From a virus: 30,612 nucleotides of DNA. The stretch is taken from IMG/VR virus record IMGVR_UViG_3300020187_000136, positions 1-30,612 of that record, one strand, 5' to 3'. The notes under the pieces are model-generated. The model was not told the origin of the DNA. It saw only the letters and a list, made by a program, of their open reading frames with translations, and did no database searches. Positions 1-30,612 of the stretch are shown here, in pieces (the stretch's first letter is position 1; each line of letters starts with the position of its first letter). The translations under genes and the position numbers were made by a program.

Positions 1-102
1 TATACTGGTTATATCTCCAAAATTTACAAAATAAACAGCATTGATTCCTCCAACACTATCTTTACAAGGTTCTGTTCTACCTAAAGTAATATCACAAGCC
101 AT
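1..102 (-). CDS. Partial structural-type protein (N-terminus only)
   Basis: The first 34 codons of a minus-strand gene run off the left edge. The start codon is complementary to 100-102 and the protein begins MACDITLGRTEPCKDSVGG. It lies directly downstream of the major capsid gene but beyond a strong terminator, so it may need read-through or a promoter of its own. This type of N-terminus, with two cysteines and a GG turn, occurs in small virion-associated proteins of Bacteroidota phages as far as I recall, but no domain can be assigned from 34 residues. It could be a tail-tube or head-decoration protein; that is a guess from position only. Confidence 0.6.
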   Translation of the reverse strand, partial: MACDITLGRTEPCKDSVGGINAVYFVNFGDITSI

Positions 103-130
103 AATATTTATTTTTTATTTATTAGTTATA

Positions 131-167
131 AAAAAAGGGATAGGTAGTAATTACCCACCCCTTTTTT
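131..167 (-). terminator. Rho-independent terminator after the capsid gene
   Basis: A long inverted repeat: nine bases AAAAAAGGG pair with CCCTTTTTT, followed by a further six-base stem with one G-U pair and a five-base loop. Runs of A and T on both sides make it work in either direction. It sits between the capsid stop codon at 187 and the start of the next gene at 102, so it probably sets the level of capsid relative to downstream messages. Confidence 0.85.
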
Positions 168-186
168 GTATTTATTTATTTGAATC

Positions 187-1119
187 TTAGATTCCGTAAG
201 TTACGATGTCTTCAACAACCCCGTACTGTACACCAGCAGTAAATCTCATAATGATTCTTACGTTTTGAGAACCATCTAAGTCAGCCATATCTAAAACTTT
301 TACTTCTTGGTGGTCTGATAATAAACCAGTTCCAAATTGTAAGTTATCTTTAGTAGTTGCTACAGCAGTATTTGCTGCTAATCCGTTAGCCATAAAGATT
401 TTTACACCATCAAAGTATAAGATGTTGATGTCTTGGTTGTTTCCTTGAGAACCTACACCAGCAGCACCTTGTCCTCCAGATTGGAATCCTCCTAATGCTC
501 TCTTGTATGCTCTAAAGATGTTTTGAGATACATAGATAAACAAATCGTCTCTACCATATAAAGCAGAAGGGATTTGGTCAACTACTTTTCCTAACTCGTC
601 TATTACGTTAGCAGCAGTTACAGTAGTTCCTGCAATTTGTTGTGCAGCTGGTAAAGCAGCATCGGCAGCTAATAGAGTAGAGAATCCATCAAATGAACCT
701 TCTCCATCTGCTCCTGCCCATATGTTCTGCTCATTCTTTTGTGCTACTTTAGAAGCAACATAAGAGATTAAGTAGTCTTGGAAAGAAGATGGTAAGTTGT
801 CAAATGCAGAATATCCCATTTGGATTGCATCCCAATCAGAACGGAAATCTTTCTTACATAGTTCTAAGTTAACTTGTAGTTCCTTTGGTTCAAGGATTCT
901 TTCAGTTAAAGTCAAAGTTGAAGTATCAGAAAAGTCGCAAGTACCGTTTTTGGTAATTCCGTCTAATTCTAATCTTTTTACAACTTCTTTAAATTTTACA
1001 TTTGGTCGGATAGTTAATCCACCATTTGCGATAGTGTTACCTGATAATAATGCAGCAGAAATATATTTCCCTGCTGATTCTCCAGCGTAAGTAGTAGTAA
1101 TACTTGTAGTAGTAGCCAT
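187..1119 (-). CDS. Major capsid protein
   Basis: A 310-aa protein, in the size range of HK97-fold major capsid proteins. It begins MATTTSITTTYAGESAGKYI with no signal peptide or membrane segment. The central part is rich in short helices (QNEQNIW-type stretch near residue 130). The C-terminal third holds alternating strands such as DINILYFDGVKIFMANG and ends in a strand-rich RIIMRFTAGVQYG region, as expected for the A-domain. Identification also rests on context: acidic scaffold-like protein and prohead protease immediately upstream, strong terminator immediately downstream. The gene starts 12 bases after the scaffold stop codon behind an A-rich leader. The HK97 fold itself is inferred, since no short diagnostic motif exists. 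Confidence 0.8.
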   Translation of the reverse strand: MATTTSITTTYAGESAGKYISAALLSGNTIANGGLTIRPNVKFKEVVKRLELDGITKNGTCDFSDTSTLTLTERILEPKELQVNLELCKKDFRSDWDAIQMGYSAFDNLPSSFQDYLISYVASKVAQKNEQNIWAGADGEGSFDGFSTLLAADAALPAAQQIAGTTVTAANVIDELGKVVDQIPSALYGRDDLFIYVSQNIFRAYKRALGGFQSGGQGAAGVGSQGNNQDINILYFDGVKIFMANGLAANTAVATTKDNLQFGTGLLSDHQEVKVLDMADLDGSQNVRIIMRFTAGVQYGVVEDIVTYGI

Positions 1120-1131
1120 TGTTTACAATTT

Positions 1132-1608
1132 TTAATTAAATAACATTCTATTGACTCTTTGTTCAATAGTCATAGGTTGATTTAGGTTTGATAATAAATT
1201 CTTTTTAGTCTCTATCGAGTTCTCTGGAGAGTGTACAACTTCTTCTACATCCTCAGATAATTCAACTTCTTCTTGTTTTGATAACTCCTCTGGAATGTCC
1301 TTTACATCACCCATTGGCTTATCTTCGATTAACGCTTTAATCATAGAAAGTAGTTCTGCTTTTACTGCTGATAACTCTTCAGAAGTAGCGTAACTCATAG
1401 AAGGAGCCGCAACTTCCTCTTCGATTACAACCTCTTCTGCTGGTTCTTCAGCAAGTACAACTTCTTCTACTTCCTCTTTAACTTCTTCAGTTACTTCCTC
1501 TGTAGATAATTCTACTGACTCTTCAACTGCGATGTCTTCAACTTTCAATTCTTCCTTAGAAAGATTTAAAAGGTCTTTAACATTGTTAAGGATTTCTGTT
1601 GCTTTCAT
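1132..1608 (-). CDS. Acidic scaffold-like protein
   Basis: A 158-aa, extremely acidic protein. Residues 20-70 are mostly E and V in imperfect repeats (TEEVTEEVKEEVEEVV). A helical, probably coiled-coil segment near 75-95 follows, and the C-terminus is more basic (QPMTIEQRVNRMLFN). This composition and the position between the prohead protease and the major capsid protein fit an assembly scaffold, with a basic tail that would contact capsid protein and a body removed by the protease. No cleavage site can be pointed to. An alternative is a minor head protein. The antisense strand is open over part of this region only because of the repetitive codons. Confidence 0.65.
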   Translation of the reverse strand: MKATEILNNVKDLLNLSKEELKVEDIAVEESVELSTEEVTEEVKEEVEEVVLAEEPAEEVVIEEEVAAPSMSYATSEELSAVKAELLSMIKALIEDKPMGDVKDIPEELSKQEEVELSEDVEEVVHSPENSIETKKNLLSNLNQPMTIEQRVNRMLFN

Positions 1609-1657
1609 ACTTATTGGTTTATATTAATATAACTATTTAAAAATTTACTGTCTTATT

Positions 1658-1792
1658 TTACTCTTCTGATTCCTTGTGAATAGAGCCTATACCTTGCTTC
1701 CAATAATCAGGTGCTTTACACTTGCTATTGTTTTTATTCTTATCACACTTTATAGAATAAGTGTTTTTGCACTTGCAATATTTAGCTCTCAT
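1658..1792 (-). CDS. 44-aa cysteine-containing microprotein
   Basis: A short open frame of 44 codons with ATG at 1792, beginning MRAKYCKCKNTYSIKCDKNK and ending HKESEE. It holds four cysteines (6, 8, 16, 25) and many lysines, so it could bind zinc or nucleic acid. It overlaps the end of the protease gene by 11 bases, the same overlap seen between the 50-aa gene and the tape measure, which suggests translational coupling. It lies inside the head-assembly operon between protease and scaffold. Function unknown. The coupling, the full-length frame and the lysine- and cysteine-rich composition make it likely to be real. Confidence 0.65.
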   Translation of the reverse strand: MRAKYCKCKNTYSIKCDKNKNNSKCKAPDYWKQGIGSIHKESEE

Positions 1793-2678
1793 TGTCTATC
1801 TTTTTTAACTTGCTTATTGCCCAATTAACACCTGCTGAACCACCCCAACAATCCCACATTAAACCACCACACCCTTCTGAGTAAGGTACGTCTTTATGTT
1901 GCTGATGTCTTTTAAATGATGCCATTCTTGCAATAGTATCTCTACTTAAAGGTTCTCTATTAGCTAATTGACTTGCTCTTGTCCATCCTACACTTGTACC
2001 ACAAGAACTTCCTTTCTCTTTCTTGTACTTTAATGCTCTTTTTGCATTATTTGTTGCACCTTGTGGATAATCAGTATAAGATTTTAACTCTACATCTTCG
2101 GTTAATAGTTTCTTTATCTCCTCTAAGACATTACTTGCCTCAACTTCCTCAACATCTTCTACGTTATCGCTAAACATACCTTCTATGCTTAATCCTAAGT
2201 ATTTACCAGCTTTAACATCTTCCCATACCTCATCGTTATCTATCTTCATAGTAACTGCCCAAGCACCTTGTACTGCATTTAATCCGTATAGAGCAGTCTT
2301 GTCCTTATTAGGGTCTTCTACTATCCAAGATTCTATCACAGAAACACCACTTGTCATTTGGTCATCGTGTTCTAATGTTGCATTGTTTATTTTAAGACGT
2401 TTTAAGTATAGCTCAGAGGCTTTTCTTACAGTATCTTTAGAGAATACTATATTGTATTCGTAATCGCCTCTACGTCTGTATATCAGCTTATCTGGAACTA
2501 ACGCAAGTCCAACTATAATTCTTTTATCAGAATCTATTGTTTTGAACTCTACTTTATGTTTGCTTAATGCAATAAAGTTTTCTTCTATCGCAGGAGACTC
2601 AACCAAAGAGATAGCTTCAATACCATCCTCTTCTCTTGACTCATCTATAAACAATTCTATTGTATCTAATCCTTCCAT
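1782..2678 (-). CDS. Prohead serine protease with extra C-terminal domain
   Basis: A 298-aa protein. Residues 43-170 resemble the XkdF/HK97-type prohead protease fold: a first strand region (KRIIVGLALVPDK), the catalytic-histidine motif LEHDD (His104) and the serine motif LGLSIEG (Ser164). The enzyme would mature the capsid by cutting the scaffold. An acidic linker (175-200) joins it to a second domain at about 203-293. That domain carries SCGTSVGWTRASQLA, LSRDTIARMASFKRH and GLMWDCWGG, a conserved module I recall from the C-terminus of phage proteases and related proteins, of unknown role. It is followed by the 44-aa gene, scaffold and capsid in one operon. The protease assignment is firm; the third catalytic residue was not located. 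Confidence 0.85.
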   Translation of the reverse strand: MEGLDTIELFIDESREEDGIEAISLVESPAIEENFIALSKHKVEFKTIDSDKRIIVGLALVPDKLIYRRRGDYEYNIVFSKDTVRKASELYLKRLKINNATLEHDDQMTSGVSVIESWIVEDPNKDKTALYGLNAVQGAWAVTMKIDNDEVWEDVKAGKYLGLSIEGMFSDNVEDVEEVEASNVLEEIKKLLTEDVELKSYTDYPQGATNNAKRALKYKKEKGSSCGTSVGWTRASQLANREPLSRDTIARMASFKRHQQHKDVPYSEGCGGLMWDCWGGSAGVNWAISKLKKIDNES

Positions 2679-2729
2679 ATTTAACTTCTTTATATTATGT
2701 TAACTTAACTTGTTATATTTTGTTTTATT

Positions 2730-4580
2730 TTAAGTACCTGCTTGACCTACAATCATACCATCTAATTGTTGTTGGGTAGTAACGTCTCTTGATACTACAT
2801 AAGCCTTTAATGGTTTACCAAACTGTGCTTGTATAGCGTTTATAAGTAAGTTTTCACCAGACCTCCCTACTATGTTAAACGAAGGCTCAGAGCGTTCAGA
2901 TGCTGAATCACTACCACCATTTGTAGCGGTTTGTATAGGTGTCTTGGCTGCTGAAGTTTGAAATTTCTGTCTTGAAATTGTAGCTACCTGAGCTAAACCA
3001 AATGCAATGGTAGGTAACGCTTGTGATAGCCTTGCAAGAAAACCACCTTTAGCATCTTTCATAACACCTATAGCAGCAGCAGATGTGTCCATTAAAGCGT
3101 TTGCTATATTTGATGCCTTATTCATATCAAATTGTTTTTTAGCTATTTTCTCTTGCTTTACTCTTAGTTTTTCGTCATTTATAGCTATTTGATTTTGAAT
3201 TTTAACCCTTTCATCTTTTGATAGATTTTCGTTATTTAATCTATTATTTAGCTCTACATTTAAAGCGTTTGTTTTATTTTGCTCTACTGTTAACTCTCGT
3301 TTGAATTGAGCGTTCATAAAATCAGTCATACTTCCTAAAACTTCTTGTGATTTTGAGACAAACCCTTCTGCTCCCAACAACTTGTCTGTTAAAGCCATTT
3401 CAATAGCAATTTGTCTATTGTACTCAGCTATTGCAGCCTTAGTCTCATCACTTAATTCAACATCTATTAATTTATTTAAGTCTATTGGGTTTTTACCCAA
3501 TTCGACATTCATAGCTTTAGCTACTGCTTTTAATAGCTTTTTACCATTTTCAATTTGTTTCTTCTGACTTTCTGGTGTAAATAAAGTAAATGCTTTTGGT
3601 CTATCTTCGGAGTCTTCTGAATTTTTAGAGAAATATTCATCTAACTTAATTAATCTTTTTTGTGTTCTTATGTAACTATTTTCAAGAGTGTCCAATTCTT
3701 TTGCCTCATCCCTTAGTCGTGTTAATCCATTACTTGAAATTGTCCTACCCTTTTTGTCAACAATCTCTCTAAGAACACTCATTCTTGATACTTGCTTTTC
3801 TTCTAACTCTCTTAATTTAAGTAATTCAGAATAACCATCCACAAGTGCTTTAACTGAATCTTTATTTTTCTTGTCGTCCTCAGATAACTTATCGTATGCG
3901 TTCTTAAACTCACTAAAATTCCTTGTCAAAACCTTAACTGTTTCATCCAATGATAAAAAGTTGTTATTAAAAGCGTTTATAGCTTCATTATCTTTTGATG
4001 TAAATAAAACCTTTTTCAATGACGAATAAAGATTTAATAATTTATTTAAAGGAGTTATTTGTTTTTTAAGGCTTTCTGTGTTTTTGTCAGTTGCTTTTTC
4101 TGATTTTTTTTGACTACCTGCAAAAAAGTCAAGAGCAGATACAACAGCAGTAATTGCTAAAACAATACCAAGAGGTCCCATAAGAGCAGACCACATATCC
4201 TTTAACGCAAGTTTTAAACTACCTGTTGATTTTACTGCAAAACCCATTTGAGAAACTAATTGAGTAATGTTATTCGCCATACCACGAATACCATAAGGAG
4301 CATCTGAAATAACTCTACCAAGTTCCATTACAGAAGATGTAGCTGCTCCTGATGCAGTTCTTAGATTTTGATTAGATTTTGTTGCAGTATCTAATCCTTT
4401 TTTAAAATTATTAAATTTAGTTGAATTAACTGTCTTAGCGAAGTTACCAAACTCTTTTCTAAGTTCTTTTACAGGTACTTTTGTTGCTACAATTTGACCT
4501 TTAAGATTTCTTACTGTAGCTATTCCTAATTCTGCATCTACAGTAATTTTATAATTAATATTTTCAGTACTATTTGCCAT
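2730..4580 (-). CDS. Tail tape measure protein
   Basis: A 616-aa, mainly helical protein with the usual tape-measure layout. A basic N-terminal helical part is followed by the segment VISDAPYGIRGMANNITQLV near residue 90-110, typical of Bacteroidota phage tape measures. Hydrophobic stretches lie at about 125-155 (MGPLGIVLAITAVVSALDFF) and near 510-540. Long lysine- and glutamate-rich coiled coils lie between. At roughly 0.15 nm per residue the tail would be about 90 nm, a rule-of-thumb estimate. The gene overlaps the upstream 50-aa gene by 11 bases and is followed by the prohead protease, an unusual neighbour for a tape measure. Confidence 0.88.
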   Translation of the reverse strand: MANSTENINYKITVDAELGIATVRNLKGQIVATKVPVKELRKEFGNFAKTVNSTKFNNFKKGLDTATKSNQNLRTASGAATSSVMELGRVISDAPYGIRGMANNITQLVSQMGFAVKSTGSLKLALKDMWSALMGPLGIVLAITAVVSALDFFAGSQKKSEKATDKNTESLKKQITPLNKLLNLYSSLKKVLFTSKDNEAINAFNNNFLSLDETVKVLTRNFSEFKNAYDKLSEDDKKNKDSVKALVDGYSELLKLRELEEKQVSRMSVLREIVDKKGRTISSNGLTRLRDEAKELDTLENSYIRTQKRLIKLDEYFSKNSEDSEDRPKAFTLFTPESQKKQIENGKKLLKAVAKAMNVELGKNPIDLNKLIDVELSDETKAAIAEYNRQIAIEMALTDKLLGAEGFVSKSQEVLGSMTDFMNAQFKRELTVEQNKTNALNVELNNRLNNENLSKDERVKIQNQIAINDEKLRVKQEKIAKKQFDMNKASNIANALMDTSAAAIGVMKDAKGGFLARLSQALPTIAFGLAQVATISRQKFQTSAAKTPIQTATNGGSDSASERSEPSFNIVGRSGENLLINAIQAQFGKPLKAYVVSRDVTTQQQLDGMIVGQAGT

Positions 4581-4722
4581 TTGTTAGTTTTTTTCTTTTT
4601 ATATTTGTTCTTAACTCTCTGAAATTAGAAGGCATTTCATATAGTCCTTTAGCTATATTGACATCCTTATCTTCAATTAACCATTCGTTGTTTCTTAGTA
4701 ATTCTAATGTTTCTCTTATCAT
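4570..4722 (-). CDS. 50-aa protein between tail protein and tape measure
   Basis: A 50-codon frame starting at 4722, MIRETLELLRNNEWLIEDKD, ending with a basic tail (NIKRKKLTNGK). Its ATG overlaps the stop of the 804-aa tail gene in the TAATG arrangement, and its own stop lies 11 bases inside the tape measure gene. This tight packing indicates translational coupling. No cysteine, signal peptide or membrane segment is present. Function unknown; a role in tail assembly is suggested only by position. Confidence 0.65.
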   Translation of the reverse strand: MIRETLELLRNNEWLIEDKDVNIAKGLYEMPSNFRELRTNIKRKKLTNGK

Positions 4723-7136
4723 TATTGTGTTGTTGTTACTTCTAAAGCAGGTGATGAAAGACCTGACTCATTTCCTGATGCGTCAAACGCACTTACTCTA
4801 ACATAATATGTTGTGTATTCAGATAATCCTGTTATTTCATAAGTTGTTACATTTCCTGTTGCAATAATTATATCTCCTTGATTTAAGTCTATATTATAAC
4901 CTACAACACCGACATTATCTGTTGAAGCAGTCCAAGTTATTGAAAAACTTGTAGACGTCTCTGAGCCTTGAACTAATTGTACATTAGTAGGCGTAGTTGG
5001 TGCTTCAAAATCAATAGGAATATTAACATAGTCGTTAATCAACTCTATCTCAGACTTACCTGTGTAGAAATCTGTCTCTATTGAGTTAATCTTATAACTT
5101 TTACCTGAGTAAACAAATCTATCTGCTAATGTGTATTTATACAATATTCTTAATGGTAAATAAGCACTTATCTTCTTTAACCTATTAGATTCATCAAAAA
5201 CATTTGAAATATAGTTTTTATGATAGTTATTAAATAGTACATTCCTTGTAGTAACTAAATCCCATTCATCTTTTTCAGCACTAAAGTTTAAAGATTGTCT
5301 ATCTTCTTCTTGAGTAGCTTGAAAATCTGAGTTAGAAGGTACATAATAAGATGAAATTTCTTTATGACTTGTAGGAACATTTTCTCCATTTACTGCATCT
5401 ACGAAAGATATAGGACTTCCTTGAGGTAATATTTTACGTGTCATATAGAAAATCAAAGGATTTCCAATATAACTATCTTGATTGTCATCAACGCAAAATC
5501 CCCATTGTATATCAGTTAAAGCACTTGTGTTTAAGTTTATTAATCTCTCAAATTTCATATGCTCAAAAGGTATCTCGTTTTTAAATATACCTTCAGATAA
5601 TATAATACCATCAGAGCCTTTATATTCTTCTTTACCCCAGTCCTTGTTAAATAACTGTTCGTGTTGCTTTGCCAAGAAAGTTCCTAATCCTTTATAAGTA
5701 TAAACTACCTCTCTAAAAGGTAATGCTGAATTTACTTGCGATGAATTAACATCCACATATTTTGTTATGTCGTAAGGAGAACCTGCTGATGGATTATCAT
5801 AAAATTCATCTAATGTTTTTACAACCATTTCACTTCCTTCAACGTATGCGACTAAGTTAAACATCTTAAATAATGATGTTAAGAAATCTAATACCTTCAT
5901 CTTAGGTATTTGCTGTGTAATGTTAAAGTTAATAGAAACACTTACAACAAAACTAAATGTAGTTATATAATTTTCATTTACAAAAGAATCAATATCACTA
6001 TCGTAGTATGAATAATTCCAAGTCGCTCTATCAAATAAAATTGTTTGATTAGAGGATATTTGAATACTATAAGATGAATTATTAGATACAGGTACAGATA
6101 CATTAACTATGCTTCCGATTATATTTGAAGCGTTATAGACATTTACACCATCCCTAAATACAACAACGGAATAAGGAACAGAACTATAAGAAGAGTTAAC
6201 TGATAAACTTAACTGTAAAACTTGATTAGAAAAGTAATAACCATCATTTAAAGTCAAAAAACCATTCTCCATAAAACTTCCATTATAAAGACTATAATCA
6301 GGAAAGTCGTTAACAAAATACGTAGATGATAGTAGTTGACCTCCACTTGTAACTTTACCTTTAGTTCTATGTAGCCACATATATAAATTATCAAAAGAAG
6401 AATCTCCTCCTTTGAAGAAATCATTACTAAAGTTTAATCCGTATTTCTCTTCAATAGCCTTTATTATAACACTCAATCTTAAAGCGTATTTTAATTCGTT
6501 AAATTTAACTCCGTGTAAATTTTGAGTGTGACCAGTGTCCCAATACAGATTTCCGTCTCCATTATTATCGTGAGTAGCATTGTCATAATAAAGCCTTTGA
6601 GTATGCGTTATTAAAGGTACTTGTATTGGGTTATTGTAAGTAACTCCATCAACAGATTTATTTATAGAGGTTGTTAAGTAATCTTCTATATCATCTTTGT
6701 CAACTTTTAAGTTTATACCATTTGGCTTTTTACTAAAATTATCTAACCAAGACAAAGAAGATAATAAATCGTCTCCTAAAAGGTTTTTTAACGATATAGT
6801 GTTACCAAAGAAAGTTATTCTGTATGTATGAGCAGTATCGTTTTTTAAGTCAACTCCTTCAAGTTTAATGTACCCATTCCTAAAAGGTATAGAGTTAAGT
6901 TCTATATTAGCAGGTACTCGTATTCTTGCATCAAAACCATTCTGAATATCATTATTGTAATAATGCTTAAACAGTTTGTTATTGGTTTTACTCGCTGGTA
7001 GGGAGAATGTTTGAGAATACTCAGTAAACACCTTGCTAATATCTCTAACGTCTTTTATAGTGTCAGTAATAGTAACACTAACATCATCAAACATATCAAC
7101 TCTCTGACCTTCTATGTATAATTGAGCTATCTGCAT
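4722..7136 (-). CDS. Tail protein with C-terminal fibronectin III domain
   Basis: An 804-aa protein starting MQIAQLYIEGQRVDMFDDVS. The first 100 residues are strand-rich and include TYSQ-like EYSQTFSLPASKTNN. The middle region is rich in Ser, Asn and Tyr, as in tail tip or hub proteins. Residues about 711-804 form a clear fibronectin type III domain (TPTNVQLVQGS, ITWTASTDNVGVVGYN, TTYYVRVSAFDASGN). Such domains are frequent on phage tail surfaces and may bind host glycans. The gene sits between the 385-aa tail protein and the tape measure; the start at 7136 abuts the previous stop. It is probably a distal-tail or hub component; the exact role cannot be fixed from sequence. Confidence 0.7.
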   Translation of the reverse strand: MQIAQLYIEGQRVDMFDDVSVTITDTIKDVRDISKVFTEYSQTFSLPASKTNNKLFKHYYNNDIQNGFDARIRVPANIELNSIPFRNGYIKLEGVDLKNDTAHTYRITFFGNTISLKNLLGDDLLSSLSWLDNFSKKPNGINLKVDKDDIEDYLTTSINKSVDGVTYNNPIQVPLITHTQRLYYDNATHDNNGDGNLYWDTGHTQNLHGVKFNELKYALRLSVIIKAIEEKYGLNFSNDFFKGGDSSFDNLYMWLHRTKGKVTSGGQLLSSTYFVNDFPDYSLYNGSFMENGFLTLNDGYYFSNQVLQLSLSVNSSYSSVPYSVVVFRDGVNVYNASNIIGSIVNVSVPVSNNSSYSIQISSNQTILFDRATWNYSYYDSDIDSFVNENYITTFSFVVSVSINFNITQQIPKMKVLDFLTSLFKMFNLVAYVEGSEMVVKTLDEFYDNPSAGSPYDITKYVDVNSSQVNSALPFREVVYTYKGLGTFLAKQHEQLFNKDWGKEEYKGSDGIILSEGIFKNEIPFEHMKFERLINLNTSALTDIQWGFCVDDNQDSYIGNPLIFYMTRKILPQGSPISFVDAVNGENVPTSHKEISSYYVPSNSDFQATQEEDRQSLNFSAEKDEWDLVTTRNVLFNNYHKNYISNVFDESNRLKKISAYLPLRILYKYTLADRFVYSGKSYKINSIETDFYTGKSEIELINDYVNIPIDFEAPTTPTNVQLVQGSETSTSFSITWTASTDNVGVVGYNIDLNQGDIIIATGNVTTYEITGLSEYTTYYVRVSAFDASGNESGLSSPALEVTTTQ

Positions 7137-8294
7137 CTATCTTATATTATTTATAGTATCGAATGATTTATCAAATTCTATTGTGTATTGTACTAATTTG
7201 TCGTTTAAAGAAGTCTTGTAAGTAATATCACCTGTTTTAACATTAATCGGCAATACTTGCTCCCCATCATCAGTTATGTTAGTTATCCAAACCTTTTCAG
7301 ATAGCATCATTTGCTTAAACACTTCGTTGTATTCCTCACCTAAAAAACCACTACTTAAAGTAATTGATTCCCTACCTACTACATTAAAATCTCTGTAAAC
7401 GTGATTACTTGTACTATAACCATTTGAACTATTTAATATATTTGACTTATAAGATTCTTTTTCAACATTCATACTTTGAACTGACTTCTTAAAGAAGTAC
7501 ATATCTTGTAAAGCACCAAACTTATTTACAAATGTTACCTTTTTAGGTTCGTATTTACATTCTTCTAAAATCTCTACATCAACTGTTATGTTTTTTACGT
7601 TAGCATTTGTATTTGATATGATTATCTTATCAACTGCCCCTATTGAGTAATCGTTAAAATATGCTTCTAAACACTTATTGCTTTCGTAATCCTTACCACC
7701 ATCTTGCAAAACCCTTTCCTTAAATGTATCCCAATTAGTAGTATCTCCATAAATAGAAACGTATCTTATCTGTTCAGAACTTTCATTACTTGATTGAAAT
7801 GATGTAGTACCTACAATCTCATTGTCTTTTAAGAAAGTAACTGTTGGGTCATTTAAAGATGTATCTATTGGTACTCTAAAAGCGTTATCTTCTAAAACAA
7901 ATAACTTTCTATTAGTAATCATTAGATTTGAAGATATTGGCAATGGGTCTTCAAAATAGTCATAACCATCAAAAGCTATTGTAGTGTATTCATAGTCAAT
8001 AACTGATATATTAGAAGAATTATAAACATCTAAATCTACTTTTACCCATACACCTTGACCACTATAATTTCCATCAAATTCAATATCTAAATAATCTCTT
8101 ATCAATTCAGATACTTCAAAAGATACTCTTGGATTACCAGTTGTAGGTGTTGTTGCTGATTTCCTTATGGTGTATGTAGGATTTGTAGGTACTGTGTTTT
8201 TATCTCCAGTCCAAACATATAGCTTTAATATTCCATAAGATGCGTTTGAGTGGCTTATGCTTTCAAAACTCGGACTTCTTGTAAATTTTGCCAT
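7137..8294 (-). CDS. Putative tail tip-associated protein
   Basis: A 385-aa strand-rich protein beginning MAKFTRSPSFESISHSNASYG. It lacks signal peptide and membrane segments and has few cysteines. The N-terminal 100 residues look like a beta-sandwich (GILKLYVWTG, RVSFEVSELIRDYLDIEF). It directly precedes the 804-aa tail protein, from which it is separated by no bases, and its ATG overlaps the stop of the upstream 179-aa gene by one base. Position and composition indicate a virion tail protein, perhaps distal tail or baseplate-like. No named family is recognised with confidence. Confidence 0.6.
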   Translation of the reverse strand: MAKFTRSPSFESISHSNASYGILKLYVWTGDKNTVPTNPTYTIRKSATTPTTGNPRVSFEVSELIRDYLDIEFDGNYSGQGVWVKVDLDVYNSSNISVIDYEYTTIAFDGYDYFEDPLPISSNLMITNRKLFVLEDNAFRVPIDTSLNDPTVTFLKDNEIVGTTSFQSSNESSEQIRYVSIYGDTTNWDTFKERVLQDGGKDYESNKCLEAYFNDYSIGAVDKIIISNTNANVKNITVDVEILEECKYEPKKVTFVNKFGALQDMYFFKKSVQSMNVEKESYKSNILNSSNGYSTSNHVYRDFNVVGRESITLSSGFLGEEYNEVFKQMMLSEKVWITNITDDGEQVLPINVKTGDITYKTSLNDKLVQYTIEFDKSFDTINNIR

Positions 8295-8833
8295 TAGTTA
8301 ATTGATTTTAATTTATTAAGGCTTAACAGTATATCCTTTCTGTAACCTTCTTTTAATATTGTTTTAATTTGTTCTCTTGTTTGTTCTTGTACTGCTTTAA
8401 TAAATCCACTACCTTTGTAGCCAAATCTCTTAGAGATACCTCCTTCTTTGTTTTTAGGGTTTTCAGCATTAGATTTACCTGCTATACTTCTTGCTAAAAC
8501 AAATCCTAAAGATTTCCAACTGCTTTCATACACCTTTCTAAATTGACCTTTCTTGTTTCTAAATAAAGGTCTCATTCCTTTTGACTTAGCCCATTCAGCT
8601 AACTCATCAGCCATCTTATAACCATACTTCCCTTTATTCTTTATGCCATCAGATAAAGCATTTGCATACTGTTTTCCAAATATGTATAACTCATTGTCTT
8701 CAACCCTATATTTAAAAGACCTATCTAAGTCTCCTGAAGCAGAAAATTTATCATCTTTAGCTGCTTGTTTTAGATTCTTCTTTATTAGTTTACCAACCTC
8801 TTTTAATGCTAACTTTAGATTCTCTCCTTCCAT
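8294..8833 (-). CDS. HK97 gp10-like tail-completion protein
   Basis: A 179-aa basic protein. An N-terminal helix (LALKEVGKLIKKNLKQAA) is followed by SGDLDRSFKYRVEDNELYIFG and YANALSDGIKNKGKYG. This helix, SGxLxxS, strand and YAxxLxxG order is characteristic of the HK97 gp10 / virion morphogenesis group at the head-tail or tail-completion position. The C-terminal half is unusually long and lysine-rich. The start overlaps the stop of the 152-aa gene at 8833. The family call rests on the motif order, so it is moderate. Confidence 0.6.
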   Translation of the reverse strand: MEGENLKLALKEVGKLIKKNLKQAAKDDKFSASGDLDRSFKYRVEDNELYIFGKQYANALSDGIKNKGKYGYKMADELAEWAKSKGMRPLFRNKKGQFRKVYESSWKSLGFVLARSIAGKSNAENPKNKEGGISKRFGYKGSGFIKAVQEQTREQIKTILKEGYRKDILLSLNKLKSIN

Positions 8834-9291
8834 TAGCAGATGCTTATGCCATTAGGAATCTCTATAGCTATATCTACGCTCCAACCTGCTAATTCGTTGC
8901 TAAAACGCTCTTTAAATGGTTGTGCAGATGGTTGTGTCGTTACCTGATAATTCATTTCAAATAAATCACCTCTCATTAACTTCATTATTAAAGAGTTTAT
9001 AACTTGAAACTGAGTGTTTAATACATCGTGCAAGTTGTCATTGCCATAAAACAAGTCGAAATCAGACTTCTTAGTGTTGTAATCAACTATATCAGCACAT
9101 AATACTTTTATATTGAATGTAACAGTCCTCTCTCCATAGGAGGCACTATCTATTAATAAGTGTGATAAAGGGAACATAGTAGTCTTATCTAAGTCTACAT
9201 CTGCTAAATCTCCGTATGTAACAGTACTTACAGATGGATTAGTTAATAATTCGTCTTTTATGGTATCTAATATGTTGTAGATGTGTGTCAT
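8833..9291 (-). CDS. Tail-completion or minor tail protein
   Basis: A 152-aa protein, MTHIYNILDTIKDELLTNPS. An N-terminal helix is followed by alternating strands and helices (ERTVTFNIKVLCADIVDY), as in tail terminator or neck-type proteins. Its ATG lies within the ATGA overlap with the stop codon of the frameshifted chaperone (TGA at 9288-9290). It is therefore coupled to the frameshift product and not to the zero-frame product, which ends 64 bases upstream. It is followed by the gp10-like gene. The role is inferred from size, position and fold pattern only. Confidence 0.55.
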   Translation of the reverse strand: MTHIYNILDTIKDELLTNPSVSTVTYGDLADVDLDKTTMFPLSHLLIDSASYGERTVTFNIKVLCADIVDYNTKKSDFDLFYGNDNLHDVLNTQFQVINSLIMKLMRGDLFEMNYQVTTQPSAQPFKERFSNELAGWSVDIAIEIPNGISIC

Positions 9292-10054
9292 CTTGTTTGT
9301 TGTTTTAGTATTCTATTTTCTAACTCTGATTTATCTTTTATAAATTCCAAGTACATTAAACATTGATGTATTGGAAGTTTTGTAACTTCTCCGATTCTTC
9401 TAACATCTTCTCCAGCGAGAGTAAATATTGCTTGATAGTCTCCCCATTTTTTACCGAATCCTTGTCTTGCTTGTTCTGATTTTTCTCCTGTAACTGTTTG
9501 AGTGTATAAGCCATCGTATAGTTCCCTAATTTTGTCGCTAAACGATAAAAAAAAACCCTCGCACTAATTGCAACATCTAAAGGAGTATCTTTCATTACGT
9601 CTGCCATATAAGACGTTCCCTTGTATTCGTGTATCAGATACTTATCTTTACTCTTGAACTTTATTGGTCTGTAAAGAACTGCCATAGCCTTATGTAAATC
9701 CTTGTCAGAGAATAAATACTTTTCTAAATCAATGAACTCACCATAACTCATCTTGTCTAAGTTAGGTATCATACCAAACTCTACAACAACTCCATCAGTA
9801 CCTTCTAACTTAAATGTCTGTGAAAGTTCTGGCTTACTGTTTAAAACAGATGATAAGTGAACTAACGTTTCGTCAAACACATTTAAACCTATCTTATCAA
9901 CGTCTGATAACTTTACATCACAAAATATCTCTAACACTTTCTTGTTTAGAAACTCTGTAGCATCTTCATCTTTGTTTTTGTCATAAACATCAATGTATCT
10001 TTGCCATTGACTTAATCTAACATCTCTTAATGTTGCAGGTATCGTAAACTCCAT
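9288..10054 (-). CDS. Tail assembly chaperone, -1 frameshift fusion product
   Basis: Slippage by -1 at the T tract (7-base site at 9548-9554) joins 169 zero-frame residues to 86 residues of the other frame, for 255 aa in total. The extension is protein-like: FSDKIRELYDGLYTQTVTG, then KKWGDYQAIFTLAGEDVRRI and KLPIHQCLMYLEFIKDKSEL, a helical segment with a conserved-looking W, Y and LA pattern. It contains no stop until TGA at 9288-9290, which forms an ATGA overlap with the next gene. Without frameshifting this would be an 86-codon open frame lacking a start. A homopolymer sequencing error (nine for ten T) would also fuse the frames and is the main alternative. Confidence 0.7.
9356..10054 (-). 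CDS. Tail assembly chaperone, zero-frame product
   Basis: A 232-aa protein beginning MEFTIPATLRDVRLSQWQRY. Residues 90-170 contain IPNLDKMSYGEFIDLEKYLF and KAMAVLYRPIKF, seen in a Bacteroidota phage protein group encoded with tail genes. At codons 167-169 the gene runs through a nine-T tract. Past it, the zero frame continues for 63 mostly hydrophilic residues (KQLQEKNQNKQDKDS) and stops at 9356. A -1 shift gives a longer protein (next entry). A short form plus a frameshifted form is the gpG/gpGT layout of siphovirus tail chaperones. The gene starts the morphogenesis operon and is divergent from the plus-strand group at 10153. Confidence 0.7.
   Translation of the reverse strand: MEFTIPATLRDVRLSQWQRYIDVYDKNKDEDATEFLNKKVLEIFCDVKLSDVDKIGLNVFDETLVHLSSVLNSKPELSQTFKLEGTDGVVVEFGMIPNLDKMSYGEFIDLEKYLFSDKDLHKAMAVLYRPIKFKSKDKYLIHEYKGTSYMADVMKDTPLDVAISARVFFYRLATKLGNYTMAYTLKQLQEKNQNKQDKDSVKNGETIKQYLLSLEKMLEESEKLQNFQYINV
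9548..9554 (-). promoter_or_regulatory. Slippery site for -1 frameshifting
   Basis: On the minus strand the sequence is GGG followed by nine T and ATCG. In the zero frame the codons are GTT TTT TTT TAT, so the heptamer T TTT TTT allows both tRNAs to re-pair after a -1 slip. The frame entered reads TTA TCG TTT AGC. A run of nine T could also cause transcriptional slippage. No clear downstream pseudoknot was found by eye. Confidence 0.65.
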
Positions 10055-10110
10055 AAATATAATATTCTTATAATAAGATAACTCTATTTTAATTTTTTGT
10101 GTTAATAATA

Positions 10111-10141
10111 CTTGTTATGTAAAATAATTTTATTATATTTG
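10111..10141 (+). promoter_or_regulatory. Bacteroidota-type promoter for the plus-strand group
   Basis: CTTG at 10111-10114, 19 bases, then TATATTTG at 10134-10141, matching TTTG-N19-TAnnTTTG. The predicted start is near 10147, only about six bases before the first codon of the downstream gene, so the message would be nearly leaderless. Confidence 0.6.
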
Positions 10142-10152
10142 TATCAAATTGG

Positions 10153-10404
10153 TTGACATTGAATATATTAGATGATAAGGATGGTATAAGGTTTGGAGTG
10201 TTTAAGTGTTTACAGACATACAAAGTTTACACAATCAGTTCTACACTATCAACTCACCCTAATAGCCAACCAAGTTATTTAGACAAAGCACATAAAGCAT
10301 TAGATACTATAAAGAGAGAAGATGGTGTGCTAAAGAAAATGTCAAGAAGAGAACTAAGAACAAGATTTACTAACGTAGAAGAAATAATACCTAAACTAAA
10401 ATAA
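10153..10404 (+). CDS. 83-aa protein of unknown function
   Basis: First gene of the plus-strand accessory group. No ATG lies at the start of the frame; translation probably begins at TTG 10153 or the next TTG at 10159 (MTLNILDDKDGIRFGVFKCL). The body is short and basic with HKALDTIKREDGVLKKMSRR and a terminal helix. No signal peptide, membrane segment or known motif. It is followed after five bases by the 121-aa gene. It could be a small DNA-binding or host-takeover protein, but nothing in the sequence proves this. The unusual start and the promoter placed just upstream make the exact N-terminus uncertain. Confidence 0.55.
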   Translation: MTLNILDDKDGIRFGVFKCLQTYKVYTISSTLSTHPNSQPSYLDKAHKALDTIKREDGVLKKMSRRELRTRFTNVEEIIPKLK

Positions 10405-10409
10405 ATATT

Positions 10410-10775
10410 ATGAGCGAACAACAAATAACAAAAGAGTCCATTGCGTACCTAAAGACAGTACTATTATCTCAATTACTATTAGAAGCTAATGAAGAGATTG
10501 TAGCTACCAACAGATACAAGCAAAGCCTAAAACAACAGATAAATAGAACAAACAGTATCTTAGAGCCTATCGTAAGAGAAGAGTTTGATAACGTTTACAA
10601 GACAGACCCTGAAATGGCAACGAATATCTTAAACAAGGTAGAATCTATTATAGATAAAATAGCATCATACCAGATAGAAGAGTTACTAATACTTGAATCT
10701 ATTGTAGATAAATACGAGAACAATAAAGAATGGTTCTTGAAATATGCTGAATCTGATTTCCTAAGACTTAATTAA
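10410..10775 (+). CDS. 121-aa helical protein of unknown function
   Basis: Starts with ATG five bases after the previous stop: MSEQQITKESIAYLKTVLLS. The sequence is almost entirely helical with heptad-like leucine and isoleucine spacing, such as LLLEANEEIVATNRYKQSLK and ILNKVESIIDKIASYQIEEL, so it probably forms a coiled-coil dimer. No cysteine cluster, catalytic motif or membrane segment. It sits between the 83-aa and 52-aa genes in one plus-strand transcription unit. The function is unknown. Confidence 0.65.
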   Translation: MSEQQITKESIAYLKTVLLSQLLLEANEEIVATNRYKQSLKQQINRTNSILEPIVREEFDNVYKTDPEMATNILNKVESIIDKIASYQIEELLILESIVDKYENNKEWFLKYAESDFLRLN

Positions 10776-10776
10776 G

Positions 10777-10935
10777 ATGAAAAAAAAACTAACACAGAAG
10801 CTACAACAACTAATAGATAGCTTACCTACAGGTAACAAAAGAAAAGAAGCTAAGGAAGACCTACTAAGCCTTAAACTAAGTAATAGTGATTACCATTACA
10901 TAATGTTAGCTGATAAGTATAAAGATAATATATAG
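10777..10935 (+). CDS. 52-aa protein of unknown function
   Basis: A 52-codon frame from ATG 10777, beginning MKKKLTQKLQQLIDSLPTGN and rich in lysine. It starts one base after the previous stop codon and ends three bases before the GTG of the GIY-YIG gene, so it is part of the same tightly packed unit. The middle reads KRKEAKEDLLSLKLSNSDYH. It may be a small nucleic-acid-binding protein; that is inference from charge only. Confidence 0.55.
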   Translation: MKKKLTQKLQQLIDSLPTGNKRKEAKEDLLSLKLSNSDYHYIMLADKYKDNI

Positions 10936-10938
10936 AAG

Positions 10939-12033
10939 GTGAGCAAAGAAGTTAAAAACAAAGTTGTTTATTTACATAGAAAAAAAACAGAAGGAACTAT
11001 ATTTTACGTAGGTATGGGTGAGCAAGATAGAGCCTATACTACTCACTCAAGGAATAAGTGGTGGATAAATGTGTACAAAAAACACGATAGATTAGTAGAT
11101 GTTGTTGCTAAAGACCTTAGTATAGATGATGCTTATGAGTTGGAAGTGTTTTTAATTTCTGAAATAGGAAGAAAGGATTTAGGATTAGGTAATCTTGTTA
11201 ACCTTGATGATGGTGGAAAAGGTGCTACTGGTCATATACCTACACAAAACGCAAGGAATAAACTAAGTAAAAGAATGTCTAAGAAAGTTATAAATACAGA
11301 AACTTTAGAGGTCTTAAAATCTGGTTCTGAATTGACTAAAAAATACGGAATATTCGGAAATGTATTACAAAAAGACCATCCTAATAGTGACTGGATGAAG
11401 TTAGAGGATTATAAAAACGGAAAACATTTAACAGAGAAATGGATTAATAGATATAAAATAAAAAATAGTTATTTAAAAATTATAAACACAAATACATTAG
11501 ACATATTCTACTGTCTTAGAGAAGCCGCTAAAAGCATAGGTAAAGGAAATTATGAAAATAACCAAAGTCAGTACAATCTCTTATCTCAGAAATTAAAAGG
11601 CTCAAAGAAAAACAATTCAAACTTTATGTATTATGATGATTATGAAAAAGGGCTTCATTTAACAAAAGAATGGATTAGAAGGAAAGAAAGAAAAATAAGT
11701 AAGAGAGATACCCCTTTAAAGGAGATAGAAATATATGACTTTAAAAAGCAATTTTGGTTTAAAACAACAAGGAAGGATTTTTATGATAAATACGGTATTA
11801 AACCATCTACTTATACAGCTCTGCTACACGGAAGATTCTGTAGAAAAGAATATAAGAAATTCAATGAAACAAATAATAGATGGAGAAATATATTAAATAT
11901 TGAAACAAATAAAGAAGAGAGATTTAATCAATGGTATTTATCAGAAAAATTAGGTGTAACATCAAATAGCTTATGTAATTTATTTTTAGGTAGAACTAAA
12001 ATAATATACAAAAAATATAAGATTATTGATTAA
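10939..12033 (+). CDS. GIY-YIG homing endonuclease with repeated DNA-binding modules
   Basis: A 364-aa protein with GTG start. Residues 8-95 are a GIY-YIG nuclease domain of the phage type: VVYLHRKKTEG, IFYVGMG, an arginine in RAYTTHSRN, the catalytic glutamate region YELEVFLISEIGRKD, then NLVNLDDGGKG. The rest holds about four units resembling NUMOD1/IENR1 DNA-binding modules. The first two each start with INT(E/N)TL and end with DYxxGxHLTxxWIxR (about 115-175 and 178-248). The later two are KTTRKDFYDKYGIKPSTYTA and WYLSEKLGVTSNSLCNLFLG. Its nuclease domain aligns without gaps to the one at 29662-30291. It is free-standing, closing the plus-strand group, and no interrupted gene is visible around it. 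Confidence 0.8.
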   Translation: MSKEVKNKVVYLHRKKTEGTIFYVGMGEQDRAYTTHSRNKWWINVYKKHDRLVDVVAKDLSIDDAYELEVFLISEIGRKDLGLGNLVNLDDGGKGATGHIPTQNARNKLSKRMSKKVINTETLEVLKSGSELTKKYGIFGNVLQKDHPNSDWMKLEDYKNGKHLTEKWINRYKIKNSYLKIINTNTLDIFYCLREAAKSIGKGNYENNQSQYNLLSQKLKGSKKNNSNFMYYDDYEKGLHLTKEWIRRKERKISKRDTPLKEIEIYDFKKQFWFKTTRKDFYDKYGIKPSTYTALLHGRFCRKEYKKFNETNNRWRNILNIETNKEERFNQWYLSEKLGVTSNSLCNLFLGRTKIIYKKYKIID

Positions 12034-12683
12034 CAATAAGAAAAACTTATAATGCAAGTAACTACTATATTATTTATCTATAGTAGGCGAACACTTTACA
12101 ACCTTTTTAGTTATCATAATATACAGAGCAGTAGTTCTCTTTAACCTACCAAACTTTAGCAGTAATATGGCTATTGGTTCAGATACATTAAGCCTCCTTA
12201 GTAATTGCATCTATAACCTTTATAATCTTCGTTGCACCCAATAGATATTCAAACTAACGAGCATACCAGTTATATCAGTTAACTAACAATTAACATACAT
12301 TAAGATTATAGGAGGGTGCATATCTAACCATCGAGCATATAATTATATTTTCAAAATTGATATGTCAGTTTTAAACGAAAAGATATTTCACTATTCAAGT
12401 ATATCGGATATAGGTAGAATTCATTGAAGATGCATACTACGACCCTAACTAATTCATACTACGTCAAATCGACTATTTAAGCTACTATCTAAATGTGAAT
12501 GATGTGTTAGTATTAAAAAGATATTTGGGTTGATTAGAAGCGCTTAAATGATGTTTAAATAGTGGTTTAACCCGTTACAATATACTCACACTAATTAACA
12601 ACTAATTACAAAAATAACTGCATAAAAAAATACTATTACAAAATGAATTATAATAGTATTAATCTATAGATAAAAATGTAGTA
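12034..12683 (+). other. 650-base region without a recognisable gene
   Basis: This stretch between the convergent GIY-YIG gene and the minus-strand cassette has stops in all frames. Visible structure: an eight-base hairpin CTACTATA/TATAGTAG at 12062-12086 without a T tract; the inverted repeat TGCACCC (12233-12239) and GGGTGCA (12314-12320); the palindrome AAGCGCTT at 12538-12545; and a nine-base word CATACTACG used twice near 12432 and 12465. Its base composition is a little less AT-rich than the intergenic gaps elsewhere. It may be a decayed gene, a structured RNA or DNA brought in with the endonuclease; none is proven. Confidence 0.4.
12623..12660 (-). terminator. Terminator of the Gp88-like cassette
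   Basis: A perfect ten-base stem AATACTATTA (12629-12638) and TAATAGTATT (12651-12660) with a 12-base loop. On the minus strand it is followed by seven or more T. It lies 24 bases after the stop of the 55-aa gene, the last gene of the cassette. The stem is AT-rich, so efficiency may be moderate. Confidence 0.65.
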
Positions 12684-12851
12684 TTAAATTTCCTTATAAG
12701 GTTCAAAACCATATCTATCAATAAAACCACAATTGAAATTTGTTTCTAAACTTTTATACAATTTAGTTCTTTGCGGTTGTTTACACTCTTGAGAACCTAT
12801 TATATATTTTTTATTGTTGTTTGGGTTGATATAATAAAATTGAAATTTCAT
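12684..12851 (-). CDS. 55-aa protein, last gene of the Gp88-like cassette
   Basis: A 55-codon frame with ATG at 12851: MKFQFYYINPNNNKKYIIGS, then GFIDRYGFEPYKEI at the end. It holds two cysteines. The stretch INPNNNK and its DNA (21 identical bases, 12810-12830 and 13100-13120) recur near the C-terminus of the Gp88-like protein, in the same reading frame. This suggests shared origin or recombination between the two genes. It lies 12 bases after the 67-aa gene and just before the terminator. Function unknown. Confidence 0.6.
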   Translation of the reverse strand: MKFQFYYINPNNNKKYIIGSQECKQPQRTKLYKSLETNFNCGFIDRYGFEPYKEI

Positions 12852-12863
12852 AATTATATTATT

Positions 12864-13067
12864 TTAAAATGTTATAGTGTTAAATTGTTTTTTAATACAG
12901 CTAATTGCCTTAAAACTTTCAAACCTATTTTTATACCTAAACAAATCATCAGTCAATACAAAACTATCTATTTGTGTTTTGTCATCTGTTAAGTTATAAC
13001 AAATAAAACCTTTGTTAGTTGTTAATAGTTTTATACTTAAGTTACTGTTAATTTTTAGTGTATACAT
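12864..13067 (-). CDS. 67-aa protein of unknown function
   Basis: A short frame starting MYTLKINSNLSIKLLTTNKG and containing CYNLTDDKTQIDSFVLTDDL. It is predicted to be a small mixed alpha/beta protein with no membrane segment. It is 11 bases downstream of the Gp88-like gene and 12 upstream of the 55-aa gene, consistent with one transcript. The spacing, the orientation and the shared terminator support it as a real gene. The antisense frame at 12771-12992 is discounted. Function unknown. Confidence 0.6.
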   Translation of the reverse strand: MYTLKINSNLSIKLLTTNKGFICYNLTDDKTQIDSFVLTDDLFRYKNRFESFKAISCIKKQFNTITF

Positions 13068-13078
13068 TTGTTTTATTT

Positions 13079-13696
13079 TTAGTGATATATTAAACCTACT
13101 TTATTGTTGTTTGGGTTGATGTACTTTGAAGCGAACAGATCTATTTTAGATGCGTTGATATAGCCCTCATTTTGTAGCTCGGTTTCTGTTTTAAATATTT
13201 TAGTGTGACGATCTTTATTTTTGTCTATTAAATTAGTTTGTTTACCACTATCCGAAAATATAAAATCAAAGTTATTCGGGATCGAACTACTATTATTTTT
13301 TACAATTGATATGCTATTTGTATACGCATAAAATTTAACATTAGGTAATTGCTCGGCTATTTGCATCCACTTTAAAAAATACTTGTTAGAATAAAAATCT
13401 CCTGAGTCGTGAACCCTTAAAAAATCAACACGTTTTTTTATTATCTCGTTTTTCATAACTTCAATAAAATTAGTTTGTTTAGTAAGTTCATAACGCTGTT
13501 CAAAAACCTTTGCAACGTTTGACCAAGTATACGCTCCTTTTTTAGCGTAACAAAATTTTATACAAGCATCCGCGAAAGGACACGTAATTTTTCCTTTACT
13601 TGTTTTGTAGGCTGTTATCCCAAAATTAAAAACTCTCAATCCGAGTTCCTTAGATGTTTTTTTTAATTTACTGTTTTGCGTAATAATTGATTTCAT
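13079..13696 (-). CDS. Gp88-like phage protein (Gene product 88 family)
   Basis: A 205-aa protein of the phage Gp88 type. Residues 37-54 contain ITCPFADACIKFCYAKKG (Cys39, Cys45, Cys49), and residues 93-102 RVHDSGDFYS. These are followed by a tryptophan helix and FYAYTNSISIVKN. The Cys-CYA cluster plus the R-x-H-x-SGDF motif is diagnostic of the family as I know it; the function is unknown. The three cysteines suggest metal or iron-sulphur binding, but the spacing (C-x5-C-x3-C) is not the classic radical-SAM CxxxCxxC. It is the largest gene of a five-gene cassette with its own promoter and terminator, in a position where phages often carry accessory host-interaction genes. Confidence 0.7.
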   Translation of the reverse strand: MKSIITQNSKLKKTSKELGLRVFNFGITAYKTSKGKITCPFADACIKFCYAKKGAYTWSNVAKVFEQRYELTKQTNFIEVMKNEIIKKRVDFLRVHDSGDFYSNKYFLKWMQIAEQLPNVKFYAYTNSISIVKNNSSSIPNNFDFIFSDSGKQTNLIDKNKDRHTKIFKTETELQNEGYINASKIDLFASKYINPNNNKVGLIYH

Positions 13697-13698
13697 AA

Positions 13699-13842
13699 TT
13701 ATATGTATTTTTTAAGTAGTTCTATTTTTTGGTTTGCAATTTCTGTCTGTATTTCTATTTCTAAAATTTCTAACTTGCCTAATAAATAAAAATTGTCTGT
13801 TGCTGTTGCGAGGTCTCTAATTTGTTTAATTGTTTCTTTCAT
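13699..13842 (-). CDS. 47-aa helical protein
   Basis: A 47-codon frame, MKETIKQIRDLATATDNFYL, continuing as a long charged helix with isoleucine and leucine heptads (LEILEIEIQTEIANQKIELL). It is probably a coiled coil. Its ATG overlaps the stop of the preceding membrane peptide in a TAATG arrangement, and it ends two bases before the ATG of the Gp88-like gene. This indicates translational coupling along the cassette. Function unknown. Confidence 0.6.
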   Translation of the reverse strand: MKETIKQIRDLATATDNFYLLGKLEILEIEIQTEIANQKIELLKKYI

Positions 13843-13940
13843 TATAGTACGAAATTAAAATTGTTAATTATTTGGTTTACTATTAATCGTGATCCGATTA
13901 ATAAAAGTATTACTAATGTAATTTTTTGTTTAGTATTCAT
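13842..13940 (-). CDS. 32-aa single-pass membrane micropeptide
   Basis: First gene after the cassette promoter: MNTKQKITLVILLLIGSRLI, then VNQIINNFNFVL. A short basic N-terminus precedes a strongly hydrophobic helix of about 18 residues, so it should insert into the inner membrane. The stop and the next ATG overlap (TAATG). The size is small, but the promoter, the coupling and the clear membrane helix support it. It might act in exclusion of other phages or as a membrane toxin; both are guesses. Confidence 0.55.
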   Translation of the reverse strand: MNTKQKITLVILLLIGSRLIVNQIINNFNFVL

Positions 13941-13977
13941 TTTTTTAGTTTTAAAGTATTGTGCCTTATTGACAATT

Positions 13978-14008
13978 CAAAGATACAACTTATTTTTGAA
14001 TAAACAAC
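13978..14008 (-). promoter_or_regulatory. Promoter of the Gp88-like cassette
   Basis: On the minus strand GTTG (14008-14005), 19 bases, then TATCTTTG (13985-13978). This is a full match to the Bacteroidota primary-sigma promoter. The predicted start near 13972 leaves a leader of about 32 bases before the 32-aa gene. Confidence 0.75.
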
Positions 14009-14040
14009 AAAAAAACAAAAAAAATGTAAAAATAACACAA

Positions 14041-14211
14041 AAATAGTTTTTTAACGTTTTTTAATGTTTTGATAGTATTGTAAATTTGTGATATAATTTT
14101 AAAGTAATGAACACGCACGCAACTACAATAATTTTTTCACATACACAAATAAATTTACTATTTATTGTCAGTCTAAATAAGCTATTTAGAAGCGTTCCAA
14201 ATAACAAAAAT
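14041..14211 (+). other. AT-rich intergenic region between divergent units
   Basis: A gap between the minus-strand cassette promoter and the repeat array. It contains two tandem ten-base units TTAAYGTTTT at 14051-14070, similar in form to the operator-like repeat at 16644 and 24201. TAAATTTG at 14081-14088 could be the -7 element of a plus-strand promoter for the 86-aa gene, although no good -33 element precedes it. A 54-codon frame from ATG 14107 runs through the repeats and is not believed. Confidence 0.4.
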
Positions 14212-14292
14212 ACCCCCATTATATTAAACGACCCCCATTATATTAAACACAGGGTTACCCCATCATATTAAACATTCCCCTCCATATTAAAC
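14212..14292 (+). repeat. Iteron-like repeats, four copies
   Basis: Four copies of ACCCC(C)ATNATATTAAAC in direct orientation: 14212-14229 and 14231-14248 (nearly identical, 19-base period), 14257-14273, and a shorter one at 14277-14292. They end 16 bases before the 86-aa gene. Two further copies follow the gene. The arrangement resembles replication iterons or clustered operator sites. Confidence 0.75.
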
Positions 14293-14308
14293 ATAAATTA
14301 AAAACAAA

Positions 14309-14569
14309 ATGAAACAAACTATTTATTACAGAGAATCAGGTTACGACAGAACTATTTATAATTTTTTTATAATAGACAGAGAAACAAAAGCATTTGTATT
14401 TTTAAAAAGGATGACCAAGATAGATAAAGATTCTGGCGTTGTTGCTGGAGAGGTTGATACCAACTCTGATGCAATTAGATTAAGCAAGAAAAAGTTTAAT
14501 GTGTATTATAGAGAATGGACAAACCAACCATTAATTGAGAATCACAATTACACATACACAGGGTTGTAA
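14309..14569 (+). CDS. 86-aa protein encoded between iteron-like repeats
   Basis: A plus-strand gene starting MKQTIYYRESGYDRTIYNFF, with a strand-rich first half and a basic second half (RLSKKKFNVYYREW), ending NYTYTGL. No known motif, signal peptide or membrane segment. It is the only plus-strand gene near the terminase and is bracketed by copies of the same repeat. The stop codon lies inside a duplicated segment (ACACAGGGTT followed by the repeat) that also occurs upstream of the gene near 14246. This suggests the gene and its flanks arrived as one unit, or that its product binds the repeats. Both are inferences. Confidence 0.6.
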   Translation: MKQTIYYRESGYDRTIYNFFIIDRETKAFVFLKRMTKIDKDSGVVAGEVDTNSDAIRLSKKKFNVYYREWTNQPLIENHNYTYTGL

Positions 14570-14628
14570 CCCCATCATATTAAACAAAAAAAGGGAAACA
14601 AAATTAATTGACCCCCTTCATATTAAAC
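14569..14628 (+). repeat. Iteron-like repeats, two further copies
   Basis: Copies at 14569-14585 (ACCCCATCATATTAAAC) and 14611-14628 (ACCCCCTTCATATTAAAC), just after the 86-aa gene and just before the end of the terminase gene. Read on the minus strand, the spacer also holds AAGGG, 17-18 bases, CCCTT and seven T, which may act as a weak terminator for the terminase transcript. Confidence 0.7.
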
Positions 14629-14637
14629 ATTTTATTT

Positions 14638-15849
14638 TTACCTTATCACATAAACTCCAGAGTTTACTCCTTGCACTAAGTACATCATACCATACCTAAT
14701 AGCATCTATAAAGTGATTAAACTTATCTATTGGTGCTTCACCCTTATCTTTCCATACATAGTTGTTTAGCTCTCTTATTATACCGTGAGAACCTCTATCT
14801 ACTACTATCTCGTAATCTTGCATAAGTGCAATACCAGATAATATACTACCTTTCTTCTTGATCGTAGGCTTTATGTTAAGACCCAATGTTTTTAGTTCTG
14901 AGATCAAACGTGGTTCACTATTATCACAGATAATCAAATCCATACCACACTCATTCTTGTTCCTTGTAGCTACCTCAGATGTGTTTAAATGTGCTTTTCC
15001 GTAGATTTCCTTAACCCAAACCTTTCTTGCGTGTTTATCTATAGAAATCTTCACAAGTGTCGTTAAATCGGCTGAAAATCCAAAATCCTGCCCATAGCAA
15101 GTAAGTTCTGTAGGAATAAAGTCTCCAACTCTCCATTTTCTTATAATAGTACCTTCTGCTTTCTCAAGCCAACCTCCTAATATCTGATGTTGGTATTTAT
15201 CTGGTCTCTTGCGTTTCATTTCATATATTCTCTGTAGAAACGACTGAGATAAGTTCTTCTTGTTATCCTTATAAGTTGTATGCACATAAGTAACATTACC
15301 TTTTATAGTGTTAGATGCTGCCAATACGTTTTCGTTCTGAAAGAATCTTTGATATATCCAATGCTCTTTAGTTGTTGGATTCAGTATCAATATAACTCTG
15401 TTTTGCTTAACTTGTGAACGTATAGAGAAATCTATCTTATCAAAAACACCTTCATCTACAAGTTCCTCTGCTTCATCGACTACAAACGTAGTTATACCAT
15501 TCAAAGACTTTAAAGCAGCAGTTTGATTACCAGACGATGTCCTAATACCCTTAAATATGATAGAACTACCTGTTTTAAGGTTCATTATTTCATCTTTAGT
15601 TATCCTAAAGTCTTCGTGAACACCCATTAGGTTAATTTTCTCAATAAATTCAGGTATAATAGATGTATGTGCTGACATCATCGTATATCTTGAGAATAAA
15701 ACCTTATGTCCTACCTCATAGGTAAGATTTAGCAAGAAAACATTGATTCCAAACGACTTTCCACTACCCCTACCTCCTGTAACAACAAAATACCTACTCT
15801 CATTCTTGAAAATAGGTATGTATTTCTCGTGTATGTCTATCTTACTCAT
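14638..15849 (-). CDS. terL: Large terminase subunit
   Basis: A 403-aa DNA-packaging motor. The ATPase domain has Walker A GGRGSGKS (25-32), and Walker B FVVDE at 122-126 with Asp125 and Glu126. The C-terminal nuclease domain has the three acidic residues expected of an RNase-H-like fold: Asp255 in GQDFGFSAD, Asp309 in IICDNSEP and Asp382 in HFIDAIRY. It would cut concatemers and drive DNA into the prohead at the portal. The start overlaps the small-subunit gene by eight bases. No portal gene follows it, unlike in most phages; instead the repeat array and accessory region begin. Confidence 0.95.
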   Translation of the reverse strand: MSKIDIHEKYIPIFKNESRYFVVTGGRGSGKSFGINVFLLNLTYEVGHKVLFSRYTMMSAHTSIIPEFIEKINLMGVHEDFRITKDEIMNLKTGSSIIFKGIRTSSGNQTAALKSLNGITTFVVDEAEELVDEGVFDKIDFSIRSQVKQNRVILILNPTTKEHWIYQRFFQNENVLAASNTIKGNVTYVHTTYKDNKKNLSQSFLQRIYEMKRKRPDKYQHQILGGWLEKAEGTIIRKWRVGDFIPTELTCYGQDFGFSADLTTLVKISIDKHARKVWVKEIYGKAHLNTSEVATRNKNECGMDLIICDNSEPRLISELKTLGLNIKPTIKKKGSILSGIALMQDYEIVVDRGSHGIIRELNNYVWKDKGEAPIDKFNHFIDAIRYGMMYLVQGVNSGVYVIR

Positions 15850-16228
15850 CTTTTGGTGTTACGTCTATAATCTTCTCCTTAATCTTCTTACCTTCAACAC
15901 TATCTCCAAAGAAATTAATCACAGGTGCTTGAACTTTGTTGTTAACAGTCTCTTTATCGTCTCCATAAGCAAAATCCATAAGCAATTTCATATGATTATA
16001 GCTACCTTCTTCTGCTTTCTTAGCTAAACTCTCAAAAGCGTTTACTTCGCTCCCAAATACGTTCTTAATAGCCTTTTTAGCGTATTGTTTCTTCCTATTC
16101 TTCTTTGCAGTATTCATTGCAGGTTTATTAGACCTCTCTTTTTCTGGAATTGGCAACTTGGGGATAGATTTCTTACGACTATTCCCTTTTCTACCATCTG
16201 TTGGCTTAATCTCTTGTGAATTACTCAT
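15842..16228 (-). CDS. terS: Putative small terminase subunit
   Basis: A 128-aa basic protein directly upstream of, and overlapping by eight bases, the large terminase gene. The N-terminus is lysine- and arginine-rich (DGRKGNSRKKSIPKLPIPEK), suited to DNA binding. The middle forms a helical oligomerisation-type segment (EVNAFESLAKKAEEGSYNHM). The C-terminal part has VNNKVQAPVINFFGDSV. The assignment rests mainly on position and this layout, as small subunits are poorly conserved. The packaging site may lie in or near this gene. Confidence 0.65.
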   Translation of the reverse strand: MSNSQEIKPTDGRKGNSRKKSIPKLPIPEKERSNKPAMNTAKKNRKKQYAKKAIKNVFGSEVNAFESLAKKAEEGSYNHMKLLMDFAYGDDKETVNNKVQAPVINFFGDSVEGKKIKEKIIDVTPKDE

Positions 16229-16261
16229 ATTATGATAACTAAAGTGTTGTTATTTTGTTTT

Positions 16262-16579
16262 TTAGCTATAGTAATAATAGTTGTCTTGCTGACCTCTTTC
16301 CGCATCATAATAGTTCTTGGTAATTTGTATTTCGTACTCCAATAGACCAGATAAGTAACCACATAGAAAGGTAATATCCTCATCAGATAAGTCATAAGCG
16401 TCTTCTCCTTCTAATATGTCTATTCTTAACACATCATTGATGTCAAGGAATAAATCTATTGTAAAATCTTCTCCTTCGTAATAGATAGAAACCTCATTTG
16501 GAAGTGGGTTCGATGAAAACCCTTCTGTTGAATATTCTGGTCTGATTGACAATATCTTGTCCTTTAGTTGTTCTTTCAT
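16262..16579 (-). CDS. 105-aa acidic protein leading the terminase operon
   Basis: An acidic protein, MKEQLKDKILSIRPEYSTEG, with a strand-rich centre (EVSIYYEGEDFTIDLFLDIN) and a helix near 65-95. The tyrosine-rich end is DNYYYYS. It is the first gene after the promoter at 16608-16637 and precedes the terminase genes by 33 bases. No known family is recognised. It might assist packaging or be a host-directed early protein; the sequence does not decide. Confidence 0.6.
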   Translation of the reverse strand: MKEQLKDKILSIRPEYSTEGFSSNPLPNEVSIYYEGEDFTIDLFLDINDVLRIDILEGEDAYDLSDEDITFLCGYLSGLLEYEIQITKNYYDAERGQQDNYYYYS

Positions 16580-16607
16580 AATGTTTCTTTTAATTGTTAA
16601 TGATATT

Positions 16608-16637
16608 CAAATCTACAATACTTTTTTGAATTGACAA
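16608..16637 (-). promoter_or_regulatory. Promoter of the terminase operon
   Basis: On the minus strand TTG (16637-16635), 19 bases, TAGATTTG (16615-16608). The predicted start is near 16601, giving a leader of about 22 bases. An operator-like repeat lies directly upstream. Confidence 0.75.
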
Positions 16638-16643
16638 TACTAT

Positions 16644-16663
16644 TTAACATTTCTTTAACATTT
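16644..16663 (-). repeat. Operator-like 20-base repeat, copy 1
   Basis: Read on the minus strand it is AAATGTTAAAGAAATGTTAA, two direct copies of AAATGTTAA with an 11-base period, one helical turn. It lies between a terminator and the terminase promoter. The same 20 bases occur at 24201-24220 on the plus strand, also between a terminator and a promoter. Confidence 0.6.
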
Positions 16664-16668
16664 AAACT

Positions 16669-16692
16669 AAAAAAGGAAGCTAATTAGCCTCC
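16669..16692 (-). terminator. Terminator overlapping the end of the DUF3310 gene
   Basis: On the minus strand GGAGGC, six bases TAATTA, GCTTCC (one G-U pair), followed by six T. The stop codon of the DUF3310 gene lies within the loop. It closes the exonuclease unit that starts at the 18639 promoter. Confidence 0.75.
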
Positions 16693-16883
16693 CTTAATAG
16701 TTCTATCTCTCTCTCTAAGTAGTCCTTCGCTTTAATCAAGTCAAGCAATTCATCTTGTTTCTTACCTGCTCTTGCAACATACTTAATGATATTACCTCTA
16801 CAGAAGTTCAAGTCGTAATCCCTTATAACATCTATAATGTCATAGTCTTTACCATTCTCGTAATGTGGTTGTGTACCTCTCAT
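16680..16883 (-). CDS. DUF3310 family protein
   Basis: A 67-aa protein, MRGTQPHYENGKDYDIIDVI, then LNFCRGNIIKYVARAGKKQD and a terminal helix KAKDYLEREIELLREAN. The HY-IDVI-FxxGNxIKYxxRAGKK-YLEREI pattern is the hallmark of DUF3310, a small phage family usually found near nucleotide-metabolism or replication genes. A nucleotide kinase activity has been reported for the T7 member as I recall; whether it applies here is unknown. It is the last gene of its unit and ends inside the terminator. Confidence 0.8.
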   Translation of the reverse strand: MRGTQPHYENGKDYDIIDVIRDYDLNFCRGNIIKYVARAGKKQDELLDLIKAKDYLEREIELLREAN

Positions 16884-16973
16884 AATTAGCTGTCTTTAAT
16901 CGTAACTATTATTTTTATTACTATTATTATAAGTACTATAATTATTATTCCCATAATCTATATAATTTATCTA

Positions 16974-17519
16974 TTAAAAACAGTAACCTTCTAAAGAAGA
17001 CTCCCCTTGTATTATTTCACACTGGTCTTTGCTTTTCCAACTCCAAGACTTAATTCTTAAACTAACAATTTCTCTTACCTCATCTCTTCTGTCTTGTGGT
17101 ACGCTATCTATAAGGATGTCTAAGCTATCCTTACCCTTGTTCAGTGTGTTTGTATGTAAATTCTGTTTAACGTCCTTAATTGCCTTCTTTTGGGCTTGTT
17201 CTATTGTAAGGAACTCTTCTGCTCTATCATTAAAGTAAACATTATACCTGTTTCTAAATACTGCATAAGACTTGTAGTAAATACCTATCTTCTGTAAAGC
17301 GTGAGTTATAGATGAACGACCTTTGTTAACTCCTCTTGACTTAAACCATTCTGAAATCATCCTATCATTCATAAAGTTTAAATCTCTTAACACCTTATAA
17401 AAAAGTGTTCTGGTAATCATTATCTCTGTTTCCCTTGAATCACTATTCAATTCCATCATTGTTAACTCTTCAAAGTCTTTTGCTAATTCGTCTGCGTTAT
17501 CTTTATTGTATCCTAACAT
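16974..17519 (-). CDS. DnaA domain-IV-like DNA-binding protein
   Basis: A 181-aa protein. Residues about 32-80 (ITRTLFYKVLRDLNFMNDRM, then ISEWFKSRGVNKGRSSITHA and LQKI) follow the helix-turn-helix pattern of DnaA domain IV, where a GRDHST-type signature followed by V-x-HAxxKI reads the DnaA box. Here the equivalent is GRSSITHALQKI. There is no AAA+ domain, so it cannot be an initiator by itself; it may bind an origin or act as a repressor. The C-terminal half is charged and unassigned. It lies in a unit with a 5'-3' exonuclease and DUF3310. The homology is judged from motif pattern only. Confidence 0.5.
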   Translation of the reverse strand: MLGYNKDNADELAKDFEELTMMELNSDSRETEIMITRTLFYKVLRDLNFMNDRMISEWFKSRGVNKGRSSITHALQKIGIYYKSYAVFRNRYNVYFNDRAEEFLTIEQAQKKAIKDVKQNLHTNTLNKGKDSLDILIDSVPQDRRDEVREIVSLRIKSWSWKSKDQCEIIQGESSLEGYCF

Positions 17520-17529
17520 ATTGTTTGTT

Positions 17530-17772
17530 TTAATTTAAATTATTGTTTTCTTTTATATTATCTATCTCTACCATAGCCTTAGTGAAGGTATTCATATGAT
17601 GCCAATCTAAGGCTTTCTTTATACCAGCACAAGCTAAGTAGTACTCTTGTTCTTCGTAATGTTCTAAGACCTCTTCTAAGACGTATTTAGGACAACCTTC
17701 TTGTATTTCAATTATAGCATTTGTAAAGTACAATTCTATGATGTCTTTATCTTCATCGCTTAATGTTCTCAT
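17530..17772 (-). CDS. 80-aa acidic helical protein
   Basis: MRTLSDEDKDIIELYFTNAI, very acidic, with several helices (EVLEHYEEQEYYLACAGIKK) and no membrane segment. Its start overlaps the end of the exonuclease gene by 20 bases, and it is followed after ten bases by the DnaA-like gene. The function is unknown; the repeated helix pattern could form a small helical-repeat fold. Confidence 0.6.
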   Translation of the reverse strand: MRTLSDEDKDIIELYFTNAIIEIQEGCPKYVLEEVLEHYEEQEYYLACAGIKKALDWHHMNTFTKAMVEIDNIKENNNLN

Positions 17773-18490
17773 AACAATCGGTTTTAAGTGTTAGTAGTGA
17801 TTTAGCTTCGTTAAACATAGACTTAGCCTCGTCTCCATATATCTCCTTGTACAGTCTATAGGTTCTACTAACTAATGAGTATTCGCTTTTAGCCTCTTGA
17901 AATAACTTCTTAGCATAAGACTTGCCATAACCTTTACAGTAGTTTATGTTATCAGCAGTATCTCCGATTATCATTTGAGAATAAAAGTTGTTAAGTGCTT
18001 CCTCTTCACTAATCTTAACTAACTCTCTTCTCTTGTAATTGTAGTCATAGAACCAGCAAGGGAACTGTTTGTAGTCTTTGTCTAAAGACATTATAATAAC
18101 TGAGTCTACACCATTCTTCTCAACCTCTTCTGCCCATAGTGTAGCTACAACATCATCTGTTTCAACACCATCCCCATAAACAGAATCGTAATGAAACTTA
18201 ACTCTTTCGTGTAGAGGTAGTAATATCTCTGGTCTCTTCTGTGTTCTGTTAAGTTTATAGGTAGGGGATATGTCTTTCCTAAAGTTATTCTTAGAGCCAT
18301 TACAGAAAACAATCTCGTCAACAGGAACTAAATCCTCTAAGAAAGCTAATAGTTTACCAAAGTTATTATTGAACTTATCAAAAGCAACATTAATATCTGT
18401 CTCAAATATGTCCTCTGCTGATTCTCTATCCTCCTTCTTCTTAAAGCAAGAAGCGTATATTAAACTATCTGCATCAAATATTACTTTCAT
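17753..18490 (-). CDS. 5'-3' exonuclease / flap endonuclease-like (PIN fold)
   Basis: A 245-aa nuclease of the T4 RNase H / T5 exonuclease type. It starts MKVIFDADSLIYAS (Asp6, Asp8). NNFRKDISPTYKLNR is the arch-region lysine and arginine motif. VETDDVVATLW and IIMSLDKDYKQF carry the acidic metal ligands. The helix-three-turn-helix region MIIGDTADNINYCKGYGKSY follows near residue 190-215. It would remove RNA primers and flaps at replication forks or resect DNA ends. ATGA overlap with the 42-aa gene upstream shows coupling. The length matches phage members. Confidence 0.85.
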   Translation of the reverse strand: MKVIFDADSLIYASCFKKKEDRESAEDIFETDINVAFDKFNNNFGKLLAFLEDLVPVDEIVFCNGSKNNFRKDISPTYKLNRTQKRPEILLPLHERVKFHYDSVYGDGVETDDVVATLWAEEVEKNGVDSVIIMSLDKDYKQFPCWFYDYNYKRRELVKISEEEALNNFYSQMIIGDTADNINYCKGYGKSYAKKLFQEAKSEYSLVSRTYRLYKEIYGDEAKSMFNEAKSLLTLKTDCYENIKR

Positions 18491-18615
18491 AACGTAACTT
18501 TTAAATTTTTACGCTTAGGCTTTTTCTGTATTCTTTTATCATCAACCCAACCTGTTATTGGGTTTACTTTAAACTCCCAAAACTTTATCAGTCGTTCTTC
18601 TTTAATTCGCTTCAT
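18487..18615 (-). CDS. 42-aa basic protein leading the exonuclease unit
   Basis: A 42-codon frame, MKRIKEERLIKFWEFKVNPI, then TGWVDDKRIQ and a terminal cluster KKPKRKNLKVTL. It is strongly basic, so it may bind nucleic acid. Its TGA overlaps the ATG of the exonuclease gene (ATGA), and a good promoter lies about 24 bases upstream of its start. These make it a convincing gene despite its length. Function unknown. Confidence 0.65.
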   Translation of the reverse strand: MKRIKEERLIKFWEFKVNPITGWVDDKRIQKKPKRKNLKVTL

Positions 18616-18638
18616 AATATGTTTGTTTTAATATGAAG

Positions 18639-18669
18639 CAAATCTACAAAACTATTTATAAACCTGCAA
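18639..18669 (-). promoter_or_regulatory. Promoter of the exonuclease unit
   Basis: On the minus strand TTG (18669-18667), 20 bases, TAGATTTG (18646-18639). The -33 part lies within the 3' end of the preceding gene. The -7 element is identical to that of the terminase promoter. Confidence 0.75.
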
Positions 18670-19149
18670 GTACTTTTTAAGTTTATTCACTACTCCTGAT
18701 ATACAAGGAGAGCAACTCGTATTGGTTTTCTGATTTGTATTGAATACGTTATTGTGTATTGTAATCAATCTTACCTTCTGCTCATTAGTTACTTTACTTG
18801 TTTTTCTATCTACAAAATCACTTAGGTAAGCATAATCATCTTCTGATATACAGTTTATCTTTTTGTAGCTAAACAACTTATTTAACTGAACTTGTCTCTC
18901 ATCACAACCACAGTCCTCACCAGCTATAAATTTAACTAACTTGTCTACTCCTGTAGCTTTAGTAATCTTAGCTACCGTATCACCTACACCTTTTGACTGT
19001 GTTTCTACATTCTGCTTTAACTTATTGTAGTCTTCACTTCTTTTGGATGCTTTCCATTCTTTGTACTCTCTGTAATCTTTAGACCTTTTGTCTATAGTTT
19101 CGTAGTACCCTTGTTTCTCTAATTCTAAATAATAATTATCTGGTCTCAT
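18652..19149 (-). CDS. Conserved phage protein with DCGCDxR cysteine motif
   Basis: A 165-aa protein, MRPDNYYLELEKQGYYETID. A charged N-terminal helix is followed by GVGDTVAKITKATGVDKLVK and the motif AGEDCGCDERQVQLNKLF. Further cysteines are in KINCISEDDY and SCSPCIS. I recall the GEDCGCDxR module from other Bacteroidota phage proteins, of unknown role; the paired cysteines suggest zinc binding. Its ATG overlaps the stop of the sigma-like gene by four bases, which hints that the two proteins act together. An anti-sigma or co-regulator role is possible but unproven. Confidence 0.6.
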   Translation of the reverse strand: MRPDNYYLELEKQGYYETIDKRSKDYREYKEWKASKRSEDYNKLKQNVETQSKGVGDTVAKITKATGVDKLVKFIAGEDCGCDERQVQLNKLFSYKKINCISEDDYAYLSDFVDRKTSKVTNEQKVRLITIHNNVFNTNQKTNTSCSPCISGVVNKLKKYLQVYK

Positions 19150-19676
19150 ATCTTGTCAAAATCTTGGTTAAAGTAATCTAATAAATCCTCTGATAAATGT
19201 TCTTTTAATATAGCTCTGTAGTTTAGTATAGAATTATGTATTGATGTTAATCCTATGTTAGCACCTTTAGATATTGCTCTTAATGATAAGCCTTGTATAA
19301 AGTAAAGTTCAAACAACCTTTTATCATAAACACTCCACTCTGATACTATCTCTCTTACTTGAGTCATTATATTACTGAAAGCATCATCCTCTTCCATATT
19401 GTACTCTGACTGAACAACTTCATCGTTTTCTAATATCCTATAGAATATACTACCCATTTCTTTTTTTAGATGAGAATAGTATAAGTTTCTTAATGTCTTC
19501 CATATAAAATACCTATTTATATCTCCCTTGTACATTATTCTCTCAGGGTCTTTAACAAGTCTATGAACTCTTAAATACATATCCTGAACTAAGTCTTTAG
19601 CAAGGCTTATATCGCATCCTAAATTAACAAGCATCTTAATCCACAACTCTTGATGAACTGCTATTTTTTCTAACAT
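19146..19676 (-). CDS. Sigma-70-like transcription factor
   Basis: A 176-aa protein with the two-part layout of small sigma factors. Region 2 is at about 7-70 (HQELWIKMLVNLGC, then AKDLVQDMYLRVHRL and FIWKTLRNLYYSHLK). An acidic linker follows (ENDEVVQSEYNMEEDD). A region-4 helix-turn-helix lies at about 118-165 (KRLFELYFIQGLSLRAISKG and IGLTSIHNSILNYR). It would redirect host RNA polymerase, plausibly to the late genes, since the morphogenesis operon at 10054 lacks a good host-type promoter. It overlaps the resolvase gene by one base. Region 2.4 and DNA specificity cannot be read from sequence. Confidence 0.7.
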   Translation of the reverse strand: MLEKIAVHQELWIKMLVNLGCDISLAKDLVQDMYLRVHRLVKDPERIMYKGDINRYFIWKTLRNLYYSHLKKEMGSIFYRILENDEVVQSEYNMEEDDAFSNIMTQVREIVSEWSVYDKRLFELYFIQGLSLRAISKGANIGLTSIHNSILNYRAILKEHLSEDLLDYFNQDFDKI

Positions 19677-20071
19677 TAAATCTCTTTTATATTTATCTCT
19701 ACTCTTGGGTTTTCTCTATCTAATTCTGTTGGCAATATAGTCTCTGTCTTTACATAATGGTCATTATCATCTTCCCAACAACCATACTCAGTAATCGAAT
19801 CCAATAAGAACTTACTTACTACACTAATCACATTCATCTTGTCTAAACGTCTTTTAGAGGCTTTAAAGACCTTATAAGTTATCTCGACAGGTGTTTGTAT
19901 AGACAACCCTTCTAACTGCTCTCTAAGAGCCTCTGAATAGGCTTTCTTAGCATCATTACTTATTCTATGATGTAAGTTCCTATAGGTATTCATATTCAAA
20001 GCAATCCTCTTGTCTTTGACAGTCTTTCTCGGTAGAGTTACAAATAAAGGAGATATTATTTTATGAGTCAT
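19676..20071 (-). CDS. RusA-like Holliday junction resolvase
   Basis: A 131-aa protein matching RusA in size (about 120 aa). The C-terminal half has the spaced acidic residues of the family: SKRRLDKMNVISVVSKFLLD and the pair DD in GCWEDDNDHYVKTET, with the lysine and asparagine between them. It would resolve branched DNA before packaging. It lies after the putative PD-(D/E)XK nuclease (four-base gap) and before the sigma-like gene, in a recombination and regulation unit. Confidence 0.75.
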   Translation of the reverse strand: MTHKIISPLFVTLPRKTVKDKRIALNMNTYRNLHHRISNDAKKAYSEALREQLEGLSIQTPVEITYKVFKASKRRLDKMNVISVVSKFLLDSITEYGCWEDDNDHYVKTETILPTELDRENPRVEINIKEI

Positions 20072-20074
20072 ATT

Positions 20075-20539
20075 TTATATTCTCTTTAATTCTAAATGCT
20101 GAATATCAGAATATTTAACTTTAGCTATTAAATCTTTTTTACCCCACTTCTCTCTTGTGTAAAATTTTAGGTAATCATTTTTATTTGTGGTTTTTTCTTT
20201 TACGTTTGATTCTATGAACTTGAGTAAATCAGTTCTATTGTATATAGAGAAGCAATCAAGTTCTTGTATGTGCATAGCAATATACTTAGCATCTCCTCTC
20301 AACCAACCTTTATTTCCGTTTACATTTGAATATTCAAGCCATATAGTGTTTAGGTGTCTATTACCTTTTACATCAACCCCATAGCCATTAACATAGCAAT
20401 CTATGTGCTTATACCAATCATCTTGCTTAGTTCCTTTTCTAAACTTAAGACCTGTTGAAATAACTTTCTCCATAAATAGATTCTCAAACTTGTTGCCATC
20501 AACAGAACATCTATTTAACCTTTCTTTAGAAACGTTCAT
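20075..20539 (-). CDS. Putative PD-(D/E)XK-type nuclease
   Basis: A 154-aa protein, MNVSKERLNRCSVDGNKFEN. A helix with an early glutamate (KFENLFMEKV) is followed by an aspartate-rich strand (DDWYKHIDCYVNGYGVDVKG). This fits the E-x(n)-D-x(n)-(D/E)-x-K core of PD-(D/E)XK nucleases, with D-V-K as the last part, and then an arginine-rich stretch. Its start overlaps the stop of the metallophosphoesterase gene at 20539. The family assignment is from motif order only. It might instead be a structural relative without activity. Confidence 0.5.
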   Translation of the reverse strand: MNVSKERLNRCSVDGNKFENLFMEKVISTGLKFRKGTKQDDWYKHIDCYVNGYGVDVKGNRHLNTIWLEYSNVNGNKGWLRGDAKYIAMHIQELDCFSIYNRTDLLKFIESNVKEKTTNKNDYLKFYTREKWGKKDLIAKVKYSDIQHLELKRI

Positions 20540-21255
20540 TATAAATCCATCTTAACATTAAAAGCAGTATGACCACCTAACACAATACCAAGACCAATAG
20601 CCTCTTTCTTACCTCCTTGCATATAACCCATAGCATAAGACTTGCTATCTATACCACAACCTACTGCCATACCAAAGATAGCTCTTGTCTTACCAAACAT
20701 CCATTCACAATAAAAGTCTGTATGGTAGTGTCCAGATACAGTAGATACCATATCTCTCTTTGCAGCCATTCTTGCTTTACCACTTTTATCTCCGTGAACA
20801 TACCTAACACCATCGTAATAAACTTCTGTTACAAAGTTCCAATTAGGTGTCTCTAATACCTCAGAAAACTCCTTGATCCATTTACTTGGAATATCAGATG
20901 ATTGTGCTTTACGGATGATTATTCTATCGTGATTACCTAAAGTAACATCTGCATTAGGAAATGCTTTATACCATTTAGCTAATTTAGATACTGCTTGTTC
21001 CAACTCAAACTTACCACCTAAACCATCAGCAGATGATTCGTGATAACTTGAATAATGGTTATCAATAACGTCTCCAATAAAAACAACCTTGTTACAGTTG
21101 TGTATAGCATACTGCTCTTTACAGAAATCTAAGTAACCATCTAAACAAAATGGTTCGTGCAAGTCTCCTATAACAAGGACTCTGTTCTCTACTTTAGTTA
21201 GGTTCTGGTAGGCTTTTAGTATCTTACCTTTTAATCTTGGTCTAAAATCTTTCAT
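20539..21255 (-). CDS. Calcineurin-like metallophosphoesterase
   Basis: A 238-aa enzyme with all classic motifs: GDLH (30-33), GDVIDNH (61-67), GNHD (107-110), His154 in YVHGDK, and GHYH (175-178). These bind two metal ions. Phage relatives may act as DNA nucleases, phosphatases or nucleotide-clearing enzymes; the substrate here is not evident. It is the first gene of the unit driven by the promoter at 21306-21336, ahead of nuclease, resolvase and sigma-like genes, so a DNA-repair or nucleotide role is plausible. Confidence 0.85.
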   Translation of the reverse strand: MKDFRPRLKGKILKAYQNLTKVENRVLVIGDLHEPFCLDGYLDFCKEQYAIHNCNKVVFIGDVIDNHYSSYHESSADGLGGKFELEQAVSKLAKWYKAFPNADVTLGNHDRIIIRKAQSSDIPSKWIKEFSEVLETPNWNFVTEVYYDGVRYVHGDKSGKARMAAKRDMVSTVSGHYHTDFYCEWMFGKTRAIFGMAVGCGIDSKSYAMGYMQGGKKEAIGLGIVLGGHTAFNVKMDL

Positions 21256-21305
21256 AATTATGTTATATACTATAAATATAATGCTTTTTGTATATGTTTT
21301 TATTA

Positions 21306-21336
21306 CAAAGTTATTAACAAATTAGTTAGAAGCCAA
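21306..21336 (-). promoter_or_regulatory. Promoter of the metallophosphoesterase unit
   Basis: On the minus strand TTG (21336-21334), 20 bases, TAACTTTG (21313-21306). It begins inside the 3' end of the ATPase gene and would start RNA near 21300, about 45 bases before the ATG at 21255. Confidence 0.7.
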
Positions 21337-22183
21337 GCAGCTCATCAGGACTAATGATCTTAGGCACTCCGCTTTCATCTAAGTTAAAGTCAAATGATTC
21401 AAATGGTGTGTTTCTACTTCTCTTACAAGATACTGTTATACAGCCAAACTTATTCTCATCTCTCTCTAACTGTATCTGAGTTTCTGCCTTCTTCTCTAAG
21501 AAACTACCTAAGTGTCCTGTTGGCTTATCTGAACCAAAGTTACTATGGATTACAGTTACAATGTGGCAGTTATAGATACTTGTCCAAGACATTATCTTTT
21601 GCACTATAGCAGAAGACTCCTCTAAATTATTAGCATCACTAACTAAATCAGCAATTCCATCAATCACGACTAAACCTATCTCTTTACCTTCTTCCCTCAT
21701 ACAGTCTAAGTAATACTGTATAAAATCTATTCGATCTTTATACCCTATTTTTCTTAAAGCAAAGGTATGGTAGAAATCTAAGTTCAATCCTTTATTCATC
21801 CATTCTATCCTCTTAAACACTCTTTGTGAATGCCATTCGCCTTGCTCTGTATCAAAGTGTACAAAGTGTTTATCCTCCCTAAAAGAACTCATACCCTTCG
21901 TAAAGCTACCATTAGGATTACAAAAGGCTGAACCTAATAAACTAACAAAGAAAGTCTTCATTGATTTTGGAGGTGCTTGTACAAAGCTAAAGTTACCATA
22001 GGTGCAAATTGCAGTTGGAAACTCTTTTACATTACCATCTTTAAATGCTACTTTATTAGTCTTAAACCCAATAGCTATAGGAGGATGCTCAATCTTTTTA
22101 TTTATATCAATAGCACATTCTTCTTCTATTGATTGCATATACATTATGTGGTCGTTCTGTTCTTGTAATTCTTGTTCTGTCAT
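21326..22183 (-). CDS. RecA/RepA-like ATPase (replicative ATPase)
   Basis: A 285-aa protein of the RecA-like AAA_25/RepA group. The Walker A position is residues 70-77, APPKSMKT, in which both usual glycines are replaced while the lysine and threonine remain. An acidic strand FVHFDTEQG follows near 110. Walker B is IGLVVIDGIADLV near 175-187, and a sensor-like HSN lies in CHIVTVIHSNFGS. It would act as a helicase or as a recombination ATPase on phage DNA. It is downstream of the HNH gene, with no promoter of its own seen. The start at 22183 follows an A-rich leader. Confidence 0.75.
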   Translation of the reverse strand: MTEQELQEQNDHIMYMQSIEEECAIDINKKIEHPPIAIGFKTNKVAFKDGNVKEFPTAICTYGNFSFVQAPPKSMKTFFVSLLGSAFCNPNGSFTKGMSSFREDKHFVHFDTEQGEWHSQRVFKRIEWMNKGLNLDFYHTFALRKIGYKDRIDFIQYYLDCMREEGKEIGLVVIDGIADLVSDANNLEESSAIVQKIMSWTSIYNCHIVTVIHSNFGSDKPTGHLGSFLEKKAETQIQLERDENKFGCITVSCKRSRNTPFESFDFNLDESGVPKIISPDELLGF

Positions 22184-22200
22184 ATTTTTTGTTTTGTTTA

Positions 22201-22527
22201 TTAATAATTATCTCCGTTTGTAATAGTCTTAAGCCTATGACAATTAGCACATAAAGTCTGAAGATTACTTAATTTGTTGTTGTTATGATTTCCATCTATA
22301 TGGTCAACATCCAACTGACAACTATGAACAGCTTTAAAGCCACAGGACTCACAGGTGTCTTTTTTATGAGACTTGTACTTAAACTTTGACCTATATTTTT
22401 TAGAGTGGCAAGACGAACAAGTCGCTCTATATGTTTTCACTCCTTTAATAGTCTGTCTAAGTGTCTGAACGTTTTTATTACATTCGATACAAATACCTTT
22501 TATATGTGCAGGTTCTTTTTTTATCAC
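22201..22527 (-). CDS. HNH endonuclease
   Basis: A 108-aa protein with GTG start (an in-frame ATG is lacking nearby). It has zinc-binding pairs CIEC, CSSC and CESC, then the HNH core DVDHIDGNHNNNKLSN and TLCANCHRLKT, with the catalytic histidine in DHIDGNH and the conserved asparagines after it. It lies between the SSB-like gene's terminator and the ATPase gene, so it has the look of a free-standing homing endonuclease that entered the replication region. It could also act in packaging, as some HNH proteins do. Confidence 0.85.
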   Translation of the reverse strand: MIKKEPAHIKGICIECNKNVQTLRQTIKGVKTYRATCSSCHSKKYRSKFKYKSHKKDTCESCGFKAVHSCQLDVDHIDGNHNNNKLSNLQTLCANCHRLKTITNGDNY

Positions 22528-22535
22528 GATTCAAG

Positions 22536-22559
22536 AATAAAGGGAGGCTTTCGCCTCCC
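22536..22559 (-). terminator. Terminator after the SSB-like gene
   Basis: GGGAGGC (22542-22548) and GCCTCCC (22553-22559) with a four-base loop; on the minus strand it is followed by a short T-rich run (TTTATT). It closes the unit from the zinc microprotein to the DUF3127 gene. Confidence 0.85.
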
Positions 22560-22569
22560 AATAGTTTAA

Positions 22570-22908
22570 TTAAAATGGTAAATCGTTAGTTGCTAACTCC
22601 TCTGTTGGTACACCAATATCTGTTGCTGGTGCATTAGCTCCTGATTTAAACACTTTCCAAGCCGAAAGACTCACATAGTACTTACCATTATACTCATTAC
22701 CTCTAACATTGAAATCTACATCTACTGATGCTCCTACTTTGTTATACTTGATAAAGTCATCTACCTTATCTTGTACGATTTCAAACTTAACATCTTGAGG
22801 GTACTTCTCGTCATTTGTTGTGATAACAAATTCTACTTTCTGAAATCCAGAGTCAAATACTTGTTTCTCTCCGATTAATTTAATTGTTCCTGTTAATTGT
22901 AAACTCAT
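22570..22908 (-). CDS. DUF3127 protein, SSB-like OB fold
   Basis: A 112-aa protein of a family mostly confined to Bacteroidota. The core is MSLQLTGTIKLIGEKQVFDS, KVEFVITTNDEKYPQDVKFE and NGKYYVSLSAWKVFK, forming an OB-like barrel. The C-terminus ends NDLPF, like the tail of bacterial SSB that docks partner proteins. It would coat single-stranded DNA at phage forks and during ERF-mediated annealing. It ends the unit just before a terminator. Confidence 0.8.
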   Translation of the reverse strand: MSLQLTGTIKLIGEKQVFDSGFQKVEFVITTNDEKYPQDVKFEIVQDKVDDFIKYNKVGASVDVDFNVRGNEYNGKYYVSLSAWKVFKSGANAPATDIGVPTEELATNDLPF

Positions 22909-22937
22909 AATTCTAATTTTAATTTAATTGTTAATAT

Positions 22938-23084
22938 TTATATTCCTACTTCTATTCCGTTATCTATAGTCTCTATAATGTGTCTAAACACACTTCTCTC
23001 TTGTTCGCCAGTTACATCTACTCCATTTAGTAATAGTCTGTAATGGTCTTCTTTCTCTGTTGGCTTTAGCTCTATACTATTCAT
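22938..23084 (-). CDS. 48-aa protein between SSB-like and ERF genes
   Basis: A 48-codon frame, MNSIELKPTEKEDHYRLLLN, then GVDVTGEQERSVFRHIIETI and IEVGI. It has no cysteine and no membrane segment. It begins two bases after the ERF gene and is followed by the SSB-like gene in the same unit. The sequence has a balanced, protein-like composition, so it is probably real. Function unknown. Confidence 0.6.
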   Translation of the reverse strand: MNSIELKPTEKEDHYRLLLNGVDVTGEQERSVFRHIIETIDNGIEVGI

Positions 23085-23085
23085 A

Positions 23086-23631
23086 TTATTTAATTAAGAT
23101 TTGTTTAACTTGTTTTGACATAGTGTATCTTGCTTCTACTGCTTCCATAGAACCACCATCCTTTAAATACTTCTTTACTTTATCGAACTCAGTACTTGTT
23201 TGAGTTAATGTAGTTTTAGCGTTCTTAGAGTGATTATTTGTAGCATCACTATCTTTAGTATCATCTATCAATAATAAGTTCCCTAAAGCGTATTTCTTAG
23301 CGTAAGAAGATGCAGCTCCTGTTCTCTGTGGCATTTGCATACCTTTAGCTTGGAAATCTATAATAGCTTGTGCAGTAGAAGATACTGAACTCTCTCTATC
23401 TATTGACTCAATGTCAATAATCTTAGCTTCTGAATCTACATAAATGTGTTCTCCTACTTGAACTAACTTATCGTTAATCTTAAATAGTACTTTATACTTG
23501 TCTTCAAATGGCTTAACGGATTCTAAGATGTCTTCTGCTGAACGATACTTGTACTTTCCAAACGCATTTGTTTGTGCTTTAGAGACCTTTAACTCTAATT
23601 GAATCTTCTGTAATTTTTCTAAAATTGTCAT
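23086..23631 (-). CDS. erf: ERF-family single-strand annealing protein
   Basis: A 181-aa recombinase of the ERF superfamily. Residues 25-35 are FGKYKYRSAED, followed by LESVKPFEDKY. The conserved stretch TGAASSYAKKYALGNLLLID ends in DDTKDSDA. A Ser/Thr-rich linker and a basic C-terminal helix follow. It anneals complementary single strands and would work with the SSB-like protein and RusA-like resolvase encoded nearby. The position in the unit and the length agree with the family. Confidence 0.85.
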   Translation of the reverse strand: MTILEKLQKIQLELKVSKAQTNAFGKYKYRSAEDILESVKPFEDKYKVLFKINDKLVQVGEHIYVDSEAKIIDIESIDRESSVSSTAQAIIDFQAKGMQMPQRTGAASSYAKKYALGNLLLIDDTKDSDATNNHSKNAKTTLTQTSTEFDKVKKYLKDGGSMEAVEARYTMSKQVKQILIK

Positions 23632-23634
23632 AAT

Positions 23635-23808
23635 TTACTCTGGTTTTAATAATTCGTTTTTAACTATTTGTTTGTACTCTGTTGGGCAATCTTTATCTGT
23701 TAGTTCAAAGATGTAGGTTTCATACTCACCTACCTTAGTTTCTAATTCAAATAATCTTTTCTGTAATGCGTTAATCTGTGCATTTTTAAAATCTATTAAG
23801 TCTTTCAT
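23635..23808 (-). CDS. 57-aa coiled-coil protein
   Basis: A 57-codon frame, MKDLIDFKNAQINALQKRLF, continuing as a leucine-rich helix and then TDKDCPTEYKQIVKNELL. It is probably a small coiled coil. It lies between the 60-aa gene and the ERF gene with three-base spacing on both sides, consistent with the packed operon. Function unknown. Confidence 0.6.
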   Translation of the reverse strand: MKDLIDFKNAQINALQKRLFELETKVGEYETYIFELTDKDCPTEYKQIVKNELLKPE

Positions 23809-23811
23809 TAT

Positions 23812-23994
23812 TTATTCGTTTATGTTTACGTTTAATCCTAAGTAGTTTCTTGTGCCTCTCGCTGGTATCTTAACTTGGTAGTTAATTCTAATATCAGTTA
23901 AATTACTATCTTGTTCTAAGTGATATTCAATCTGCTTCTTTAACTTATCCCAAGCAGAGTCGTTTATCTTCGTAGTACTTTCCATTGTTCCCAA
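23812..23994 (-). CDS. 60-aa protein of unknown function
   Basis: Reads MGTMESTTKINDSAWDKLKK and ends with strand-rich GTRNYLGLNVNINE. Start at 23994 or at the second ATG (23985); the shorter form reduces the overlap with the upstream zinc microprotein from 31 to 22 bases. No known motif. It is in the same unit as ERF and SSB-like genes. Confidence 0.5.
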   Translation of the reverse strand: MGTMESTTKINDSAWDKLKKQIEYHLEQDSNLTDIRINYQVKIPARGTRNYLGLNVNINE

Positions 23995-24149
23995 AAGTTT
24001 TTAAGTTTGTTAGTAAATGATTTACTTGTTTCATTATACACCTGCTCTTCAATTTGCTCCCAATCAGCAAAGTCAGCGTGTTCTTTACATCTGTTGCAAA
24101 TATCGGTTTCCCATAGTCTACTTGCACCACAACAATTTGATTGTTCCAT
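23964..24149 (-). CDS. 61-aa zinc-binding microprotein
   Basis: MEQSNCCGASRLWETDICNR, then CKEHADFADWEQIEEQVYNE and a basic end. The cysteine pairs CC and CNRC, with a following histidine, form a small zinc-ribbon-like knuckle common in small phage proteins. It is the first gene after the -7 element at 24175-24182. A second frame over the same DNA (23945-24130) lacks such motifs and is taken as a shadow. It may regulate transcription or bind nucleic acid; function unknown. Confidence 0.65.
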   Translation of the reverse strand: MEQSNCCGASRLWETDICNRCKEHADFADWEQIEEQVYNETSKSFTNKLKNFWEQWKVLRR

Positions 24150-24174
24150 AATACTTTATTTAATAATTACTCTG

Positions 24175-24182
24175 CAAACATA
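24175..24182 (-). promoter_or_regulatory. Probable promoter of the ERF unit (-7 element)
   Basis: TATGTTTG on the minus strand, matching TAnnTTTG, about 26 bases before the first ATG. The -33 part is weak (AT-rich, no clear TTG at 19-20 bases). A weak -33 element next to an operator-like repeat could mean the promoter is activator-dependent. Confidence 0.5.
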
Positions 24183-24200
24183 CAAATAATTATTTAAAGT

Positions 24201-24222
24201 AAATGTTAAAGAAATGTTAAAG
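24201..24222 (+). repeat. Operator-like repeat, copy 2
   Basis: Two exact tandem copies of the 11-base unit AAATGTTAAAG. Its first 20 bases are identical to the reverse complement of 16644-16663. It lies between the terminator at 24225 and the ERF-unit promoter, upstream of the -7 element by about 20 bases, so a bound protein would contact RNA polymerase. Confidence 0.6.
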
Positions 24223-24224
24223 TT

Positions 24225-24250
24225 AAAAAAGAGAGGCTTTTACACCTCTC
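24225..24250 (-). terminator. Terminator after the M15-like gene
   Basis: GAGAGG (24231-24236) and CCTCTC (24245-24250) with an eight-base loop; on the minus strand it is followed by six T. It separates the M15-like monocistronic unit from the ERF unit. Confidence 0.8.
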
Positions 24251-24276
24251 CATAATTAAAAAACAAAATGAAATAA

Positions 24277-24732
24277 TTAAAACAAAACAAACTCTTGATC
24301 TTTTAAGTAGTTATCTGTATCGAAGTATATCCACTCATTAGAAACATTTATTCTTTCTATACCGTATTGAATAAGACCTCTAATTAGTTTAAGCCTTTTA
24401 GCCTTATTAATACATTTAAACTTTATGGATTTACCAACTCTATGCCCACTATTAGATGGTATAGCTATCTTATCACCATAAGTCTTACTTACATATCCTC
24501 TCAATATAAAACCTGAGAGCCTTTCTTTTCTAAACACCTCATCCAATATGAATACTGGTTCACTCTCCATAAAGTATTTACCACTACCTAACTTATCAGG
24601 ACTATCAAACATACTCCATTTAAGTACTGCTAAACCTTCACAATCCATTTCCTCTGTATAGGTATCTGTATATTCTACCTTGTGTAAAGAGAAACTTTCC
24701 TTCTTGCGTTTATGTACCTTTCTCAAAGACAT
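24277..24732 (-). CDS. M15-peptidase-like protein with broken zinc site
   Basis: A 151-aa protein. Residues 40-55 (SMFDSPDKLGSGKYFM) and 74-80 (GFILRGY) fit M15-type peptidases. Residues 95-140 align without gaps to residues 52-97 of the endolysin at 25783-26109. His97 matches zinc ligand His54, but the ligand Asp61 is replaced by Lys104 and His93 by Tyr136; Asp138 and Asp140 are kept. The enzyme should therefore be inactive as a zinc peptidase. It has its own near-consensus promoter and terminator and belongs to the replication side, not the lysis group. It may bind peptidoglycan or a D-Ala-like ligand, regulate the endolysin, or have a new role. Confidence 0.65.
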   Translation of the reverse strand: MSLRKVHKRKKESFSLHKVEYTDTYTEEMDCEGLAVLKWSMFDSPDKLGSGKYFMESEPVFILDEVFRKERLSGFILRGYVSKTYGDKIAIPSNSGHRVGKSIKFKCINKAKRLKLIRGLIQYGIERINVSNEWIYFDTDNYLKDQEFVLF

Positions 24733-24735
24733 ATG

Positions 24736-24767
24736 TAAAGATAATTTTATTATACTTAATAAACAAA
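24736..24767 (-). promoter_or_regulatory. Promoter of the M15-like gene
   Basis: On the minus strand TTTG (24767-24764), 20 bases, TATCTTTA (24743-24736), one base off the TAnnTTTG pattern. The predicted start falls on or next to the ATG at 24732, so the message should be leaderless. Confidence 0.55.
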
Positions 24768-24951
24768 CTTTTGTTAATAAGTGTATATTTTTTTTATTGA
24801 ATAGGGGTCAGATATCTTATATTTATTTTTATACTATAATAGTATTATTTTTAATATAATATTAATTATTATTATTTTTTTTATAATTATTTTTATAATA
24901 GTGAAGTATTAATAAATTACAAAGTTATATATTTTTTTTTAAATAAAAAAA
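24768..24951. other. Extremely AT-rich intergenic region
   Basis: Between the holin-like gene and the M15-like promoter. Bases 24843-24900 contain no G or C at all. A six-base hairpin ATACTA/TAGTAT lies at 24831-24845. TAACTTTG on the minus strand at 24920-24927 could be a -7 element, but no TTG is at the right distance. It may serve as a DNA-unwinding element or as a terminator and insulator for the lysis operon. Confidence 0.4.
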
Positions 24952-25398
24952 TTATTTTACATATTTATCTACAATCTTTCTTGCAAAACTTCTGAAACCT
25001 AATACATCTATGACAATAGCACCTAAAACATATTTATACCAAGTTGGTAATTTATTAAGGTTTTCATACGATATTCTTATATCTTCTGATAGGTTAGTGT
25101 AGTTGTTTTCTTTAAAAGCTATAATAAAAGGTGTAATAGTAGCTATGAATACAGGTATTAAAAAAAGGTATGTTATAACCTCATCTTTAAATGTATTATT
25201 CTTTTGTTGTGCAGTAATTAAATCTATTTGATTATCACTATCCGTATTAGATAGGATTCTATCAACATTAGCTTTGGTATGTGCTTCCAATACCTTAAAC
25301 TCTTGTTCTTGTTTTAATTGCTTTAATTTAGCTTTATTCTGTAAAGCATCTTTACCAATACCAATTAAGTTTCCTAATAATTTAAATACAGTTCCCAT
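24952..25398 (-). CDS. Holin-like membrane protein
   Basis: A 148-aa protein, MGTVFKLLGNLIGIGKDALQ, with a charged coiled-coil stretch (about 20-50) and two membrane helices: VITYLFLIPVFIATITPFII near 75-95 and YVLGAIVIDVLGF near 122-135. This layout recalls the three-helix holin family associated with gene-transfer release. It is the last gene of the group that holds the M15 endolysin, so it probably forms the membrane lesion for lysis. The exact number of membrane passes is uncertain. Confidence 0.65.
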   Translation of the reverse strand: MGTVFKLLGNLIGIGKDALQNKAKLKQLKQEQEFKVLEAHTKANVDRILSNTDSDNQIDLITAQQKNNTFKDEVITYLFLIPVFIATITPFIIAFKENNYTNLSEDIRISYENLNKLPTWYKYVLGAIVIDVLGFRSFARKIVDKYVK

Positions 25399-25443
25399 TT
25401 GTGTAAGTTTAGTTATTTACCCTTGTTCGATTAACGAGAGTAA

Positions 25444-25581
25444 TTACTCCCATCGTACTTGTATCTGTCCAAAGAATAAAAACAGATTAAGTTCTGAATA
25501 CTCAAATCCTTTCTCTGGTTCGTGATACTGCCATCCTAATATCATTGCATTAGGCACTAATAAAATTAAGTTTATTTCCAT
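25444..25581 (-). CDS. 45-aa small hydrophobic protein in the lysis group
   Basis: A 45-codon frame, MEINLILLVPNAMILGWQYH, then EPEKGFEYSELNLFLFFGQI and QVRWE. A hydrophobic first part and an aromatic second part are seen in small proteins beside lysis genes in Bacteroidota phages, as far as I recall. It lies between the 42-aa membrane gene and the holin-like gene. Its stop codon is inside the palindrome GAGTAATTACTC. Function unknown. Confidence 0.6.
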   Translation of the reverse strand: MEINLILLVPNAMILGWQYHEPEKGFEYSELNLFLFFGQIQVRWE

Positions 25582-25633
25582 AATCACTTTAGGTTATAAC
25601 TATTAGTTAATATAATCTTGATTTCTTATCATA

Positions 25634-25762
25634 TTAAACCCCTTTTGTAAAGAGAATTAATTTTTTTATACTTAATACTATTATTAATAACCAACTAAAC
25701 AACATTAGTAGGTTTGGATATTTAACACAGTCAGTTCTTATTATTGCTCCCATAATAAACAT
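25634..25762 (-). CDS. Small membrane protein in the lysis group
   Basis: At least 42 aa from ATG 25762 (MFIMGAIIRTDCVKYPNLLM), with a membrane helix LLMLFSWLLIIVLSIKKLIL and a basic end. The frame is open upstream to TTG 25795, which would add MDILRGLFHTV and overlap the endolysin gene by 13 bases, matching the overlap style of this genome. Its stop codon lies in a sequence ATCATATTAAAC identical to the core of the iteron-like repeats. It may be a second holin, an antiholin or a spanin partner. Confidence 0.5.
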   Translation of the reverse strand: MFIMGAIIRTDCVKYPNLLMLFSWLLIIVLSIKKLILFTKGV

Positions 25763-25782
25763 AACCGTATGAAACAATCCTC

Positions 25783-26109
25783 TTAATATGTCCAAATTAC
25801 ATTGTTCGCTTTTTCTTTATCGTCATCAACGTGGATGAATGAACTTGCAATACCTATTCTATTAAAGCCAACGCTTATAAGAGCGTTTAAGACAATATAT
25901 CTTGTACTACTATCGTTTGCTCTTATATCAACTGCAAGACCTCTTAAATGGCTTGAATTAGGTTTACCACCTACTCTTGCATTTTGTTCTGGACTTCTGT
26001 AAGCAGAGTTAATAGTAAAAGGTATGTTAGCGAACTCTCTTGCTTTATCTAATTTAGCAAGAAACTCTTCATCCATATTATATTCTATCTCTTTAAAGTA
26101 TTTACTCAT
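25783..26109 (-). CDS. M15-family endolysin (zinc D-Ala-type peptidase)
   Basis: A 108-aa compact peptidase. FTINSAYRSPEQNARVGG is followed by SSHLRGLAVDI (zinc ligands His54 and Asp61) and FIHVDDD (His93, with Asp95 as a further conserved acid). It would cut peptide cross-links in host peptidoglycan at lysis. No signal peptide, so it needs the holin. It overlaps the exported thioredoxin-like gene by eight bases. The intact site contrasts with the paralogue at 24277-24732. Confidence 0.9.
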   Translation of the reverse strand: MSKYFKEIEYNMDEEFLAKLDKAREFANIPFTINSAYRSPEQNARVGGKPNSSHLRGLAVDIRANDSSTRYIVLNALISVGFNRIGIASSFIHVDDDKEKANNVIWTY

Positions 26110-26422
26110 TCTTATTTAATTTACTGTATATTCTATTAAACTCGCTTTCTGTAATATTTAGTTTTAAATCAATTCCAGCTACCCATTGATAGATTGGTCT
26201 ATCATCTCTTATAAGTATCAGTACTGGTACTGACTTAATTCTATTTTGTATTGACTTTGGTTGTTGTTCTAACCAAGCAGTTTTTATTGGTATACCTTTT
26301 AACCTTTTTATTTTTAAACTATTCTTTGCATTCCACTTTGCGTTTATCTCCAATAAACTAAATTCTTGAGAATAAGATTTTAATGATACAAATAGAAATA
26401 TTAGAATTAAACACTTTTTCAT
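26102..26422 (-). CDS. Exported thioredoxin-fold-like protein
   Basis: A 106-aa protein with a clear signal peptide, MKKCLILIFLFVSLKSYSQ, cleaved probably after the Gln in the flavobacterial SYSQ pattern. The mature part has KTAWLEQQPKSIQNRI and SVPVLILIRDDRPIYQWVAG, resembling the cis-proline strand and following helix of thioredoxin folds. No CxxC pair is present, so it would not be a classical redox enzyme. It sits between the spanin-like gene and the endolysin, so a periplasmic role near lysis is suggested. The fold call is tentative. Confidence 0.5.
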   Translation of the reverse strand: MKKCLILIFLFVSLKSYSQEFSLLEINAKWNAKNSLKIKRLKGIPIKTAWLEQQPKSIQNRIKSVPVLILIRDDRPIYQWVAGIDLKLNITESEFNRIYSKLNKNE

Positions 26423-26426
26423 AACA

Positions 26427-26708
26427 TTACTTTTGGATTATTCTATATAGCTTCTCATCTATCTTATCCAACTTATTACTATTCTCTTGAACTTTCTCTT
26501 GTGTATTCATAATAGTTTCCCTTACGAGTTGGTCTTTTAGGTCATACTCTGTCCTCGTAACTTGAGGTTCTGGTAATTCCTTTGCTAACTCAATATCCTT
26601 TTTTAGCGTAAAATACAAACCAACAATAGAAATAGTAAAAGAAACAACCAAAGCTATTGTCTTTAAATCAAGTGTTACTTCTGTATTTTCGCTTATTTTG
26701 TTCTCCAT
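26427..26708 (-). CDS. Single-pass membrane coiled-coil protein (spanin- or holin-like)
   Basis: A 93-aa protein with a short acidic N-terminus, one membrane helix (KTIALVVSFTISIVGLYFTL, residues 16-35), then a long charged helix (NTQEKVQENSNKLDKIDEKL). This is the layout of an inner-membrane spanin or of small lysis-associated proteins. It is adjacent to the exported protein and the endolysin. Whether it spans to the outer membrane cannot be judged from sequence. Confidence 0.6.
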   Translation of the reverse strand: MENKISENTEVTLDLKTIALVVSFTISIVGLYFTLKKDIELAKELPEPQVTRTEYDLKDQLVRETIMNTQEKVQENSNKLDKIDEKLYRIIQK

Positions 26709-26711
26709 TTA

Positions 26712-27113
26712 TTAGAGTTTTAGAGATTCATAACTTAACCCAAAGAATGAATGTACTCCATCTCCCTCGATTTCTACTGCGTAAGATTTCCAACCATAAG
26801 GATGATTTACCGATACAACCTCTGGTGTTACTACCATACCCTCTTCATCTAAAACAGCTTCTTCTTCTACTGTTGTGATATCTGAATCACTCCAAGCAAC
26901 GTCTAAATGCCATTTGTCTGATAATACTGGAGCAGTAATTTCTTCGCCCTCTTCATCGTATTCCCCTTGTTCTAAAACGATGTTACCTAATTGTACAATC
27001 GTACTTTTGTGAGTTGGATATTCGTTTCCGTTTTCATCTGTTGCAGTACCTAAAGCATCAATCTTTTCTTGTGCTTGTTCTTTACTGTTAAACTCGTATT
27101 TTGAAATTCTCAT
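26712..27113 (-). CDS. 133-aa acidic virion-associated protein
   Basis: A protein starting MRISKYEFNSKEQAQEKIDA, acidic, with strands and a conserved-looking end HPYGWKSYAVEIEGDGVHSF. It lies between the tail-fibre genes and the lysis genes, a place where Bacteroidota phages often carry a similar protein. It might be a fibre chaperone or a small structural part. No catalytic motif is seen. The gene is three bases from the next gene. Confidence 0.55.
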   Translation of the reverse strand: MRISKYEFNSKEQAQEKIDALGTATDENGNEYPTHKSTIVQLGNIVLEQGEYDEEGEEITAPVLSDKWHLDVAWSDSDITTVEEEAVLDEEGMVVTPEVVSVNHPYGWKSYAVEIEGDGVHSFFGLSYESLKL

Positions 27114-27134
27114 TGTATATAATTTATATTGTTG

Positions 27135-28367
27135 TTAGTTGCTTGTTAATGCTATTAGTTCTTGGTCTGTTAATGCTGTGTTGTAAAGTTTTACGTCTTT
27201 TACGTTTCCTAAAAATGGAGATGTAGAACCATTACTATCTGTAAAAGTAATAGTGTTTAAAGTATTGTTTGCAAAAGTATCAGAATTTGTATTCGTTAAT
27301 ATTTTTACCCCATTTGAAAATATATCGAAACTTGTAGAATTATATTTTACTGCTATTTTTGTTAATTCTGATTTGTTTATTAAATTTGTAGATGAAGTTA
27401 TTACACCAACGTTATTTACATTTTTTCTAAAAAAAACAGTTCCTGCATCTGAATAATAATATATTCTTATAGAATTTGAAGAACTACCATCACATAAAGA
27501 AATGTATCTATTTACATTATCATTTTCAAAACTTTTAATCTCTGCATACAATACACCCTCTGTTGAATTTATCACTTGCTCATTACCTCCGTTATCACAA
27601 CTATCAGCCAACCTCGTTACTACACCACCTTGTGTTGGTATGTACGAAGTAGCGTAGCTTCCGACTTCTTGTTGTAAACCCCATACATACAGTCCACTTG
27701 AACCATCTCCTTGATAAATATCTACATCGTCTTTTAATATAGCAACACGAGTTTGAACAAAAGATGAAACTGTATAACTAAAATATATATGATACCAACC
27801 ATTTCCTATAAAATGCACACCACCTGTTGCACTTTGTAATAGTGTAAATGTACCATCAGTTAAATTTACTTTTATGCCATTTCCACCTACTCCTTCACTA
27901 AATTCTAATTCATCTCTTTCCCCTGCTTTAGCAAAACAAGATAAACTTACACTACCTGAAGTTAAACCAAAATTATTGTTAAAAAATCTGTGTTTACTGT
28001 TTGAAGTATTTTCAACCAACTTATCTGCAGTTTGCAACCCATCAGGCGAAACAATACTATTATTAGTTATTGAAATATTATCTTTTATCCAAAAAGAATT
28101 TGATATATCTTCACTATATGTAAATAAATTAGTCCTCTGTGGCTCAAGTTTTAAAGCACCTTGTGTATTACCTAAAAAATCTATTCTTGGTTGTCCACTA
28201 CCAACTGTTTCAATTAAACCATCTTTGTTTACAACAGTAGCACTTGATGCTCTTGTAAAGTCAAAAGGCAAAGGTTTAAAGTTTCCATTTTCTGAATTGT
28301 ACCCAAGCAAAGAATCTTTCTTCGTTGCCCAATTACCATTTGTTCCTAAATTTAAAGTATTTGCCAT
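27135..28367 (-). CDS. Tail fibre, LamG-like, copy B
   Basis: A 410-aa protein. The N-terminal module contains FTRASSATVVNKDGLIETVG and LEPQRTNLFTYSEDISNSFW, typical of phage fibre heads. The middle is a carbohydrate-binding-like sandwich (GSVSLSCFAKAGERDELEFS). The C-terminal part (LYAEIKSFENDNVNRYISLC to LGNVKDVKLYNTALTDQELI) is a LamG/concanavalin-like domain. It would bind host surface glycans. The neighbour at 28370-29662 has the same domain order, so the two are tandem paralogues separated by two bases. Confidence 0.75.
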   Translation of the reverse strand: MANTLNLGTNGNWATKKDSLLGYNSENGNFKPLPFDFTRASSATVVNKDGLIETVGSGQPRIDFLGNTQGALKLEPQRTNLFTYSEDISNSFWIKDNISITNNSIVSPDGLQTADKLVENTSNSKHRFFNNNFGLTSGSVSLSCFAKAGERDELEFSEGVGGNGIKVNLTDGTFTLLQSATGGVHFIGNGWYHIYFSYTVSSFVQTRVAILKDDVDIYQGDGSSGLYVWGLQQEVGSYATSYIPTQGGVVTRLADSCDNGGNEQVINSTEGVLYAEIKSFENDNVNRYISLCDGSSSNSIRIYYYSDAGTVFFRKNVNNVGVITSSTNLINKSELTKIAVKYNSTSFDIFSNGVKILTNTNSDTFANNTLNTITFTDSNGSTSPFLGNVKDVKLYNTALTDQELIALTSN

Positions 28368-28369
28368 AT

Positions 28370-29662
28370 CTATTCTATTATATATTGTTGTCCATTAGCC
28401 ATATCTGAAAAAGATACCCAAGACGTTAGTGTTTCTAATTCGCTATCTGTTAATGCTGAATCGTAGTATTGTACTTGTTTAGTGTTTCCGTACCAATTTC
28501 CACTTCCAGTTCCATTATCAAATGAAAGTTCATTTAAACCAGACATTAAATTAAATGTGTTAGAGTTTTGTTTTACCTTTATGCCATTTACCCAAATTTC
28601 ATTTCTTCCAGAACTATAAACTAATGCTATTTTAAATGGTATAGTAATATCTTGAAAGAAATAATCTAAACCAAATACCGCACCTTGACCACCAGCACCC
28701 AATAAATAAGTAATTTTATTTAAAGTATCTGTTGTATAAAAAGTTACAAAATTATTTGAAGAACCATCTGATATACTAATATTTCTAAATACATTTTCAT
28801 CTTTTGGAATATTTCCCTCCACCATCAAAACACCCTCTGAATCATTAAACGTAGCTGCATCTCCAGAATTATTAGCAGTTTCTGCTGAACGAGTGGTAGC
28901 TGAACCGTTAGATTTGATATAACTTGTACTATGAGAACCTTGCTCAAGCATAGCACCCCAAATATATAAGAAAGTGTTTAGTCCTGTATCTACATCTCCA
29001 TCTGCACTTGCTAAAACATATTGCGCTCTTGGAGTAGTTACACCACTTAAAGAATTTACAGTTATACTTACTCTAAACCAACCATTACCAAAATACTCAA
29101 TATTTGCATCTTGTGGCGAGTTTATGGTACTTGTTAAAACCCCATTATTTATATCAAAATAAGCAACCCTTGTAACCCCCGTTTTATCTCTTAAATTTAT
29201 AGAAATAAAGTTTAAATCTCCTTTCTTAACAAAAATAGATAGTGTATAAACAGTATTATCAGCTAACGTTGGTAAAACTTCTATTCTTGAATTCAAGCCA
29301 TCATTACTACTTATAAATTTAGAAGCATCTATCGAACCATTAGGAGAAATTGCATTGTCAGATGTTATACTTGATAAATTCTTTGTCCAAACACTTTGAC
29401 TAAAATCTTCTGAATACGTTATTAAATTTGTTGCACTATTCTCTAACAAATGACTTGGACATCCAACAACCTTACCATCAATTAAAGGATAGTTTAATCT
29501 TGATACTCCGTTTCCAACTGTTTCAATCAGTCCTTGTGAGTTTATTCTTGTTGCTGAACCACTACGAGTAAAGTCAAAATCTCCTACACCACTTGATGGT
29601 AGTACAGAATAAAATTTATCGCCTTGAGCGGATGGTATGAGACATAATTTTGGTTTTGCCAT
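28370..29662 (-). CDS. Tail fibre, LamG-like, copy A
   Basis: A 430-aa protein with the same order as copy B: FTRSGSATRINSQGLIETVG, then NLITYSEDFSQSVWTKN, a sandwich domain (YTLSIFVKKGDLNFISINL), and a LamG-like end (LMVEGNIPKDENVFRNISIS to NTKQVQYYDSALTDSELETL). It starts with the last base of the GIY-YIG gene's stop (29662). The two copies differ much in the middle and end parts, consistent with diversified receptor binding. It is probably a trimeric fibre, although no coiled-coil stalk is seen. Confidence 0.75.
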   Translation of the reverse strand: MAKPKLCLIPSAQGDKFYSVLPSSGVGDFDFTRSGSATRINSQGLIETVGNGVSRLNYPLIDGKVVGCPSHLLENSATNLITYSEDFSQSVWTKNLSSITSDNAISPNGSIDASKFISSNDGLNSRIEVLPTLADNTVYTLSIFVKKGDLNFISINLRDKTGVTRVAYFDINNGVLTSTINSPQDANIEYFGNGWFRVSITVNSLSGVTTPRAQYVLASADGDVDTGLNTFLYIWGAMLEQGSHSTSYIKSNGSATTRSAETANNSGDAATFNDSEGVLMVEGNIPKDENVFRNISISDGSSNNFVTFYTTDTLNKITYLLGAGGQGAVFGLDYFFQDITIPFKIALVYSSGRNEIWVNGIKVKQNSNTFNLMSGLNELSFDNGTGSGNWYGNTKQVQYYDSALTDSELETLTSWVSFSDMANGQQYIIE

Positions 29663-30291
29663 TATTTTTTAAATTTTAAATTAGTTTTATTTTTTCTACT
29701 TCCATTAAGCATAGATGACAAAGTACTATAATTAATATTCGTAAATTCAGCAGCTTCTTTAATAGTTTCAAACGTTTTATTTGTTTTTGTGTTATAAACC
29801 ATTTTAGCAGATGAACTTTTACCTCCTAAATTCGCTTTTCTTATTTTTTCTCTTGTTTCTTCCGTTATTTTAACACCTTTTCTTGGAGATGTAACACCCT
29901 CTCTAATTTTACTTAATTTTGCTTTCTGCTCTTCACTCATTGGTAAACCTTTATTCCAAGCGGTTCTTCCCATTGCAGATTTAGACATTTTTTTCTTTGT
30001 CAAATCACTAACTTGTAGATTACCTTTTCCACCATTATTGAGATTAACTAAATTACCATTACCTAAATCTTTTCTACCAAGTTCACAAATCACAAACTCC
30101 TCTAACTCTAAAGCATCTTCAATACTCAATTCTTTTGACAAAACATCTACATAATATCCATATTTATTAACAGTATTATGCCAATAATCATTTCTACTTT
30201 TACTTGTATATGGTCTTTTTTCAGTACCTATACCTACATAAAAAATACTTCCATCGGTTTGCTTTCTGTGAGCATAAAGTACTTTTGCCAT
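29662..30291 (-). CDS. GIY-YIG homing endonuclease with NUMOD modules
   Basis: A 209-aa protein. Residues 4-90 are the nuclease domain (VLYAHRKQTDG, IFYVGIG, the arginine in RPYTSKSRN, the glutamate in LELEEFVICELGRKD). Then NUMOD3-like motifs (RTAWNKGLPMSEEQKAKLSK and KGVKITEETREKIRKANLGG) and an IENR1/NUMOD1-type end (ETIKEAAEFTNINYSTLSSM). It matches the nuclease domain of the gene at 10939-12033 over about 88 gap-free residues. It is inserted between the 60-aa gene and the fibre genes; such enzymes often sit next to fibre genes and can move them. Confidence 0.85.
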   Translation of the reverse strand: MAKVLYAHRKQTDGSIFYVGIGTEKRPYTSKSRNDYWHNTVNKYGYYVDVLSKELSIEDALELEEFVICELGRKDLGNGNLVNLNNGGKGNLQVSDLTKKKMSKSAMGRTAWNKGLPMSEEQKAKLSKIREGVTSPRKGVKITEETREKIRKANLGGKSSSAKMVYNTKTNKTFETIKEAAEFTNINYSTLSSMLNGSRKNKTNLKFKK

Positions 30292-30296
30292 TGTTT

Positions 30297-30479
30297 TTAG
30301 TTTTGTATGTCTTGTATTCCTATTCTATGAATTGCATCAGCTAAACACTTAACTGCTTCAACTTCTTGCCTATCTTCCATATTAAACTGACCTTGTATCA
30401 TTTCAGTAGATGTTCCTATTGAAGATGCAGTTTGTATTGTGTTACCCCACCAAGTACTATCGTATATTTCGTTTGCCAT
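30297..30479 (-). CDS. 60-aa protein with WWG N-terminus
   Basis: MANEIYDSTWWGNTIQTASS, then a helical end (EVEAVKCLADAIHRIGIQD). The DIYxxTWWG-type start is frequent in small virion-associated proteins of Bacteroidota phages, as I recall. It is five bases upstream of the GIY-YIG gene in the tail-fibre group. Role unknown; likely structural. Confidence 0.55.
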   Translation of the reverse strand: MANEIYDSTWWGNTIQTASSIGTSTEMIQGQFNMEDRQEVEAVKCLADAIHRIGIQDIQN

Positions 30480-30576
30480 CTTTCGTTTTCTTGTCTTTGT
30501 TAACCTTGTTATAAAATTCAGCTAACTTTATTATGTTAACCTCTTTTGTCTTATATTGTTTTTTTTTACCCTCCAT
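30457..30576 (-). CDS. 39-aa basic microprotein (tentative)
   Basis: A 39-codon frame, MEGKKKQYKTKEVNIIKLAE, continuing FYNKVNKDKKTKDGKRNIR. Its ATG overlaps the stop of the gene cut by the right edge in a TAATG arrangement, and its stop lies 23 bases inside the 60-aa gene. The coupling is typical of this genome, but the lysine-rich content could arise by chance from A-rich DNA. Confidence 0.4.
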   Translation of the reverse strand: MEGKKKQYKTKEVNIIKLAEFYNKVNKDKKTKDGKRNIR

Positions 30577-30612
30577 TATAAAACCCAACTTGAAAACTCA
30601 TCTGCATCTTTA
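30576..30612 (-). CDS. Partial gene at right edge (C-terminus only)
   Basis: The last residues KDADEFSSWVL followed by TAA at 30576-30578. The rest lies outside the window, so the protein cannot be identified. The TAATG overlap with the 39-aa frame supports a real coding end. Confidence 0.45.
   Translation of the reverse strand, partial: KDADEFSSWVL

Follow-up and report, generated by a model that had tools for sequence, protein, structure and literature searches.

The window analysed here is the whole of IMG/VR record IMGVR_UViG_3300020187_000136, a stretch of 30,612 bases that is probably a fragment. On its minus strand lies a gene, G, with a run of nine T (T9) past which both the zero frame and the -1 frame stay open over a long distance. 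The layout, its conservation, the selection on both frames and the strict restriction of the run to nine or ten T are evident from comparison with related phages, and a programmed switch of some kind at the tract, leading into the -1 frame, is almost certain. The features on which the analysis rests are, on the window:

2730-4580, minus strand: gene for a probable tape-measure protein of 616 aa, with a C-terminal match to gp50 of Nonlabens phage P12024L
8294-8833, minus strand: tail completion or Neck1-like gene, 179 aa, matching phrog_5 (E 3e-5)
8833-9291, minus strand: next gene, 152 aa, phrog_30964 of unknown function, its start forming an ATGA overlap with the -1-frame stop
9288-9548, minus strand: -1-frame extension T, 86 codons and a TGA, accessible only via a frame switch
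9356-9546, minus strand: dual-coded overlap with both frames open, assessed by diversity at codon position 3
9547-9555, minus strand (A9 on the plus strand): T9 tract, the putative frame-switch site, read in frame as GTT TTT TTT TAT
9356-10054, minus strand: zero-frame ORF G, 232 aa, about 165 aa N-terminal to the tract and then a 63-aa tail

Past the tract, the zero frame is open for 63 codons, counted from the TAT up to but not including the stop. The -1 frame, which begins TTA TCG, is open for 86. The first ATG in the -1 frame of the window does not occur before codon 64, and the terminal TGA (9290-9288) overlaps the ATG of the next gene (9291-9289). The T9 contains T TTT TTT, an in-frame -1 slippery heptamer that is also in phase in the relatives checked. 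An earlier note, made from the window alone, had the position of the tract, the codon counts, the phase of the heptamer and the ATGA overlap right and had omitted the strand. Four genes lie between this gene and the probable tape-measure gene, which is downstream on the same strand; gp50 of P12024L itself matches a tape-measure PHROG with an E-value of 6e-12. Judged from this gene order, the gene belongs to the tail module and precedes the tape-measure gene without adjoining it.

Elsewhere in the window, two neighbouring genes at 27135-28367 (410 aa) and 28370-29662 (430 aa) both match the tail-protein PHROG 5939, which suggests a tandem duplication. A homing-endonuclease-like gene (29662-30291, minus strand, phrog_314) shares phrog_15526 with a gene at 10939-12033 on the plus strand, in the plus-strand stretch adjoining the chaperone gene.

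Had the reads carried ten T instead of nine, as the earlier note considered, the gene would simply be continuous. Because the same T9 is present in four further contigs that are 99.0-99.9% identical to the window, a base-call error is in practice excluded. When the -1 peptide was held fixed and synonymous codons were randomised, a 63-codon open zero frame arose in 0-0.6% of the simulations per sequence; since so long a frame is rare in simulations, yet is kept in relatives, the two-frame layout is on this evidence not due to chance. Among 37 close loci, GGGTTTTTTTTTATCGTTTAG is nearly invariant at the tract and is followed by 61-62 more zero-frame codons and 84-86 more -1 codons, one locus ending at a contig edge.

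Searches of viral contigs yielded at least 600 matches for the G part and at least 600 for the T part. The family consists mostly of uncultured phages of flavobacteria and their relatives; its members include the Nonlabens phages P12024S and P12024L and loci in GTDB genomes, among them the isolate Galbibacter pacificus CAA-3. Proviruses were few when 395 genomes from across the phylum and 397 from across the family were searched with a profile. The two-frame layout was present in every relative checked. The search for this layout in relatives, which the earlier note had named as a check, found T in the -1 frame relative to G, with T9 or T10, in 387 of 389 scored loci (132 clusters), a set gathered in part with T9/T10 patterns, so that its run lengths are not an unbiased sample. 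Such conservation lends strong support to programmed access to the -1 frame at the tract.

Run lengths were counted mainly with a locator based on homology only, because an earlier pattern finder had demanded at least seven T. In 64 lineages sampled in this way (80% nucleotide clusters, the counts of which are not fully independent), the run was T9 in 55 and T10 in 9, and runs of 7, 8 or more than 10 T were found in none of the 64, although seven T would suffice for the heptamer. About 30 loci escaped the locator (most of these were inspected by eye), and its lone T5 call (L136) was placed at a wrong site, the true site being GTT TTT TTT TGG, a T9. The tract occurs in three codon registers, and nine T are retained in spite of the shifted register in loci such as L099 (ATG TTT TTT TTT CTG) and L236 (GGT TTT TTT TTG). 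The amino acid that follows the two phenylalanines is variable in the homology-sampled lineages (Y, W, C, L, F or S), and the first base of its codon is always T.

As judged from codon-position-3 diversity among 22 close, non-redundant relatives, selection acts on both frames throughout the overlap. In the -1 frame this diversity is 0.22 in the overlap versus 0.35 past the zero-frame stop (P 0.014), and in the zero frame it is 0.48 upstream of the tract (versus 0.22 in the overlap, P 3e-12). At least 50 zero-frame codons past the tract are kept in 84% of the family, versus 3.6% expected. Not every member has the long tail: the zero frame stops 16-25 codons past the tract in P12024S/L and near relatives. 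We also considered a conserved +1-frame stop just past the tract (TTTAG), which lies within four codons in 89% of cases, against an expectation of 68% given the -1 peptide alone, and set it aside as too weak.

We infer that two proteins are made from one start codon. Unslipped expression would give the 232-aa G, while a minority of expression would enter the -1 frame at the T9 and give a G-T fusion of about 254 aa (...V-F-F-L-S-F-S-D-K...). The RNA polymerase would slip on the T9 and add one U, normal translation of the U10 mRNA would yield GT, and the length of the run, nine or ten, would set the G:GT ratio. Many copies of G and few of GT would then load the tape measure and recruit tail tube subunits, as lambda G and GT do. 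For this account as a whole, polymerase step included, the chance is slightly better than even. The wider proposition, that a large phage family sets the G:GT ratio of its tail chaperone not by ribosomal frameshifting but by transcriptional slippage on a T9-T10 run of tuned length, with a dual-coded C-terminus of 55-80 codons in most lineages, we regard as evenly balanced between true and false.

The strongest competing explanation is programmed -1 frameshifting by the ribosome, in which two tRNA-Phe would slip back by one base on U UUU UUU and produce the same G-T fusion; it is a serious possibility, if somewhat short of an even chance. All tail-chaperone precedents known to us are ribosomal. 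The in-phase heptamer is present in all relatives checked, and any T9 holds an in-phase U UUU UUU. Ribosomal frameshifting is the known tail-chaperone mechanism (PMC5009743) and was measured at 7% in one chaperone cluster (PMC3711429), and in E. coli shifts occur readily on U_UUU_UUU (PMC4066793).

The composition of the tract bears on this point. Replacing T by C as the final base of the second TTT alters neither peptide as long as the -1 frame reads TTA or TTG there, and the heptamer that this leaves, U_UUU_UUC, belongs, as does U_UUU_UUU, to the high-efficiency class for E. coli ribosomes (PMC4066793), so that a ribosomal mechanism needs no T at that base. A TTC shift codon was nevertheless found in none of the contigs of the whole IMG/VR viral collection searched with one flanking pattern, versus at least 120 contigs with an intact T9. 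With Phe/Leu codon bias and both frames allowed for, the expected number of TTC cases was about 3.2 for the homology sample (P 0.035); for 104 TAY clusters it was 7.5 (P 4e-4, with clusters treated as independent). Where the next codon encodes phenylalanine, it is TTC in four of four lineages and TTT in none (P 0.0015); because it is always TTC, the run looks capped at ten T.

We also counted A and T runs in 498 other ORFs (359 kb) of the relatives, which are AT-rich phages. Runs of at least nine A were observed 5 times versus 53 expected, with depletion in all three phases and a step between eight and nine; T8 was observed 5 times versus 21 expected, and T runs of at least nine outside the chaperone gene once versus about 12 expected. 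That single T9 is in a 172-aa tail-completion-like ORF (L226, MRLDDTNKILNKFAK...), at a PSFFFTKPF motif. Many bacteria avoid A/T runs from nine upward, which has been ascribed to transcriptional slippage (Baranov et al., PMC1088944). The avoidance of long runs may instead stem from replication slippage.

Pseudoknot-free RNA structure downstream of the tract showed no excess across the 64 lineages (mean z -0.1 to -0.3). Shifting without stimulators occurs in some tailed phages (PMC5009743), so the absence of structure is not decisive. Flavobacterial ribosomes lack Shine-Dalgarno pairing (PMC9976891), which removes one usual stimulator of a ribosomal shift. The minimum of nine T is in part a coding consequence, since V, L or I before the two phenylalanines and L or F in the -1 frame already force nine T in the common register. 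Taken together, the strict run with neither seven nor eight T, the lack of TTC, the cap at ten, the lack of structure and the avoidance of runs elsewhere favour transcriptional slippage in our reading. The earlier note had put a ribosomal shift at T TTT TTT first: the heptamer does fit, but the absence of TTC, of runs of seven or eight T and of structure means that this is not the better-supported mechanism. Its alternative, transcriptional slippage, appears mildly preferable on run length, TTC absence and run avoidance, a preference that is not decisive.

Variation of run length at the DNA level, by phase variation or assembly error, with T10 genomes making only GT and T9 genomes only G, is very improbable. 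Two IMG/VR contigs, L409 (478-1242) and L443 (1746-2489), do, as assembled, have a T10 and a continuous G-T ORF of 254 and 247 aa, respectively, but they are only 2 of the 389 loci, their closest sampled T9 relatives are 85-93% identical, and within the species of the window all contigs carry T9. Two separately initiated genes, as in the deposited annotation of P12024S/L (gp40/gp41 and homologues), are hardly credible, since the -1 frame lacks an ATG between the upstream stop and 25 codons past the tract in 64 of 64 lineages and conservation of the -1 peptide begins at the tract itself. The annotated downstream products are most likely the tail end of the frame-shifted extension, not independent genes:

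24473-24640 of JQ823123 (9528-9695 of locus L065): gp41 of P12024L
23663-23830 of JQ823122: gp39 of P12024S

G matches phrog_32199, a family of unknown function, with an E-value of 9e-21. For neither G nor T did Pfam, which had no match, or PHROGs supply a function. A G family member modelled with AF2 (pLDDT 82) matches unnamed proteins of uncultured phages; its best annotated match in BFVD is the tail assembly chaperone ctCpR1, a weak one (E 0.086, probability 0.92). The T extension was modelled as helical (pLDDT 78). Foldseek against the PDB, and VIA, returned helical-bundle noise only. Flavobacterium phage 6H has a remote homologue of G (E 8e-6 by hhalign), located upstream of a clear tape-measure gene in the same gene block. 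Because of the G/GT layout, the position in the tail module, the 6H homologue and the weak fold match, the product is plausibly best read as a tail assembly chaperone of the lambda G/GT type. The label that the earlier note had given to the gene is thus plausible, although no database family names it so.

Recoding of the tail chaperone is the textbook example of a frameshift conserved among tailed phages, and its mechanism is taken to be ribosomal. Xu, Hendrix and Duda reportedly described it in 2004 as conserved among dsDNA phages. A tail chaperone in two frames is therefore of a kind already known; new here are the invariant homopolymer site, the long stretch coding in both frames and the probable slippage mechanism. 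In the open-access literature searched, we came across no description of transcriptional slippage in any phage tail chaperone and none of a frame switch in these phages. The family is deep (at least 600 matches), its homopolymer site lies at the threshold for bacterial transcriptional slippage, and the ribosomes of its hosts do without Shine-Dalgarno pairing.

The arrangement resembles lambda G/GT (reviewed in PMC5009743) in that one start gives two proteins, the second with a -1 C-terminal extension, and in that the gene lies in the tail module ahead of the tape measure. It differs from lambda in that the site is an invariant T9/T10 homopolymer, that a long conserved zero-frame tail (63 codons) overlaps the extension, that four genes separate the gene from the tape measure and that tandem-tRNA slippage is here a candidate mechanism only. 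With Thermus dnaX (A9) and Shigella mxiE and spa13 (PMC1088944, PMC5009743) it shares a homopolymer slippage site and two products per gene, whereas here the gene is one of phage morphogenesis, the run is poly-T and slippage is deduced from sequence only.

A chaperone-like gene of Duneviridae phages (Flavobacterium phages 6H, 2A and laban6-1; Cellulophaga phage Ingeline) is remotely homologous to the G part (E 8e-6 and 6.5e-7 by hhalign), but 2A, laban6-1 and Ingeline have one continuous ORF of 293-301 aa and no T9. A comparison gave no support for a T-like C-terminus in the single-ORF homologue. The chaperone-like ORF of 6H (KC959568 10352-10927, L268) stops at 191 aa, and 6H and 2A diverge sharply just before this stop.

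Among the closest known systems are also the Nonlabens phages P12024S and P12024L (Inhavirus), where gp38/gp39 and gp40/gp41, respectively, correspond to a homologous gene. Its tract, at the matching position, reads CTT TTT TTT TAT and is followed by a T extension. These two phages differ in a zero-frame tail of only 25 codons from the TAT and in their annotation as two hypothetical proteins, the frame switch having gone unnoticed; recognising the switch corrects such annotations, in which the T extension is otherwise missed or labelled as a separate hypothetical gene. Since these phages and the Galbibacter pacificus locus are cultured systems, the question of polymerase or ribosome is answerable.
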